The notes beneath the pieces were generated by a model that worked only from the letters and a program-made list of their open reading frames with translations, was not told the origin of the DNA and did no database searches. DNA of 64,000 bases from Alphaproteobacteria bacterium (GTDB lineage: Bacteria; Pseudomonadota; Alphaproteobacteria; Acetobacterales; Acetobacteraceae). Where the stretch lies: NCBI GenBank assembly GCA_017307285.1, contig JAFKFI010000061.1:73803-137802 (forward strand), read 5' to 3'. Of the stretch, positions 1 to 64,000 are shown in pieces. Within the stretch, counting starts at the first letter, position 1. Each line of letters begins with the position of its first letter. The position numbers and the translations under genes were made by a program.

Positions 1-750
1 GGCGATCTCGTTGAGCCGGTTCATGATCTCGGCGGGCGTCGTGGGCACGCCCGGCCGGCGCTCGGGCTGGGCGCGGATCAGGATGAGCTCCGCCGGCGGG
101 ATCGGCGTCAGCAGGGGCTCGAGCGGCGGGTTGCCCGAATAGCCGCCATCCCAATAGGCCCGGCCGCCGATCTCGATGGCGGGGAACACGAAGGGCAGGC
201 AGGAAGAGGCGAGCAAAACCTCGGTGTCGATCGCGGCGTTGCCGAACAGCACCGCGCGCCCGGTCTCGACGTCGGTGGCGGCGACCGTCAAGCGGGGTGC
301 GGTGGGGTGGGTCAGCAGCGACCGGTCGATCAGGTCGTCGAGCACCGCGCGCAGCGGATTGAGGCCGAGCGGATTGAGCTGCGCCGGGCTGAACAGCCGC
401 ATCGCGGTCTCCAGCCCCTGCCAGATCAGGCTGTTGCTGAGGTCCCAGCCCCACAGCCAGCGTTCCAGCGGTCCGCTTTGCAGCGGGCTCAGCGCATAGG
501 CCTGCGCCACACGCTGCCACAGCCGGCGCATCTCGATCCGCGCTCCCTCCGGTCCGCCGCGCATCAGCCCTTGCACCAGCATGGTGGCCAGGATCGCGCC
601 CGACGAGACGCCGCAGATCGCGTCGAGCCGGAGATCGTCTTCGAGCAGCCGGTCGAGCACACCCCAGGCGAAGGCGCCGTGCGCGCCGCCGCCTTGCAGC
701 GCAAGTGCCGTTCCAGGGCGAGCGACTCCGCCCAATTTCGATGCTGTCAT
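1..750 (-). CDS. Patatin-like phospholipase (partial, C-terminus off window)
   Basis: The reading frame starts at ATG 748-750 and runs 250 codons leftwards off the window without a stop. It carries the patatin hallmarks: the glycine-rich oxyanion motif GGGAHGAF (residues 20-27), the nucleophile elbow GVSSG (47-51, Ser49) and, near residue 200, the catalytic-aspartate motif DGG in YWDGGYSG. Patatin family proteins use a Ser-Asp dyad to cleave acyl esters of lipids. No signal peptide is visible, so a cytoplasmic or membrane-surface lipase is inferred. The substrate cannot be told from sequence. The next gene on this strand begins its stop only 26 bases upstream, so the two may be co-transcribed. 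Confidence 0.9.
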   Translation of the reverse strand, partial: MTASKLGGVARPGTALALQGGGAHGAFAWGVLDRLLEDDLRLDAICGVSSGAILATMLVQGLMRGGPEGARIEMRRLWQRVAQAYALSPLQSGPLERWLWGWDLSNSLIWQGLETAMRLFSPAQLNPLGLNPLRAVLDDLIDRSLLTHPTAPRLTVAATDVETGRAVLFGNAAIDTEVLLASSCLPFVFPAIEIGGRAYWDGGYSGNPPLEPLLTPIPPAELILIRAQPERRPGVPTTPAEIMNRLNEIA

Positions 751-776
751 CTCACCGCAATAATGAGCTGCCGTGC

Positions 777-2189
777 TTACGGCAACCACATTAGCGCGCG
801 CACCAGCCGGCGCGTTCGCCCGGCGAACAGGCGAGCCGCGTAGAACTCCCCCGCTGCGCGCTTGCCCGCCTCGGCGCGGGTCGGATACGGCACGATCATG
901 CCGGCGAGCCGCGAAAGGCTGATGCGACGGCCGATCGCCAGGCTCCACGCGCCGATCATCTCGCCGGCGTGCGGCGCCAGAATGCCGGCACCCAGCACTC
1001 GCCCGCGCGCCACGACCAGCTTCACCAGCCCGGCGGTCTCGGCCTCGGCGATGGCGCGATCGTTTTCGGCAAGCGGCCACCGAAGCGCCGTGACCGCGTG
1101 GCTCTGCTCGCGTGCCTCGGCCTCGGTGAGGCCGACCTGCGCCAGCTCGGGATCGGTGTAGGTGACGCGCGGCAAGGCGGGATAGTCGACGCGCGCGGGA
1201 AGCCGGAACAGGGCGCGGCGGATCACGATGCCAGCGTGATAGCTCCCGGCATGCGTGAAGGCGCGCGGTCCGACCCCCGCGGGGTCGGCGATGTCGCCCA
1301 CGGCGTAGACCCGCCGGTTGGTCGGGCTGCGCAATCCCCGGTCGGTCGCGATGCCGCGAGGCGTGACCCGCACCTCCCCGGCATCGAGACCGAGATCGGC
1401 GAGGCTCGGCCGGCGGCCCGTGGCGACCAACAAGTGTGTCCCCGCGATGCGTCGGCCGTCCCTCAGCACCAGCGCCGGCCCCGGCTGCACGGCGACGACG
1501 TCCGCGTGCTCGATCATCGCAACGCCTTGTCCGACCAGGATGTCGCGCAGGGGCGCCACCAACTCGGGGTCCTCCTTGGCAGCGATGCTGCCGGACTGCA
1601 CCACCGTCACCCGGCAACCCAGTCCGGCATGGGCCTGCGCCATCTCGAGCCCGACCGGGCCGCCGCCCAGGATCAGCAGGTGTCCGGGCTGTTCGGGCAG
1701 GTCGAACAGCGTTTCGTTGGTGAGGAACCGCACGTCGGCGAGGCCGGGGATGTCTGGCACCGCCGCATGGCTGCCGGCCGCGACGACGATGCGGCGCGCG
1801 GTGATCCGCCGCCCGCCCACCGCCAGCGCATCGGGTGCTACGAAGCGCGCGCTGTCGCGCAGCACCGTCGCCCCGAGGCGGCGATAGCGCTCCTCGGAAT
1901 CGGTTGGAGCGATCGCGGCGATCGCGCCGCGGACGTGGGCGCGCACGGCTTGCCAATCGATCTCGGGCTCCGGCAGGTGCACGCCGTAGCGTCCGGCGCG
2001 GCGGGCGGATTGCGCGGCATGGGCGGCGGCGAGCAGCGCCTTGCTCGGCACGCAGCCGAAATTGAGGCAATCCCCGCCCATCCGGCCGCGCTCGATCAGC
2101 GCCACGGAGAGGCCAAGTCGCGCGGCGACCGAGGCAACCGCCAGCCCCGAGGCGCCCGCGCCGATCACCGCGAGGTCGAAATCAGCCAT
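777..2189 (-). CDS. FAD-dependent pyridine nucleotide-disulphide oxidoreductase (mercuric reductase-like)
   Basis: A 470-residue flavoprotein. A dinucleotide-binding GAGASG lies at residues 10-15, and the redox-active pair CLNFGC is Cys41/Cys46. A second nucleotide motif, GGGPVGLE, and a C-terminal dimerisation domain follow. Class I enzymes of this family (lipoamide dehydrogenase, MerA) usually carry HPTxxE near the C-terminus. Here the corresponding stretch reads PYPTRAE, so the usual catalytic His is replaced. That argues against a true lipoamide dehydrogenase. No extra MerA heavy-metal domain is present. The start ATG at 2189 overlaps the end of the upstream TVP38-family gene by 8 bases, which suggests coupled translation and a shared role. 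The substrate is unknown. Confidence 0.88.
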   Translation of the reverse strand: MADFDLAVIGAGASGLAVASVAARLGLSVALIERGRMGGDCLNFGCVPSKALLAAAHAAQSARRAGRYGVHLPEPEIDWQAVRAHVRGAIAAIAPTDSEERYRRLGATVLRDSARFVAPDALAVGGRRITARRIVVAAGSHAAVPDIPGLADVRFLTNETLFDLPEQPGHLLILGGGPVGLEMAQAHAGLGCRVTVVQSGSIAAKEDPELVAPLRDILVGQGVAMIEHADVVAVQPGPALVLRDGRRIAGTHLLVATGRRPSLADLGLDAGEVRVTPRGIATDRGLRSPTNRRVYAVGDIADPAGVGPRAFTHAGSYHAGIVIRRALFRLPARVDYPALPRVTYTDPELAQVGLTEAEAREQSHAVTALRWPLAENDRAIAEAETAGLVKLVVARGRVLGAGILAPHAGEMIGAWSLAIGRRISLSRLAGMIVPYPTRAEAGKRAAGEFYAARLFAGRTRRLVRALMWLP

Positions 2190-2880
2190 GCGAGCGTCTC
2201 CAGCGGCGCCACAACACCGGCGCCAGCGCGAGCAGCGCGAGCCCGGTCCGCGGCAGCAGGATGTCGGGCGCGAGAATCTCGGACAGGTCGGGCTCGCCAC
2301 CGAGCGCCAGCACGTCGCGCAGCCCGGCGCCCAGCGAGACGAAGAACAGCACGCCGGGAATAATCCCGATCAGCGTCGCTAGAAAGAACGGCGCGAGCCG
2401 CATTCCCACCAGCGCCGGGGCCAGGTTCACCAGCCAGAACGGCACGATCGGCAGCAGCCGGAGCGACAGCAGGTAGCTGAATCCGTCCCGCTCTAGCCCC
2501 GGCCGTATACGGTCCAGCAGCGGCGCGGCACGGCGCCGCAGCGGGGCCGCGAGCGCCGACCGGGCGGCCAGGAACAACAACACCGCGCCAGCGGTCGCGC
2601 CGAGCACCACGCAGATCGCCGCGAGCACCGTGCCGAACAGCAGGCCGCCGATCACGCTGAGCAGCGCGGCCTCGGGAATCGACAGGGCGGTCACGGCGAC
2701 GTAGACCAGCGTGTAGGCGATCGGCGCGGCGACCGGATGGGCGGTGACGAAGGCGCGCAGCGCCGCCTGGTGCGCCGCCAGCGCCGGCCAGGACAGCTCC
2801 TGCCGCAGCCCCACCGCCCAAGCCGCGGCGAGGCCGGCGAGCAGGACGAAGAGCGGCAAGAAGCGGGCGAGCCGGCGCAT
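2182..2880 (-). CDS. TVP38/TMEM64 (VTT domain) membrane protein
   Basis: 232 residues starting at ATG 2880, beginning with a hydrophobic segment (residues about 4-23) after two arginines. Several further hydrophobic stretches flank the conserved VTT (DedA-like) core with GGLLFG near residue 80, and an amphipathic re-entrant region follows. DedA/TVP38 relatives in other organisms act in lipid scrambling or polyprenyl-phosphate recycling and membrane homeostasis; the exact role here is inferred only. It overlaps the downstream oxidoreductase by 8 bases. Fusions or neighbours of VTT domains and disulphide oxidoreductases occur in other bacteria, supporting a functional pair. The next gene upstream, rpmH, is divergent. 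Confidence 0.88.
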   Translation of the reverse strand: MRRLARFLPLFVLLAGLAAAWAVGLRQELSWPALAAHQAALRAFVTAHPVAAPIAYTLVYVAVTALSIPEAALLSVIGGLLFGTVLAAICVVLGATAGAVLLFLAARSALAAPLRRRAAPLLDRIRPGLERDGFSYLLSLRLLPIVPFWLVNLAPALVGMRLAPFFLATLIGIIPGVLFFVSLGAGLRDVLALGGEPDLSEILAPDILLPRTGLALLALAPVLWRRWRRSHG

Positions 2881-2934
2881 TGTCTTTTCCTTCCGGCCGC
2901 CGGCACGTTCCGGTTGTGCCGCCGCGCTGCGGAA

Positions 2935-2963
2935 TTGACGGGGGCGGGGCCGACCCCTATACG
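2935..2963 (+). promoter_or_regulatory. Sigma-70-type promoter of the rpmH operon
   Basis: TTGACG at 2935-2940 and TATACG at 2958-2963, separated by exactly 17 bases, lie about 88 bases upstream of the rpmH start. This is the clearest housekeeping promoter in the window and fits the high expression expected of rpmH. The start point is predicted near 2970. It is inferred from sequence alone. Confidence 0.7.
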
Positions 2964-3050
2964 CCGCCTGCGAAAGTGGCCTGTTGGCCCCGCGCCAGCC
3001 CGCTCCGGTCTTTGCACCTGACGGGCTCCTGATCCAACCGGAGAAGTGTC

Positions 3051-3185
3051 GTGAAGCGTACGTATCAACCGTCGAAGCTGGTCCGCAAGCGCCGGCACGG
3101 CTTTCGTGCCCGCATGGCGACCGTCGGCGGCCGCAAGGTTCTGGCCAGCCGCCGCGCCAAGGGCCGCAAGCGCCTGTCAGCCTGA
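3051..3185 (+). CDS. rpmH: 50S ribosomal protein L34
   Basis: A 44-residue, Arg/Lys-rich protein with the L34 signature [20 protein letters not shown] at its N-terminus. It starts with GTG at 3051; a GGAG at 3040-3043 gives a well-spaced Shine-Dalgarno. L34 is a late-assembling component of the large ribosomal subunit. rnpA follows 33 bases downstream, the classical rpmH-rnpA pair. The length is exactly normal for the family. Confidence 0.98.
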
Positions 3186-3218
3186 CGACGTGCCAGCCTG
3201 ACCGCGCCAGCCACATCG

Positions 3219-3557
3219 ATGAACCCGCCGGAGCGCCTCAAGCGCCGGGCGGAGTTCCTGCGCGTCGCGGCCAAGGGGCGGAAGGCGCCGATGCCGGGCG
3301 TCGTGCTGCAGGCCTTGGCGCGGGACGACGACGGACCGGCGCGTATCGGCTTCACCGTCACGCGCAAGGTCGGCAACGCCGTGGTGCGCAATCGCACCCG
3401 TCGGCGGCTCAAGGAGGCGGCGCGGCTACTGCTGCGCCAGCATCCGGTCGCGGGTGTCGATCTCGTGCTGGTGGGCCGCGACAAGACCCGCGCGCGGCCC
3501 TTTGTGGCACTGCAGGAGGATTTGCGCCGCGCGCTGGCCAAGGCAGGCGTGGCATGA
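3219..3557 (+). CDS. rnpA: Ribonuclease P protein component
   Basis: A 112-residue basic protein that assists the RNase P RNA in 5'-end maturation of tRNAs. The family hallmark RNR motif is present as RNRTRRRLKEAARLL (about residues 57-71), preceded by the conserved GFTVTRKVGNAVVRN beta-strand region. The length is typical. The stop codon overlaps the ATG of yidD (ATGA), indicating tight coupling in the rpmH operon. Confidence 0.97.
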   Translation: MNPPERLKRRAEFLRVAAKGRKAPMPGVVLQALARDDDGPARIGFTVTRKVGNAVVRNRTRRRLKEAARLLLRQHPVAGVDLVLVGRDKTRARPFVALQEDLRRALAKAGVA

Positions 3558-3832
3558 ACCCGGCTTCGGGTCTCGCGATCGGCGCGGTGCGCCTATATCA
3601 GTGGACGCTGCGGCCATTCATCGGGGCGAATTGTCGCTTTGAGCCGAGTTGCAGCGAATACGCCATCGAGGCGTTGCGGGCGCACGGGGCGGTACGCGGC
3701 GGCGGGCTCGCGGCGTGGCGCATCCTGCGCTGCAATCCTTGGAACGAGGGCGGGTACGATCCGGTACCGCCCTGCCGATGCATCGACGGCCGCACCACAG
3801 GGCCTCGATCCGTGGACGACTCAGGGCTCTAA
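3554..3832 (+). CDS. yidD: Membrane protein insertion efficiency factor YidD
   Basis: A 92-residue protein of the YidD/DUF37 family. It shows the typical core YQWTLRPFIGANCRFEPSCS, then YAIEALRAHG and RCNPWNEGGYDPVP with its conserved cysteines. In Escherichia coli YidD sits at the inner membrane and helps YidC-dependent insertion. Its start ATG 3554 overlaps the rnpA stop, and yidC begins 18 bases downstream, the standard order. The C-terminal tail after PPC is not conserved in the family. Confidence 0.95.
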   Translation: MNPASGLAIGAVRLYQWTLRPFIGANCRFEPSCSEYAIEALRAHGAVRGGGLAAWRILRCNPWNEGGYDPVPPCRCIDGRTTGPRSVDDSGL

Positions 3833-3850
3833 GCGGGCCGGAACGGGGCT

Positions 3851-5611
3851 ATGATGGACCAAAAGCGGCTGTTCATCGCGATCGCGGTCTCGATCGCGAT
3901 TCTCCTGGGCTTCCAGCTACTGGTGGCGCCGCACGTCCCGCATCAGCCGCCGGCCACCACCCAGGAGGCGAGCAAGGCGACGCCGCATGCGGGCGGCGTG
4001 ACCCCGCGCGAGGGCTCCCCGGCCAGCGGCGCGGCGCCGGCCCATGCGGCGGTGGCCGAAGTGGTCCCCAAGAACGTGCCGCGGCTCAAGATCGCCGGCT
4101 CGCGGGTGCGGGGTTCCATGAGCCTGCTGGGTGCGCGGCTCGACGATCTCGTGCTGACCGACTATCGCGAGACGCTGGAGCCGAACTCGCCGCTGGTGCG
4201 GCTGCTGGAGCCGCGCTCCGACCCCAACCCCTACTACGTGCAGTACGGCTGGTCGGCGGCACCCGGCGAGCACGTGAAGCTGCCGGGCAACGACACCGTG
4301 TGGACCGCCTCGGCGCCGGAGCTCAGCACCGGGCACCCGGTCACGCTGAGCTGGGACAATGGCGAGGGGCTGACCTTCGAGCTCGGCCTCTCGGTCGACG
4401 ACAACTACATGTTCTCGGTCGATCAGCGAGTGCGCAACGACACCGGCGCGACCGTGAAGCTGTTCCCCTGGTCTCGCATCCGGCGCGACTACACGCCTGA
4501 GGTTGCTGGTTATTACCTGCTGTTCGAGGGGCTGCTCGGTGTCAGCAACGGCACCTTGCAAGAGACCAAATACTCCGACGCGAAGAGCGAGGGCGAGAAG
4601 CACAACGGCGTCGCGTTCACCGCCACGAGCGACGGCGGCTGGGCCGGCATCACCGACAAGTACTGGCTGACCGCGCTGGTGCCCGACCAGTCCAAGCCCA
4701 CCACGGTGACCTTCCGCCACCTCTCCGAGGGCGGCGACCACTACCAGGTGGACTATGTAACCCAGGAGCCGACCACGATCGCACCGGGCGCGACCGCGAC
4801 GCTGCCCACGCATCTGTTCGCCGGCGCGAAAATCGTCAGCCTCCTCGATCGCTACCAGGACGAGTACCACATCCCGTCCTTTGACAAGGCGGTGGATTTC
4901 GGCTGGTTCTACTGGCTGACCAAGCCGATCTTCTACGCGCTCGACTGGCTCAACGGGGTGCTCGGCAATTTCGGCCTGGCGATCATGGCGTTCACCGTTT
5001 GCGTCAAGCTGCTGTTCTTCCCGCTCGCCAACAAATCCTACACATCGATGAGCCGGATGAAGCTGCTGGCGCCGAAAGTTCAGGCGCTGCGCGAGCGCCT
5101 GAAGGACGACCCGGCGAAGATGCAGCAGGAGATGATGGCGCTGTATCGGGCGGAGAAGGTCAACCCGGCGAGCGGCTGCTTGCCGATGATCGTGCAGATC
5201 CCAGTGTTCTTCGCGCTCTACAAGGTGATCTTCGTCACCATCGAGATGCGTCAGGCGCCGTTCTTCGGCTGGATTCACGATCTCTCGCAGGTCGATCCCA
5301 CGAACATCTTCAATCTGTTCGGCCTGCTGCCGTTCGATCCGACCCTGATCTCGCCCTTCCTGCATCTCGGCGCCTGGCCGCTGATCATGGGCTTCACGAT
5401 GTTCTTCCAGCAGAAGCTCAATCCGCCGCCGCCCGATCCGATGCAGGCAAAGCTGTTCCAGCTCATGCCGATCATCTTCACCTTCATGCTGGCCCGCTTC
5501 CCGGCCGGGCTGGTGATCTACTGGAGCTGGAACAACACCCTGTCGATCGCGCAGCAATGGGTCATCATGCGCCGCACCCGGCTGCCGCGACCCAACCTGG
5601 CCCGCACCTGA
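3851..5611 (+). CDS. yidC: Membrane protein insertase YidC
   Basis: A 586-residue Oxa1/YidC insertase of Gram-negative type. It has an N-terminal membrane anchor (about residues 4-22), a large periplasmic beta-rich domain (about 60-350), and then the conserved insertase core with five membrane segments, including NFGLAIMAFTVCVKLLFFPL and NPASGCLPMIVQIPVFFALY. It folds and inserts inner-membrane proteins alone or with SecYEG. The length is normal for alphaproteobacteria. The start may be ATG 3851 or the adjacent ATG 3854. The stop TGA overlaps the proposed CTG start of engB. Confidence 0.97.
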   Translation: MMDQKRLFIAIAVSIAILLGFQLLVAPHVPHQPPATTQEASKATPHAGGVTPREGSPASGAAPAHAAVAEVVPKNVPRLKIAGSRVRGSMSLLGARLDDLVLTDYRETLEPNSPLVRLLEPRSDPNPYYVQYGWSAAPGEHVKLPGNDTVWTASAPELSTGHPVTLSWDNGEGLTFELGLSVDDNYMFSVDQRVRNDTGATVKLFPWSRIRRDYTPEVAGYYLLFEGLLGVSNGTLQETKYSDAKSEGEKHNGVAFTATSDGGWAGITDKYWLTALVPDQSKPTTVTFRHLSEGGDHYQVDYVTQEPTTIAPGATATLPTHLFAGAKIVSLLDRYQDEYHIPSFDKAVDFGWFYWLTKPIFYALDWLNGVLGNFGLAIMAFTVCVKLLFFPLANKSYTSMSRMKLLAPKVQALRERLKDDPAKMQQEMMALYRAEKVNPASGCLPMIVQIPVFFALYKVIFVTIEMRQAPFFGWIHDLSQVDPTNIFNLFGLLPFDPTLISPFLHLGAWPLIMGFTMFFQQKLNPPPPDPMQAKLFQLMPIIFTFMLARFPAGLVIYWSWNNTLSIAQQWVIMRRTRLPRPNLART

Positions 5612-6267
5612 GCGAGCCGCCCGCCAACCTCGCCGGGCCGCCCGAGCCCGGCGAGGAGGAGATCGAGGTCGGCCGGCGGCTGTTCGCGGCCGAGTGCCGG
5701 TTCCTGGTCGGCGTGGTGACGGCCGACCAGCTGCCGCCGTCCGCCGGGCCGGAGATCGCCTTCGCGGGGCGTTCCAACGTCGGCAAATCGTCGCTAATCA
5801 ATGCGCTGACCGGCCGGCATTCCGTGGCGCGCGCGTCGGGACAGCCCGGCAGGACCCGTCAGCTCAATTTCTTCGATCTCGGCGGCCGCCTGACCCTGGT
5901 GGATATGCCGGGTTACGGCTACGCGCAGGCTCCGAAGGACATCAAGGCGGACTGGCAGGGGCTGATGTTTGATTATCTGCGCGGCCGCCCCAGCCTGCGT
6001 CGGGCGATCCTGCTGCTCGACGCCAGGATCGAGTTGAAGGCATCCGACACGGCCGTAATGGAGTTGCTCGACCGCGCCGCGGTGACGTTCCAGATCGTGC
6101 TCACCAAGGCGGACGGCGTGAAGCCGGGGCCGCTCGAGCGCAAGCTCGCGAGTGCCGCGGAACTGGTCCGCAGGCACCCTGCCGCCTATCCGCAAGTGCT
6201 GGCGACCAGCAGCGAGACCGGGCAGGGCATCCCGGAACTGCGCGCCGCCTTGGCGACCCTGGCTTGA
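5608..6267 (+). CDS. engB: Ribosome biogenesis GTP-binding protein EngB/YsxC
   Basis: A TrmE-Era-EngA-EngB-like GTPase with G1 [10 protein letters not shown]3 DMPGYGYA and G4 TKAD, the normal EngB set. It acts in large-subunit ribosome assembly. The start is uncertain. No ATG, GTG or TTG lies at the position expected from family length. CTG 5608 overlaps the yidC stop (CTGA), gives 219 residues and an N-terminus reading (M)SEPPAN, as in relatives. The nearest upstream ATG (5557) would overlap yidC by 55 bases and add a 17-residue tail unlike the family. Neither has a clear Shine-Dalgarno. The gene is certain; only the start is open. Confidence 0.93.
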
Positions 6268-6340
6268 CCAGTGCCCAGCTTGCCAGCCGGGGCCGGCGTC
6301 GCTACACGCGCGGCGTCCCATTGCGGCGGAGAATGCGCTG

Positions 6341-7255
6341 ATGACCGGCGGCAGACTGGCGTCCGACGCCGATATCGCCCACGCGACCGAGCAGGCGCGC
6401 ATCCTGGCGCATGCGCTGCCCTTCCTGCGCCGCTATGCCGGAGCCACGGTGGTGGTGAAATATGGCGGCCACGCGATGGGCGAGGAGGCGATGGCCGAGC
6501 AGTTCGGCGCCGACATCGCGCTGCTCAAGCAGGTCGGCATCAACCCTGTGGTGGTGCATGGCGGCGGGCCGCAGATCAATCTCATGCTGAAGCGGCTGGC
6601 GATCCAGTCGACCTTCATCGACGGGCTGCGCGTGACCGACGCGGCGATGGTCGAAGTGGTCGAGATGGTGCTCGCCGGCACGGTCAACAAATACGTCGCC
6701 GGGCTGATCACCCGCGCGGGGGCGCTGGCGGTCGGCGTGTCCGGCAAGGACGGCGCGATGATCCGGGCGCGAAAGCTGCGCCGCACCAAGGTCGATCCCG
6801 GCAGCAACATCGAGCGGGTGCTCGACCTCGGCTTTGTCGGCGAGCCCGAGCAGGTCGATGTGCGGGTGATCCACGCGCTGACTGGGGCTGGGCTGATCCC
6901 GGTGATCGCGCCGGTGGGCGTCGACGCGAGTGGGCAGACATACAATATCAATGCCGACACCGTGGCGGGGGCTGTTGCGGCGGCGCTGGGCGCGACGCGC
7001 TTGTTGATGCTGACCGATGTCGCGGGCGTGCTCGACGAGGCCAAGGCGCTGATCCCCGAACTCACCGTCGCCGAGGTCGAGAAAGGCATCGCCAGCGGCA
7101 TGATCTCGGGCGGAATGATTCCGAAAGTCGAGACCTGCGCCGAGGCGGTGCGGGCCGGGGTGAAGGGGGCCGTGATCCTCGACGGCAGGTTGCCGCACGT
7201 GTGTCTGCTGGAACTGTTCACCGAGACGGGGATCGGCACGCTGATCCGCGCCTGA
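6341..7255 (+). CDS. argB: Acetylglutamate kinase
   Basis: A 304-residue amino-acid kinase that phosphorylates N-acetyl-L-glutamate, the second step of arginine synthesis. Visible motifs are [11 protein letters not shown] (ATP site, about residues 34-44), [10 protein letters not shown] and the C-terminal [10 protein letters not shown], all diagnostic of ArgB. The chosen start ATG 6341 gives the usual family length. It lies 73 bases after engB on the same strand and probably closes the rpmH-yidC operon. The next gene is convergent. Confidence 0.96.
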
Positions 7256-7277
7256 CGGCTCCGCCAGAAGGGTTGGG

Positions 7278-8513
7278 TCAGCGACCCATGCGGCCGAGGA
7301 AATCGAGGTGCCAGCGCATCTCGTCGGCCGCCAACGGAAAGTTTCCGTCAGGGTCGGGGCCGAGCAGGGCGCTGGGCGCCAGGCGGGCGAGCAGCGACTG
7401 CACAGGGGCGGCGACCGCCATCGTGAAGCCGGCCTTCCAGATGAGGCTGACCAGGCCCTTGGTGCTGCGCAGCGCGCCGGCCCGCTGCACGACCGGCAGC
7501 GGCACGCCGGCAGCGGTCGCCAGCAGGACGGCGACGAGTTTCGCATCACCCTCTCGCGCCGCCTGCAGCAGCATTGCCTCGGTGACGCGCTTGCCCGGCG
7601 CGGCACCGCCGGTCCAGCTCACCGACTCGCACCCGTTGGCCGCCGCCGCCGGGCAGGCCTTTGCCTCGAGGCGCTTCCTGAGCCGGGCGCGCAGCTCGCC
7701 TAGCACGCCGGCATCCAGGTCGCCGCGATTGGCCAGCACTTCGAGCAGATGGTCCGCGACGATCTCGGCGAGCTTGCGGGCGGAGCTCGCCGGCAGTTTC
7801 GGGCGGTGGACCAGGGGCTCGTGCCACTCGATGTGCTCCGCACCGCTGGTTATCAGCGCATCCAAGGTGGCTTCCCGGATTGCGGCGGATTGGTTGGTCA
7901 GCAGCACACGGATCGCCGAGACGTTCGCGGTCGCCGCGATACTGTCGCACACCGCTTCGTTGAGATGCGGGCGTCGGGCGACGGAAATCACCGTGGCGCG
8001 GTGCGGAGCCTTGGTGAGCAGTGCCAGGAGATCTTGCTCGGTGAGCAGCGGCGAAAAGCGGATCACCGGCTCGGCGACCGGAAGCTCGGGGTCTTGCGCC
8101 AATGCGAGGATCAGCTCGCGCGGCGCGTCCGGCATGTCCTTCAGTACATCCGCCAGGGCCGCCCGCACCCGCACCGCCTCGTCCACCACGAGGCAGGCAA
8201 GCGCGTCGTAGGTTTGCTGGCGCAGCCGCTCCTGCTCGTGATCGGATAGCCCAGGCGCCAGTGCGCCGAGCTTGCGGGCGATCAGCACGCGTATCCGCTC
8301 ATCATCGTCCTTGGCGAGAAGGTGGACCGCCTCTGGGGGCGCGGCCTCGTTCATCGCGACGGCCGCGCGCACCGTAACCAGCGGGTCGTTGGCGAGCAGG
8401 CAGAGGATTTCTGGCGGTGTGTCCGCGTTGGCGCCCACCCGCACGCGGGCAGGCTCCGCCAGGCCGCGGGCGACGGATCGGGCGGGCGCGTGCTGACCGA
8501 GCTCCGCTCTCAT
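7278..8513 (-). CDS. DUF2336 domain-containing protein
   Basis: A 411-residue, almost all-helical protein matching the DUF2336 family of alphaproteobacteria. The N-terminal half shows degenerate HEAT-like helices (LLANDPLVTVRAAVAMNEAA, DDDERIRVLIARKLG); the C-terminal half contains the family core around MLLQAAREGDAKLVAVLLA. The biochemical role is not established; some relatives sit beside signalling genes. The ATG at 8513 overlaps the stop of the upstream diguanylate cyclase gene by 4 bases, so translational coupling and a joint signalling role are inferred. No signal peptide is visible. Confidence 0.85.
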   Translation of the reverse strand: MRAELGQHAPARSVARGLAEPARVRVGANADTPPEILCLLANDPLVTVRAAVAMNEAAPPEAVHLLAKDDDERIRVLIARKLGALAPGLSDHEQERLRQQTYDALACLVVDEAVRVRAALADVLKDMPDAPRELILALAQDPELPVAEPVIRFSPLLTEQDLLALLTKAPHRATVISVARRPHLNEAVCDSIAATANVSAIRVLLTNQSAAIREATLDALITSGAEHIEWHEPLVHRPKLPASSARKLAEIVADHLLEVLANRGDLDAGVLGELRARLRKRLEAKACPAAAANGCESVSWTGGAAPGKRVTEAMLLQAAREGDAKLVAVLLATAAGVPLPVVQRAGALRSTKGLVSLIWKAGFTMAVAAPVQSLLARLAPSALLGPDPDGNFPLAADEMRWHLDFLGRMGR

Positions 8514-9895
8514 CCGGAGGGCTCGTGCGAGACGCGCCAGTGGGCGCGGCCGGTGCGCTTGACCTCGTACATCGCGAGATCGGCGCGTCGGAGCAACTCG
8601 TCGGTCTCCACGCCAGCGCCGGCGGGGCGCGCGGCGATGCCGATCGACATGGTGAGGTCGGGAACCTTCCCCTCCGTCAAGTGCCGCAGAGCCCGCGGCC
8701 CCTCCACCCGCAGCGCCTCGGCCCGCTCGGCCGCGGTCAGGTGGTCGGCGCCGTTCAGCCATACCGCAAACTCGTCGCCGCCGAAGCGGGCCACGAGATC
8801 GGTCGGGCGCACCGTGTTGCGGAGCAGGACAGAGGTCAGCCGCAGCGCCTCGTCCCCCGCCTCGTGACCGAGCTGGTCGTTCAGCAGCTTGAAGTGATCG
8901 AGATCGATAAACATCAGGGTGCCGGGCAGGCTCTCCCGCTCCAGCCGCTCGATATTGCGTTCCAGTTCCTCAAGGAACGCGCGGCGGTTCAAAAGTCCGG
9001 TGAGCGGGTCGGTGCGGGCCTGACGCCCCATCTCGAGCTGGATCGCGTCGTGTTCCAGGATGACCCGGATGATGGTGCTCGCGGAATCCGCCAGGACCTG
9101 CTCCTCGGCGTTCCACGGGCGGCCGTTGGGCTGCCGCCAGATCGTCAGCCCGATTAGTCTCCCGAACCGCGTCTTGCACGCGCATAGCAGCACCGGCCTC
9201 CCATTGGTCGATGTGGCCTCCACGCTGGACGGCGCATCCCGGTCGAGCAGTGCGACCGCGGTCGGCAACACCGCCTCCGCACCGTTTCCCGAGTGGTAGA
9301 GCAGGGCCGGACCCTGACCCTTGCCGAAGGCCTCCACCACCGCCGCCCCTTCGCCGCCGAGTGCCCGCACCAACGAGCCGAGTGCCGCCTCCATCATGCG
9401 TGGCGCAAACACCTCCTCGCGCATCGACCAGAGGATGTGATCCATGACCTCGCCGCGCCGCAGCGCCGCCGCGACCGCGGCCTCCTGGCTGTCGAGCTCG
9501 GTGACGTCGAGCCCGATGCCGCGCGCCCCGACCATTGCGCAATTCCCGTCGAGCAGGGGAGCGACCGAAAATGCCATGCAGCGCACACCGCCGTCCGGGC
9601 ATTTCAGCCAAGTGCGCCGGCGGCGGATCGGCGCCGTCGGGCGGAACGGATTGAAGCCGGTAACGCCCGACGTGTCGGCGAGCAGCAATTCCGCCGGCTG
9701 GCCGATCAAGACGGTGGAGGACCAGCCGAGACCGTCGACCGGGTCGACGAAGACGAAGCGGCCGAGCGCGTCGGTCTCGAATGCCACGTCGGCGGCTAGG
9801 CTGACGAGGTCGCGCCATCGCTGGCGGCTATCGACCAGCGCGCCTATCGAGACAGTATCGCGCCGCGCGTTGACAGGAGCGGGGGCGCTGCGCAT
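8510..9895 (-). CDS. PAS/GAF-type sensor diguanylate cyclase (GGDEF)
   Basis: A 461-residue protein from ATG 9895, which has a GGGGA Shine-Dalgarno just upstream; ATG 9928 is an alternative. The first 130 residues look like a PAS fold ([20 protein letters not shown]), the middle (about 145-285) like a GAF sensor, and residues 290-455 form a GGDEF domain. The active motif GGDEF is at 372-376. An RPTD inhibitory site lies five residues before it, so a catalytically active, product-inhibited c-di-GMP synthase is expected. There is no EAL domain and no membrane segment. It is coupled to the DUF2336 gene and divergent from dapD. Confidence 0.93.
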
Positions 9896-9929
9896 GAGTC
9901 CCCGCCGCGTTGACCAAGGATCAAGCATT

Positions 9930-10769
9930 ATGACGGACCATCCGCTGCAGCAGCCGATCGAGGCGCTTTGGGAGCAGCGTGAGCAACTGTCGTCGGCGAC
10001 GGGCGGCGGCGCCCGCGAGGCCGTGGAATCGGCGTTGGACGCGCTGGATTCCGGCGCGGTGCGGGTGGCGGAGCCGAAAGATGGCGACTGGACGGTCAAT
10101 CAATGGCTCAAGAAGGCGGTTCTGCTGTCCTTCCGCCTCACCGACTCGGCGCCGATGCCGGGGCCGGGCGGGGCGCCGGTGTTCGACAAGGTGCCGCTCA
10201 AATTCGCCGGCTGGGGCGAGAACCGGTTCCGCGATGCCGGCTTCCGCGCGGTGCCCGGCGCCGTGGTGCGCCGCGCGGCGTATATCGCGCCGGGGGCTGT
10301 GCTGATGCCGAGCTTCGTCAACGCCGGCGCCTATGTCGGGCGCAACACGATGGTCGACACCTGGGCGACTGTGGGCAGCTGCGCGCAGATCGGCGCCAAC
10401 TGCCACCTCTCCGGCGGCGTCGGCATCGGCGGGGTGCTGGAGCCGCTGCAGGCCAATCCCGTCATCATCGAGGACGACTGCTTCGTCGGCGCCCGCTCCG
10501 AGGTGGCGGAGGGCGTCATCGTCGAGCGCGGCAGCGTGCTGTCGATGGGGGTCTTCATCGGCGCTTCGACCAAGATCGTCGATCGCGCCACGGGGGAGAT
10601 CTATATCGGCCGCGTGCCGGCCTACTCGGTCGTCGTGCCGGGATCGCTGCCCGGCCGACCGTTGCCCGATGGATCGCCCGGCCCGTCGCTCTATTGCGCC
10701 GTCATCGTGAAGCGAGTGGACGCGCAGACGCGGGCCAAGACCTCTATCAACGAATTGCTGCGCGATTGA
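9930..10769 (+). CDS. dapD: 2,3,4,5-tetrahydropyridine-2,6-dicarboxylate N-succinyltransferase
   Basis: A 279-residue DapD of the succinylase branch of lysine/diaminopimelate synthesis. The N-terminal helical domain is followed by a left-handed beta-helix of hexapeptide repeats ([35 protein letters not shown]). An AAGGA-like ribosome site precedes ATG 9930. Its stop overlaps the TTG start of dapE, so consecutive steps of the pathway are coupled. Confidence 0.97.
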
Positions 10770-11893
10770 CCGGCCTCACCGACCCGCTGCCGCTGGCTCA
10801 GGCGCTGATCCGCCGCGCCTCCGTGACGCCGGCCGATGACGGGGCGCAGGACGTGCTGGCGGACGCGCTGATCCGGCTCGGTTTCGCGGTCAAGCGGCTG
10901 CGCTACGGCGAGACGGAGAATTTGTTCGCCCGCATCGGGGGCGAGGCACCGCATATCTGCTTTGCCGGCCACACCGACGTGGTGCCGGTGGGCGACGCGA
11001 CGTGGAACGGCGATCCGTTCGGCGGCGAGGTGCGGGGCGACGTGCTGTACGGCCGTGGCGCCTGCGACATGAAGGGCGCGATCGCCGCCTTCGTCGCCGC
11101 GGCGGCGCGGCATCTCGGCGAAGGCAAGCCGCGGGGCTCGATCAGCCTGCTGATCACCGGCGACGAGGAAGGCCCGGCGCATGACGGCACGGTGCGCGTG
11201 CTGGATTGGATGGCGGCCAATGGGCAGGTGCCGGATTTCTGCCTGGTCGGCGAGCCGACCAACCCGGCCCGGCTCGGCGACATGATCAAGATTGGCCGGC
11301 GCGGCAGCCTCAACGCGCGCATCACGATGCACGGCACGCAGGGCCATGTCGCCTACCCGCACCGCGCCGACAATCCCGTCCACCGCCTGGTCCGCGTGCT
11401 GGCGGCACTCACGGCGGCGCCGCTCGATGCCGGCAGCGCGTGGTTCGAGCCGTCCTCACTGCAGATCACCAGCATCGACGTGGGCAATCCGGCGACCAAC
11501 GTGATCCCCGCCGCCGCGCGGGCCGCACTGAACATCCGCTTCAATGACCGCCATACCGGCGCGTCCCTGGAAGCCTGGCTGGGCGCGGTGCTGGCGCAGC
11601 ACGCGGAAAGGTTCGACTTGGATGTCGCGGTGAGCGGCGAGAGCTTTCTCACCGAGCCGGGGCCGATGGTGGACACGCTGCGCCACGCCGTCGCGCAGGT
11701 CGTCGGGCGCGAGCCGGCGCTCGATACCGGTGGCGGCACTTCCGACGCGCGCTTCATCACGCGGCACTGTCCGGTCGCCGAATTTGGCCTGGTCGGTGCG
11801 ACCATGCACCAGGCCAACGAGTGCGTCCCGGTCTCCGAGTTGCGCGACCTCGCGCGTATCTACGCCGCCGTGCTGGGCGCGTTCCTGTCATGA
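10766..11893 (+). CDS. dapE: Succinyl-diaminopimelate desuccinylase
   Basis: A 375-residue M20-family zinc amidohydrolase that removes succinate from N-succinyl-LL-diaminopimelate. Metal ligands are seen in [22 protein letters not shown] and TGDEEGPA, with a late His ligand in GATMHQANE. The dimerisation lid domain includes [17 protein letters not shown]. The start is TTG 10766, overlapping the dapD stop (TTGA). No nearby ATG or GTG gives the conserved N-terminus. Confidence 0.96.
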
Positions 11894-11900
11894 GCGGCGT

Positions 11901-12497
11901 GTGGTGAAGGGCGGGCCGGCGCGCGGGGTGGGCGGCGCGCCGAACATTCTGCTCGGCGTGGTGCGGCTGGCGACCGGGCGGGCTGACGGGCTGGCGCAGT
12001 TCGGCAGCACATCTCAGGCGTTCCTGACCAGTCTCGCGCCGCTGATCGCCTTCCCTCTGGTGGGGACCGCGCTGCTGATCGCCAATGGCGGCGGGCTGCC
12101 GGCTCTCTCCGATCTGCTGGCGACGTTGTGTGCCTTGCTTGCGCCGCCGGTGCTGTCCTGGTGGCTCGCCCGGCTGTGGCGTCGCGAGGCGCTCTGGCTG
12201 CGCTTTGCCACGGCCTTCAACTGGTGCCAGTGGGCCATTCCGGTGATGGCCTCCATTCTGCTCGTGGTGCTCGGCTTGCTGATGGCCGTCGGCTTGCCCA
12301 ACCATGTCGCCGGCATCGTCGCCGTGCTCGGCTTGGTGTCGTACGGGCTGTGGCTGCATTGGTTCCTGGCGCGGCGCGGCCTGGGATTGTCGATCGCGCG
12401 GGCCGTGGTGTTCGTGCTCTGCGTCAACCTGGCCACCGCGGCGCTGGTGGTGGGGCCGCGCGTGCTGACCGTGCTGATCAGCCCGGATCAGGGCTGA
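11901..12497 (+). CDS. Predicted inner-membrane protein, conserved hypothetical
   Basis: About 198 residues from GTG 11901 (GTG 11904 also possible). Four to five hydrophobic segments are visible: LAPLIAFPLVGTALLIA, LLATLCALLAPPVL, PVMASILLVVLGLLMAVG, VAGIVAVLGLVSYGLWLHWF and VVFVLCVNLATAALVV. No domain is recognised. It begins 7 bases after dapE and may be translated from the dapDE message. Its 3' end overlaps truA on the other strand by 20 bases. The function is unknown. Confidence 0.75.
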   Translation: MVKGGPARGVGGAPNILLGVVRLATGRADGLAQFGSTSQAFLTSLAPLIAFPLVGTALLIANGGGLPALSDLLATLCALLAPPVLSWWLARLWRREALWLRFATAFNWCQWAIPVMASILLVVLGLLMAVGLPNHVAGIVAVLGLVSYGLWLHWFLARRGLGLSIARAVVFVLCVNLATAALVVGPRVLTVLISPDQG

Positions 12498-13248
12498 ACG
12501 GGTCGCTCGGGTAGCCGATGCCGGTGAGGCACAGCCCGGCGGCCGGCGCGGTCGGTCCGGCGGCGGCGCGGTCCCTGGCCGCGAGCGCCCGCGCGATGTC
12601 CTCGGCGCGCCAGCGCCCGCTGCCAACCAGCTCGAGGCTGCCGACCATGTTGCGCACCTGGTGGTGCAGGAAGCTGCGCGCTTCGGCGACGATCTCCACG
12701 ATATCGCCCTCGCGCCGCACGTCGAGCCGGTCGAGCGTGCGCAGCGGGCTCGTGGCCTGGCAGGCGGCGGCGCGGAATGAGGTGAAATCGTGCCGTCCGA
12801 GCAGGAGTTGCGCCGCGGCGTGCATCGCCGCGGCATCCAGCCGAACTCGGGCGTGCCAGACCCGGCCGGCGAGCAGGGCTGGGCGGGCGCGGCGGTCGAG
12901 GATGCGATAGCGATAGGACCGGCGGATGGCGGAGAAGCGCGCACTCCAGTCTGGCGGCGCCGGCGATGCCGCCAGCACGGCCACCGGATGCGGCTTCATG
13001 TGATAGTTCAGCGCGTCCCGCACGGTGGCGGCTGAAAATGTGTCGGGCAGCGCGATCTGCACCACCTGGGCCTCGGCATGCACCCCGGCATCGGTGCGGC
13101 CGGCGACCACGCTGGCCACCGGTCGGCCGCCGTTGAGCCGCGCCGCCGCTGCTTCGAGCACCGATTGGACAGAGAGCCCGGTCGCCTGACGCTGCCAGCC
13201 GACGAACGGGCTGCCGTCATATTCGAGCAGCAAGGCCCATCCGGGCAT
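12478..13248 (-). CDS. truA: tRNA pseudouridine(38-40) synthase TruA
   Basis: 256 residues. It isomerises uridines 38-40 in the tRNA anticodon stem. The catalytic aspartate lies in AGRTDAGVHA (about residues 49-58). The C-terminal core has SFLHHQVRNMVGSL, typical of TruA. The ATG overlaps the fmt stop by one base (TGATG). The gene ends inside the convergent membrane-protein gene. Confidence 0.96.
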   Translation of the reverse strand: MPGWALLLEYDGSPFVGWQRQATGLSVQSVLEAAAARLNGGRPVASVVAGRTDAGVHAEAQVVQIALPDTFSAATVRDALNYHMKPHPVAVLAASPAPPDWSARFSAIRRSYRYRILDRRARPALLAGRVWHARVRLDAAAMHAAAQLLLGRHDFTSFRAAACQATSPLRTLDRLDVRREGDIVEIVAEARSFLHHQVRNMVGSLELVGSGRWRAEDIARALAARDRAAAGPTAPAAGLCLTGIGYPSDPFSPDPG

Positions 13249-14153
13249 CAGCCGAGCCGAGCGCCACGCGGCAGAGGATGTCCACGCAGGAAAGCGGCGG
13301 CATCCATCGCCGCGCGGCCGGGGCGCTGGATGGTGAGCAGCCGCACGGCACCGGTGCCGCAGGCGACCTTCAGTTCCTGGTCGAGCACGGTGCCGGGCTC
13401 GCCGGAACCTTCTGCCCGACCGGCTCGCAGCACCTTGAGGATTTCTCCACTTTGCGATGTGAACGTGCCGGGCCAGGGATTGAGCGCCCGGACCTGGCGA
13501 AGAACGGCCTCGGCGTCGTGGTTCCAGTCGATCCGTCCATCTTCGCGGGTGAGCTTGGGGGCGTAGGTCGCGCCGATCTCCGGCTGCTGTTGCGGCGATG
13601 GGACCTCCGCGAGCGCGCGCAGGATCAGCCGCGCGCCGATGCCGGCGAGCGCGTCGTGCAGCGTGGCCGCGGTCGTGGTGTCGGTGATCGGCACCGCCTC
13701 ACGCAGCAACATCGGGCCGGTATCGAGCCCGGCATCCATTTGCATGATGGTGATGCCGGTCTCATGGTCGCCAGCGAGGATCGCGGCCTGGATCGGGGCG
13801 GCGCCGCGCCAGCGCGGCAGCAGGCTGGCGTGAATGTTGAGGCAGCCTCGGCGCGGCGCGTCGAGCATGGCTTGCGGCAGGATCAGCCCATAAGCGGCGA
13901 CCACTGCGGCATCGAGATCGAGGGCCGCGAATGCCTCGTGCGCCGCTGGGTCGGTGCGCAACCTCGTGGGTGTCCGCACCTCGATCCCGAGTTGCTCCGC
14001 CACGCGATGCACCGGGCAGGGGCGAACCGCGTGGCCTCGGCCAGCGGGGCGGGGCTTCTGGCAATAGACCGCGCGAATGTCGTGGCCGGCATCGTGCAGC
14101 GCCTGGAGGGCTGGAACCGCGAAATCGGGGCTGCCCATGAACGCGAGGCGCAT
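13248..14153 (-). CDS. fmt: Methionyl-tRNA formyltransferase
   Basis: 301 residues. It formylates initiator Met-tRNA using 10-formyltetrahydrofolate. The N-terminal motif [16 protein letters not shown], the active-site stretch [15 protein letters not shown] and [19 protein letters not shown] are diagnostic. The C-terminal tRNA-binding domain begins near residue 205. It sits between def (8 bases upstream) and truA, the conserved def-fmt translation-start cluster. Confidence 0.97.
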
Positions 14154-14160
14154 CGACGCG

Positions 14161-14739
14161 CTATCGGCCGACGTCGTCGCGCTTCTGCCGCATCTCCTTA
14201 GCCAGGCGGCGCATGATCATATTCCGCTTGAGGTTGGAGAGGTGGTCCACGAACAGCACTCCGTCGAGATGGTCGATCTCGTGCTGCAGGCAGGCCGCCA
14301 GCAGGCCGTCGGCCTCGATCTCCTGCCTGGTCCCGGATTGGTCCTGATAGCGGATTTTGGCCCGCGCCGGCCGCGTCACGTCGGCGTATTGGCCGGGCAG
14401 CGACAGGCAGCCTTCTTCGCGGGTCGCCAGCTCGTCGCTGAGCCCGATGATCTCCGGGTTGATCAACACGATGGGGTGTGGCTTCTCGTCCGGCATCAGG
14501 TCCACTACGGCGAGCCGCAAGCCGGTGCCGACCTGCGGTGCAGCGAGGCCGATCCCGGGCGCGTGATACATTGTGGAGAACATGCGTGGCACCAGATCTC
14601 GCACCAGCGCATCGTCGCCCGCCCCCACCGGACGGGCCTTGGCGCGCAGCACCGGATCGGGGGCGATCAGGATGCGCAGCCGCTCGACCGTGTCGTTGCT
14701 GTCAATGGGGCTGCCAGTGGGGCTAATGGTGGCGCTCAT
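14161..14739 (-). CDS. def: Peptide deformylase
   Basis: A 192-residue metalloenzyme that removes the formyl group from nascent proteins. All three motifs are intact: [19 protein letters not shown] (Cys ligand) and QHEIDHLDG (two His ligands and catalytic Glu). The start at ATG 14739 (MSATISPTG) leaves a short leader of about 18 residues; ATG 14748 is possible. It is first in the def-fmt-truA operon. Confidence 0.95.
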
Positions 14740-14790
14740 GGCGGGCATGTAGCGGTCCGTATCGCCTGGATCAACGCCCACCGCCCCCTC

Positions 14791-14819
14791 TTGCAACGCC
14801 GTCAATGGGTTCCAAGATA
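14791..14819 (+). promoter_or_regulatory. Candidate promoter of the hsp20 gene
   Basis: TTGCAA (14791-14796, preceded by CTC) and AAGATA (14814-14819) with a 17-base spacer lie 58 bases before the Hsp20 start. The CTTGCAA element resembles the -35 used by heat-shock sigma-32 as well as sigma-70. No CIRCE or ROSE-type element was recognised. Low-confidence prediction. Confidence 0.35.
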
Positions 14820-14877
14820 AATCGCACCGGGATGCCGCGATTGGGTCCCGGTCACGCTTCGCTCGAAGGAGGGGGCC

Positions 14878-15363
14878 ATGACCACCCGAATGTTTACCTC
14901 GCCGCTATTCCTGGGCTTCGACCATCTCGAGCAGATGCTCGAGCGGGCCTCCAAATCCTCGTCCGACGGCTATCCGCCCTACAACATCGAGCAGACCGGG
15001 CCCACCGGGCTGCGCATCACCCTTGCTGTCGCCGGTTTCACTATGGACGATCTGCAGATCACCCAGGAGGATAACCAACTGGTAATCCGCGGCCGTCAGA
15101 CTGACGACACGCAAGGCCGGGTGTTTCTGCATCGCGGCATCGCGGCACGGCAGTTCCAGCGGGCCTTCGTGCTGGCCGAGGGGATCGAGGTGAAGGGCGC
15201 CTGGCTTGACAACGGGTTGCTGCATATCGACCTCGCCAAGCCGCAACCGGAGTCCCGCGTGAAGACGATCCAGATCGGCCGCCCGGCGGCTAACGGTGCC
15301 GGATTGAACGGCGACCGTACCCCGCGCGTTGTCGATAGCGAGCCGGAACAGGAGCAAGGCTGA
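14878..15363 (+). CDS. Small heat-shock protein, Hsp20/alpha-crystallin family
   Basis: 161 residues with an AAGGAGG Shine-Dalgarno at the ideal distance from ATG 14878. The N-terminus RMFTSPLFLGFDHLEQML is IbpA-like. The alpha-crystallin domain (about 37-125) includes YNIEQTGPTGLRITLAVAGF and the late GLLHIDLAK. The C-terminal tail carries an IQIG motif in place of the usual IXI, followed by an acidic, disordered tail. It acts as an ATP-independent holdase. It is followed by a DUF1150 gene, a common alphaproteobacterial pairing. Confidence 0.95.
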   Translation: MTTRMFTSPLFLGFDHLEQMLERASKSSSDGYPPYNIEQTGPTGLRITLAVAGFTMDDLQITQEDNQLVIRGRQTDDTQGRVFLHRGIAARQFQRAFVLAEGIEVKGAWLDNGLLHIDLAKPQPESRVKTIQIGRPAANGAGLNGDRTPRVVDSEPEQEQG

Positions 15364-15490
15364 GCGACCGAACCGAAGTGTCCCTGGACGATCCATCGGG
15401 GGCGAACGACCGGGTGCTGCGGGGCAGACCCGGAATTTACCGAGAGCGGCAACGCGGGCTGTTGGAGCCGCGACCGCCAGGAGAAATACG

Positions 15491-15754
15491 ATGAACGTCA
15501 ATTCCAATGCGCCGAACGACCAGTCGCCGCAGGCCGGCGAGCCCGTCATGATGAACATTCGTCAGCTATCGCCGCAGCAGCTCATGCAGCTCGGGGTGTC
15601 GCAGATCGCCTATGTCAAGCAAGTCGACACCGAGGCCGGCGTCGCATTCGCCATTCACGCCGCGGACGGCACCCCGATGGCCATTGCCGCCGATCAGGAG
15701 GTCGCCTTTGCCGCCATCCGCCAGCACGAGATGCTGCCGGCGCTAGTGCACTGA
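15491..15754 (+). CDS. DUF1150 family protein
   Basis: 87 residues. The conserved core LQLGVSQIAYVKQV-like segment (here QLMQLGVSQIAYVKQV) and the end VAFAAIRQHEMLPALVH identify DUF1150. The function is unknown. Family members are small and often lie directly downstream of hsp20 genes, as here (127 bases after). ATG 15491 is preceded by CAGGAGAAATACG, a good ribosome site. Induction together with hsp20 is inferred. Confidence 0.9.
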   Translation: MNVNSNAPNDQSPQAGEPVMMNIRQLSPQQLMQLGVSQIAYVKQVDTEAGVAFAIHAADGTPMAIAADQEVAFAAIRQHEMLPALVH

Positions 15755-15869
15755 TCCACCATCCCGTCGCGGGTCGGTCGAAGGGCCACAGGTGAGGCCT
15801 TGGCCGGCCCGCGGAAGAGGGATCCGCGAAACGGCTGAACCTCATGCTTCATGCTGATGAGCGCGCCAG

Positions 15870-16070
15870 GCGTCAGATCGGGGTTGAGATCGGGCGAGTA
15901 GGACGGCAAGAACAGGATGCTGGCGCCGCGGGTTTCGATCGCCTCGCGCACGCCAGGCGCTGACCCCGAAGCGCTCGGCCGCCTCGCGCGCTCAGCCCAT
16001 CCCGCCGCCAGCACGCGCTCACGGAACTCGCGCGAATAGGCCTGGCCGCGCGAATAGGCCTGGCCACGCC
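15870..16070 (-). pseudogene. Decayed IS630-family transposase remnant
   Basis: On the minus strand, the N-terminal transposase start AYSREFRERVLAAG (about 16066-16008) is followed, in a shifted frame with a stop, by the helix-turn-helix AREAAERFGVSAWR (about 16000-15955). It then jumps directly to the C-terminal DDE signature ILFLPSYSPDLNP (about 15920-15880). Roughly 200 internal codons are missing and at least one frameshift is present. The SPDLNP motif is typical of IS630/Tc1-type elements. No terminal inverted repeats could be identified, so the element boundaries are unknown. Confidence 0.75.
16031..16065. repeat. 18-base tandem duplication in the IS remnant
   Basis: The 17-base unit cgcgaataggcctggcc occurs at 16031-16047 and again at 16049-16065, an 18-base period equal to six codons. 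It duplicates the (S)RGQAY stretch of the transposase N-terminus. It is probably replication slippage in decayed sequence. Confidence 0.9.
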
Positions 16071-16199
16071 GCACGAACCCACCCTCGCCTCCGGTCCTCG
16101 CCGGAGATCGAGGAAGCACATATCCACCCCGTCCCGGAAACCCAAAGTCGCTTCCAGAAATACAGAGTGGCTTGGCTGAACCGAGCGGGCCGCGCCGTC

Positions 16200-16787
16200 C
16201 TACTCGCCCTGTGACGGGTCGATCCAGCCGATATGCCCATCCCGCCGCCGGTAAATCACATTGAACTCGCCGGTGGTGCTGTTGCGGAACATCATCACCT
16301 GGCGGTCCGCGAGATCGAGCTGCATCACCGCTTCGCCGACGGTCAACCGGCCGATCTCCGTGGGTTTGTCGGCGATCACCGTCGCGTACGCGTCGGTGTC
16401 GCCACTCGGCCCAGGGACTAACCCGGCCTCGGTCTCCTGACGCAACACGTATTGCCGCGCCGCTTCCGGTCGGGCGCGGCTGGCGAGGTCGCGTGCATGC
16501 TCGTTCACGCGTCGGCGATAGCGGCGCAGGCGCTTGGCGATATGCTCCGCCGCGTCGTCGAACGCCGCGTGCGCGTCCGCCGCCTCGCCCTCGCCCCGCA
16601 GGCTGAGGCCGCGGCCGGCGTGGATGTTGATGTCGCATGTGAAGAAACTGCGCGCCCGGCCGAAGGTGACGTGCGCCTCCAGCGCGTGGTCGAAATACTT
16701 GCCGGCGACCTGGTCCAGATGCGCCGCGACGCGCTCGCGCAGCGCGTCGGACATCTCCACCTGCTTGCCGGAAACCGTGATCTGCAT
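16200..16787 (-). CDS. hpf: Ribosome hibernation-promoting factor, long form
   Basis: 195 residues, the long HPF type. The N-terminal S30AE/YfiA domain (about 1-105; MQITVSGKQVEMSDALRERV) binds the decoding region of idle ribosomes. The C-terminal dimerisation domain (about 135-193; MQLDLADRQVMMFRNSTTGE) drives 100S formation. It follows rpoN by 39 bases, and in many alphaproteobacteria this gene belongs to the rpoN transcript. Confidence 0.95.
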   Translation of the reverse strand: MQITVSGKQVEMSDALRERVAAHLDQVAGKYFDHALEAHVTFGRARSFFTCDINIHAGRGLSLRGEGEAADAHAAFDDAAEHIAKRLRRYRRRVNEHARDLASRARPEAARQYVLRQETEAGLVPGPSGDTDAYATVIADKPTEIGRLTVGEAVMQLDLADRQVMMFRNSTTGEFNVIYRRRDGHIGWIDPSQGE

Positions 16788-16826
16788 CGTCTCACCCAGC
16801 CTTATGCCTTAGACCCCCGGCGGGCG

Positions 16827-18329
16827 TCATGCCGGGATGGCTTTCTCCCGCTTGCGCTGCACCGAGCTCGGAATGCGCAACGCCTCGCGGTATTTGGCCA
16901 CGGTCCGGCGCGCGATGTCCACGCCTTCGCCACGCAACGCCAAAACGATCGCGTCATCCGACAAGATGCTGTCCGGCGTCTCCGCGAGGATCATGCCGCG
17001 GATGCGGTGACGCACCGCCTCGGCGCTGTGGGCCTCCCCGGAGGTGCCGTTGATCGCCGTGGTGAAGAAGTATTTGAGCTCGAACGTGCCGCGCGGCGTC
17101 GCGATGTATTTGTTGGCGGTGACGCGGCTGACCGTGCTCTCGTGCATCTCCACCGCCGCGGCGATGTCGCGCAGGATCAGCGGCCGCAGATGGGCGACGC
17201 CGTGCCGCAGAAAACCGTCCTGCTGGCGGATGATCTCGCTCGCCACCTTGAGAATGGTCTGCGCCCGCTGCTGCAGCGACTTCACCAGCCAGTTCGCTGA
17301 TTGCAGCTGCTCAGCGATGAAGCCGCGATCCTCCCGGGCCGCGAGGGGCGCCACCCGAGCGTAAAAGCGCTGGTTGACCAGCACGCGAGGCAGGGTGTCC
17401 GGGTTCAACTCCAGCATCCAGCCGCCGTCTGGCGCGGGCCGCATGAGCACGTCGGGGATCAGGGTCTGCGGCGGCGCGGCGTCATAGGCCGCTCCCGGCT
17501 TGGGATCGAGCTGGCGGATCTCGGCCACCATGTCGGCCAGATCCTCGGCGTCGACGCCGCAGACACTCAGCAGGTGGCGCATGTCGCGTCGCGCCAGTGC
17601 GTCCAGATTGTCGAGCAGGGCCGCCATCGCGGGGTCAAGCCGGTTGCGCTCGGCGAGCTGTGCCGCCAGGCATTCCTTGAGGTCGCGCGCGAACAACCCC
17701 ACCGGATCGAAGCGCATCATTCGGGCTCGCACCGCCTCGACCCGATCGAGCGGGATACCCATTGCCCGAGCGACTGCCGTCGGCTCCGCTGTCAGTCGTC
17801 CGGCGGGGCACAGCAAGGCGATCAGATGGGCGCCGATCATCCGGTCGACCGGGTCGTCGAAGCCGAGGCGAAGCTGCTCGCCGAGATGCTCGCGCAGGCT
17901 GGGCGGGCTTTCCGCCATGTCCTGAACGTCGCGCCCGTCATCGCCGAAATCATGTGCGCCGCCACGGCCCGAGCCGGCGAAGGAGGATGGTTCGCCATCG
18001 CTTGGTCCGCCCGCATCGTAACGCTCGGCGTGCTCGTTGACGTCAAGCGGATCGGCGCCCCGTTCGGGCAAGGTCGCGGCACCTGCAAGATCGGCGGTGT
18101 CGGGCTCGATGGGATTCCGCTCGGGCCGCTGGTCCGGCGCCGCGGCATCGTTTGACACCCGCTCCGATCGCTCATCCCGCTCCAGCAGCGGGTTGCGCTC
18201 GAGCTCCTGCTCGACGAAGGCGGCGACCTCCAGGTTGGTGAATTGCAGCAGCTTGATCGCCTGACGCAGCTGCGGCGTCATGATCAGCGACTGGGTCTGC
18301 CGGAACTCGAGCCTGGGGCCGACCGCCAT
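16827..18329 (-). CDS. rpoN: RNA polymerase sigma-54 factor
   Basis: 500 residues. Region I has the Gln-rich FRQTQSLIMTPQLRQAIKLLQ (about 9-29), which binds enhancer-dependent activators. An acidic linker spans about 50-150, then the core-binding and HTH domains. The C-terminal RpoN box ARRTVAKYREALRIPSS is intact. Sigma-54 directs nitrogen-related and other activator-dependent promoters. It sits 80 bases downstream of lptB in the conserved lpt-rpoN-hpf cluster. Confidence 0.97.
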   Translation of the reverse strand: MAVGPRLEFRQTQSLIMTPQLRQAIKLLQFTNLEVAAFVEQELERNPLLERDERSERVSNDAAAPDQRPERNPIEPDTADLAGAATLPERGADPLDVNEHAERYDAGGPSDGEPSSFAGSGRGGAHDFGDDGRDVQDMAESPPSLREHLGEQLRLGFDDPVDRMIGAHLIALLCPAGRLTAEPTAVARAMGIPLDRVEAVRARMMRFDPVGLFARDLKECLAAQLAERNRLDPAMAALLDNLDALARRDMRHLLSVCGVDAEDLADMVAEIRQLDPKPGAAYDAAPPQTLIPDVLMRPAPDGGWMLELNPDTLPRVLVNQRFYARVAPLAAREDRGFIAEQLQSANWLVKSLQQRAQTILKVASEIIRQQDGFLRHGVAHLRPLILRDIAAAVEMHESTVSRVTANKYIATPRGTFELKYFFTTAINGTSGEAHSAEAVRHRIRGMILAETPDSILSDDAIVLALRGEGVDIARRTVAKYREALRIPSSVQRKREKAIPA

Positions 18330-18409
18330 CGTCAGTGCGTCCGGTGGAGGAGGCGGCGGCCTCCGGTCGGGTCAGGCTGGATCAGATACGGGCGGTACAT
18401 AGCGCCTGT

Positions 18410-19177
18410 TTACAGGCTGAATCTTTCCCCGAGGTACACACGACGCACGCCTTCATGCGCCACCACCTCCTGGGGCCGACCCTCCATCAGCACCTGGCCG
18501 TCGTGCATGATGTAGGCCCGGTCGATGATCTCCAGCGTCTCGCGGACATTATGGTCGGTGATCAGCACGCCGATGCCGCGGTCCTTGAGATGGGAGACCA
18601 GCTCCCGGATTTCCGCCACCGCGATCGGGTCGATGCCGGCCAGTGGCTCGTCGAGCAGGATGTAGCCGGGCTGCGAGGCTAGCGCGCGGGCGATCTCCAC
18701 CCGTCGCCGTTCGCCGCCCGATAGTGCCAACGCAGGGGTGCGCCGCAGATGTGCGATGCCGAACTCGGCCAGCAGCTCGTCGAGCAGCAGGCGCCGCCGG
18801 TCGGGGTCAGGCTCCACCACTTCGAGGGCGGCCATGATGTTCTGCTCGACGTTGAGGCCGCGGAACACGCTGGCCTCCTGCGGCAGGTAGCCGATGCCGA
18901 GCCGAGCGCGCCGGTGCATCGGCAGGGTGGTGATGTCGGCGCCGTCCAGGCTGATCGCGCCGGTGTCGGGCCGCACCAGGCCGACGATCATGTAGAAGGT
19001 CGTCGTCTTGCCGGCGCCGTTCGGCCCGAGCAGCCCGACCGCCTCGCCGCGCCGCACTCGGATCGAGACGTTCCGCACCACGGGGCGCTTCTTGTAGGTC
19101 TTGCCGACGCCGCGCGCGACCAGCCCGCCGCGACCCTGAAGCAGGCGAAGCTCCGCCGCCTGCCGCGGCGTGCTCAT
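18410..19177 (-). CDS. lptB: LPS export ABC transporter ATP-binding protein LptB
   Basis: 255 residues. Walker A GPNGAGKTT (about 54-62), signature LSGGERRRVEIARAL, Walker B YILLDEPLAGID and the H-loop in LITDHNVRETL are complete. LptB dimers power extraction of LPS from the inner membrane with LptFG, which are not encoded in this window. The ATG overlaps the lptA stop (ATGA). The start with a 20-residue extension before GLVARGVGKTY is slightly long for the family. Confidence 0.97.
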   Translation of the reverse strand: MSTPRQAAELRLLQGRGGLVARGVGKTYKKRPVVRNVSIRVRRGEAVGLLGPNGAGKTTTFYMIVGLVRPDTGAISLDGADITTLPMHRRARLGIGYLPQEASVFRGLNVEQNIMAALEVVEPDPDRRRLLLDELLAEFGIAHLRRTPALALSGGERRRVEIARALASQPGYILLDEPLAGIDPIAVAEIRELVSHLKDRGIGVLITDHNVRETLEIIDRAYIMHDGQVLMEGRPQEVVAHEGVRRVYLGERFSL

Positions 19178-20187
19178 GGCTTGGGTCCCTTGGCGGGCGC
19201 CGGCGGATTCTTCTGGCCCTCCGGGCCGCCCGTGGCGCTTTGGGCGTCGTTCGGCACGACGAGGCCGTGCACCCGTCCGGCGTTGCCGGAGATCAGGCGG
19301 GAGATGCCGGTCTTTAAGTTCACTTCCGCTTCCGCTCCATTCAACTGGTTCTGGCCGCGCGTGATCCGCACATTGCCCCCGAGGCGGGCAATGCCGGTAT
19401 CCGGGACGTAGACGGCGCGATCGCCGGTGACCGTCTCGGTCGCGGTGCGGACCGAGACGTTGCCGAACGCCTCCACCTTCTGCAGCTTGCCCGAGGCGGC
19501 GATCGGGTCGTCAGGCGCCTTGGGCGGTGGGCTCTGCACGGCCGCCTTGGTCGCCTGGGAAGACGTGCCCGTGTTGGGCTGGCCCTCGCTGGTGTAGGCG
19601 ACCAGCGTGTCGGCGGCGAGCCGCCTGCCATCCTTGGTGACGACCACCGCCTCGCCGCGCGCCACCGCCATGTGCTTCTGCGCCCAGTATTCGAGGTCGT
19701 CGCGCGCGGTCAGCACGTCATTCGGGGTCGTGAGCTTGAGATGGCGTCCAGTCATGACCAGCACGGCCTGATCGAGGTCGTAGGTCGCGCGATCTCCCTC
19801 CGCGTGGTCCGTGGGCGTGAAGATGTGGACGTTGCCCTCGGCCTCGACCCGGTAGATCTCATTGCCCGAGGTATCGGAGTCGCCGAGCGTCACCGCGCCG
19901 CCGGAGGCCTGCGGTTGCGGCGCCGGCTTTTCGGCTCCGGGTGCCGCGGGCTTCTTGCGGTAGTGCGCGATGAGACGGTCGGCTGTCACTGTCACGTCGC
20001 CGCGCACCGCGCGCGCGTTGCCCCGAGCGATCACCTCCTGTTCGTTCTGCCGCCACTCGATGCCGTCGGATGCGGTGACGGCGATCGGGCCGCCATGCGA
20101 AAGATCGAGCTGCTGCGCCCGACCGGGGGGGGCGGACAGCAACAGGAATGGCAGGCCGAGCAGGAGCGCCCACGACTTGGCGATCAT
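19174..20187 (-). CDS. lptA: LPS transport periplasmic protein LptA
   Basis: 337 residues with a signal peptide (MIAKSWALLLGLPFLLLSA, cleavage near APPGRAQQ). OstA-type beta-jellyroll repeats include GIEWRQNEQEVIARGNARA and GDRAVYVPDTGIARLGGNVR. LptA bridges the periplasm by polymerising as a beta-taco filament. It is much longer than the 185-residue E. coli protein: two Pro/Ala/Lys-rich inserts (about 75-110 and 205-230) and a Pro-rich tail separate the folded parts. It overlaps lptC upstream and lptB downstream by 4 bases each. Confidence 0.92.
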   Translation of the reverse strand: MIAKSWALLLGLPFLLLSAPPGRAQQLDLSHGGPIAVTASDGIEWRQNEQEVIARGNARAVRGDVTVTADRLIAHYRKKPAAPGAEKPAPQPQASGGAVTLGDSDTSGNEIYRVEAEGNVHIFTPTDHAEGDRATYDLDQAVLVMTGRHLKLTTPNDVLTARDDLEYWAQKHMAVARGEAVVVTKDGRRLAADTLVAYTSEGQPNTGTSSQATKAAVQSPPPKAPDDPIAASGKLQKVEAFGNVSVRTATETVTGDRAVYVPDTGIARLGGNVRITRGQNQLNGAEAEVNLKTGISRLISGNAGRVHGLVVPNDAQSATGGPEGQKNPPAPAKGPKP

Positions 20188-20870
20188 TGTTCGTGCCCGT
20201 TCATCACCAGACGCGCCGGCCCGGGAAACTGGGCGACGGCGCCCTTGTCGGTCACCGTGAAGCCCACCGCGTCCAGCGTGCCGAACGGACCCTCGGCATG
20301 GACCGGCTCGGCGCTGGTCGCGGCACCGTTCCGCAGATCGATGGTGGCGCTTTGCGTCCGCATCGTTGTGCCGTCGTCGCGATACAGGAACACGTGACCC
20401 GATAGATCCAACAAGTTCTGCCGCTGTATGAACACGCCCTTGTCCGCCTGCAGCATCATCCAGGTGCCGTTCTGCAGCGCCACGTCGCCTTTCGGGTCGG
20501 TGAGGTTGATCCGGTCCTGATTCGCCTGCGTCGCAGTTGACGCAGTGATTGTGTAGGGGCGGTTCCGCTCGTCGACCCCGTGATAGCGCGCGTCGGTCAC
20601 CTGTGCACCGTCGACCGCGCCCGCCATGCGGTGCATGGCAAGGCGGGCCTGCTCCTTGGCGCGGTCGAACTCTGGCCATAGCGCAATGCTGGAGAGCAGC
20701 GCGAGGGCAGCCATCGGCAGCAGCCACTTGGTCGCCGTCACCAGCAGGCGCCGCCGGGCGATGCCGCCGGGGGTTGGTGGCCGGCGTTGGCGCCCTGCTG
20801 TCGAGGAGAGCAGTCGCTCGCCGGGACGGCGGCCGGCGGCAGCCGGGGGCGTTTGGGCGGGCATGGTCAC
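20184..20870 (-). CDS. lptC: LPS export protein LptC
   Basis: 228 residues. There is a cytoplasmic basic stretch (about 1-45), one membrane anchor (WLLPMAALALLSSIALWP, about 49-66), then the LptC beta-jellyroll (YHGVDERNRPYTITASTAT, GVFIQRQNLLDLSGHVFLY). It transfers LPS from LptB2FG to LptA. The GTG start 20870 overlaps the kdsD stop; ATG 20864 is also possible. The order kdsD-lptC-lptA-lptB is the conserved one. Confidence 0.93.
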   Translation of the reverse strand: MTMPAQTPPAAAGRRPGERLLSSTAGRQRRPPTPGGIARRRLLVTATKWLLPMAALALLSSIALWPEFDRAKEQARLAMHRMAGAVDGAQVTDARYHGVDERNRPYTITASTATQANQDRINLTDPKGDVALQNGTWMMLQADKGVFIQRQNLLDLSGHVFLYRDDGTTMRTQSATIDLRNGAATSAEPVHAEGPFGTLDAVGFTVTDKGAVAQFPGPARLVMNGHEQ

Positions 20871-21850
20871 GCGATGCCCGCGCGGAGCAGGTCGTGAACG
20901 TGCAGGATGCCGACCGGCCGCCCTGCCGGGTCTACCACGAACAGCGTCGTGATCGGACGCGAACGCGCGTTCATCTCGTGCAGCGCCTCCGCCGCCAGGG
21001 CGTCCGGCCCGATGATGCGTGGCGAGACCGTCATCACCTCGCCAGCGCGGCGCGCGAAAAGGTCGGGGCCGATGGCCCGCCGCAGATCGCCGTCGGTGAT
21101 GATGCCGACGAGGCGCTGCCGGTCATCGACCACGCCCAGGCAGCCAAAGCGCTTCTCCGTCATCAGCAGGAGGGCGCGGTCCATCGGCATGTCCGGCGCG
21201 GCCAGCGGTACGGCGTCTCCCGAATGCATGAGATCGCGCACCCGCCGGAGCCGCGCGCCGAGCCGGCCGCCTGGATGAAACTGCCGGAATTCGGCGGCGG
21301 TGAAGCCGTGCCGCGTCAGCAGCGCCACCGCCAGCGCGTCGCCGAGTGCCATCTGCATCGCGGTGCTGGTGGTCGGTGCGAGCCCCATCGGGCAGGCCTC
21401 GGCGGTCGCCGGCAGCAGAAGAGCCACGTCCGCCGCCTCCGCCAGGGCGGAGTCGGGCCGGGCGGTGATCCCGATCAGCGGCAGTCCGAAGCGGCGTGCG
21501 TGCGCGACCAGATCGGCCAGCTCCACGGTCTCGCCCGAGTTGGAGAGGGCGAGCACGGCGTCGCCCGGCACGATCATGCCGAGATCGCCATGCGATGCCT
21601 CGGCGGGATGGACGAACAGGGCCGGCGTTCCGGTAGAGGCCAAGGTGGCGGCGATCTTGCGAGCGACGTGCCCGGACTTTCCCATACCGGAAACCACGAT
21701 CCGGCCCGACACGGCGGCCAGCAGTTCGACCGCTCGATTGAAGCTGCCGTCGAGCGATGCGGCGAGGGCGCGTAGGCCGGCCGCCTCCGTCGCGAGCACG
21801 CCGCGGGCCACGTCCAGATCGTCGGTCTCGGTGGCGAGCACAGCGGTCAT
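20867..21850 (-). CDS. kdsD: Arabinose-5-phosphate isomerase KdsD/KpsF
   Basis: 327 residues. The N-terminal SIS sugar-isomerase domain (about 40-190) has VSGMGKSGHVARKIAATLAS and HPAEASHGDLGM. Two C-terminal CBS domains (about 205-325) end in VDPAGRPVGILHVHDLLRAG. It makes D-arabinose 5-phosphate, the precursor of Kdo for LPS, which matches the following lpt genes. Confidence 0.95.
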   Translation of the reverse strand: MTAVLATETDDLDVARGVLATEAAGLRALAASLDGSFNRAVELLAAVSGRIVVSGMGKSGHVARKIAATLASTGTPALFVHPAEASHGDLGMIVPGDAVLALSNSGETVELADLVAHARRFGLPLIGITARPDSALAEAADVALLLPATAEACPMGLAPTTSTAMQMALGDALAVALLTRHGFTAAEFRQFHPGGRLGARLRRVRDLMHSGDAVPLAAPDMPMDRALLLMTEKRFGCLGVVDDRQRLVGIITDGDLRRAIGPDLFARRAGEVMTVSPRIIGPDALAAEALHEMNARSRPITTLFVVDPAGRPVGILHVHDLLRAGIA

Positions 21851-21996
21851 GCGGCCGTATTTCCCTCAGCGGCGCCCAGTCAGCGAGGCCGTATCACCCG
21901 TCCTGTATGGGCACGCATCCGGGGTCGGTCAACTGTTTTGCGGTGCAACATTAAATTCTAGACAAGAATCATGCCACTTCCCGCCAGGACGACAAC

Positions 21997-22632
21997 TCAG
22001 TGCGAAAAGATGTCGGGGTCCTCGTATCCCAAGAGATCGAGTCGGCCGCGCGCCGGCAGGAAGGCGAAGCAGGCCTCGGCCAGAGTCAACCGCTCCTCGC
22101 GCCGCAGCAAGGCTTCGAGCTTGGCCCAAAGCGCGTGCAGGTGCAGCACGTCGGAGGCGGCGTAGGCAAGCTGTTCGGGGCTGAGTTCCACGGCGCCCCA
22201 GTCGGAGGTCTGCTGCTGCTTCGAGAGCTCGACGCCAAGCAACTCCTTGCAGAGATCCTTGAGCCCGTGGCGGTCGGTGAAGGTGCGGACCAGCTTCGCC
22301 GCTATCTTGGTGCAACGGACGGGCGCGACGGTGATGCCGAGGCTGTGCTGCAGCACCGCCACGTCGAACCGCGCGAAGTGCATCAGCTTCATCACCTCGG
22401 GCGAGGCGAGCAGGCGGGCGAGGTTGGGGCACTCGAAGCCGCGCCCGCCGAGCGAAGGCGGCACCAACTGCACCAGATGCGCGTGGCCGTCGCCGGCCGA
22501 GAGCTGCACCAGGCAGAGCCGGTCGCGATGCGGGTTGAGTCCCATCGTCTCTGTATCCACGGCGACCACCGGACCGAGATCAAGCCCGTCCGGCAGGTCA
22601 TGGCGGTGCAGGTGGATGGTGCCGTTCGGCAT
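21997..22632 (-). CDS. rnd: Ribonuclease D (3'-5' exonuclease)
   Basis: 211 residues from ATG 22632. It has the DEDD exonuclease motifs AVDTETMGL (Exo I), HFARFDVAVL (Exo II) and YAASDVLHLH (Exo III with Tyr). It lacks the C-terminal HRDC domains of E. coli RNase D, as in many short alphaproteobacterial homologues. It trims tRNA 3' ends. A tRNA-Leu gene ends 38 bases upstream on the same strand. A longer frame extends through the tRNA but has no domain support. Confidence 0.93.
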   Translation of the reverse strand: MPNGTIHLHRHDLPDGLDLGPVVAVDTETMGLNPHRDRLCLVQLSAGDGHAHLVQLVPPSLGGRGFECPNLARLLASPEVMKLMHFARFDVAVLQHSLGITVAPVRCTKIAAKLVRTFTDRHGLKDLCKELLGVELSKQQQTSDWGAVELSPEQLAYAASDVLHLHALWAKLEALLRREERLTLAEACFAFLPARGRLDLLGYEDPDIFSH

Positions 22633-22670
22633 GAACTGGGTGATTCCGCTCACGTGACGCTCGCATCCGT

Positions 22671-22757
22671 TGGTGCCCAGGAGAAGACTCGAACTTCCAC
22701 GACCTTGCGGCCACAGGTACCTGAAACCTGCGCGTCTACCAATTCCGCCACCTGGGC
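22671..22757 (-). tRNA. tRNA-Leu, anticodon CAG
   Basis: An 87-base class II tRNA read on the minus strand. The acceptor 5' GCCCAGG pairs with CCTGGGC, discriminator A, and CCA is encoded at 22673-22671. The D-arm GGCGGAATTGGTAGACGC is typical of leucine tRNA. The anticodon arm is CAGGT-TTCAGGT-ACCTG with CAG in the loop. A long variable arm (GGCCGCAAGGTC region) and T-loop GTTCGAGTC complete it. It decodes CUG, the main Leu codon in this GC-rich genome. Confidence 0.96.
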
Positions 22758-22805
22758 AAGGCTGCGGTCCCTCCGGCACCGAGAGCGGGCATCGGGTGGG
22801 CGCGC

Positions 22806-22834
22806 GATGTAGCGCCCGCCCGGTGCTCCGTCAA
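22806..22834 (-). promoter_or_regulatory. Promoter of tRNA-Leu (and probably rnd)
   Basis: On the minus strand TTGACG (22834-22829) and TACATC (22811-22806) are 17 bases apart. Predicted initiation is near 22799, about 42 bases before the mature tRNA 5' end. No other promoter was seen between the tRNA and rnd. Confidence 0.55.
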
Positions 22835-22950
22835 CCGGATCGGATGCTTGAGGCGCAACGGATGCGCGCATATCAAGAGCACGACACGATTCAGGACTTG
22901 ACGCCGCCCCCGCGTGCAGCGGGGCGCGACACAGACAGGAGCGGTGCAAC

Positions 22951-23976
22951 ATGGTCGCATCCGGGGCGACACGGAGCGTGGCGACGGTTTTCGGCGGGTC
23001 CGGGTTTATCGGCCGCTATGTGGTCAAGCGGCTGGCGGCGCAGGGCTACGTGGTGCGCGTCGCGGTGCGCGACCCGGAAGCGGCGCTGTTCCTCAAGACG
23101 ATGGGTGCGGTGGGCCAGGTGGTGCCGCTCTATGCCTCGGTCGCGAACGAGGCGACCGTGGCGCGCGCGGTCGAGGGGGCGGCCCTCGTGGTGAGCTTGG
23201 CCGGCATTCTCGCCGAGCGTCGGCGCGGGGATTTCGAGCGGGTGCAACACCAGGGCGCCGCGCATGTCGCGCGGCACTCGGCGGCGGCCGGGGTTGCCCG
23301 GCTGGTCCATGTCTCGGCGATCGGCGCCGACGCGGCGAGCCCGAGCGGCTACGCATCGAGCAAGGGAAAGGGCGAGCAGGCAGTCCGCGACGCCTATCCG
23401 GCGGCGACGATCCTGCGGCCCTCGGTGGTGTTCGGGCCAGAGGATGCATTCTTCAACCGGTTTGCGGGTATGGCGCAAATCCTGCCCTTCATGCCGGTGA
23501 TTTCTGGGGAGACGCGGTTCCAGCCCGTGTATGTCGGCGACGTGGCGGATGCGGCGATGGCCTCGCTCGGGCGGTCAGATGCGGCGGGCGCCATTTTCGA
23601 GCTCGGTGGACCGCGTGTGTGGTCCTTCCGCGAACTCCTCTCCTACGTACTCGCCGAAACCCGCCGTCGGCGCCGGATGGTGACGGTACCGATGGGGCTG
23701 GCGCGGCTCCAGGCGGCCGTGCTGGAGATGCTGCCAGGCCAGATGTTGACCCGCGATCAGCTCCTGCTGCTTGCCCACGATAACGTTGCCTCACCCGAGT
23801 TGCCCGGCTTGGTCGAGCTCGGGATCGTGCCGACGCCGGTGGAACTCGTGGTGCCGCGTTATCTGCGCCGTTACCGGCCGGGAGGCGGAAAGCGGGAGCT
23901 CCTGCCGGAGGAGGCAGAAAGGTCCGAAACGGACATGTTTCCGCGGGATCGGGCCATCGAGCCCACACGAGCATAG
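22951..23976 (+). CDS. Complex I NDUFA9-like NAD(P)-binding protein
   Basis: A 341-residue atypical short-chain dehydrogenase. A Rossmann motif FGGSGFIGRYVVKRL begins near residue 14. LVHVSAIGADAASPSGYASSKGKGE gives the SDR-like Ser and YxxxK. RPSVVFGPEDAFFNRFA and the C-terminal region with MLPGQMLTRDQLLLLAHDNV are typical of the NDUFA9 subfamily of complex I accessory/assembly proteins in alphaproteobacteria and mitochondria. A GACAGGAG ribosome site precedes it. The role in ubiquinone-oxidoreductase assembly or lipid/NADPH binding is known for the family only. Confidence 0.9.
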   Translation: MVASGATRSVATVFGGSGFIGRYVVKRLAAQGYVVRVAVRDPEAALFLKTMGAVGQVVPLYASVANEATVARAVEGAALVVSLAGILAERRRGDFERVQHQGAAHVARHSAAAGVARLVHVSAIGADAASPSGYASSKGKGEQAVRDAYPAATILRPSVVFGPEDAFFNRFAGMAQILPFMPVISGETRFQPVYVGDVADAAMASLGRSDAAGAIFELGGPRVWSFRELLSYVLAETRRRRRMVTVPMGLARLQAAVLEMLPGQMLTRDQLLLLAHDNVASPELPGLVELGIVPTPVELVVPRYLRRYRPGGGKRELLPEEAERSETDMFPRDRAIEPTRA

Positions 23977-24119
23977 CAGCTCTCGTGAAAATAGGGCAGC
24001 TAATCTGGCCTTAATGACCATGAAGGAGTCGAGTTTCGCGAGCGAGGCGTCTATATCGGTCTGGCGCGGCGGGCCGGTGTCCTGTTCGTGCCCGGCGTTT
24101 GCCGGCGACGGAGGGAAGA

Positions 24120-25559
24120 ATGGCCGAACGCATGCTGAAATTCGTCCACGTGTCCCAGCAGACCCCGGAGAAGCGCGGGGTCAATGAGCGCCGGGAGGAT
24201 TTTAACGAGATATACCGGTCCTATGCCCAGGCGCAGGCGGCCGTGCAGGCGAGCCGGTGCAGCCAATGCGGCGTGCCGTTCTGCTCGGTGCATTGCCCGC
24301 TCGGCAATCACATCCCTGACTGGCTGAAGCTCACCGCAGACAACCGGCTGGAAGAGGCCTACGAGGTCAGCTCCTCGACCAACAACTTCCCCGAAATTTG
24401 CGGCCGGATCTGCCCGCAGGACCGGCTCTGCGAGGGCAACTGCGTCATCGAGAAGGGGTTCGAGAGCGTCACCATTGGCGCGGTCGAGCGATACATCACG
24501 GACACGGCCTTTGAGCGCGGCTGGGTGCGGCCGGTTCGGCCCCGTCGCGAGCTGCCGCAATCCGTCGGTATCATTGGCGCCGGGCCAGCTGGCCTCTCCG
24601 CTGGCGAGCAGCTGCGCCGCCAGGGTTATCAGGTGACCGTTTACGACCGTTACGACAGGGTCGGCGGCCTGATGATCTACGGCATTCCCAACTTCAAGCT
24701 GGAAAAGGAAATCGTGCTCCGCCGCTGGAAGTTGCTGGAGGAGGGCGGCCTCCGCTTCGTGCTGAACTGCGAGATCGGCCGGGACGTGACGATGGCCGAG
24801 CTGCGCTCGCGGCACGACGCGGTGTTGATCGGCACCGGCGTCTACAAGGGCCGCGATATCGGCGGCCCTGGTGCCGGGCTGCCCGGCATCGTCAAGGCGA
24901 TGGACTATCTCACCGCTTCCAACCGTCACGGACTCGGCGACGCGGTGCCCGAATTCGCCTCCGGGCAGCTCGACGCCAAGGGGCGGGATGTCGTGGTGAT
25001 CGGCGGCGGCGATACGGCGATGGATTGCGTCCGCACCGCCGTTCGCCAGGGCGCCAGGTCGGTGACGTGTCTCTATCGCCGCGACCGCGCCAACATGCCG
25101 GGCTCGATGCGCGAGGTGAACAACGCCGAGGAGGAGGGCGTCGACTACGCCTGGCTCGCCGCGCCCGAGGCATTCGTCGGCGATGACCACGTGACCGGCG
25201 TACGCGCGGTGCGAATGCATCTCGGCCTGCCCGACGCCTCCGGCCGCCAGTCCGTCGAGCCGCTGGAAGGCAGCCATTTCATCGCGAAAGCGGACCTGGT
25301 GATCAAGGCACTCGGCTTCGACGCCGAGGACCTGCCGGCGATGTTCAACGAGCCGGATCTCGCCGTCACGCGCTGGGGCACACTGAAGGTCAATCATCGC
25401 ACCTTCATGACTAGCCTGCCCGGCGTGTTCGCCGCCGGCGACATCGTGCGGGGCGCCAGCCTCGTCGTCTGGGCGATCCGCGACGGGCGCGACGCCGCCG
25501 CGCAAATCCATAAATACATCCAGGCCAGCAACGCCGCCCTCGCGGCCGCCGCCGACTGA
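24120..25559 (+). CDS. gltD: Glutamate synthase small subunit
   Basis: 479 residues from ATG 24120, preceded by GGAGGGA. N-terminal cysteine clusters CSQCGVPFCSVHCPLGN and CGRICPQDRLCEGNC bind 4Fe-4S centres. The FAD motif GIIGAGPAGLS lies near residue 150 and the NADPH motif VIGGGDTAMDC near 300. It feeds electrons from NADPH to the large subunit. It lies directly upstream of gltB (16 bases), so gltD is first here, the reverse of the E. coli order. Confidence 0.97.
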   Translation: MAERMLKFVHVSQQTPEKRGVNERREDFNEIYRSYAQAQAAVQASRCSQCGVPFCSVHCPLGNHIPDWLKLTADNRLEEAYEVSSSTNNFPEICGRICPQDRLCEGNCVIEKGFESVTIGAVERYITDTAFERGWVRPVRPRRELPQSVGIIGAGPAGLSAGEQLRRQGYQVTVYDRYDRVGGLMIYGIPNFKLEKEIVLRRWKLLEEGGLRFVLNCEIGRDVTMAELRSRHDAVLIGTGVYKGRDIGGPGAGLPGIVKAMDYLTASNRHGLGDAVPEFASGQLDAKGRDVVVIGGGDTAMDCVRTAVRQGARSVTCLYRRDRANMPGSMREVNNAEEEGVDYAWLAAPEAFVGDDHVTGVRAVRMHLGLPDASGRQSVEPLEGSHFIAKADLVIKALGFDAEDLPAMFNEPDLAVTRWGTLKVNHRTFMTSLPGVFAAGDIVRGASLVVWAIRDGRDAAAQIHKYIQASNAALAAAAD

Positions 25560-25575
25560 GCGGGAAATCACCGTC

Positions 25576-28500
25576 ATGAGCGACAACATCGAATCCGGCC
25601 CCGCATTTCTCGACACCTGGAACCGCAATGCGGACGCGCTGCGCCAAACCTACGATCCGTCGCAGGAGCACGATGCCTGCGGCGTCGGCTTGATCGCGGC
25701 ACTCGACGGCAAGAAGCGCCGCGATGTCGTGCAGGCCGGCATCGACGCACTGAAGGCGGTGTGGCATCGCGGCGCGGTCGATGCCGACGGCAAGACCGGC
25801 GACGGCGCCGGCATCCACATTGAAATCCCGCAGGATTTCTTCGCGGAGGTGGTGGAGCGCGGCGGCGACAAGGTGAAGTCGGGACCGATCGCGGTCGGCC
25901 AGGTGTTCCTGCCGAAGACCGACCTCGGCGCGCAGGAGCGCTGCCGGCAGATCGTCGAGACCGAGATCCTCAATTTCGGCTACGCGATCTATGGCTGGCG
26001 GCAGGTGCCGATCAACGTCGATTGCATCGGCGAGAAGGCGAACGCGACGCGGCCCGAGATCGAGCAGATCATGATCTGGAACGCCAAGCGCTCGACTGAG
26101 CAAGAGTTCGAGCGCGACCTCTACGTGATCCGGCGGCGTATCGAGAAGCAGGCGATCGCGGCACAGATTTCCGAGCTGTACTTCTGCTCGCTGTCGTCGC
26201 GCTCGATCATCTACAAGGGCATGTTCCTAGCCCAGAGCCTGACCGAGTTCTATCCCGACCTGCTCGATCCGCGCTTCATCTCCCGCTTCGCGATCTATCA
26301 TCAGCGCTACTCGACCAACACCTTCCCGACCTGGCGGCTCGCGCAGCCGTTCCGGATGCTTGCGCATAACGGCGAGATCAACACCGTCAACGGCAACATC
26401 AACTGGATGAAGAGCCACGAGACGCGGCTCGCCGATGAATCGCTCGGCGCGTTCATCGAGGACATCAAGCCGGTGGTGCAGGCCGGCGGCTCGGATACCG
26501 CGACCTTGGACAACGTATTCGAGCTGCTGGTGCGCGCCGGGCGGGATGCGCCGATGGCGAAGGCGCTGATGATCCCGGCGAGCATCGGCCAGGACGCGAC
26601 GATGCCGCAAGCCCATCGCGACATGTTTCTCTACTGCAATACGGTGATGGAACCGTGGGACGGGCCGGCGGCGATCGCGGCGACCGATGGGCGCTGGGTG
26701 ATCGCCGGGCTCGACCGCAACGGGCTCCGGCCGCTGCGCTACACCATCACTTCGAATGACATGCTGATCGTCGGCTCCGAGACCGGCATGGTGAAGGTCG
26801 ATCCGGCCGACGCGATCGAGAAGGGACGCGTCGGTCCCGGCCAGATCATCGGCGTCGATCTGGAGAACGCTCGGTTCTACCGCGACGACGAACTCAAGGA
26901 CGCGCTTGCGGCACGCCATCCGTACGGCGAATGGTCGAAGCGGATGACGGTGATCGACAATATCGTCAAGACCGACGAGCCGGAGCCGGTGCTCTATCAG
27001 GGCGAGGAGCTGCGCCGACGCCAGCTTGCCGTCGGCTTCACCCTCGAGGAGATGGAGATGATCCTCCATCCGATGGTGGAGGACGGCCAGGAGCCGGTCG
27101 GCAGCATGGGAGACGACACGCCGATTGCGGTGCTGTCGGGCGCCTATCGCGGCTTGCACCATTATTTCCGCCAGACCTTCAGCCAAGTCACCAATCCGCC
27201 CATCGACAGCCTGCGGGAAACCCGGGTGATGACGCTCAAGACTCGGCTGGGCAATCTCGGCAACGTGCTGGATGCGGCCTCCAGCCAGTTCGACATGCTG
27301 CAGCTCGAAAGTCCGGTGCTGTCCACCGCCGAGTTCCGCGCGATGGCGGCATTCATGGGCAGCTCTGCCTGCGTCGTGGACTGCACCTTCCCGGCGGCCG
27401 ATGGCGAGACAGGCTTGCGCGCCGCCTTGGAGCGCATCCGGCGCGAGGCCGAAGAAGGGGTACGGGCCGGCTGCACGCATGTGATTCTGACGGACGAGTA
27501 CGCCGGCGCCGAACGGGCGGCGATCCCAATGATTCTCGCCACCGGCGGCGTGCACACCTACCTTGTCCGCCAGAGCCTGCGTACCTTCACCAGCCTAAAC
27601 GTACGCAGCGCCGAGTGCATGGACGTGCATTATTTCGCGGTGCTGATCGGCGTCGGCGCGACCACGGTGAATGCCTATCTCGCACAAGAGGCGATAGCCG
27701 ACCGGCATCGTCGCGGCCTGTTTGGCGACATGAGCCTCAAGGCTGCCGTGCAACGCTACAAGAAGGCGGTGGACAAGGGCCTGCTCAAGATCATGTCCAA
27801 GATGGGAATCAGCGTGATCTCCTCCTATCGCGGCGGCTACAATTTCGAGGCCATCGGCCTGTCGCGCGCGCTGGTCGCGGAGTTCTTTCCCGGGATGCAG
27901 TCGCGCATTTCCGGCATCGGGCTATCGGGCATCGCGCGCAAGGGGCTCGAGCTGCACGAGCGCGCCTGGAACGCCGATGTCGTCACCTTGCCCGTTGGGG
28001 GCGTCTACAAGATGCGCCGGCGCGGCGAGACGCACGCCTTCGAGGGCAACCTCATCCATCTGCTGCAAAGCGCTGTGCAGACCGACAGCTATGGGATGTA
28101 TCGCCGCTATTCCGACGAGGTGCGCAAGCTGCCTCCCGTGGCTCTACGCGATCTGCTCGACTTCCGCTATCAGAGCGCCAAGCCGATCCCGGTCGACGAG
28201 GTCGAGAGCATCACCGAGATCCGCAAGCGGCTGGTGGCACCTGGCATCTCGCTCGGCGCGCTGAGCCCGGAGGCGCACGAGACATTGTCGATCGCCATGA
28301 ACCGCATCGGCGCGCGCTCCGACAGCGGCGAGGGCGGCGAAGACCCGGCGCGCTACAAGCCGCGTCCGAACGGCGATAACGCATCGTCGGCGATCAAGCA
28401 GATCGCGTCCGGCCGCTTCGGCGTCACGGCGGAGTACCTCAACAACTGCCGCGAAATCGAAATCAAGATCGCCCAGGGCGCCAAGCCCGGCGAGGGCGGA

Positions 28501-30120
28501 CAGCTGCCCGGCTTGAAGGTCTCGGAGCTGATCGGTCGGCTGCGCCACTCGCAGCCTGGCGTCATGCTCATCAGCCCGCCACCGCACCACGACATCTACT
28601 CGATCGAGGATCTGGCGCAGCTCATCTACGACCTCAAGCAGATCAACCCGGACGCCACAGTCTGCGTGAAACTCGTGTCGCGCAGCGGCATCGGCACCAT
28701 CGCGGCGGGTGTCGCCAAGGCGAAGGCCGACGCCATTCTCATCTCCGGTCATTCCGGCGGCACCGGCGCGAGCCCGCAGAGCTCGATCAAATACGCCGGG
28801 CTACCCTGGGAGATGGGGCTGTCGGAGACGCATCAGGTGTTGATGCTGAACCGGCTGCGCCATCGCGTGAAGTTGCGCACCGATGGCGGCATCAAGACCG
28901 GGCGCGACGTGGTGATCGCGGCAATGCTGGGTGCGGAGGAGTTCGGCATCGGTACGGCGAGCCTGGTGGCGATGGGCTGCATCATGGTGCGCCAGTGCCA
29001 CTCGAACACTTGCCCGGTCGGCGTCTGCACGCAGGACGAAAAGCTGCGGGCGAAATTCGACGGTTCGCCGGAGAAGGTGATCAACCTGTTCTCCTTCATC
29101 GCCGAGGACGTGCGCAACATCCTCGCCGCGCTTGGCTTCCGTAAGCTTGAGGAGGTGGTTGGGCGCACCGACCTGCTGCACCAGGTCAGCCGCGGCGCGG
29201 AGTTCCTCGACGATCTTGACCTCAACCCGCTGCTGGCGCAAGCCGATCCCGGTCCGTTCGCCCGGTTCTGCACCCAGGACGGGCGCAACGAGGTGCCCGA
29301 GACCCTGGACGCGCAGATGATCTCTGACGCCGCCGCGCTCTTTGAGCACGGCGAGAAGATGCAGCTCACCTACACCATCCGCAACACGCACCGCGCAATC
29401 GGCACGAAGATTTCGTCCAAGATCACTCGTCGCTTCGGCATGACCGGCTTGCAGCACGGGCACCTGACCGTGCGGCTGCGTGGCTCGGCGGGCCAGTCGC
29501 TCGGCGCCTTCGCGGTGCAGGGGCTCAAGCTCGAAGTGCTGGGCGACGCCAATGACTATGTCGGCAAGGGCCTCTCGGGCGCGCGTATCGTGGTGCGGCC
29601 GGCGCCCTCGTCGCTGCTGCGGAGCAACGAGAACACCATCATCGGCAACACCGTGCTGTACGGCGCGACCGCGGGAACGCTGTTCGCGGCCGGGCAGGCG
29701 GGCGAGCGGTTCGCGGTGCGCAACTCCGGCGCCGATGCGGTGGTCGAGGGCTGCGGTTCCAACGGCTGCGAGTACATGACCGGCGGGACGGTGGTGATCC
29801 TCGGCGCGGTCGGTGACAATTTCGGTGCGGGTTTCACCGGCGGCATGGCCTTCGTCTACGACCCCGACGAGCTGTTCGAGAAGCGCGTCAACCCCGATAC
29901 GCTGACCTGGCAGCGGGTCTCCTCGGCGCATTGGGAGAAGGTGGCGCGCGACCTGGTGGCGGCGCATGTCGAGGCGACGTCGAGCCGCTACGCGACTATG
30001 CTGCTGCACGACTGGGACCGTACCCTGCCTCGCTTTTGGCAGGTGGTGCCAAAGGACTATGTCAGATACCTGCCCGTCTCGCTGTCGGATGCGCCGGAGG
30101 AACTGGCGATGCCAGCCTGA
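25576..30120 (+). CDS. gltB: Glutamate synthase large subunit
   Basis: 1514 residues. The class II glutaminase domain starts with HDACGVGL, where Cys35 becomes the N-terminal nucleophile after removal of a 34-residue propeptide. The central domain and the FMN-binding synthase domain (about 800-1240) include GGIKTGRDV. The 3Fe-4S ligands are in CIMVRQCHSNTCPVGVC near residue 1135. The C-terminal beta-helix (about 1280-1490) has the GSNGCEYMTGG repeat. It converts glutamine and 2-oxoglutarate to two glutamates. It is followed by a clear intrinsic terminator. Confidence 0.98.
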   Translation: MSDNIESGPAFLDTWNRNADALRQTYDPSQEHDACGVGLIAALDGKKRRDVVQAGIDALKAVWHRGAVDADGKTGDGAGIHIEIPQDFFAEVVERGGDKVKSGPIAVGQVFLPKTDLGAQERCRQIVETEILNFGYAIYGWRQVPINVDCIGEKANATRPEIEQIMIWNAKRSTEQEFERDLYVIRRRIEKQAIAAQISELYFCSLSSRSIIYKGMFLAQSLTEFYPDLLDPRFISRFAIYHQRYSTNTFPTWRLAQPFRMLAHNGEINTVNGNINWMKSHETRLADESLGAFIEDIKPVVQAGGSDTATLDNVFELLVRAGRDAPMAKALMIPASIGQDATMPQAHRDMFLYCNTVMEPWDGPAAIAATDGRWVIAGLDRNGLRPLRYTITSNDMLIVGSETGMVKVDPADAIEKGRVGPGQIIGVDLENARFYRDDELKDALAARHPYGEWSKRMTVIDNIVKTDEPEPVLYQGEELRRRQLAVGFTLEEMEMILHPMVEDGQEPVGSMGDDTPIAVLSGAYRGLHHYFRQTFSQVTNPPIDSLRETRVMTLKTRLGNLGNVLDAASSQFDMLQLESPVLSTAEFRAMAAFMGSSACVVDCTFPAADGETGLRAALERIRREAEEGVRAGCTHVILTDEYAGAERAAIPMILATGGVHTYLVRQSLRTFTSLNVRSAECMDVHYFAVLIGVGATTVNAYLAQEAIADRHRRGLFGDMSLKAAVQRYKKAVDKGLLKIMSKMGISVISSYRGGYNFEAIGLSRALVAEFFPGMQSRISGIGLSGIARKGLELHERAWNADVVTLPVGGVYKMRRRGETHAFEGNLIHLLQSAVQTDSYGMYRRYSDEVRKLPPVALRDLLDFRYQSAKPIPVDEVESITEIRKRLVAPGISLGALSPEAHETLSIAMNRIGARSDSGEGGEDPARYKPRPNGDNASSAIKQIASGRFGVTAEYLNNCREIEIKIAQGAKPGEGGQLPGLKVSELIGRLRHSQPGVMLISPPPHHDIYSIEDLAQLIYDLKQINPDATVCVKLVSRSGIGTIAAGVAKAKADAILISGHSGGTGASPQSSIKYAGLPWEMGLSETHQVLMLNRLRHRVKLRTDGGIKTGRDVVIAAMLGAEEFGIGTASLVAMGCIMVRQCHSNTCPVGVCTQDEKLRAKFDGSPEKVINLFSFIAEDVRNILAALGFRKLEEVVGRTDLLHQVSRGAEFLDDLDLNPLLAQADPGPFARFCTQDGRNEVPETLDAQMISDAAALFEHGEKMQLTYTIRNTHRAIGTKISSKITRRFGMTGLQHGHLTVRLRGSAGQSLGAFAVQGLKLEVLGDANDYVGKGLSGARIVVRPAPSSLLRSNENTIIGNTVLYGATAGTLFAAGQAGERFAVRNSGADAVVEGCGSNGCEYMTGGTVVILGAVGDNFGAGFTGGMAFVYDPDELFEKRVNPDTLTWQRVSSAHWEKVARDLVAAHVEATSSRYATMLLHDWDRTLPRFWQVVPKDYVRYLPVSLSDAPEELAMPA

Positions 30121-30138
30121 CTGGGCCGGTTTGCGTCG

Positions 30139-30178
30139 AACGCCGCTTCTCCCGACAGGGGAGCGGCGTTTTCCTTTT
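30139..30178 (+). terminator. Rho-independent terminator after gltB
   Basis: Stem arms aacgccgc (30139-30146) and gcggcgtt (30163-30170) are extended inwards by a CTCCC/GGGAG pairing. They are followed by TTCCTTTT, a U-rich tail. It lies 19 bases after the gltB stop and separates gltDB from the next gene. Confidence 0.9.
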
Positions 30179-30220
30179 GACGCAACGGTTGGGCCTCGGG
30201 CAATCATTGCGCCGCCACGA

Positions 30221-32890
30221 ATGAGCCGCATGATGCCCGAATTTCCGCCACGCCATCAGGTCTCCATCGTCGCCTGCGCGCGCTGGGAGATCGAGGCAAT
30301 CACCGAGTGGCTGCTGTATCACCGCTCGATCGGCTTCGATCACGTCTATCTCTACTGCAACGACGACGATCCCGCCGAGCTCTACGCCGAGGTGCTGCCG
30401 TTCCTGCAGGGCGACAATCCGTTCGTCACCTTCCGGCACCACCCGTTTCAGGGGCAGCAGTTTCATATGTATATGCATTGCCTTCGCGCTCATAAGGATG
30501 AGAGCGAGTGGGTGATGTTCCTCGACGTCGACGAGTTCCTCTGCATCCGAGGCTCGAACAGCATCAAGGCCTTGCTGAGCGAGGTTCCGGAGGATTGGGA
30601 CAGCATCTCGTTCAACTGGCAGATGTTCGGCAACAGCGGAAACAAGCAGCGCTCGCGCGGCAGCGTGTTGCTGAACCACACGCAACGCGAGGCCGAGCTC
30701 AAGTTCACCTGCAAGACCTTGACCCGAACGGCGGCGATCGACCTCTCCCGCATCGAGCACAAGACCTTCATCTGGCATCATTGGGAAGATGGTTTGTTCG
30801 GCGCGATGCGCCGCTACAACGTGCTCGGCGTTCCGGTTGCCGAGGTCCGCGGACAGGATGAAGGGCGAAGTTACATCGCGATCGAAGAGAACCGTCAACG
30901 CGTCTACGACCGTGCCGTGATTCACCATTACGCCTTTCGGTCCGAGGACGACTACTTGAGACGCGCCGAACGCGGAAGCCTAGGAGAGTTCACCGGTCAG
31001 GCGCGGTATCGCGGTGTGCACGAGGCCGGGCAGGCGGCGCAGAACCTGCAGCTGCTGAACGTGGTGCGGGACACCACGTTGGCCGATTACTGGCGGGACT
31101 ATCTTGCACGCGCACAAGCAACCAGGGTGATCCCCCCACCGCGCTCACCCAACTTGGCCCTCGGCAAGCCGGCCGATCAAAGCTCGGTCTCGGAATGGTC
31201 GATCGGTCGAACGACAATCAAGGACGCGGCCGGTGCGGTGAGTGGCAGGATCACCGGCGGACATCAATTCCATACGCAGTTCGAGGCTTATCCGTGGTGG
31301 AGCGTCGATCTGCTCGGTGTCGCGCGCATCGAGGAAATCCGCATCTACAACCGGGTGGACAGCGTGGGTTGTGCCAGACGGCTGCGCCACTTCTTCATCG
31401 AAATCTCTCTCGACGGCGCGGATTGGTCGATGGTGTACACTAAGCACGACGAGCGGATGATTGGCGGGGCCGACGGGTTGCCGCTCATCATCGCGTTCGA
31501 CGCCCCGGTCGCCGCGCGCTTCCTGAAACTCACCGTAGTCGATTCCGCCTTTCTGCATCTCGATCAGGTCGAGGTGTACGGCGAGGCGGCGCCCGGAATG
31601 CCCGACGGGTTTGTCGATCCCGATGGCGACGAAATGCCGACGGGTCCACGCGTCGCCGCGTCCTCGTCCATGACCGCTGCGGTGCCAAAGATGGGTAATC
31701 GCACGACGGATGCGATCGTGCATGTCGCGTCGCGCGGCAGGATGGCCAACCAGATGATGCAATTCATGGCGGCGCACGCGCTGGCCTCGCGCGTGCCAGG
31801 ATGCCGCATCTCCGGGGTCGATCTGCCGAATTGGGGCATATCGCATCCCGTGGTACCGCGGCCGGACGGGATGGCGGATCAGCGCGTCATCCGCGTCGGT
31901 CCGCTGGACATGCGGGTCGACATTGCGAGTTTGTCAGCCAGACTGCGGAGCGGGGAAATCACGCGGGTCGAAATCGACAGTTATGCGCAGCATCTGCACA
32001 ACTTCTTGCCCGCCCAGGCATACGGCGAAATCTTCTCGCCGCCAGTCGCGGACGTGGAGGGATTCGGGCCGGACCAGCTCGTCATCAACATCCGCGGCGG
32101 CGAGATCCTGCAAGCACCGCATCCCGACTACACGCTGATCCCGCTGGAGTTCTATCAGGCGCTAACCGTCGAGACCGGGCTGCGACCGGTGTTCATGGGC
32201 CAGATCGGTGCCAATCCGTACGTCGAGCGGTTGCGCCGTGCCTTTCCGGACGCGCCGTTCCTTCCGAGCCGAGGTCCGGTAAGGGATTTCGAGATCATCC
32301 GCCGTTCGCGGAACATCGTGGTCAGCGTCAGCACCTTCTCGTGGCTCGCGGCGTGGCTGTCGGATGCGGACCAGATTTTCCTGCCGATGACCGGCTTCTA
32401 TAACCCAGCGCAATTTCCCGAAATCGACCTGCTGCCGCTGCACGATCCGCGCTATCGCTTCTACCTGTTCCCGGTGAACTACGCCGTGCCGGTCGAGCAG
32501 CACGAAGTGGCGCATCACGCGCTCGGCGGCACGTGGCGCTACATGCGTCCCGAGATGATCGAGGAACTGCGCGCCCGGTTCCCGCGGTTCGGCAGCCCCA
32601 TACGGCTATTCCACGCCGCGTTCGACGAGGAATTCTACCTGGGTCGGAATCAGGGCGTGCGCGAGGCGGTGGCGCGCGGCGCATTCAAGAGCGGCTTCGA
32701 GCACTACGTGATGTTCGGCTATTTCGAGCGGCGCGATCCGTTTCCTCTCGACAAGGCTTGGTACGGGCGGCAGTACCCGCTCGCCGCCATCGAGGTGGGC
32801 CAGGGGGACTTCGCCGATTTTCACCATCACTATCTCGCGGTAGGGCGGGAGCGGGGCCACGCGGCTGTTCCACCATTGGAGCGGGAATAA
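30221..32890 (+). CDS. Multidomain glycosyltransferase: GT92/GT2-like + discoidin + GT11-like + C-terminal module
   Basis: An 889-residue protein without signal peptide or membrane segment. Residues about 10-300 resemble the GT92/DUF23-type transferase fold (WEIEAITEWLLYHRSIGFDH, catalytic DVD in MFLDVDEFLCI near residue 100, HHYAFRSEDDYLRR). Residues about 310-455 form an F5/8 type C (discoidin) carbohydrate-binding domain starting NLALGKPADQSS. Residues about 497-755 begin VHVASRGRMANQMMQFMAAH, similar to the GRxxNQ motif of alpha-1,2-fucosyltransferases (GT11). Residues about 790-885 (FDEEFYLGRNQGVREAVARG, then DKAWYGRQYP) are a small module seen in surface-glycan proteins. It is likely a cytoplasmic bifunctional enzyme for a surface polysaccharide. 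Acceptor and donors are unknown. Confidence 0.8.
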   Translation: MSRMMPEFPPRHQVSIVACARWEIEAITEWLLYHRSIGFDHVYLYCNDDDPAELYAEVLPFLQGDNPFVTFRHHPFQGQQFHMYMHCLRAHKDESEWVMFLDVDEFLCIRGSNSIKALLSEVPEDWDSISFNWQMFGNSGNKQRSRGSVLLNHTQREAELKFTCKTLTRTAAIDLSRIEHKTFIWHHWEDGLFGAMRRYNVLGVPVAEVRGQDEGRSYIAIEENRQRVYDRAVIHHYAFRSEDDYLRRAERGSLGEFTGQARYRGVHEAGQAAQNLQLLNVVRDTTLADYWRDYLARAQATRVIPPPRSPNLALGKPADQSSVSEWSIGRTTIKDAAGAVSGRITGGHQFHTQFEAYPWWSVDLLGVARIEEIRIYNRVDSVGCARRLRHFFIEISLDGADWSMVYTKHDERMIGGADGLPLIIAFDAPVAARFLKLTVVDSAFLHLDQVEVYGEAAPGMPDGFVDPDGDEMPTGPRVAASSSMTAAVPKMGNRTTDAIVHVASRGRMANQMMQFMAAHALASRVPGCRISGVDLPNWGISHPVVPRPDGMADQRVIRVGPLDMRVDIASLSARLRSGEITRVEIDSYAQHLHNFLPAQAYGEIFSPPVADVEGFGPDQLVINIRGGEILQAPHPDYTLIPLEFYQALTVETGLRPVFMGQIGANPYVERLRRAFPDAPFLPSRGPVRDFEIIRRSRNIVVSVSTFSWLAAWLSDADQIFLPMTGFYNPAQFPEIDLLPLHDPRYRFYLFPVNYAVPVEQHEVAHHALGGTWRYMRPEMIEELRARFPRFGSPIRLFHAAFDEEFYLGRNQGVREAVARGAFKSGFEHYVMFGYFERRDPFPLDKAWYGRQYPLAAIEVGQGDFADFHHHYLAVGRERGHAAVPPLERE

Positions 32891-32941
32891 CGTCGCGAGT
32901 CCGGCTTGGCGCGGCGCGGGCGCGGTGCCATAAGCAGGGCG

Positions 32942-33610
32942 ATGCGGTACCTCTATCATCTCCCGCTGTCCCCGTTTTCGCGCAAGATCCGTCTGGTGCT
33001 TTCCGAGAAGCGCCTGCCGTTCGAGCTGCGCATGGAGAAGGTGTGGGAGCGGAGGCCGGACTATCTCGAGCTGAACCCGGCCTGCACAGTGCCGACCCTG
33101 CTCGAGGATAACGGCCTCGCGATCCCCGATTCGGGGGTGATCTGCGAATATCTCGAAGAGGCCTATCCCGACATCTCGCTGCTCGGCCGGACGCTTGCCG
33201 AGCGGGTCGAGGTGCGCCGGCTCGTTGCCTGGTTCGACGGCAAGTTCGCCGAGGAGGTTTCCAAGAACCTGGTTGGCGAGAAGTTCATGAAGCGGCTTGC
33301 CGGTCGCGGCAACCCAGACGCGAATGCGTTGCGCATCGGCTACACGGCGTTGCGCCACCATCTCCAATACATTGGCTGGCTGGCGGAGACGCGGAAGTGG
33401 CTCGGGGGGGCGAACATCTCGTTGACCGACTTCGCTGCGGCCGCGCATCTCTCGGTGATCGACTTCGCCGGCGATGTCGATTGGAGCGTGTCGCCCGCTG
33501 CGCGGGACTGGTACGCGCGGGTGAAGTCCCGGCCATGTTTTCGGGGTGTTCTCGCCGACCGGGTTCCCGGCATCACGCCGCCGGCGCACTATGCCGATCT
33601 GGACTTCTGA
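32942..33610 (+). CDS. Glutathione S-transferase family protein
   Basis: 222 residues. The N-terminal thioredoxin-like domain (about 1-80) has LYHLPLSPFSRKIRLVLSEK with Ser in the usual activating position, the cis-Pro in TVPTLLED, and the glutathione-binding DSGVICEYLEE. The all-helical C-terminal domain follows (about 90-215, ISLTDFAAAAHLSVIDF). Substrate unknown. The ATG at 32942 gives a perfect family N-terminus. Confidence 0.93.
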   Translation: MRYLYHLPLSPFSRKIRLVLSEKRLPFELRMEKVWERRPDYLELNPACTVPTLLEDNGLAIPDSGVICEYLEEAYPDISLLGRTLAERVEVRRLVAWFDGKFAEEVSKNLVGEKFMKRLAGRGNPDANALRIGYTALRHHLQYIGWLAETRKWLGGANISLTDFAAAAHLSVIDFAGDVDWSVSPAARDWYARVKSRPCFRGVLADRVPGITPPAHYADLDF

Positions 33611-33611
33611 C

Positions 33612-34439
33612 CTATCGGCTGACCGGTCCCGCGTCGAGCAGTGCGAGGTTCTGCTCGGCTAGGTCGGCGGTCGCCGTGTCGGCGGCCAGCGTCTTGGCCC
33701 GATCCCAATCTTCCCGCGCCCCGGCCGTATCGCCGGCCAGCTTGCGTTCGATGCCGCGCTCCAGCAGCGCCTCGGGGTTGTCGGGATCAAGCGCGATGGC
33801 CCGGTCGATGTCCTCCCGGGCGCGCGGCAACCGGCTCTCATTCCGCCACGCGGCGGCGCGGAACACCAGCGCATCCACCCGCTCGGGATCGAGCGCGAGC
33901 GCGTGATCGAGGTCATCGATCGCGTCCATGTAGCGTTCCATCGTGGCGGCCGTGATCGAGCGGTCTATCAGCAGGTCTGGATCATCAGGCGAAAGCGTGA
34001 GCGCCTTGCTGGCCGCGTCGTAGCCGCGCGCCGGGTCGTCCGCCATCAGCCACGCCTGTACTGCTTCGCCGAGCACGGCGGCACGCGAGGCGGCAGGCGC
34101 CTGGCTTGTGGCCACTGCCTTCTCCAGCAATTCCGCGCCGGCCTGCGGATCGCCCAGCGCGATCTGAGCCAGGGCGCGGCAGTGCAACGCCGGGGCCCCG
34201 CCGCCGGTCGCGTCCCAAGCGTCCGCGAAGGCGTAGGCCCCGGTCGGATCGTCGGCGAGCATGGCGAGGCAATGCTCATAGTCCGGCCCCTCGGCGAGCC
34301 GGGGCGGGGCGGGCGGTACCGGTGGCGTCTCCTCCGGCTGCGAGGACGGCGGCTCCTCGGCGACGGCCAGCGATAGGCCCGACCCCAGCGCAAGAACCAG
34401 GAGAGCCGCCCCGGCGAGTCTGGTGACACGGCGGTTCAT
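33612..34439 (-). CDS. Secreted tetratricopeptide-repeat protein
   Basis: 275 residues from ATG 34439. It has a signal peptide MNRRVTRLAGAALLVLALG with cleavage near AVAEE, then a Pro-rich linker. At least three canonical TPR units lie in the C-terminal half: residues about 150-255, including YMDAIDDLDHALALDPERVD and ARGYDAASKALTLSPDDPD. It is probably periplasmic, scaffolding an unknown complex. It converges with the GST gene one base away and is divergent from the SDR gene. Confidence 0.88.
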   Translation of the reverse strand: MNRRVTRLAGAALLVLALGSGLSLAVAEEPPSSQPEETPPVPPAPPRLAEGPDYEHCLAMLADDPTGAYAFADAWDATGGGAPALHCRALAQIALGDPQAGAELLEKAVATSQAPAASRAAVLGEAVQAWLMADDPARGYDAASKALTLSPDDPDLLIDRSITAATMERYMDAIDDLDHALALDPERVDALVFRAAAWRNESRLPRAREDIDRAIALDPDNPEALLERGIERKLAGDTAGAREDWDRAKTLAADTATADLAEQNLALLDAGPVSR

Positions 34440-34488
34440 GCGGGAAAGTCTATAGCTATCCCGGCCCAAGTCGGGCAAATGGGTCCGC

Positions 34489-35367
34489 ATGACACGAACC
34501 GGCGAGAGCTTGCTGGTGTTCGGGCTTGGCTATTCCGGCCGCGCCATCGCGCTAGCCGCCCAAGGGGCGGGGTTCTCCGTGATCGCGACCAGTCGGACCC
34601 CCGGCGGGACGCCGCCGCCGGAAGGAGTCGCATTGATCGACTTCGCGGCCGCGGGGTCAGCCATTGGCACGGTGACGCACCTTCTCACCACCGCCCCGCC
34701 AGAGGAAGCAGGCGATCCGGTGCTGACCCGTTATGGCGAGGAAATTGCCGCGGCCGGTCGGCTGCGCTGGATCGGCTATCTGTCCACGACGGGGGTGTAT
34801 GGCGATCGCGCGGGCGAGTGGGTGGACGAGGATACGCCGCCGACGCCGGGCTCGGCCCGCACCCGGCGGCGGCTGGCCGCTGAGCGGGATTGGAGCGCAG
34901 CGCGCGGCGCCTGTGCCGTCGATCTGTTCCGGCTGGCCGGCATCTACGGTCCCGGTCGCTCCGCGCTCGACGATCTTCGCGCCGGAACCGCCCGGCGGAT
35001 CGCCAAACCGGGGCACGCATTCGGCCGCATCCATCGCGACGATATCGCGCAAGCCGTGCTCGCCGCGATGCGGCAATCACCCCTGCCCGGGCCACGCATC
35101 CTCAACCTCGCCGACGACACCCCCGAGGAGACCGCGCGCGTCGTCGAGGAAGCGGCGCGGTTGCTCGGCGTCGAGCCACCGCCGGCCGTGCCTTTCGACG
35201 AGGCATGGGCGCGGATGAGCCCGATAGCGCGGAGCTTCTGGGCAGAAAGCCGGAAGGTGGCCAGCCGCAAGACCCAGGCAGCGCTCGGCATCGCCTGGCG
35301 CTATCCGAGCTACCGCGAGGGGCTACGTGCCATCCTCGCCGAGGAGCGGGGTGAGGGTTCGGCGTAG
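34489..35367 (+). CDS. SDR-family NAD(P)-binding protein (YeeZ-like epimerase fold)
   Basis: 292 residues. LLVFGLGYSGRAIALAA (about 8-24) is an atypical Rossmann GxGYxG motif of the YeeZ-type SDR group. IGYLSTTGVYGDRAGEWVDE and FRLAGIYGPGRSALDDLRAG follow. The canonical YxxxK is not obvious, so it may be non-catalytic or divergent. Substrate unknown. The start lies only 49 bases from the divergent TPR gene. The last 45 bases overlap the convergent hydrolase gene. Confidence 0.88.
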   Translation: MTRTGESLLVFGLGYSGRAIALAAQGAGFSVIATSRTPGGTPPPEGVALIDFAAAGSAIGTVTHLLTTAPPEEAGDPVLTRYGEEIAAAGRLRWIGYLSTTGVYGDRAGEWVDEDTPPTPGSARTRRRLAAERDWSAARGACAVDLFRLAGIYGPGRSALDDLRAGTARRIAKPGHAFGRIHRDDIAQAVLAAMRQSPLPGPRILNLADDTPEETARVVEEAARLLGVEPPPAVPFDEAWARMSPIARSFWAESRKVASRKTQAALGIAWRYPSYREGLRAILAEERGEGSA

Positions 35368-36078
35368 CAGGTCCAGATCCCCCGGGCGTGACAGCCGGTG
35401 GTCGCCGCCCTTGACCAAAATGACTTGCGCATCGTCGGACGAAACCTGCTCGGCGATACGCAGGCTGAGTTCCCAGGGCACGTCCGGGTCGCGCTGCCCG
35501 TGTATCAGCCGGACCGGGCAGGCGAGCGGGATCGGCTTGTCCAGGAGCAGATGAGCGCGTCCATCCTCGATCAGCGCCCGCGTGACCGGGTAGGGCTCGC
35601 CGTATTGGCTCGGCACGAGCAGCTTGCCGTTGCGCATCAGGATGCCGCGTTCCTCGAAGGTCATCGCCTCCCACATCAGCGTCTCGGTAAAGTCGGGCGC
35701 CGCCGCGATGCCGATGAGAGCGGAAATGCGCTCGGGCCGGGCGAGGGCGGCGAGCAATGCCAGCCAACCGCCCATCGACGAGCCGACGAGAACGATCCTG
35801 CCCGGCGCCATCTGGTCGATCGCGGCAAGCGCGTCCTCCCGCCAGCGCGAGATCGTGCCGTCCTCGAAGCGGCCACCGCTGGCGCCGTGGCCGGAATAGT
35901 CGAAGCGCAGCATCGCCTGGCCCCGCTCGGCGCAGAAACCGGCCAGCATGGTCGCCTTGTCGCCGGTCATGTCGCTCTTGAAGCCCGGGAGGAAAACCAC
36001 CGTCGGCCCGCGTCCCGCGACACGCGCCCAGGCGAGTTCCACGCCGTCGCCACGGTCTAGCCTGCCAATGGTCTCCAT
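35323..36078 (-). CDS. Alpha/beta hydrolase (ABHD10-like thioesterase/esterase)
   Basis: 251 residues. The nucleophile elbow GSSMGGW lies near residue 98, the oxyanion region VVFLPGFKSDMTGDKA near residue 27, FDYSGHGASGG follows, the acid is in HGQRDPDVPW and the His in GGDHRLSRP. The FKSDMTGDKA stretch is typical of the group related to ABHD10 (acyl-protein thioesterase). The physiological substrate is unknown. It overlaps the 3' end of the SDR gene by 45 bases. Confidence 0.9.
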   Translation of the reverse strand: METIGRLDRGDGVELAWARVAGRGPTVVFLPGFKSDMTGDKATMLAGFCAERGQAMLRFDYSGHGASGGRFEDGTISRWREDALAAIDQMAPGRIVLVGSSMGGWLALLAALARPERISALIGIAAAPDFTETLMWEAMTFEERGILMRNGKLLVPSQYGEPYPVTRALIEDGRAHLLLDKPIPLACPVRLIHGQRDPDVPWELSLRIAEQVSSDDAQVILVKGGDHRLSRPGDLDLLRRTLTPLLGEDGT

Positions 36079-36122
36079 TAGCGGTCCTTGTGCCTGAGGA
36101 AGCGGGTGGTATAGCGCGTCGC

Positions 36123-37241
36123 ATGGTGGTGCTGCAGGTGTTGCCTTCCCTCGTCACCGGCGGCGTCGAGCGTGGCACCGTCGAGATGACGCGAGCCGTC
36201 GCCGAGGCGGGCGGCACCGCGCTGGTGGTGAGCGCCGGCGGCCGGCTAGTCAGCGCCATCCGGCACGCGGGCGGCAGGCACGTGACCTTGCCGCTCGACA
36301 CCAAGGACCCGCTGAACGTGATGTGGAATGCCCGGCGGCTTGCGGACCTGATTCGTGTGGAGGGCGTCGAGATCGTCCATGCCCGATCGCGCGCGCCCGC
36401 CTGGTCGGCGTATTTCGCGGCGCGCCGCGCCGATGCCCATTTCCTCACGACCTACCACGGCGCCTATAGCGAAGGCTTCCCGTTCAAGCGCCGCTACAAT
36501 TCCGTGATGGCAAAGGGCGAGCGTGTCATTGCCATCAGTCGCCATATCGCGGCGCTGATAGAGGCGCGGCATGGGGTCGACCCGGCGTTCATCCGGGTGA
36601 TCCCGCGCGGCGTCGATCCAGCGGTGTTCGATCCGGACGCCATCTCGGGCGAGCGGATCGCCCGGCTCGCCGCCGTCTGGCGATTGCCGGATGGGATGGC
36701 GGTCGTGCTGCTGCCGGGGCGATTGTCGCGCTGGAAGGGGCACGAGGTGCTGCTCGATGCCGTGGCGCGCATGGGGCGGCGCGACGTGTGCTGCGTGCTG
36801 GTCGGCTCGGAGGGGCGTGACGGCTATGCGGCAGCGTTGGTCCGGCGGGCCGAGCGGTTGGGCATCGCAGGCCGGCTGCGCATTCCCGGCGAATGCGACG
36901 ACATGCCGGCGGCGTTGCTGCTGGCCGATGCCGTGGTGCATGCCTCCACGGCGCCCGAAGCATTCGGCCGGGTGGTGATTGAGGCGCAGGCGATGCAGCG
37001 CGTGGTGATCGCCTCGGATTTGGGCGGTCCGGTCGAGACGGTGGAGCACGGTGTCACCGGCTGGCGCGTGCCGCCGGGCGATCCGTCGGTGCTGTCGGAG
37101 GCGCTCGATCACGCGCTGTCCCTGGCGCCGGAGGAGCGTGCGTCGCTTGGCGGACAGGCGCGGCAGGCGGTGTTGGCACGCTACACCACGCGGGCGATGC
37201 AGGACGCCACGCTCGCCGTCTATCGGGAGTTGCTGGCGTGA
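36123..37241 (+). CDS. Glycosyltransferase family 4
   Basis: 372 residues with a GT-B fold. The N-terminal VLQVLPSLVTGGVERGTVEM binds the acceptor side. The C-terminal half has LLPGRLSRWKGHEVLLDAVA and the donor-binding EAFGRVVIEAQAMQ (EX7E). ATG 36123 fits the family start; an in-frame GTG at 36090 would add 11 residues. It overlaps the GT9 gene downstream by 4 bases (GTGA), so both probably build LPS core or O-chain sugars. Confidence 0.92.
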   Translation: MVVLQVLPSLVTGGVERGTVEMTRAVAEAGGTALVVSAGGRLVSAIRHAGGRHVTLPLDTKDPLNVMWNARRLADLIRVEGVEIVHARSRAPAWSAYFAARRADAHFLTTYHGAYSEGFPFKRRYNSVMAKGERVIAISRHIAALIEARHGVDPAFIRVIPRGVDPAVFDPDAISGERIARLAAVWRLPDGMAVVLLPGRLSRWKGHEVLLDAVARMGRRDVCCVLVGSEGRDGYAAALVRRAERLGIAGRLRIPGECDDMPAALLLADAVVHASTAPEAFGRVVIEAQAMQRVVIASDLGGPVETVEHGVTGWRVPPGDPSVLSEALDHALSLAPEERASLGGQARQAVLARYTTRAMQDATLAVYRELLA

Positions 37242-38143
37242 ACCGCATCCTGGTGATCCGGCTAGGTGCGTTGGGCGACTTCGTCCAGTCTTTCGGACCC
37301 TTCGCTGCGATCCGCGCGCATCATCCCGAGGCGCGAATCACTTTGCTGACCACGCGCCCGTTCGCAGCACTTGCCGAACGCGCCCCGTGGTTCGACGCGG
37401 TGCTGGTCGACGGCCGTCCGGCATGGTGGAACGCACTTGGCTTGCTCCGCCTGTCACGAATGCTGCGCGAGTTCGACTTTGTCTACGACCTGCAGACCTC
37501 CGCCCGGTCGTCGCGCTATTTCCGTCTGGCCGGCCGGCCGCGCTGGTCCGGCATCGCGCGCGGCTGCTCGCATCCGCACGCGAATCCCCGACGCGACGCC
37601 ATGCACACGCGTGAGCGCCAGCGCGAGCAGCTGGAGATGGCCGGGATCACGGCGTTCCCGTCCCCCGCGCTAGACTGGCTCGCGGATCGGCCCACTGTCG
37701 CGTTGCCGGACCGTACTGCCCTGCTGGTGCCGGGGGCGGCGCCGCATCGACCACGCAAGCGCTGGCCCGCCGAGCGCTTCGGCGCGCTTGCCGCACGTCT
37801 CGCCCGCAGCGGCTACGCGCCGGTGGTAGTCGGCACGCGGGCCGAGGCGCCGCTCGCGGCGACTATCCAGGCCGCGTGCCCGGGCGCCCTCGACCTCACC
37901 GGGCGCACCGCCATCGCCGATCTCGCCGGCCTGGCGGCGCGCTCGCGCCTTGCGGTGGGCAACGATACCGGCCCGATGCACCTCGCGGCCGTGGTCGGGT
38001 GCCCCTGCCTCGTGCTGTTTTCGGCGGAGAGCGATCCCGCGCTGACCGCGCCGCGCGGGCCGGACGGGTCATGGCCGAAACTGCTCCGCGTTGACGATTT
38101 GGCAACTCTGACGGTGGACAGGGTTGCAGACGCGCTTGCTTGA
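37238..38143 (+). CDS. Heptosyltransferase-type glycosyltransferase family 9
   Basis: 301 residues. The N-terminus RILVIRLGALGDFVQSFGPF is the classic GT9 start. The C-terminal donor site has VGNDTGPMHLAAVVGCPCLVLF. Family members (WaaC/WaaF/WaaQ) add heptose to LPS inner core. The precise sugar cannot be assigned. The GTG start overlaps the stop of the GT4 gene. Confidence 0.92.
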   Translation: MNRILVIRLGALGDFVQSFGPFAAIRAHHPEARITLLTTRPFAALAERAPWFDAVLVDGRPAWWNALGLLRLSRMLREFDFVYDLQTSARSSRYFRLAGRPRWSGIARGCSHPHANPRRDAMHTRERQREQLEMAGITAFPSPALDWLADRPTVALPDRTALLVPGAAPHRPRKRWPAERFGALAARLARSGYAPVVVGTRAEAPLAATIQAACPGALDLTGRTAIADLAGLAARSRLAVGNDTGPMHLAAVVGCPCLVLFSAESDPALTAPRGPDGSWPKLLRVDDLATLTVDRVADALA

Positions 38144-38191
38144 CCCCATAGACCACCGCCCGAAGTGTTTTTCCGCGCCGGAGCCCGCGCC

Positions 38192-40144
38192 ATGCCCGCC
38201 ATTACCTTGCCCGACCAGTCCGTCCGCCGCTTCGACGGGCCGGTGACGGGCACCGCGCTGGCGGCCGAGATTGGCCCGGGGCTCGCCCGCGCGGCGCTTG
38301 CCATGAAGCTCGACGGCAAGTTGGTCGACCTCGCGACCCCGATCGAGCAGGACGCCTCGGTGGTGTTCGTGACCCGGCGCGACCCCGACGCGCTGGAGCT
38401 GATCCGCCACGATGCGGCCCACGTGCTCGCGGAGGCGGTGCAGGAGCTCCATCCCGGCACGCAGGTCACGATCGGGCCGGCGATCGAGAACGGCTTCTAC
38501 TACGATTTCGCCCGTAACGAGCCGTTCACCCTCGAGGATCTCGCCGCCATCGAGGCCAAGATGCGCGAGATCGTCGGGCGCGGGGAGAAATTCGAGCGCG
38601 AGGTGGTCGATCGCGACGAAGCGATCCGCTTCTTCCAGGCGAAGGGGGAGAAGTACAAGGCCCAGCTCATCGAGGATCTGCCGGCGAGCGAGACCATCAC
38701 GCTGTATCGTCAGGGCGAGTGGGTCGACCTCTGCCGCGGCCCCCACATGCGCAGCACCGCCGATGTCGGGCAGGGCTTCAAGCTGATGAAGGTCGCGGGC
38801 GCCTATTGGCGCGGCGACCATCGCAACGCCATGCTCTCGCGCATCTACGGCACCGCGTGGCGCGACCAGAAGGAGCTCGATTCCTACCTTCACATGCTGG
38901 AGGAGGCGGAGAAGCGCGACCATCGCCGCATCGGCAAGGAGATGGACCTCTTCCATCTGCAGGAGGAGGCGACCGGCAGCGTCTTCTGGCATCCGAACGG
39001 TTGGAAACTCTATCTGGCGGCGGAGGCCTATATGCGTCGCCGATTGGATGCGGCTGGTTACCAGGAGGTGCGCACCCCACAGCTCGTCGATCGCTCGCTC
39101 TGGGAAAAATCCGGCCACTGGGAGAACTATCGCGACCACATGTTCATCGCGCGCGTTGAGGACGAGGATAAGCACCTCGCGCTGAAGCCGATGAGCTGCC
39201 CGTGCCACGTGCTGATTTTCCGCCAGGGCATCCGCTCCTATCGCGAGCTGCCGCTGCGCATGGCGGAGTTCGGCTCCTGCCATCGCTACGAGCCGTCGGG
39301 CGCGCTGCACGGCATCATGCGCGTGCGTCAGTTCACCCAGGATGACGCGCACATCTTCTGCACCGACGAGCAGATCGCGCCCGAGACGGCGCGGTTCGTG
39401 GCACTGCTTTCGTCCATCTACCGGGATTTCGGCTTCGACAGCTTCCGGGTGAAGTTCAGCGACCGTCCAACCCCGCGTGCCGGCAACGAGGAGGACTGGG
39501 ACCGAGCGGAAGCGGCGCTCCGGGAGGCCTGCCGCCTGGCCGATATCGAATACGAGCTGAATCCCGGGGAGGGCGCTTTCTACGGGCCGAAGCTCGAATT
39601 CGTGTTGCGCGACGCGATCGGGCGGGACTGGCAATGTGGCACGTTGCAGGTCGATTACGTGCTGCCCGAGCGGCTCGGCGCGGAATATGTCGGCGAGGAT
39701 GGGGCGCGGCACCGGCCAGTAATGCTGCATCGGGCGATCCTGGGCAGCTTCGAGCGGTTCCTCGGCATCCTGATCGAGCAATACGCCGGCCGATTTCCCC
39801 TATGGCTGGCGCCGGTGCAGGTCGTGGTCGCCACGATCGTGTCGGATGCCGACGGGTACGCCGAACGGGTGGCGGACGCGTTCCGCGCGACGGGGCTCGA
39901 GGTGCGGCTCGACCTTTCTAACCAGAAAATCAATGCCAAGGTGCGCGAGCACAGTCTCGCGCATGTGCCGGTGTTGGCGGTCGTCGGCCGTAAGGAGGCG
40001 GACAGCGGGATGGTGGCGCTCCGTCGCCTCGGCGGCGAGGCGCAGGAATTGGTGCCGCTCGACCAGGCGGTGGCACGCCTTGCGGCGGAGGCCGTTCCTC
40101 CCGATCTGAGAAAGGCGGACCCTGTGCCGGCTGCGCAGGCATGA
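38192..40144 (+). CDS. thrS: Threonine--tRNA ligase
   Basis: 650 residues in the normal order: TGS domain (about 1-65), editing N2 domain with [11 protein letters not shown] (about 72-82), and class II catalytic core. Zinc/substrate residues lie in [10 protein letters not shown], and [17 protein letters not shown] and [17 protein letters not shown] are motifs 2 and 3. The anticodon-binding domain occupies about 550-640. ATG 38192 is chosen over an upstream in-frame start at 38165, which lacks homology. It lies 154 bases before the annotated infC ATG, the usual thrS-infC pairing. Confidence 0.97.
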
Positions 40145-40222
40145 TCGGTTCAGCTTGATCGAAGCCGGCCGGGACGGCAAACTCCGCCCCGGTCGCGTTT
40201 CGTTCCGGGCCACCCGCGTGCT

Positions 40223-40248
40223 TTGACGAAGCTGAAACCCCGATACTG
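40223..40248 (+). promoter_or_regulatory. Weak candidate promoter before infC
   Basis: TTGACG (40223-40228) is a good -35 element, but the -10 choices in the stretch gatactgataac are poor matches at any allowed spacing. infC might instead be read from thrS transcripts. Confidence 0.25.
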
Positions 40249-40283
40249 ATAACCAGTGCTGAAACAATGACAGGAGACCGACC

Positions 40284-40820
40284 ATAGCAAGAGGACCCAT
40301 GCAGGCGGCACCCACTCGCGACGGGCCGCGTGTGAATGAGGAGATTAGGGTCGCCCAGGTGCGACTGATCGACCAAGATGGCGAAATGCAAGGGGTGATG
40401 AGCGCCCGTGACGCGCTGCTCCGCGCTTATGCCGTGGGCCTCGATCTACTCGAGATCAGCCCCAATGCCGACCCGCCCGTGGTGAAGATCCTGGATTTCG
40501 GCAAGTTCAAGTACGAGCAGCAGAAGAAGAAGAACGAGGCCAAGAAGAAGCAGAAGGTCATCGAGATCAAGGAGATCAAGGTCCGCCCGAACATCGACGA
40601 AAACGACTATCAGGTGAAGATGCGCGCCATGAAGTCGTTCATCGAGGAGGGCGACAAGGTCAAGGTGACGTTGCGGTTCCGTGGTCGCGAGATGGCCCAC
40701 CAGGAGATCGGGATTCGGGTCCTCGAGCGCATTCGCAACGAGATGGACCCGGTGACGAAGGTGGAGCAGATGCCGCGGATGGAGAACCGTCAGATGGTCA
40801 TGGTGCTGTCGCCGCGCTGA
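40284..40820 (+). CDS. infC: Translation initiation factor IF-3 (probable AUA start)
   Basis: IF3 with the N-domain ([17 protein letters not shown]), the Lys-rich linker ([16 protein letters not shown]) and the C-domain ([29 protein letters not shown]). It binds the 30S subunit and rejects non-initiator start codons. ATG 40299 gives 173 residues. However, AGGAG at 40272-40276 sits exactly seven bases before an in-frame ATA at 40284, giving (M)[17 protein letters not shown], the N-terminus common in alphaproteobacterial IF3. A rare start codon fits the known autoregulation of infC, which uses AUU in E. coli. rpmI and rplT do not follow here. Confidence 0.92.
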
Positions 40821-40909
40821 GGAGCGTCTCTGGGAGGGCGCTCGCCCGAGAGGCGCGGGCGCCGCGTCGTGCGCGCTTCCGATCTCGATTCGGGCAGCGT
40901 ATCAAAGTC

Positions 40910-40939
40910 TCGACACGGCGCCTAAGTTTCTGCTATCTA
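40910..40939 (+). promoter_or_regulatory. Candidate promoter of the GT4-deacetylase gene
   Basis: TCGACA (40910-40915) and TATCTA (40934-40939) with an 18-base spacer lie in an unusually AT-rich patch of the 204-base gap after infC. The gene start lies 86 bases downstream. Confidence 0.4.
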
Positions 40940-41024
40940 TAGTTGATTCCAGGCGCCGTCCCTTGCATCGAGACGGATAGCCTGGCCGGCCAACACCGCG
41001 TTGAGAGAGATCGCCAGGACCATC

Positions 41025-43292
41025 ATGCCCCCTCGCGCGCGTGTGCTGCATATCAACAAGCTCTATCGACCGATGTTCACCGGAGAAGGCGTGTTTCTCG
41101 AGCGCTGCTCGGTGTTCATGCAGATGTGGGCGCCCGGAATCGAGCACGAACTGCTCGTCACCACGACGCCGGAGCCGATCGAGCCACAGCCGGTCTGCTC
41201 CACGCTGAGCCACATTCACTACCTGACGAAGCGGCCAGTTGGCAATCTGCGCCACGAGCTGCTGTTGGTCTGGTGGTTCATCTGCAATCTGCACCGTTAC
41301 CAGACAGTGCATGTCCACGTGCACGCGGACTGGTATTTCTTGACCTATATTCTTTGCAAACTAACACGTCGTCGCCTGGTGCTCTCGGCCACCCTGGAAG
41401 ACAGCGTGCCGGTGCTGGTGACACGCTACCGTGCCATGCTCCGGCCCCTGGCCGGGCGAATGTTCCGTCTCTTCGACGCTTATGTCTCGATCAGTCCGAA
41501 ATTGCAGGCGGAAACCTCGGCCGCCATGCCGGCGGAAAAATGCCATCTCCTGCCGTGCGGGATCACCTTCCCGCCGCTCGGCCACAGCCGTCGGCGGGAA
41601 ATCCGGGATCGCTTCGGCATCCCCGACGATGCGCTCGTGCTAATCTTCGTCGGTGGCCTGTGCAAGCGAAAGGACCCGATGCTGCAGGTCCGGATGTTCC
41701 CGGAGTTGCTGCGGCACCGGCCCGATCTCCACCTGCTGCTGGTGGGTCCGCCACTTGAACCCGACTATGTCCAGGCCATACGGGAGTTCATCGAGGCGGA
41801 AGGCCTCGAGCATCGGGTCATCTTCGTGGGCGAGGTTCCCGATCCGCACCCGTATTTCGAGGCAGCGGACATCATGACCTTCGCGTCGCACCTCGAAGGG
41901 TTCGGTACTGTGGTGCCGGAGGCTATGGCCAATGCTCTTCCCGTGGTCGCGCGACACCTGCCCGGCGTCAATGACAGCTTCGTCAAGGACGGCGAGACCG
42001 GGTTCCTCTTCAGCCGCGACGCCGAATTTCCCGAACTTGTCCTGAAGCTGGCGAATGACGCCGAGCTCCGGCTCAAGTTCGGCCACGCCGGTCGCGAGCT
42101 GGCCCGGCGAATGTTCGACATGCGGCAAGTGGCACGACGCTATCTTGAGATCTACGGTTTCGACCAGATCCCTGAACCTCCCTCCGCCGCGCCCTCCGCG
42201 GAAGCTGCCTGGGAGGAGGTCATTCCGATAAAGGCCACCTGCTCGATCATAAGTCCGCGGTTTCATACGCCGGCCCGTTTCGATGCTGGGATGCGGCCGA
42301 TGCTGGTGACGATGATCGACGCCGAGGAGGCATTCGATTGGGGGCTGCCCTTTTCGCGGTCGTCGATCGACGTTACCTCGATGGGTCATCAGGGTGCCGC
42401 CCATCGCATTTTTGAGCGTTACGGGGTGGTGCCACTATATGCGGTGGACTACCCGGTGACGACCCAAGAGGCTGGCGCGGCGCCGCTGCGTGAGCTCCTG
42501 CAAGACGGGCTCTGCGAGATCGGCACCCAGTTGCACCCCTGGGTCACGCCGCCTTACCTCGAGGACGTGACTGCGAGAAACTCATATCCGGGCAGCCTCC
42601 CGCTGACGCTCGAATTCGAGAAGATCCGGGCGATGACGGAAGCCATCGAGGATGCGTTCGGCCTGCGTCCGCAAATCTACCGGGCCGGGCGCTACGGCGC
42701 CGGGCCGCGCACAGGCGACATCCTGAAGCATCTTGGCTATCTGGTGGACAGCAGCGTGATGCCGGCATGGAGCTTCGTCGGTCAGGAAGGGCCAGACTAC
42801 ACTATGCTGCCGGCAAAGCCCTACTGGATCGATCCTGAGCAAACGGTCCTCGAGATGCCGGGCTCCGCGGCAATCGTTGGCCGGCTGTCGGATGTTCGCG
42901 GCGATGTGCTGCGCCGTATCGTCTTCAGCAGGCTCGGAGAGCGGGTAGGGATCCCGTCGGTCATGGCCCGCCTTCGATGCCTCGAACGGATCAAGCTGAC
43001 GCCCGAGGCGATCACGATTTCCGAGGCGAAGCGGCTGGTCCGTCACATGCTCGCGCATGACCACAAGGTGTTCGTCCTCACCTATCACACGCCGTCCTTG
43101 GTTCCGGGCAATACGCCGTATGTGCGCACACAGGAGGATCTGCGACGGTTCCTGGCCTGGCTCGACGAATTCTTCGACTTCTTCACGCGCGAAGTCGGCG
43201 GCTCATGCGTCAGTTGGCGTGACGTGCGCGGGGCGCTTCTCGGCAAGCCTGGGCAGACGACACCGGCGCCGCTGGAGACGGTCGCTATCTGA
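41025..43292 (+). CDS. Fusion of glycosyltransferase family 4 and polysaccharide-deacetylase-like (WalW-type) domain
   Basis: 755 residues from ATG 41025 (AGGA six bases upstream; TTG 41001 is possible). Residues about 1-385 are a GT-B glycosyltransferase with FVGGLCKRKDPMLQVRMFPE and EGFGTVVPEAMANALPV (EX7E). After a Pro/Ala-rich linker, residues about 424-745 resemble the WalW-type polysaccharide deacetylase fold: RPMLVTMIDAEEAFDWG, GTQLHPWVTPP, YRAGRYGAGPRTGDILKHLG and VFVLTYHTPSL, keeping Asp and His residues expected for metal-dependent NodB-like chemistry. It probably links sugar transfer with N-deacetylation in making a surface glycan. No signal peptide. The substrate is unknown. Confidence 0.82.
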   Translation: MPPRARVLHINKLYRPMFTGEGVFLERCSVFMQMWAPGIEHELLVTTTPEPIEPQPVCSTLSHIHYLTKRPVGNLRHELLLVWWFICNLHRYQTVHVHVHADWYFLTYILCKLTRRRLVLSATLEDSVPVLVTRYRAMLRPLAGRMFRLFDAYVSISPKLQAETSAAMPAEKCHLLPCGITFPPLGHSRRREIRDRFGIPDDALVLIFVGGLCKRKDPMLQVRMFPELLRHRPDLHLLLVGPPLEPDYVQAIREFIEAEGLEHRVIFVGEVPDPHPYFEAADIMTFASHLEGFGTVVPEAMANALPVVARHLPGVNDSFVKDGETGFLFSRDAEFPELVLKLANDAELRLKFGHAGRELARRMFDMRQVARRYLEIYGFDQIPEPPSAAPSAEAAWEEVIPIKATCSIISPRFHTPARFDAGMRPMLVTMIDAEEAFDWGLPFSRSSIDVTSMGHQGAAHRIFERYGVVPLYAVDYPVTTQEAGAAPLRELLQDGLCEIGTQLHPWVTPPYLEDVTARNSYPGSLPLTLEFEKIRAMTEAIEDAFGLRPQIYRAGRYGAGPRTGDILKHLGYLVDSSVMPAWSFVGQEGPDYTMLPAKPYWIDPEQTVLEMPGSAAIVGRLSDVRGDVLRRIVFSRLGERVGIPSVMARLRCLERIKLTPEAITISEAKRLVRHMLAHDHKVFVLTYHTPSLVPGNTPYVRTQEDLRRFLAWLDEFFDFFTREVGGSCVSWRDVRGALLGKPGQTTPAPLETVAI

Positions 43293-43337
43293 GGTGAATT
43301 TCCGCCTCGCCGCCGGAAGAGCGGGACGTAATCCGGT

Positions 43338-44756
43338 TCAGTTACCGACGTCCTGCCGCTTGAGTGGATCGCCCAACATCGAACGATACAGATATTTCAG
43401 CGGACGCTTGACGCCGAGACTCTCCGCCAACGAGCGGATGAAGGGCACGATGACATAGTTCATCTCGATGCCTAGGCGGTATTCGATCGTGCCCAGCGGG
43501 TTGCGCAGCAGGTAACGTCGCATGAAGGCGCGGTATTGCGCGCGTGTATAGACTTTCGCATTGCCGCCGACCTTGGCGACCAGCGGGGTGAAGCGCGGAT
43601 AGAGCGTTGTGTTGATCAGCCGCACTTTCATGAAATTCCCGATGAGCAGGTCGTCCAGATAACCATATTCGGCTGTGGTCATCAGCGACTGTTTCGGCAC
43701 GATGAAGCCGACGCCACGCCGCTTCGCCTCGGGCCGCGCGTCCGGCCGGTTGAGATCGAAGCGGCGCGTCTCACCGCCCACTGTGAACTCCACGAAATCG
43801 ACATGCCGCTGTGCCATCTCGAAGCGGCGGACGAAGGCATCGACCTGCCCCCACTCTGCTTCCGACAGTCGCGCGGACCAGTCATCGTCTCCGGTCTGCC
43901 CGGTGATCTGCGTGGTATCCGACTCATGGGAGGGGTGATTTCGCATGCAATCGCCGGTCGCCAGGTCCACCGTCACGAACGGCTCGACAAGGCGGACCTT
44001 AGGGCGGGACCAATGGCTCTGCATATCGGTCCAGCCAATGCGGTAGGGATTGGCCCAGACGGAATCCGCCCGCACATAGATGTGCTGCGACGAGGAGCAG
44101 CAGAAACTTCCGACGCCCATCCGCTCGGCGGTGCGTGCGACACTCCAGATCGCGCCCCGTTTGCGCTCCTCGGGCGGACCCACGAGGGAGCGGCCATGCT
44201 CGTCGACGAAGTTGAACATATCGGCGTCGACGGAGCACAGCGCGAGCAGATAGGTCCGCTCCCGAGGATACCGTCGGACCAGCCGGCGGAGAAAGCCGAG
44301 CTCGCCGCTCAGGGGCGAATCGTTCATGTCGATGATGAGGGCACCATCCGCCTCGATCACCAGCATCGCGTCCTGATTCATGTTGTCCATGCAGAGCACA
44401 CGGACGGTGTCCGAGACGCGGAACCACTGCCGGTACGCGAGGATCGTGACGTCGAAGCCCAGCTCTCTCAGGTGCGCAGCGATTTCCGAATTGTAGTGAT
44501 CCGGTAAGAGAACCTTCTTGCCCTGCGGCAACAAGGCAAGCGATTCGTCATGCAGATGATCGGGATGTCCGTGCGAAATCCAGATGTAGTCCGCCGCCTT
44601 GAACCGCTCAATCTGCTCCTCGGTGAGCGGATGGTCGAGCGCCCAGCTGCCAAAATAACAGGTTCCGGTCAGCCAAGGATCCGTCGCGATGACGGGACGG
44701 TCACCATCGAATACGATCACGGACGCGTTGCCGAGCGTCTCGAAGCGATGCTCCAT
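43338..44756 (-). CDS. MBL-fold metallo-hydrolase, CMAH-like
   Basis: 472 residues from ATG 44756. The metallo-beta-lactamase motif SHGHPDHLHDE lies near residue 66. N-terminal DPWLTGTCYFGSWALD and further YLLALCSVDADMFN resemble the catalytic region of CMP-N-acetylneuraminate hydroxylase (CMAH) rather than ordinary hydrolases. The N-terminal Rieske domain of CMAH is absent. The C-terminal 200 residues are not recognised. It converges with the GT4-deacetylase gene (45 bases between stops), so a role in modifying the same glycan is inferred, not shown. Confidence 0.78.
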   Translation of the reverse strand: MEHRFETLGNASVIVFDGDRPVIATDPWLTGTCYFGSWALDHPLTEEQIERFKAADYIWISHGHPDHLHDESLALLPQGKKVLLPDHYNSEIAAHLRELGFDVTILAYRQWFRVSDTVRVLCMDNMNQDAMLVIEADGALIIDMNDSPLSGELGFLRRLVRRYPRERTYLLALCSVDADMFNFVDEHGRSLVGPPEERKRGAIWSVARTAERMGVGSFCCSSSQHIYVRADSVWANPYRIGWTDMQSHWSRPKVRLVEPFVTVDLATGDCMRNHPSHESDTTQITGQTGDDDWSARLSEAEWGQVDAFVRRFEMAQRHVDFVEFTVGGETRRFDLNRPDARPEAKRRGVGFIVPKQSLMTTAEYGYLDDLLIGNFMKVRLINTTLYPRFTPLVAKVGGNAKVYTRAQYRAFMRRYLLRNPLGTIEYRLGIEMNYVIVPFIRSLAESLGVKRPLKYLYRSMLGDPLKRQDVGN

Positions 44757-44872
44757 ATGCGGGCCTGATGTTTCGGAAGCTCGAAAGCCTACCGGATGCA
44801 ACGTCCAGTCGCAAAGCATGCCGCGCCCGCGCAAGCAGACGTGAGTACCCAGCGACGGAAGACGGAGGCTTC

Positions 44873-46015
44873 TCAGGCGGCGACGAAGCTCCCGGCACGG
44901 GCGAGCACGCGTTCGGCATCGGCAACAATACCCGACAGCACCTCGGCGGCCGGTCGGATCGATTTGATCATCCCCAGTCCCTGGCCGGCGAAGCCCGGAA
45001 TGATGTCGGCTCGTCCGGCCTGCAACGCCGCGGCCGTCACCGGCTGGGCGACCATCCCCTGGTAGGGCATCGGCAGCGGCTCGACACCCGCCTCGATGTA
45101 GGCGTCGGCCCATTTATTGCGCACCATGCGGGCCGGCTTGCCGGTGAGCGAGCGTGAGACGACCGTGCTCTGGTCGTTGCCATCCACGAGCGCCTGCTTC
45201 TGGAAATCGCGCAGTCCCGCCTCGACAGTGGCTAGGAAGGCGGTGCCGATCCAGGCCCCCTCCGCCCCCAGCATCATCGCCGCCGCGACGCCTCGCCCAT
45301 CGGAGATGCCGCCGGCCCCGATCACCGGCACCCGACCGGCCACCGCATCGACCACTTGCGGGATCAGCGCCATCGTGCCGATCGGCGAATTGTGGCCGCC
45401 GCCGTCATGGCCTTGGGCGACGATGAGGTCGACGCCCGTCTTGACCACGTTGAGCGCGTGCCGCGTGGCGCCGACCACGCACAGCACCTTGGTGCCGTTC
45501 GCTTTCAGTCGGTCCATCCACTGCTCGGGGCTTCCGAGGCCGGCGGCGTAGAGCGCCACCCGCTCCTCGATCACCACCTCCATCTGCGCCTCGAAGAATT
45601 CCTTGGTGAGCAGCGGCGGGCCGTCCAGATCGGCCGGATCACGGCCACCGATCGCCAAGATTTCGGCCTCGGTGAGCTCCGCGAGACCCTCCTGCTCGCG
45701 GAATTGCTTGGCGAATTGGCGGTGCTGCGGCAGCAGGTCGCGCGGCGAGACGCCGGTGTTGTCCGCCTTCGGCCCGCGTCGGACGGAGGCGGGCAGCAGG
45801 GTGTCCACGCCGAACGGCTTGTCGGTCAGCTCGCGGGTGCGGCGTATCCAGGCGCGCAGCTGGTTCGGCCCGCAGGAGGCGGCGCCGAGAATGCCCATGC
45901 CGCCGGCGTTGGACACCGCCGCCGCCAGCTCCGGCGTGCTGGCGCGGCCCATGCCGGCGAGCAGGATCGGGTAGCGGATGCCGAGCATCTCGCAGATGCG
46001 GCTGTGCAGGGCCAT
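44873..46015 (-). CDS. Nitronate monooxygenase family flavoprotein
   Basis: A 380-residue FMN-dependent TIM-barrel enzyme. The N-terminal substrate/FMN region YPILLAGMGRASTPELAAAV, VAQGHDGGGHNSPIGTMAL with its catalytic-region His, and the phosphate loop GAGGISDGRGVAAAMMLGAE are visible. Family members oxidise alkyl nitronates or act as 2-nitropropane dioxygenase-like enzymes. The specific substrate is unknown. Confidence 0.9.
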   Translation of the reverse strand: MALHSRICEMLGIRYPILLAGMGRASTPELAAAVSNAGGMGILGAASCGPNQLRAWIRRTRELTDKPFGVDTLLPASVRRGPKADNTGVSPRDLLPQHRQFAKQFREQEGLAELTEAEILAIGGRDPADLDGPPLLTKEFFEAQMEVVIEERVALYAAGLGSPEQWMDRLKANGTKVLCVVGATRHALNVVKTGVDLIVAQGHDGGGHNSPIGTMALIPQVVDAVAGRVPVIGAGGISDGRGVAAAMMLGAEGAWIGTAFLATVEAGLRDFQKQALVDGNDQSTVVSRSLTGKPARMVRNKWADAYIEAGVEPLPMPYQGMVAQPVTAAALQAGRADIIPGFAGQGLGMIKSIRPAAEVLSGIVADAERVLARAGSFVAA

Positions 46016-46118
46016 TTGGGCGTTTCCTTCGCATCAGGTCGTTCGCGTCGGCCAAGCCTTGCATTCCCGCGCGGAAATGGGAACCGTCCGACCTCGACCG
46101 AATATCTGGAGAGCCCGC

Positions 46119-46439
46119 ATGTATATCGCGATGAACCGCTTCAAGGTGTCCCCCGGCTCCGAGAAGGATTTCGAGACCGTCTGGACCTCGCGCGACACTT
46201 TCCTGCACGGTGTCCCGGGTTTCGTCGAATTCCACCTGCTGCGCGGGCCGGCGCGCGACGACCACGTGCTGTATTCCTCGCACACCATCTGGCGCAGCTA
46301 CGCCGATTTCGAGGCTTGGACGAAATCGGAAGCGTTCCGCGCGGCGCATCGCGGCGCTGGGCAGAACAAGCCGCTCTATCTCGGTCATCCCGAGTTCGAG
46401 GGCTTCGAGGTCATCCAGACGGTGAAGCCGAAATCCTGA
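46119..46439 (+). CDS. Antibiotic biosynthesis monooxygenase (ABM) domain protein
   Basis: 106 residues. The dimeric ferredoxin-like ABM fold is visible in MYIAMNRFKVSPGSEKDFE and GFVEFHLLRGPARDDHVLYS, with HTIWRSYADFEAWTKSEAFR. The layout resembles HmoA/IsdG-type haem-degrading monooxygenases, but the catalytic residues cannot be assigned with certainty. A GGAG lies before ATG 46119. It is divergent from the nitronate monooxygenase gene. Confidence 0.88.
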   Translation: MYIAMNRFKVSPGSEKDFETVWTSRDTFLHGVPGFVEFHLLRGPARDDHVLYSSHTIWRSYADFEAWTKSEAFRAAHRGAGQNKPLYLGHPEFEGFEVIQTVKPKS

Positions 46440-46444
46440 CGGGC

Positions 46445-46834
46445 TCAGGCAGCGCTGCGGTCGACCAACTCGATACTGACGTTCTGCGGCCCGCGCAGGA
46501 AGGCGATCCGCACGCCCGGGCGCACGGTCGTCGGCTCCATCGTGAACTCGGCGCCCTTGGCCTTGAGCTCGGCGACCGCCGCGTCGATCCCGCTCACGCT
46601 CAGGCCGAGATGCTCGAGGCCGAGATAGGGCGGGGTCGGCGGCGGCGCGGCCTGGCCGTCGCGGACGAGCGCGATGAACACCGAGAGGCCGCCCAAATTG
46701 AGGTCGACGCGAGACGACCCGTCCGCCTGGGTGGAGCGGATCACCTCGGCGCCGAACATCTTTTCGTAGTATTGCGCGGTGCTCTCGGGGTCGGGGCTGC
46801 GCAGGTGCACGTGATCATGTTTGAACTGGGCCAT
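46445..46834 (-). CDS. VOC-family (glyoxalase/bleomycin resistance fold) protein
   Basis: 129 residues in one VOC module pair: HDHVHLRSPDPESTAQYYEKM and LEHLGLSVSGIDAAVAELKAKG, with metal-ligand candidates His and Glu (IELVD). These proteins are metal-dependent lyases, dioxygenases or binders. No specific substrate can be assigned. It converges with the ABM gene, 5 bases apart. Confidence 0.9.
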   Translation of the reverse strand: MAQFKHDHVHLRSPDPESTAQYYEKMFGAEVIRSTQADGSSRVDLNLGGLSVFIALVRDGQAAPPPTPPYLGLEHLGLSVSGIDAAVAELKAKGAEFTMEPTTVRPGVRIAFLRGPQNVSIELVDRSAA

Positions 46835-46932
46835 CTATTCCCTCCCGCTGCTCACGGCGGACAGGTTCCGGGTTCGGCGGAGGGAATGCAAGCGGACTTG
46901 CCGAGGGCGGTGTCACGCGGGAGGCTGTGGCG

Positions 46933-47733
46933 ATGAACAAGCCCGCCAATAGCTTCGGGACGCGGCTGCGCTGGTGGCGCGAGCGGCGTGCCCTGTCGCA
47001 GCTTGACCTGGCGCTGGAAGCAGACACCTCGCAACGCCATCTGAGCTTTCTTGAGTCCGGCCGCGCCGCGCCGAGCCGGGAGATGGTGCTGCGCCTGGGC
47101 GCGACGCTCGGGCTGCCGCTGCGTCAGCAGAACGCGCTGCTGCTAGCCGCCGGCTTCGCCCCCGCCTGGCGCGAGTCCCAGCTCGACGCGCCGCAGCTGG
47201 CGCTGGTGCAATCGGCACTCGATCACATGCTGAAGCACCACGAGCCCTATCCGGCGCTCGTGGTCGATCGGACCTGGAACCTGCTGCGCGCCAATCGTGG
47301 CGCGGCGATGCTGACCTCGTTCCTCAACGGCCCGGCGGAGCCGCCGCCCGGGCCGGTCAACCTCGCCGATGTGCTGCTCTCGCCCGACGGCTGGCGGCCG
47401 CTGATAGAAAACTGGCACGAGGTGGCGCTGTATTTCCTGCGCGACGTGCAGGCCGACGCCTTCGCCGATCCCTCGGCCGAGGCCGAGGCGCTGTTGGGGC
47501 GTCTGCTAGCCTATCCGGATGTCCCCAACCTCTCGCGCGCGCCGCTTATCGAAGAGGCGCCACTGCCCGTCCTGCCGGTGCAATTCCGCAAAGGCGACAT
47601 CTCGATCCGGCTGTTTACCACCATCGCCACACTTGGGACGCCGCGCGACGTGACGCTGCAGGGCATCCGCATCGAGACGCTATTTCCAGCCGACGAGCCG
47701 ACCAGCGCGCTGCTGCGAAGCTGGGGCGGCTAG
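46933..47733 (+). CDS. XRE-family regulator with MmyB-like ligand-binding domain
   Basis: 266 residues from ATG 46933 (Shine-Dalgarno GGGAGG nine bases upstream; GTG 46927 is possible). The N-terminal HTH (about 10-62, RRALSQLDLALEADTSQRHL, SFLESGRAAPS) is followed by the MmyB-like PAS-fold domain (YPALVVDRTWNLLRANRGAA). It is probably a metabolite-sensing transcription factor. The targets may include the divergent VOC gene across the 98-base gap, but no operator was identified. The last 4 bases overlap the convergent gene. Confidence 0.9.
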   Translation: MNKPANSFGTRLRWWRERRALSQLDLALEADTSQRHLSFLESGRAAPSREMVLRLGATLGLPLRQQNALLLAAGFAPAWRESQLDAPQLALVQSALDHMLKHHEPYPALVVDRTWNLLRANRGAAMLTSFLNGPAEPPPGPVNLADVLLSPDGWRPLIENWHEVALYFLRDVQADAFADPSAEAEALLGRLLAYPDVPNLSRAPLIEEAPLPVLPVQFRKGDISIRLFTTIATLGTPRDVTLQGIRIETLFPADEPTSALLRSWGG

Positions 47734-48293
47734 CGGTAGGAGAGTACATCCGGGGACAATCCCAGGGCTGAAATGGTCGCCGGGTTGAGCTGACCGTTCG
47801 GCTGCAGGCCGCGGCCTTGCTGGAACCGTTCGATGGCAGACTGCGTGCTCTCACCCCATACGCCGTCCAGGGCACCGTTGTAGAAGTTGAGGGCTCGTAG
47901 CCGCTCCTGGATCGCGCGGATGGACTGGGAGCGGAGTCTCTCCCCCGCGGGCGGGGAGGCGGCCGGCGTCGGCTGTGCCGTGGCGAGGAGGGTTCCGGGC
48001 TCAATTCCGAGGGTCGCTGCCGTTGCCTGGTTCATCTGTCCGGTGACCTGCAGCTGGTGCGACTGCTGGAAGCGCTGCAGCGCGGTCTCGCTATCGGCAC
48101 CCCAGATGCCATCGACGTTGCCGGTGTAGGCGCCTGCCTGGCGCAGCCTCTCCTGCACTGCCTGCACCGATTGCGGGCTCAACGGCTGGGTGTAGGAGAG
48201 TGGCGGCACGGTGGTTTGCGCGAAGCTGGACGGTGCCGGAGCCAATCCGGCCAATGCGAGCGCGAGGGTCGGCAGGATGGCAGAGGCTTTCAT
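47730..48293 (-). CDS. Secreted protein with two peptidoglycan-binding domains
   Basis: 187 residues. It has a signal peptide (MKASAILPTLALALAGLAP, cleavage near SSFAQ), then two PG_binding_1 modules: about 38-95 (VQAVQERLRQAGAYTGNVDG) and about 121-180 (IRAIQERLRALNFYNGALDG). There is no catalytic domain, so it may anchor to or sense cell wall. It is divergent from the thioesterase gene. Confidence 0.92.
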   Translation of the reverse strand: MKASAILPTLALALAGLAPAPSSFAQTTVPPLSYTQPLSPQSVQAVQERLRQAGAYTGNVDGIWGADSETALQRFQQSHQLQVTGQMNQATAATLGIEPGTLLATAQPTPAASPPAGERLRSQSIRAIQERLRALNFYNGALDGVWGESTQSAIERFQQGRGLQPNGQLNPATISALGLSPDVLSYR

Positions 48294-48403
48294 AGCGAAC
48301 GTCCCTGTTGGTCCCCCGGCGTCAACGCGCGAGCCGGCTGAGGGGTTCGGGTTGCGGGGCGATGCCGGGCCGCCGACAATGGCGTGAGACGCGGAGGCAA
48401 AGC

Positions 48404-48805
48404 ATGGATGCGCTCGCTCGACTGAATGACAACGTGCTGCCGTTCGCGCGGCTGCTCGGAATTACCTTCACGGAGGCCGCACCCCACCTTGTGCGGGCGA
48501 CGATGATGGTGCGGGACGATCTCTGCACCCGTCCGGCCGTGCTGCATGGCGGCGCGATCATGGCGTTCGCCGACACGCTCGGCGCGGCAGGGACGATCCT
48601 CAACCTGCCGGAAGGCGCGGGCACCACGACGATCGAGAGCAAGACCAATTTCATGGCCCCCGCACCCGCTGGCGCGCCGGTGACGGGCGAGGCGACGCCG
48701 TTGCATCGCGGCCGGCGCACGCAAGTGTGGCAGACCCGGGTCACCACGGCACAAGGCAAGCTGGTGGCGCTGGTAACGCAGACGCAGCTGGTCATCCAGC
48801 CTTGA
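48404..48805 (+). CDS. PaaI-type hotdog-fold thioesterase
   Basis: 133 residues from ATG 48404 with a GGAGG upstream. The hotdog core has PAVLHGGAIMAFADTLGAAG, which contains the conserved HGG with catalytic-region Asp, and TTTIESKTNFMAPA. It hydrolyses acyl-CoA esters; the chain type is unknown. Its stop abuts that of the convergent mccA gene, which may hint at a role in branched-chain acyl-CoA metabolism. Confidence 0.92.
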   Translation: MDALARLNDNVLPFARLLGITFTEAAPHLVRATMMVRDDLCTRPAVLHGGAIMAFADTLGAAGTILNLPEGAGTTTIESKTNFMAPAPAGAPVTGEATPLHRGRRTQVWQTRVTTAQGKLVALVTQTQLVIQP

Positions 48806-50814
48806 TCAGCCCCCTTCTGCGAAGCTGACGAGCAGCTGGCCTTCCTCGACTGTCTCGCCGGCTCGGCAGGGCACGCTGTCGACCATGCCGTCCGCGGGGG
48901 CTGCGAGGCGGAAAACGGTCTTCATCGCTTCCAGGATCACCAGCACGTCGCCGCGCTTCACCTGCTGCCCCGGCTCGGCGAGGATTTCGGTGACTTGGCC
49001 GGGGATGGGGGCCACGAGCCGGCCGCCCGAGCCAGATTCTTCCTCGGCGGCGAGGACTGGGTCTGGCAGGTGGAAGCGCCAGGTCTCGCCGCGCAGCCGG
49101 ACGGTCACGTGCTGCTCCGAGCGCTCGACGCCGGCGTGCTCGCGGATGCCGTCGAGGTCGATGGCAAGTCGACCCTCCGGGAGGCGCGATGCCCGGGCGA
49201 CCAGCGATTGGTCGGCTGCCGTAATCCGCCATGCACCACCCGAGCGGCGCAGCCCGACCGGGTGGTCTGCCCCGTCGGCCGCAAAGCGCAGTACGCGCTC
49301 CGGCGACGCGTTCAGCCACCAGCCGTCGCGCGCCTGCCAAGGCGACCAGGGGTCGTCCGAGGTCGCCGCCGCGCGGGCCGACTGCTCCGCCTCGTCAGTC
49401 AGCACCCCGAGGGCGGCAGCAGCCAGGGCGGCGAGCGGCGGAGTCGGTTGCGGCGCGAGGAGGGTATCGGCGTGGCGCTCGATAAAGCCGGTGTCGATGC
49501 TGCCCGTGGCGAACGCCTCGCTCGCGGCGATGCGGCCGAGCAGGTCGATGTTGGTCGTCACGCCGGCGATGTCGCAGGCGGATAAGGCGGCGCGGAGTTT
49601 GGCGAGCGCGCCGTCGCGGGTCGCGCCGTGGCAGATCAGCTTGGCGATCATCGCGTCGTAGTGGGTGGTGATGGTGTCGCCCGCGCGGACGCCGGTGTCG
49701 AGGCGCATTGACGCGCTCTCCGGCGGCGTGCGGAACGCGGTTAGCCGGCCGATGGAGGGTGCGAAATCGCGCGACGGGTCCTCGGCGTAGATGCGCGCCT
49801 CGATGGCGTGCCCGTGGAGCCGGATATCCTGCTGCGCAGCCGGCAGATTCTCGCCGGCGGCGACCCGCAGCTGCCATTCGACAAGATCGAAGCCTGTCAC
49901 CATCTCGGTGACGGGATGCTCGACCTGCAGGCGGGTGTTCATCTCCAGGAAAAAGAAACTATCGGCATCAGCAACGAATTCGACGGTGCCGGCGCCGACA
50001 TAGCCGACCGCCTGCGCGGCGGCGACCGCGGCGTGGCCCATCGCGGCGCGGCGCTCTGGGTCGAGCCCTGGCGCGGGCGCTTCCTCGATGACCTTCTGAT
50101 GCCGCCGTTGCGTGGAGCAGTCGCGCTCGAAGAGATGCACCGCGTTGCCGTGCGTGTCGGCGAAGACCTGCACCTCGATGTGGCGCGGGCGTTGCAGGTA
50201 GCGCTCGATCAGCACCCGCTCGTCGCCGAACGCCGACGCCGCCTCCTGCCGGGCCGAGGCGAGCGCGGCTGCGAACGATCCGAGTTCCGTCACCACGCGC
50301 ATCCCGCGCCCACCGCCCCCGGAGACGGCCTTGATGACGACGGGAAAGCCGATCCCTGAAGCCGCGTTGGCGAGGAAATCCACGTCCTGCTCGGCGCCGT
50401 GATAGCCCGGCAGCAGGGGCACACCGGAGGTTTCCATCAGTGACTTCGCCGCGGATTTCGAGCCCATCGCGCGCATCGCGGAAGCGGGCGGGCCGACGAA
50501 GATCAGGCCGGCTTGCTCGCAGGCCTCGGCGAAGGCCGGGTTCTCGGACAGGAAGCCGTAGCCCGGATGCACCGCCTCCGCGCCGGTTCGCCGTGCCGCG
50601 TCGATGATGCGCTCGATGCTGAGATAGCTCTCGCGTGCCGGCGCCGGCCCGATCCGCATGGCGATGTCGGCTTCCGCCACGTGCAGCGCGTTGGCGTCCG
50701 CGTCCGAATAGACCGCGATTGTCGTGATCCCCATGCGTCGCGCGGTGCGCGCGATGCGGCAGGCGATCTCGCCGCGATTGGCGATGAGCAGGGATGAGAA
50801 CATGCTCTTGCCCA

Positions 50815-50815
<1 letters not shown>
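48806..50815 (-). CDS. mccA: Methylcrotonoyl-CoA carboxylase alpha (biotin) subunit
   Basis: 669 residues. The biotin carboxylase domain (about 1-445) has the ATP-grasp loop GGGGRGMR and EMNTRLQVEHPVTEM; the BT linker region follows; the C-terminal biotinyl domain (about 595-669) carries EAMKT with Lys632. The canonical motif is AMKM, so the residue after Lys is unusual. It carboxylates 3-methylcrotonyl-CoA in leucine breakdown. The ATG 50815 overlaps the mccB stop by one base; ATG 50803 is possible. Neighbours ivd and mccB support MCC rather than propionyl-CoA carboxylase. Confidence 0.9.
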
Positions 50816-52422
<1,607 letters not shown>

Positions 52423-52472
52423 TGGCGGAAGCCTGCTGCACCGCCGCCGTACCAGTGCTTGGCAAAGTACTC

Positions 52473-52555
52473 GTCATGGTCGGCGCAGGCCGGCCATCCA
52501 CGACTTTGCTTGCCGGCGCTGAAGTCGTGGATGACCGCCCTGCGCCGGTCATGAC
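52473..52555. repeat. Long imperfect palindrome between ivd and mccB
   Basis: Two 35-base arms (52473-52507 and 52521-52555) match in inverted orientation at 30 of 35 positions around a 13-base loop. The arms begin gtcatg and end in catccacgactt. Arms of this type (GTCATGRCCGG...CATCCACGACTT) resemble dispersed intergenic palindromes of alphaproteobacteria. In RNA it would form a very stable hairpin between the two genes of the operon. There is no U-run, so it is not a classic terminator. Confidence 0.9.
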
Positions 52556-52609
52556 GGTACGGGGTGGCCAATCCGGACGCTGCTTCGCCGGCCATGAAGG
52601 GAAAAGTGT

Positions 52610-53788
52610 TCATGCCGTCTCGCGGAACAGCTCGCGGCCGATCAGCATTCGGCGGATTTCGCTGGTGCCGGCGCCGATTTCGTAGAGCTTGGCGTCACGC
52701 AGCAACCGGCCGGTCGGGTAGTCGTTGATGTAGCCGTTGCCGCCGAGAGCCTGGATCGCCTCGAGCGCCATCCAGGTCGCCTTCTCGGCGGCGTAGAGGA
52801 TGGCGCCGGCGGCGTCCTTGCGCGTCGTCTGGCCGCGATCGCACGCCTTCGCCACCGCGTACACATACGCGCGGCTCGCGTTCATCGTGGTGTACATGTC
52901 GGCGATCTTGCCCTGCATCAGCTGGAACTCGCCGATCGGCTGGCCGAACTGCTTGCGCTCATGGACGTATGGCACCACCGCGTCCATGCAGGCCTGCATG
53001 ATGCCGAGCGGGCCGGCGGCGAGCACCGCGCGTTCGTAGTCGAGCCCGCTCATCAGGATGTTGACGCCCGCGCCGACCGCGCCGAGCACGTTCTCCTCCG
53101 GCACCTCGCAATCCTGGAACACCAGCTCGCAGGTGTTGGAGCCGCGCATCCCGAGCTTGTCGAGTTTTTGCGCGGTGGAAAAACCCTTGAAGCCGCGCTC
53201 GATGAGGAAGGCGGTGATGCCGCGTGGCCCGGCGTCGGGGTCGGTCTTGGCGTAGACCACCAGCACGTCCGCGTTGGGGCCGTTGGTGATCCACATCTTC
53301 GAGCCGTTGAGCACGAAGCGGTCGCCGCGCTTCTCGGCGCGGGTGCGCATCCCCACCACGTCCGATCCCGCGCCGGGCTCCGACATCGCCAGCGCGCCGA
53401 CATGCTCGCCGCCGATCAGGCGCGGCAGGTATTTGCGCTTCTGCGCCTCCGTGCCGTTGCGGCGGATCTGATTGACACAGAGGTTGGAATGCGCGCCGTA
53501 GGACAGGCCGACCGAGGCGGAGGCCCGGGAGATTTCCTCCATCGCCACGACGTGCTCGAGGTAGCCCATCCCGGCGCCGCCGTACTCCTCCTCGACCGTG
53601 ATGCCGAGGACGCCGAGCGCCCCCATCTTACGCCAGAGGTCAGCTGGGAAATCGTTCTCCTTGTCGATCGCGGCGGCGCGCGGCGCGATCTCGTCGGCGG
53701 CGAAGGCCTCGACCTGCCCGCGCAGCATGTCGGCGGTCTCGCCGAGGCCGAAATCGAGGCTCGGAAGCCGGTTGGGGAGCAACGCCAT
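52610..53788 (-). CDS. ivd: Isovaleryl-CoA dehydrogenase
   Basis: A 392-residue acyl-CoA dehydrogenase. [20 protein letters not shown] and [18 protein letters not shown] are the FAD/substrate signatures. [20 protein letters not shown] contains the Glu at the position used as catalytic base specifically by isovaleryl-CoA dehydrogenases. It converts isovaleryl-CoA to 3-methylcrotonyl-CoA, passing electrons to ETF, just before the MCC step encoded downstream. Confidence 0.94.
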
Positions 53789-53892
53789 GCGCTGGTCAGA
53801 TCCTTCGGCAATGACCTATCGTGCCGCGGAGCATCGCCGATCCCGCCCGTCCCGCCAAGTCAAAGAGCGATGCCCAGTGCGAGGAGACTTCT

Positions 53893-55587
53893 ATGAGTGA
53901 CCCGGCCCTGAGCTATGTGCACGGCGCGAGCGAGCAGACTTTGCTCGGCGAGACCATCGGCGCCAATTTCGACCGCACCGTCGCGCAATGGGGCGATCGG
54001 CCGGGGCTGATCGTGCGCCAGCAGGGTGTGCGCTGGAGCTATGGCGAGCTTGGCCGCAAGGTGGACGCCTTTGCCGCGGGCCTTCTCGCGCTCGGCCTCG
54101 AGCCGGGGGACCGCATCGGCATCTGGTCGCCGAACAACTCGGAATGGGTGGTAACGCAGTTCGCCACGGCCAAGGCTGGGCTGGTGCTCGTCAATATCAA
54201 CCCGGCCTATCGGCTGGCCGAGCTGGAATACGCGCTGAACAAGGTCGGCTGCCGCGCGCTGATCACCGCGACCGCGTTCAAGACGAGCGATTATATCGGG
54301 ATGCTAAACACGCTCGCGCCGGAGTTGCGGACGAGCGCGCCCGGGGAGCTCGCGGCGGCGAAGCTGACGGAACTGCGCACGGTCATCCAGATCGGGGCGG
54401 AAACGGCGCCCGGCGCCATCCCGTTCGACACCGTCTACGCGGCGGGCGGCGACGGCCAGCGCGCTCGCCTCGCGGAACTCGCGGGGACGCTGCAATTCGA
54501 CGACCCGATCAACATTCAGTTTACCTCGGGCACAACGGGCGCCCCCAAGGGTGCGACGCTCACGCACCACAACATCCTGAACAACGGCTTCTTCATCGGC
54601 GAGGCGATGCGGCTGACCGAGGAGGACAAGATCTGCATTCCCGTGCCGCTGTATCATTGCTTCGGCATGGTGCTCGGCAATCTCGCCTGCGTGACGCATG
54701 GTGCCGCGATGGTCTATCCCGGCGAGGGGTTCGAGCCTCTGGCCACACTGCAGACTGTTGCAGAGGAGCGCTGCACCGGGCTCTACGGCGTGCCAACCAT
54801 GTTCATCGCCGAGCTACAGCACCCGGATTTCCGCCGCTACGATCTCAGGAGTTTGCGTACCGGCATCATGGCCGGCGCGCCGTGCCCGATCGAGGTGATG
54901 CGCCGCGTCATCGACGAGATGCACGCAAGCGAAATTACCATCGCCTACGGCATGACAGAGACCAGCCCGGTGAGCTTCCAGAGCGCCACCGATGATCCGC
55001 TCGAGCGTCGGGTCTCGACCGTGGGGCGCGTGCTGCCGCATGTCGAGGTCAAGATCATCGACGCGGAGGGGCGTATCGTGCGGCGCGGCGAGCGGGGCGA
55101 ATTGTGCACGCGCGGCTATTCGGTAATGCGCGGCTACTGGGGCGACGAGGCGTTGACCTCGCAGGCGATCGACCAGGCGCGCTGGATGCATACCGGCGAT
55201 CTCGCGGTGATCGACGAGGAAGGCTTCTGCAACATCGTCGGCCGCATCAAGGACATGGTGATCCGCGGCGGCGAGAACGTCTATCCGCGCGAGGTCGAGG
55301 AATTTCTCTATCGTCATCCGAAGATCGAGGAGGTACAGATCTTCGGCGTGCCCGACGAGCGGTTCGGCGAGGAGCTGTGCGCCTGGATCAAGCCGCGTGC
55401 CGGCGAGGTGTTGAACGAAGAGGAGGTGCGGGCGTTCTGCCGCGACCAGATCGCCCACTACAAGGTGCCGCGCCACATCCGCTTCGTCGACGAGTTCCCC
55501 ATGACGGTAACGGGCAAGATGCAGAAATTCGTTATGCGCGAGCGCATGGTGGAGGAGCTCGGGGTGCGGGAGGCGGCGACGGCGTAG
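53893..55587 (+). CDS. AMP-binding acyl-CoA synthetase
   Basis: 564 residues. The ANL-superfamily ligase motifs are [17 protein letters not shown] (P-loop, about residue 215), [29 protein letters not shown] and the C-terminal catalytic Lys in TVTGKMQK. It activates a carboxylic acid with ATP and CoA. The closest family types are medium- or branched-chain acyl-CoA synthetases often clustered with ivd/mcc. It is divergent from ivd (104 bases), consistent with co-regulation for isovalerate/leucine use. The start ATG 53893 has a GAGGAGA site. Confidence 0.92.
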
Positions 55588-55620
55588 GCCAGAAGACCCG
55601 TCCGTCAGTCCCCCGCTTGA

Positions 55621-55971
55621 TTATTCGATGGGAACGAAGATCGAGTGGCGCATCTTGCCTTCAACCGATTTCGACAGATGACCCTTGCCGCTGACATCCT
55701 CCACCAGAATCACCTCGCCTGGGCCGATGATTCGGCTCTCGCCATCGCTTGCGGTGATCTGCACAGCGGCATCGAGATTGATGATGTATTGGCGGCGCGG
55801 CGCCGGGTGCCAGTCGAGATCGTAGGTGCCCGCCGTCTCGCGGAAGATGATGCCGGTCGCCGGCTGGCGCTTCGACATCTTGCCGCCGCGTCCTTCCTCC
55901 GCCCAGTCGATCTCGATGTCGCGGAAGTGGGATTCGCCATTGGCGGCGGCGTAGAGATTGTGGATTCGCAT
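55621..55971 (-). CDS. Cupin-fold hypothetical protein
   Basis: 116 residues. Central beta-rich stretch DLDWHPAPRRQYIINLDAAV and IIGPGEVILVEDVSGKGHLS looks like a single cupin barrel, with candidate metal residues His (WHP, KGH) and Glu. No signal peptide. Enzymatic role unknown. It converges with the acyl-CoA synthetase and is divergent from the quinone reductase. Confidence 0.82.
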   Translation of the reverse strand: MRIHNLYAAANGESHFRDIEIDWAEEGRGGKMSKRQPATGIIFRETAGTYDLDWHPAPRRQYIINLDAAVQITASDGESRIIGPGEVILVEDVSGKGHLSKSVEGKMRHSIFVPIE

Positions 55972-56104
55972 CGCGGCGTTCCCTCTCGTATTCTTCTGCT
56001 GCGTACGATCCTAGGCGGAAGAGGCCACGCTCCGCCAGTCTCGGCTTGACGCTCGCTGCGCCGACGCAGAGGTTCCCGCCGCAATGCGAGAAGGAGCCAT
56101 CGGC

Positions 56105-57112
56105 ATGCGCATCCCCGAGACTATGACCCAGATCGCCGCCGAGGGCGCCGGCGATCCCGAGGTGCTGCGGCCGGTCCAAGGTCCGGTTCCCACGCCGAAG
56201 CCCGACGAGGTGCTGGTGCGCGTGCTCGCCGCCGGCGTCAACCGCCCGGACGTGGCGCAGCGTCAGGGCTCCTATCCGCCGCCACCTGGCGCCAGCCCGC
56301 TGCTTGGCCTCGAGATCGCCGGCGAAGTGGTCGCGGCCGGCGCGGCGGTACGCGACTGGCACGTCGGCGACCGGGTGTGCGCGCTCACCAATGGCGGCGG
56401 TTACGCGGAATACTGCACCGCGCCGGCGCCACAATGCTTGCCGTGGCCCACCGGCTACGACGCGATCCGGGCCGCTGCACTCCCAGAGACATATTTCACC
56501 GTGTGGGCCAACCTGTTTCAGGCCGGACGGCTGGCCTCGAGCGAGACCGCGCTGATACATGGCGGCACATCCGGGATCGGCGTCACCGCGATCCAGCTCG
56601 CCGCCGCGTTCGGTGCCACGGTCTACGCCACCGCCGGCTCCGACGAGAAGGTCGCGGCCTGCCGCAGCTTGGGTGCGGCGGAGGCGATCAATTACCGCAC
56701 CGCCGATTTCGCCGCCGAGATCAAGCGGATCACTGGTGGGCGCGGGGTCGACGTCATCCTCGACATGGTCGGCGGCCCATATCTCGCGCGCGACATCCGC
56801 TCGCTGGCGATGGACGGTCGGCTGGTATTGATCGCCTTCCTGCAGGGCTCGAAGGTGGAAAACTTTGACTTCGTGCAGGTGATGACCAAGCGGCTGACGA
56901 TCACCGGCTCGACCATGCGCCCGCGCACGACGGCGCAGAAGGGGGCGATCGCCGCCGAATTGCGAGAGCGCGTCTGGCCGCTGCTCGATGCCGGACGCTG
57001 CGGCCCGGTGATCCACCGGGTGTTCCCGCTCGCCGAGGCGGTCGAGGCGCATCGGCTGATGGAGAGCAGCGCGCATATCGGCAAGATCATGCTGCGGGTC
57101 GCCGACGCTTGA
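56105..57112 (+). CDS. NAD(P)H-quinone oxidoreductase, PIG3 family
   Basis: 335 residues in the zinc-free medium-chain dehydrogenase group. [19 protein letters not shown] is the PIG3 signature. [20 protein letters not shown] is the NADPH-binding Rossmann motif, and [19 protein letters not shown] follows. It reduces quinones with NADPH. ATG 56105 has GAAGGAG upstream; an in-frame ATG at 56084 would add 7 residues. The next gene starts 16 bases later. Confidence 0.94.
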
Positions 57113-57128
57113 GGGGCGTGGGTTCGCG

Positions 57129-57890
57129 ATGATCCTGCGCGCGGTCGAGGCGGGCGAGGGGCCGTCACTCATTCTGCTGCACGGGTTGTTCGGCTCGGCG
57201 CAGAATTTTGCCACCGTGCAGCGGAAGTTTGCGAAGCGGTTCCGCTGCATCGCGCTCGACTTGCGCAATCATGGTGGCAGCCCGCACGATGCGGCGATGA
57301 GCTACGGTGGAATGGCCGTGGACGTGCTCGATACGCTTGCCGACCGTACTGCGCTGCCTGCCATGCTGGTCGGGCACTCGATGGGCGGCAAGGTGGCGAT
57401 GCGGCTGGCGTTGGATCGGCCCGACGCAACGCGCCGGCTGATCGTCGCCGATATCGCGCCGGTGCCCTACAGGCCCGCGTTCCGCGATCTGGCTGCCGCC
57501 ATGCAGGCGCTGCCGCTCACGCCGGGCCTGACTCGCGCGTCGGCTGACGCTCATCTCGCGGCCGCCGTTCCCGATCCGGGTTTGCGCGCGTTCCTGCTGC
57601 AAAATCTTCGCGTCGGCGCACAGCCGAGCTGGCGCATCGGTCTCGCGGAGATTGCCTCGGCGCTGCCCGTCATCGAGGGTTGGGACGCGCCGGACGGCGC
57701 GATGTATCCCGGCCCGACGCTGTTCGTCGCCGGCGCCCGCTCCGACTACATCCGCCCCGACCACCGCCCGGCCATCCGCGCGCTATTCCCGACGGCGCGT
57801 TTCGTCACCGTGAAGGACGCCGGGCACTGGGTCCACGCGGAGAATCCAGCGGGGTTCGTGGGAGTGGTTGAGGCGTTCTTATCCGCGTAG
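57129..57890 (+). CDS. Alpha/beta hydrolase (YbfF-like esterase)
   Basis: 253 residues. The oxyanion loop is LILLHGLFGSAQNFATVQR, the nucleophile is in VGHSMGGKVAMRLAL (Ser near residue 83), the acid in FVAGARSDYI, and the His in DAGHWVHAENP. It matches the esterase/thioesterase group of YbfF. Probably co-transcribed with the quinone reductase. Confidence 0.93.
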   Translation: MILRAVEAGEGPSLILLHGLFGSAQNFATVQRKFAKRFRCIALDLRNHGGSPHDAAMSYGGMAVDVLDTLADRTALPAMLVGHSMGGKVAMRLALDRPDATRRLIVADIAPVPYRPAFRDLAAAMQALPLTPGLTRASADAHLAAAVPDPGLRAFLLQNLRVGAQPSWRIGLAEIASALPVIEGWDAPDGAMYPGPTLFVAGARSDYIRPDHRPAIRALFPTARFVTVKDAGHWVHAENPAGFVGVVEAFLSA

Positions 57891-57911
57891 CCGTTCGCGG
57901 CGAGAGAGGTC

Positions 57912-58550
57912 TCAAGCTCGCGAAGCAGCCACCGCCGCCTGCCTTGCCTCGTCCGACGCCCGCCATAGATACCAGGCAGCGTAACTCCGCCACGGCGCCC
58001 AAGCTTGCCCGATCTCCGCCAGCTCGCGCGGCCGGGGCTGGGCGTCGAGCCCGTAGAGCACCCGGTAGCCCTCGCGCACCCCGAAATCGTCTACCGGGAG
58101 AATATCGACCCGCCCGAGGGTCCAGATCAGCAGCATCTCCACCGTCCAGCGGCCGACGCCGCGGATCGTGGTCAGCCGCTCGATCAATGTCTCGTCGGAG
58201 AGGCGAGCTGCGGCACGGCGGCTCGGTACCGTGCCATCTAGTGTGCGCGCGCAGATGTCGCGGATCGCGGCGATCTTGCCGAGCGAGAAGCCGCAGCCGC
58301 GCAATACTCCGTCCTCGGTGGCCAGCACCATCTCGGGCGTCGGGAAGGGGATGCCTGGATACAGGGCGACGAACCGCCCGAGGATCGCCTCGGCGGCGCG
58401 GCCGTGCAGTTGCTGATGAGCAATGGCACGGATCAGTGCCTCGTACGGACTGCGTCCGCGGTCGGGCGTGAGACGTGGACGGCCGATGCGGCCGATGAGC
58501 CCGGCAAACGCGGGGTCGAGCGAAAGATGGCGGACGGCCGTGGTGGACAT
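57912..58550 (-). CDS. DNA-3-methyladenine glycosylase II-type (HhH-GPD)
   Basis: 212 residues. The helix-hairpin-helix-GPD domain is clear: AIAHQQLHGRAAEAILGRF, LTTIRGVGRWTVEMLLIW (hairpin), and ILPVDDFGVREGYRVLYG with the catalytic Asp. It lacks the N-terminal AlkA domain and any Fe-S cluster, like short AlkA/Mag homologues. It excises alkylated bases. It converges with the hydrolase gene. Confidence 0.93.
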   Translation of the reverse strand: MSTTAVRHLSLDPAFAGLIGRIGRPRLTPDRGRSPYEALIRAIAHQQLHGRAAEAILGRFVALYPGIPFPTPEMVLATEDGVLRGCGFSLGKIAAIRDICARTLDGTVPSRRAAARLSDETLIERLTTIRGVGRWTVEMLLIWTLGRVDILPVDDFGVREGYRVLYGLDAQPRPRELAEIGQAWAPWRSYAAWYLWRASDEARQAAVAASRA

Positions 58551-58831
58551 GAAATCCGCTTATGGCCGGACTAGACGACATCGGCAATGCGCCCGCTCGA
58601 CTCCGAGGCGGAACGGCGAGGCGTTCAAAAAGACCGACACCGCCTGCTGCCGGAACACCTATTCTGATCCCCGAGCGGCCGGCGAGCGCCCTTAAGCGGG
58701 GGTCACGATGCTCCCCGGGTGCTAAGGAAGCGAGTGTAAGCTTTATTCACCGAGGCGAATTCGGATAACCTTGGTGCACTACGGGCGTTGATCGGCGAGT
58801 GACGGCGTTCCGTTCCTGAGTGCGAGGCCCC

Positions 58832-59047
58832 ATGCGCCAGGTACATTCCTGGTTCGACGACGTCGAGGAGGGGCGGAAGGCGGCGGACCGGCAGACCGCG
58901 AGCCTCGGTGGCTTGGCCATCGCCTTGTTCTTGGTGGTCATCGGGCTGTTCCTGGTGCGCCATCTGCACGCCACGTCGGTGCTGGAGGATTGCCTGCTGT
59001 CCGGGCGCGCCAATTGCGTCGTGATCGCGCCATCCCTGCAATTTTGA
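58832..59047 (+). CDS. Small single-span membrane protein, hypothetical
   Basis: 71 residues from ATG 58832 (ATG 58820 would add 4). A charged N-terminus (SWFDDVEEGRKAADRQ) precedes one membrane segment (LGGLAIALFLVVIGLFLVR). The short periplasmic tail has two cysteines (EDCLLSGRANC). No family recognised. The 281-base gap before it contains no other visible gene. Coding is supported by composition and the clean membrane pattern only. Confidence 0.6.
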   Translation: MRQVHSWFDDVEEGRKAADRQTASLGGLAIALFLVVIGLFLVRHLHATSVLEDCLLSGRANCVVIAPSLQF

Positions 59048-59251
59048 TGAGAAGAGGCGGAACGGACGCCGGGCCGCGTCCAATGGCCGGCCGATCCTCG
59101 ATGCGTCTCTGGCACGAACTGCGGAATGGCGGAGCAAGGTGTTATCTCATCCCGCCTCCCGCATTCCATGCCGGTTTGCTGCGCCTCTCTCCTGGCCGCT
59201 GGCCGCGGCTGCATGTTCGCGTGCCTCGTCCGTCGCGTGACGTCCGCCCGG
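59048..59251. other. 204-base gap without recognised gene
   Basis: Nothing coding or structured was recognised between the small membrane protein and the end of the MarR gene; short open frames here have no domain or composition support. Confidence 0.5.
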
Positions 59252-59674
59252 TTATGCGGTCTCCTCGAACCGGCTGAGTAGGGCAAGTAAGGTCGGGCGG
59301 ATGGCACCGAGCTCCCGCAGGTGCTCGGCCGACAGGCCATCCAGGATGTTTTCGGCCTGGCCGGTCAGCGTGACCTGCACGCGGCGGTGGTCCTGAGGGT
59401 CCGTCGTCCGTTCCACCATCCCGAGCTGGACGAGGCGATCGACCAGCTCGGCGGCGCTGTGCGGGCGGATCATTAGCGAGCCTGCGATCTCGCCGATGGT
59501 CGCCGTCTCGCGGCCAGGCGCCCCCTTGATGACCAGCAATACCTGATGCTGCTGGGGCGTAAGCCCCGTCTTGCGCGCGGCGGCGGCGCTGAACGCGGTG
59601 AAGGCGCGCAGCGCCTGCCGGAAGCCGGCCAGGGCCTCGTAATCCGCCTTCCGCAACCTTCGCTCGTCACGCAT
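59252..59674 (-). CDS. MarR-family transcriptional regulator
   Basis: 140 residues. The winged helix (about 30-115) includes LTPQQHQVLLVIKGAPG, TIGEIAGSLMIRPHSAAELV (recognition helix) and VERTTDPQDHRRVQVTLT (wing with the conserved D/R). It is divergent from a ClC-type channel gene with only 85 bases between, where a palindrome lies midway. Autoregulation and control of the channel gene are inferred. Confidence 0.93.
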   Translation of the reverse strand: MRDERRLRKADYEALAGFRQALRAFTAFSAAAARKTGLTPQQHQVLLVIKGAPGRETATIGEIAGSLMIRPHSAAELVDRLVQLGMVERTTDPQDHRRVQVTLTGQAENILDGLSAEHLRELGAIRPTLLALLSRFEETA

Positions 59675-59704
59675 GTCAGATGACACTCCCAAGTGACTCG
59701 TCTC

Positions 59705-59723
59705 TATGTCGCACTGCGATATA
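59705..59723. promoter_or_regulatory. Probable MarR-type operator
   Basis: tatgtcgcactgcgatata: arms TATGTCGC and GCGATATA around ACT, seven of eight positions symmetric. Its size and place halfway between two divergent starts fit a MarR dimer site. Confidence 0.55.
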
Positions 59724-59759
59724 TACCCCCAAGCTCCCGCAGAATGGACCTGTTCCGAT

Positions 59760-61586
59760 ATGTCTCAACCCTCAGCCCCTCACCGCACGCCCAGACTGGG
59801 CGATTTCACGACAGGTCCCCGCGTCCTGCTGCTCGCCGTTATGGCGATCTTGGTCGGCAGTGCGGCCGTGGTCACTGCCTGGGCGCTCATCGCCCTCATC
59901 GCATTGGTCACGAATATTGCCTATCTCGGCCGATTCTCCTTCGTCACCCATCCTATTGATATCACGGTGTTGGGTTATGCCTCGGTGGCGGTTCCCGTCG
60001 TCGGCTGCCTGATCGTCGGGCTGATGGCGCGCTATGGCTCGGAAAAGATCCGGGGGCACGGCATTCCGGAGGCGATGGAGGCCATCCTCATCGGGCAGAG
60101 CCGTATCCAGCCCAAGGTGGCGGTGCTCAAGCCGCTGTCCTCGGCCATTTCGATCGGCACTGGTGGCCCGTTCGGTGCCGAAGGCCCGATTATCATGACC
60201 GGCGGCGCCCTCGGGTCGCTGTTCGCGCAATGCTTCAACATGAGTGCCGCCGAGCGCAAGACGCTGCTGGTCGCTGGCGCCGCCGCCGGCATGACGGCGG
60301 TGTTCGGCACACCGATCGCCTCTGTTCTGCTCGCGGTCGAGTTGCTGCTGTTCGAGTGGAAGCCACGGAGCTTCATCCCTGTCCTGGCCGCGTGTCTCGC
60401 CGCGGCGGTGGAGCGCGGCTGGCTGCTGCCTGCCTCGCCCCTGTTCGCCCACGCCGGCGCGATGGCGCTGACGCCGGCCACCCTGCTGGCCTGCTGCGCG
60501 CTAGGCCTCGCTTGTGGCCTCGGCTCGGGCCTGCTGACCGCGATGGTCTACGCAGCCGAGGATGCGTTCGGCAAACTCCCGATCCACTGGATGTTCTGGC
60601 CGGCGATCGGCGGCGTCGTGGTGGGTGTGGGCGGCCTGATCGAACCGCACGCGCTCGGCGTCGGCTACGACAACATCGCCCGCCTGCTATCGGGCTCGAT
60701 ACCGACCGAGGGGGTGCTGCGCCTGATGATCGTGAAAGCGGTGATCTGGTCGATCGCACTCGGGTCCGGCACCTCGGGCGGCGTGTTGGCGCCGCTGCTC
60801 ATCATGGGCGGCGCGCTCGGCGCGCTATCCGGGCTGGTGCTGCCGCATGCCGGGGTCGGCGATTGGGCATTAATCGGGATGGCGGCGATCATGGGCGGCA
60901 CCATGCGCGCTCCGCTCACCTCGACCATGTTCGCCGTCGAACTGACCGGTGCGTCCGGAATGCTGGTGCCGCTGATTGCCGCCTGCGGCGTAAGCTACGC
61001 CGTGACGGTGCTGCTGCTGCGGCGGTCCATCCTCACCGAGAAAGTGGTCCGGCGTGGGCACCAGCTGATGCGCGAATACAACGTCGACCCGCTCGATCTC
61101 GCCAGCGTATCGGATGTGATGGTGTCGCGTGTGGATACCTTGCCGGCGGCGACGACGGTTGCCGACGCCGTCGAGTTCTTCAGCGCCGACCTGCCGCGCC
61201 ACAAGGCCTACCCCGTGGTGGACGAGGCGGGCCGGCCGGTGGCCATGCTCTCGCGCGCCGACGTGCTGCATTTCACCCGCGACACGAGCCGGGATGAGGC
61301 CACTCTCGCCGAGGCGCTGGCAGGGCGACGCATGGTGACCGGCACGCCCGAGGAGCCCGTCTCCTCGCTGGTCGAGAAGATGGTGCGCGACGGAGCCGGC
61401 CGGGTGCCCGTCGTGCGATCGGAGGACGGGGTGCTGGTGGGCATCGTCGCGCGGAAGGATCTGTTGCGGGTCCGTGCCCGCCGGCTGGCCGAGGAACGCG
61501 ACAGGCGGGCGTATTTCGGCTTGCGCCAGGCGCGCATCGCGGCCCGCCGCAGAAACCGCCTCAAAGCAACCCAGCGGCAATGTTGA
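59760..61586 (+). CDS. ClC-family chloride channel/transporter with CBS domains
   Basis: 608 residues. The ClC core (about 20-440) has many membrane helices. It includes GTGGPFGAEGPIIMTGGALG, with the gating Glu of the GxEGP motif, GTSGGVLAPLLIMGGALG, and GGTMRAPLTSTMFAVELTG. The pair of C-terminal CBS domains (about 460-590, VSDVMVSRVDTLPAATTV, RVPVVRSEDGVLVGIVARKD) may sense nucleotides. It moves chloride, fluoride or nitrate-like anions; the ion cannot be told. ATG 59760 was chosen over the upstream frame. The last 26 bases overlap the convergent DUF1345 gene. Confidence 0.94.
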   Translation: MSQPSAPHRTPRLGDFTTGPRVLLLAVMAILVGSAAVVTAWALIALIALVTNIAYLGRFSFVTHPIDITVLGYASVAVPVVGCLIVGLMARYGSEKIRGHGIPEAMEAILIGQSRIQPKVAVLKPLSSAISIGTGGPFGAEGPIIMTGGALGSLFAQCFNMSAAERKTLLVAGAAAGMTAVFGTPIASVLLAVELLLFEWKPRSFIPVLAACLAAAVERGWLLPASPLFAHAGAMALTPATLLACCALGLACGLGSGLLTAMVYAAEDAFGKLPIHWMFWPAIGGVVVGVGGLIEPHALGVGYDNIARLLSGSIPTEGVLRLMIVKAVIWSIALGSGTSGGVLAPLLIMGGALGALSGLVLPHAGVGDWALIGMAAIMGGTMRAPLTSTMFAVELTGASGMLVPLIAACGVSYAVTVLLLRRSILTEKVVRRGHQLMREYNVDPLDLASVSDVMVSRVDTLPAATTVADAVEFFSADLPRHKAYPVVDEAGRPVAMLSRADVLHFTRDTSRDEATLAEALAGRRMVTGTPEEPVSSLVEKMVRDGAGRVPVVRSEDGVLVGIVARKDLLRVRARRLAEERDRRAYFGLRQARIAARRRNRLKATQRQC

Positions 61587-62244
61587 CGGTCAGCGCCAGG
61601 ATGATCGTGTTGAACAGAAAGCTCAGCAGCCCATGTACGGTGGCGAGCCGGCGGAATTTCCGCGAGGTAATCTGCACGTCCGAGACCTGGAAGGTCATGC
61701 CGAGCACCAGCGAGAAATACATGAAATCCAGGTAGTCGGGCTGCTCCTCGCCGGGAAATTGCAAACCGCCATCCACCTTTGCGCTGCTTGACGGTGCCTC
61801 GTAATACTCGTGGGCGTAGCGGAATGCGAAGGTGGTGTGGGTCATCATCCACGAGACCAGCAGGGTGATCGCGACGAGGAAGACGTGCAGCCCCTTTTGT
61901 GCGGTCGGCAGATCCTTGGAGTTGGAGAACTCGCCGACGATGGCGACGAAGCTGAAACCGGTTGCCGCCATTGTCAGCCAGAAGATGGTCCACTCGCCCT
62001 CCTGCTGGCGCTCCGCGTCGATCCGCATTCGGCTCGCGCGCTCGGTGGTGAACAGGAAGGCGGAGAGGGCGAGGAATACGAGCACCCCGACATCCCAGGC
62101 GATCACAGCGCGGGTCTGCTGGCTCATCGTGCGGGGTAGCAACGGGTAGGTGACGGCACCGCACAGCACGCCCGTCAAAAGCCGCCGATGCGCCGCAGCG
62201 ACGCGCCATGTCCAGACGAGCGGGCGATGTACCCGGAGCGGCAT
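61561..62244 (-). CDS. DUF1345 family membrane protein
   Basis: 227 residues with five hydrophobic segments: RLLTGVLCGAVTYPLLP, VIAWDVGVLVFLALSAFLF, IFWLTMAATGFSFVAIVG, HVFLVAITLLVSWMMTHTTF and LLSFLFNTIILALTVNIAAG. The DYLDFMYFSLVLGMTFQVSD stretch is diagnostic of DUF1345. Function unknown. It begins 6 bases after the stop of the M20 peptidase, so the two are likely co-transcribed. Confidence 0.9.
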   Translation of the reverse strand: MPLRVHRPLVWTWRVAAAHRRLLTGVLCGAVTYPLLPRTMSQQTRAVIAWDVGVLVFLALSAFLFTTERASRMRIDAERQQEGEWTIFWLTMAATGFSFVAIVGEFSNSKDLPTAQKGLHVFLVAITLLVSWMMTHTTFAFRYAHEYYEAPSSSAKVDGGLQFPGEEQPDYLDFMYFSLVLGMTFQVSDVQITSRKFRRLATVHGLLSFLFNTIILALTVNIAAGLL

Positions 62245-62249
62245 TGCCC

Positions 62250-63380
62250 TCAGTCGAGCGTGGCGAGCAGCCCGGCGAGCAGGCGAGTCCGCCGCGCCAT
62301 GCTGTCGACGACGATGTGCTCGTCGAGCGTATGCGCTCCGGCGCCCGCGACGCCCAGTCCGTCCAACGTGGCAATCCCCATCGCGCCGGTGAAATTGCCG
62401 TCCGAGCCGCCACCCGAGCTCTGTGGCGGGATAGCGAAGCCGAGCGAGCGGGCGATGGCGTTAGCCTTTTCGTAGAGCGCCATCGTGCGCCCATCCGGCT
62501 CCCAGACCGGCCGGGTGACGCCGCGCGTCACCTTGAATTGCACGTCGTTGGATGAGGCGGCGAGTGCGAGCATGCGCGCCACGCCGCGGTCGAGATCCTC
62601 CTGCCGCTTGGCCATGCTCAGCGCCTCGCCGGTGCAGGTTGTCGAGACGCAGTTGACCCATTGGCCGCCGTGGATCACGCCGACGCTGAACGTGCAGTCC
62701 TCGGTCGTCATGTCCTCGATCTCGACGATCTTGCGCGCCATTTCCTTGATCGCCGAGCGCCCCTCCGCGAGCCGGGCGCCGGCGTGGCTTGGCCGGCCGA
62801 TGGCCTCGAGGTTGAAGCGGGCGATCGCATAGCGCCCCGTCACCACGCCGCCATCCGGCCGCGCCGGCTCGGGCACCAGCACATAGCGGTGCCGCGCGGC
62901 CTCGGCCTCGATCAGGTCGCGGGTGCTCGGGCTGCCGACCTCCTCGTCGCTGGTCAGCAGATAGGTAATCGGCAGCGGAGTCGTCTGCCCGGCGCGGGCC
63001 AGCTGGCGGATCGCTTCGAGCGCGATGTAGTTGCCGCCCTTCATGTCGAGGATGCCCGGCCCCCAGCAGCGCCCGCCCTCGCGCCGCCACGGCAGTTTTT
63101 CCAGGGTGCCGACCGGATGCACCGTATCGAGATGGCCCATCACCAGCACGCCCGGCTCGTTCGGCGTCGGATGGGGGAAGGTGGCGCGTACGCAATCGCC
63201 GAACCCCATGCGGCCGGCAATGCGCTCGATCCGCGCGCCCGCGATAACGAGGTCGCGCGAGGCAATGTCCATGACGCGGTTGACGGTGGCCGCATCCCAA
63301 GTGGGGCTTTCGCACTCCACCCAGGGACGTAGCCCGTCCAGCATGGCGTCGGGGTCGACGGGGAGGGCGCTCAAGTCCAT
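62250..63380 (-). CDS. M20-family metallopeptidase (carboxypeptidase G2-like)
   Basis: 376 residues. Zinc ligands are in LVMGHLDTVHPVG, GPGILDMKGGN, LLTSDEEVGSPSTRD and the late SGGGSDGNFTGAMG. The lid domain (about 180-295) has GRPSHAGARLAEGRSAIKEM. The family hydrolyses C-terminal glutamate or other amide bonds. No signal peptide, so cytoplasmic. The nucleoside hydrolase lies 10 bases upstream. Confidence 0.93.
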   Translation of the reverse strand: MDLSALPVDPDAMLDGLRPWVECESPTWDAATVNRVMDIASRDLVIAGARIERIAGRMGFGDCVRATFPHPTPNEPGVLVMGHLDTVHPVGTLEKLPWRREGGRCWGPGILDMKGGNYIALEAIRQLARAGQTTPLPITYLLTSDEEVGSPSTRDLIEAEAARHRYVLVPEPARPDGGVVTGRYAIARFNLEAIGRPSHAGARLAEGRSAIKEMARKIVEIEDMTTEDCTFSVGVIHGGQWVNCVSTTCTGEALSMAKRQEDLDRGVARMLALAASSNDVQFKVTRGVTRPVWEPDGRTMALYEKANAIARSLGFAIPPQSSGGGSDGNFTGAMGIATLDGLGVAGAGAHTLDEHIVVDSMARRTRLLAGLLATLD

Positions 63381-63390
63381 GTGGTCTCCT

Positions 63391-64000
63391 TCAGGGAAGG
63401 GCGGCCAGGCGGTCGCCCAGCAGCGCGAAGAAACCGTCCGCGTCCAGGGTCTCCAGCACGGCCGCGTTCGGTGCGAGGCCGCTGCGGTCCCAACGGTCGA
63501 TGATCGTGCGGCCGCGATTGGGTCCGGGCACCAAATCTACCAGGACCGGGCACGCCCGCGTGGTGAACAGCTCCGGCCGCAGTAGCCAGGCGATGGTGCA
63601 GGGATCGTGCAGCGCGAAACCAAGCCCGCCGAAGCGCCGCGAGCGCGGCACACTGTCGAGGATGTCGCATGCCGTACGCAGGCAGGCTCCGCCCCCACGA
63701 GCCCGCAGGGCGGCGATCCGCGCATCGGTAACCAGTGCGTGCGCGGTCAGCTCCAGCGGCGCGAGCACGAGCGGCCGGTCGCAGGCGAGCAGAACGGCGA
63801 ACGCCTCGGGATCGTTCCAGACGTTGAACTCGGCCGACGGCGTGGTGTTTCCCTCGCCCCAGGAACCTGCCATCAGCACGATCTCGGCGATCTTCGCTGC
63901 GAGCGGCGGCTCGGTGATGAGCGCCAGCGCGATATTCGTCACCGGCCCGATGCCGACCAGCGTGACGGGTTCCGCCGCTTTGCGCAGGATGTCACGGATC
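63391..64000 (-). CDS. Nucleoside hydrolase (partial, N-terminus off window)
   Basis: The frame enters from the right edge and covers about 202 C-terminal codons. VTLVGIGPVTNIALAL is the conserved IUNH segment. VLMAGSWGEGNTTPSAEFNV(WNDPEAF) and FALHDPCTIAWLL with the Asp/His calcium-site region match inosine-uridine preferring hydrolases. It cleaves ribonucleosides to base and ribose. The N-terminal DTDxGxDD motif is outside the window. It precedes the M20 gene by 10 bases. Confidence 0.9.
   Translation of the reverse strand, partial: IRDILRKAAEPVTLVGIGPVTNIALALITEPPLAAKIAEIVLMAGSWGEGNTTPSAEFNVWNDPEAFAVLLACDRPLVLAPLELTAHALVTDARIAALRARGGGACLRTACDILDSVPRSRRFGGLGFALHDPCTIAWLLRPELFTTRACPVLVDLVPGPNRGRTIIDRWDRSGLAPNAAVLETLDADGFFALLGDRLAALP

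Follow-up and report, generated by a model that had tools for sequence, protein, structure and literature searches.

The gene at 41025..43292 (+) of the 64,000-nucleotide stretch of DNA analysed here (hereafter the window) most likely encodes a conserved bifunctional protein of 755 aa, predicted to join a GT4 glycosyltransferase (GT) to a deacetylase of the WabN type, and would represent a new, fused form of a known enzyme pair. We consider it probable that this protein works in the cytoplasm, where it would transfer a HexNAc and then de-N-acetylate it, the tasks of WabH and WabN being carried by one chain. The fusion, its conservation, the predicted folds, the kinship with Klebsiella proteins and the joining of the deacetylase domain to several kinds of GT were all computed and are described below.

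Integrity and architecture of the fusion gene

The assignment of this gene as a GT4 glycosyltransferase - WalW/WabN-type deacetylase fusion is based on its ORF, on Pfam and on related loci. The frame is unbroken over 755 codons, from an ATG at 41025 to the stop at 43292, with a possible alternative start at a TTG (41001). From the N- to the C-terminus, it comprises the GT4 half, defined by Pfam and alignment (residues ~1-380, 41025..42164, +), a linker whose approximate borders were set by eye (residues ~381-404, 42165..42236, +) and the predicted NodB-fold deacetylase half, delimited by alignment and structure model (residues ~405-745, 42237..43262, +). Related loci were found by a scan of one genome per species, and 31 named loci were retrieved. 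The same GT4-deacetylase pair is present in 26 of them (L001-L026), hosted mostly by Roseomonas-type genera; it is complete in a single frame in 23 of these 26 and interrupted by contig ends in two (L020 and L026). The best segments of the related named loci are 46-59% identical to the window's fusion. A frame error fusing two genes, an objection that the preliminary description had itself raised, is ruled out by the intact ORF and by the related loci with the same pair, 23 of them complete in one frame, and its central claim of a transferase and a deacetylase on one chain stands. In Paracraurococcus (L022:5881-8242, +), the fusion is split over two frames, owing to a frameshift that is either genuine or introduced by the assembly.

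The GT4 half matches PF00534 with an E-value of 4.2e-30 (105 bits for a cut-off of 26.4). Its EX7E pair consists of E291 and E299 (codons at 41895 and 41919), and both Glu are kept in 25 of 25 aligned copies (24 named loci and the window's). The Roseomonas nepalensis copy (L025:5911-8142, +) has kept an intact deacetylase half, but its GT half is shorter and has a changed EGFG motif; this GT half may be in decay.

No hydrophobic segment was found in the fusion protein: the maximum 19-residue Kyte-Doolittle mean is 1.10, the usual membrane threshold being ~1.6, which agrees with the earlier claim that there is no signal peptide. Among stand-alone deacetylase domains, the mean near the start does not exceed 1.34 in 48 of 49, the remaining one being not measurable. 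The GC content of third codon bases is 0.78 in both the fusion gene and the neighbouring metallo-beta-lactamase-fold (MBL) gene, versus 0.82-0.88 in eight other window genes compared; four of the 36 other window genes lie below this value, so that the low-GC signal is weak.

Kinship to WalW and WabN

When plasmid records were searched with the fusion protein, matches covered its second half only and came from two Klebsiella genes, annotated as 'WalW protein' in K. aerogenes and as 'deacetylase' in K. pneumoniae (tblastn, 26-27% identity, E-values of 2e-13 and 2e-16). E-values of the GT, MBL and Klebsiella comparisons refer to small custom sequence sets, hence the use of bit scores for the Klebsiella genes: the profile of the window-family deacetylase reached 150 bits on the intact K. 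pneumoniae gene and 106 bits on the K. aerogenes gene. By this kinship of sequence, the deacetylase half is of the WalW/WabN type, as the preliminary description had recognised in calling it WalW-type. The K. pneumoniae gene sits between rfaQ (waaQ) and a GT9 gene, the K. aerogenes gene likewise adjoins rfaQ (waaQ) among LPS-core genes, and the K. pneumoniae protein reads D-T-E, H-L-H-A-W, RAGRW and HS at the conserved places. WabN is listed beside WaaQ (PMC5485987), and the Klebsiella deacetylase is a probable WabN by gene place, annotation and the papers considered here.

Transfer followed by deacetylation is already known from split genes, namely from the WabH/WabN and GpgS/GpgD pairs. The original work on the WabH/WabN reaction reportedly has the words 'two enzymatic steps are required' in its title. 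According to PMC8552709, wabH is the gene of a GlcNAc transferase and wabN that of an LPS-GlcNAc deacetylase, and outer-core GlcN needs both. This pair of the enterobacterial LPS core thus resembles the window's protein in combining a transferase, acting first, with a homologous deacetylase that carries the same set (D-x-E, H-x-H-x-W, RAGR and HS); it differs in that two separate genes are involved and in that position 100 (domain numbering) is H in the Klebsiella protein and Q in the window protein. In Pseudomonas aeruginosa, GpgS and GpgD are reported to make glucosaminyl phosphatidylglycerol (GlcN-PG), likewise by a GT4 and then a deacetylase; their genes are neighbours, a predicted flippase comes next, both enzymes are predicted to be cytoplasmic and a gpgD mutant accumulates the acetylated lipid, GlcNAc-PG (PMC12713373). 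The latter pair is unfused, and GpgD is assigned to COG3233 in that source. By analogy, both split pairs support the coupling of transfer with de-N-acetylation proposed in the preliminary description, whereas its statement that the two activities normally occupy different compartments was overstated, GpgS and GpgD both being predicted cytoplasmic in that same source.

An open-access literature search found no publication describing a GT fused to WalW. A GT is likewise paired with a deacetylase in bifunctional polysaccharide deacetylase/GT2 proteins, BshA/BshB and MshA/MshB, but there the deacetylase belongs to another family or its part is extracytoplasmic.

Fold and candidate metal site of the deacetylase half

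The structure model of the deacetylase half, built from a 39-row alignment (pLDDT 95.2, pTM 0.93), predicts a NodB fold. Its best match among solved folds is 3rxz, a putative polysaccharide deacetylase (Z 22.2, rmsd 3.2 over 244 residues); 3qbu (HpPgdA) gives a Z of 22.1 and an rmsd of 3.2 over 236 residues, and PuuE (Z 20.5) and ArnD (Z 18.5) rank lower. Compared with the sequences of solved structures, the domain profile found 3rxz at an E-value of 0.033 and next only pyruvate oxidases at about 1. No Pfam family, PF01522 included, matched this half up to an E-value of 1, and the domain searched alone found no NCBIfam family; canonical CE4 membership by Pfam or NCBIfam was rejected on this basis.

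Conservation was read from 111 domain rows (31 named loci and 80 fetched places, with three duplicates and a few partial rows). Seven of the 80 places (L188-L194) were hand-picked from a phylum search, partly for their long frames; they enter the 111-row conservation and the tree, and are left out of the place counts for family and class. The alignment locates the motifs DAEEAFDW (42318..42341, +), which contains D30 and E32 in domain numbering, GTQLHPWVTPP (42522..42554, +), with a [Q/H]-x-[H/Q/N] pair at positions 100 and 102, RAGRYG (42681..42698, +), at the place of CE4 motif 3, and TYHTPS (43080..43097, +), with H286. D30 and E32 are kept in all 110 rows having a residue there, W104 and R154 are invariant in 111 of 111 and H286 is present in 109 of 110. 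From these positions, D30 would be the probable base, E32 the probable metal ligand and H286 the probable general acid. In HpPgdA, Asp14, His86 and His90 are described as the ligands of the ion, and Asp12 and His247 as the residues at the water (PMC3084791); D30 and E32 would correspond to Asp12 and Asp14 if the start of the model is ungapped (model residue 20 to chain residue 2), and H286 is the likely counterpart of His247. The exception for H286, L148, is degenerate elsewhere too: this deacetylase copy (frame 986-2035, +, genome G026) also lacks E259 and W37, lies on a long tree branch and is probably decaying. The second copy of the same genome (L119) has the full conserved set.

The canonical HxxxH metal motif (MT2) is absent from this deacetylase family, all 111 rows having [Q/H]-x-[H/Q/N]-x-W instead. 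Positions 100 and 102 read QH in 66 rows, HH in 39, HQ in five and HN in one, so that every row has at least one His and none lacks both; the window protein, with Q and H, has Gln in place of one His. The six rows without His102 all keep His100 (p 0.0036 by random dealing, relatedness ignored), which suggests a pair of positions where one His would be enough. Because HxxxH is missing and the window protein has this Gln, its metal site is only putative. Two deacetylases encoded in the same genome were each aligned once by profile, with local E-values of 1.8e-8 (L053) and 7e-4 (L054); the L053 alignment sets H102 opposite the first His, with an unsure motif-2 register. With CE4/NodB deacetylases such as HpPgdA, the window domain shares the predicted NodB fold, the acidic ligand place, the motif-3 Arg and the motif-5 His; it differs in being fused to a GT4 and in lacking both HxxxH and a PF01522 match. 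The preliminary description, which had treated the metal ligands as decisive, is therefore borne out in part: the HxxxH ligands are missing, while the domain has a conserved set of its own, also seen in the Klebsiella protein that occupies the WabN position.

Such a site could also belong to a protein that is no de-N-acetylase, either a NodB-fold amidohydrolase or deformylase acting on another group or a metal-less binding domain. This would suit the missing HxxxH and the Q found at position 100 in 66 of the 111 rows, and ArnD, which is a deformylase, is among the fold matches. PuuE, an allantoinase also among the best folds, has the same fold and is reported to be metal-free (PMC10967932). 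We nevertheless hold it unlikely, because D30, E32, W104, R154, H286 (109 of 110) and at least one His at positions 100 and 102 are conserved, and because this same set is found in the Klebsiella protein at the place of WabN; de-N-acetylation remains the preferred activity.

Distribution and domain architectures

The deacetylase domain was found in 36 of 100 sampled genomes of the window's family (window's included), at 37 places. Since GTs near the domain were detected with nine GT queries, all counts of fused and adjacent GTs are lower bounds: among the 36 fetched family places, 12 are GT-fused, 12 have a same-strand GT gene within 350 nt and 12 have neither, so that the survey of homologues suggested in the preliminary description found both fused and split forms. 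The 12 fusions comprise six with an N-terminal GT4, three with a C-terminal GT4 (L116, L117 and L147) and three with an N-terminal GT2; in L147, the first part of the deacetylase domain is missing in that frame. In the class sample, 41 of 385 genomes have the domain (window's included), and the 37 fetched places divide into five GT-fused, four GT-adjacent and 28 without a close GT; in two of the last, an MBL protein is the fusion partner. These 28 of 37 class places indicate that the domain can do without a GT.

The C-terminal fusions and the tandem deacetylase-GT4 pairs (nine with 17-74 nt between the domain matches and a tenth, L144, with 299 nt) use related GTs and can therefore be seen as fused and split versions of one pair. 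A quick tree built from 104 domain rows requires at least 10 changes between the fused and unfused states and at least 11 between architectures, and strongly supported branches force at least four fused/unfused changes. The window domain belongs to one clade of 25 GT4-fused rows (SH-aLRT 99). Transferase and deacetylase have apparently been joined several times during evolution; these values do not fix how many separate fusions took place, since three changes may equally reflect a single gain plus two losses. Yet another type of fusion is L190:5965-9609 (-), a 1215-aa frame with a PcRGLX-like RIFT-barrel domain first and the deacetylase domain last. The long frames of L118, L187, L188 and L191 were considered as fusions and counted as not fused, having no Pfam domain upstream; they are probably open frames due to high GC.

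The partners of the domain include GT2s, GT4s unlike the window's in either order and an MBL-fold protein. This joining to unlike GTs in both orders, often with no GT nearby, is what would be expected if both halves were active on different sugars or pathways and the fusion merely co-localised them. We regard this as very improbable, given that a GT is fused or in tandem in 24 of the 36 family places, and retain a common substrate for the two halves.

Gene surroundings and the MBL-fold neighbour

In the window, the fusion gene is flanked by infC and the MBL gene, with no evident glycan cluster. Two adjoining genes at 36090-38143 (+), 2.9 kb upstream of the fusion, are by eye what we take to be GT4-like and GT9-like genes; thrS and infC lie between them and the fusion. 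None of 13 other window genes matched the flanks (up to 6 kb per side) of the 31 named loci at an E-value of 1e-20 and 40% coverage, and in this comparison no gene order kept around the fusion was found in these relatives. The surroundings of one relative, L006, include an MOP flippase, a GT2, a GNAT-like acyltransferase, GT4s and a relative of the XrtA-type amidotransferase (TIGR03108, 752 bits, under the cut-off of 817), and seven neighbouring L006 frames have homologues at 16 to 23 of the 31 loci (uncurated clusters). We infer that such surroundings fit work on a lipid-linked glycan before flipping. The GNAT-like acyltransferase (PF13480; L006:8671-10071, +) recurs beside the fused gene in relatives, and its homologue in the window's genome is on another contig; an acyltransferase of this type could re-acylate the freed amine.

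The MBL-fold protein (43338..44756, -), assigned by motif and structure model, is convergent with the fusion at a distance of 45 nt. It has an HxHxDH motif whose H62, H64, D66 and H67 are invariant in eight rows, and falls below the Pfam cut-offs (18.9 bits versus 27 for PF12706, 19.2 versus 24 for PF13483). Its model (pLDDT 75.0) is closest to 3x2z (Z 18.0, rmsd 2.8 over 209 of 471 residues), tied within 1 with CmlA (Z 17.6), and the MBL fold matches cover residues 1-288 only. In L169 and L175, close homologues (E-values of about 1e-205 to 1e-209) precede the deacetylase domain within one fused frame, and L126 has a close homologue in a row MBL-GT2-deacetylase. The gene is rare, with three of 100 family genomes and five of 385 class genomes (each count includes the window's genome); a distant class copy (31%) belongs to G257, a genome not among the domain-bearing ones. 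The deacetylase domain is present in six of six genomes with a close MBL copy, two of which share a genus, so that this co-occurrence is no independent statistic; four of these genomes have the MBL gene and the domain linked, and the other two (G026 and G437) have them on different contigs.

Proposed function and order of the two steps

In the reading that we favour, the GT4 half would add a sugar bearing an N-acetyl group to a membrane-linked acceptor, the sugar most likely being a HexNAc such as GlcNAc supplied by a UDP donor. The WalW/WabN-type half would then remove the acetyl group from the transferred sugar in the cytoplasm, so that the sugar would carry a free amine by the time the product is flipped. 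We infer the reaction, its order, its compartment, its donor and its acceptor, while the acetyl group and the HexNAc as substrate features are assumed by analogy with precedent.

The order could be reversed, the deacetylase half first converting UDP-GlcNAc to UDP-GlcN and the GT half then transferring the free-amine sugar. Nucleotide-sugar channelling of this kind would suit a fusion, and a nucleotide-sugar-first order has been proposed for Acinetobacter 2901/2900 from mutant structures in PMC10936431, which for another sugar proposes transfer first. However, WabH/WabN and GpgS/GpgD are described as running transfer first, as the acetylated lipid of the gpgD mutant illustrates, and a domain fused to GT4s, GT2s and a GT-less MBL protein suits a modifier of products better than the maker of a single donor. 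We thus judge the reversed order improbable. The preliminary description had left both orders open; deacetylation after transfer agrees with both split pairs, and deacetylation before transfer has been proposed for the single Acinetobacter pair.

Significance

For a known transferase/deacetylase pair, the MBL partner is unexpected and the metal site unusual. A broader view, possible although doubtful, is that WabN-type deacetylases form an interchangeable editing module attached by bacteria to different GTs, with the MBL protein as a third enzyme in the same route (acting on the freed amine or the acyl group) and a relaxed metal site in which Gln may replace one His. If these proposals are true, many Roseomonas-type bacteria use a single chain and two coupled reactions to make an amino sugar whose amine is free and positively charged, the Q/H-x-H site widens the range of working NodB metal sites and the MBL link hints at a third step that has gone unrecognised. 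Fused, reversed and split forms occur as a natural series, with which one can test whether fusion speeds or directs deacetylation.
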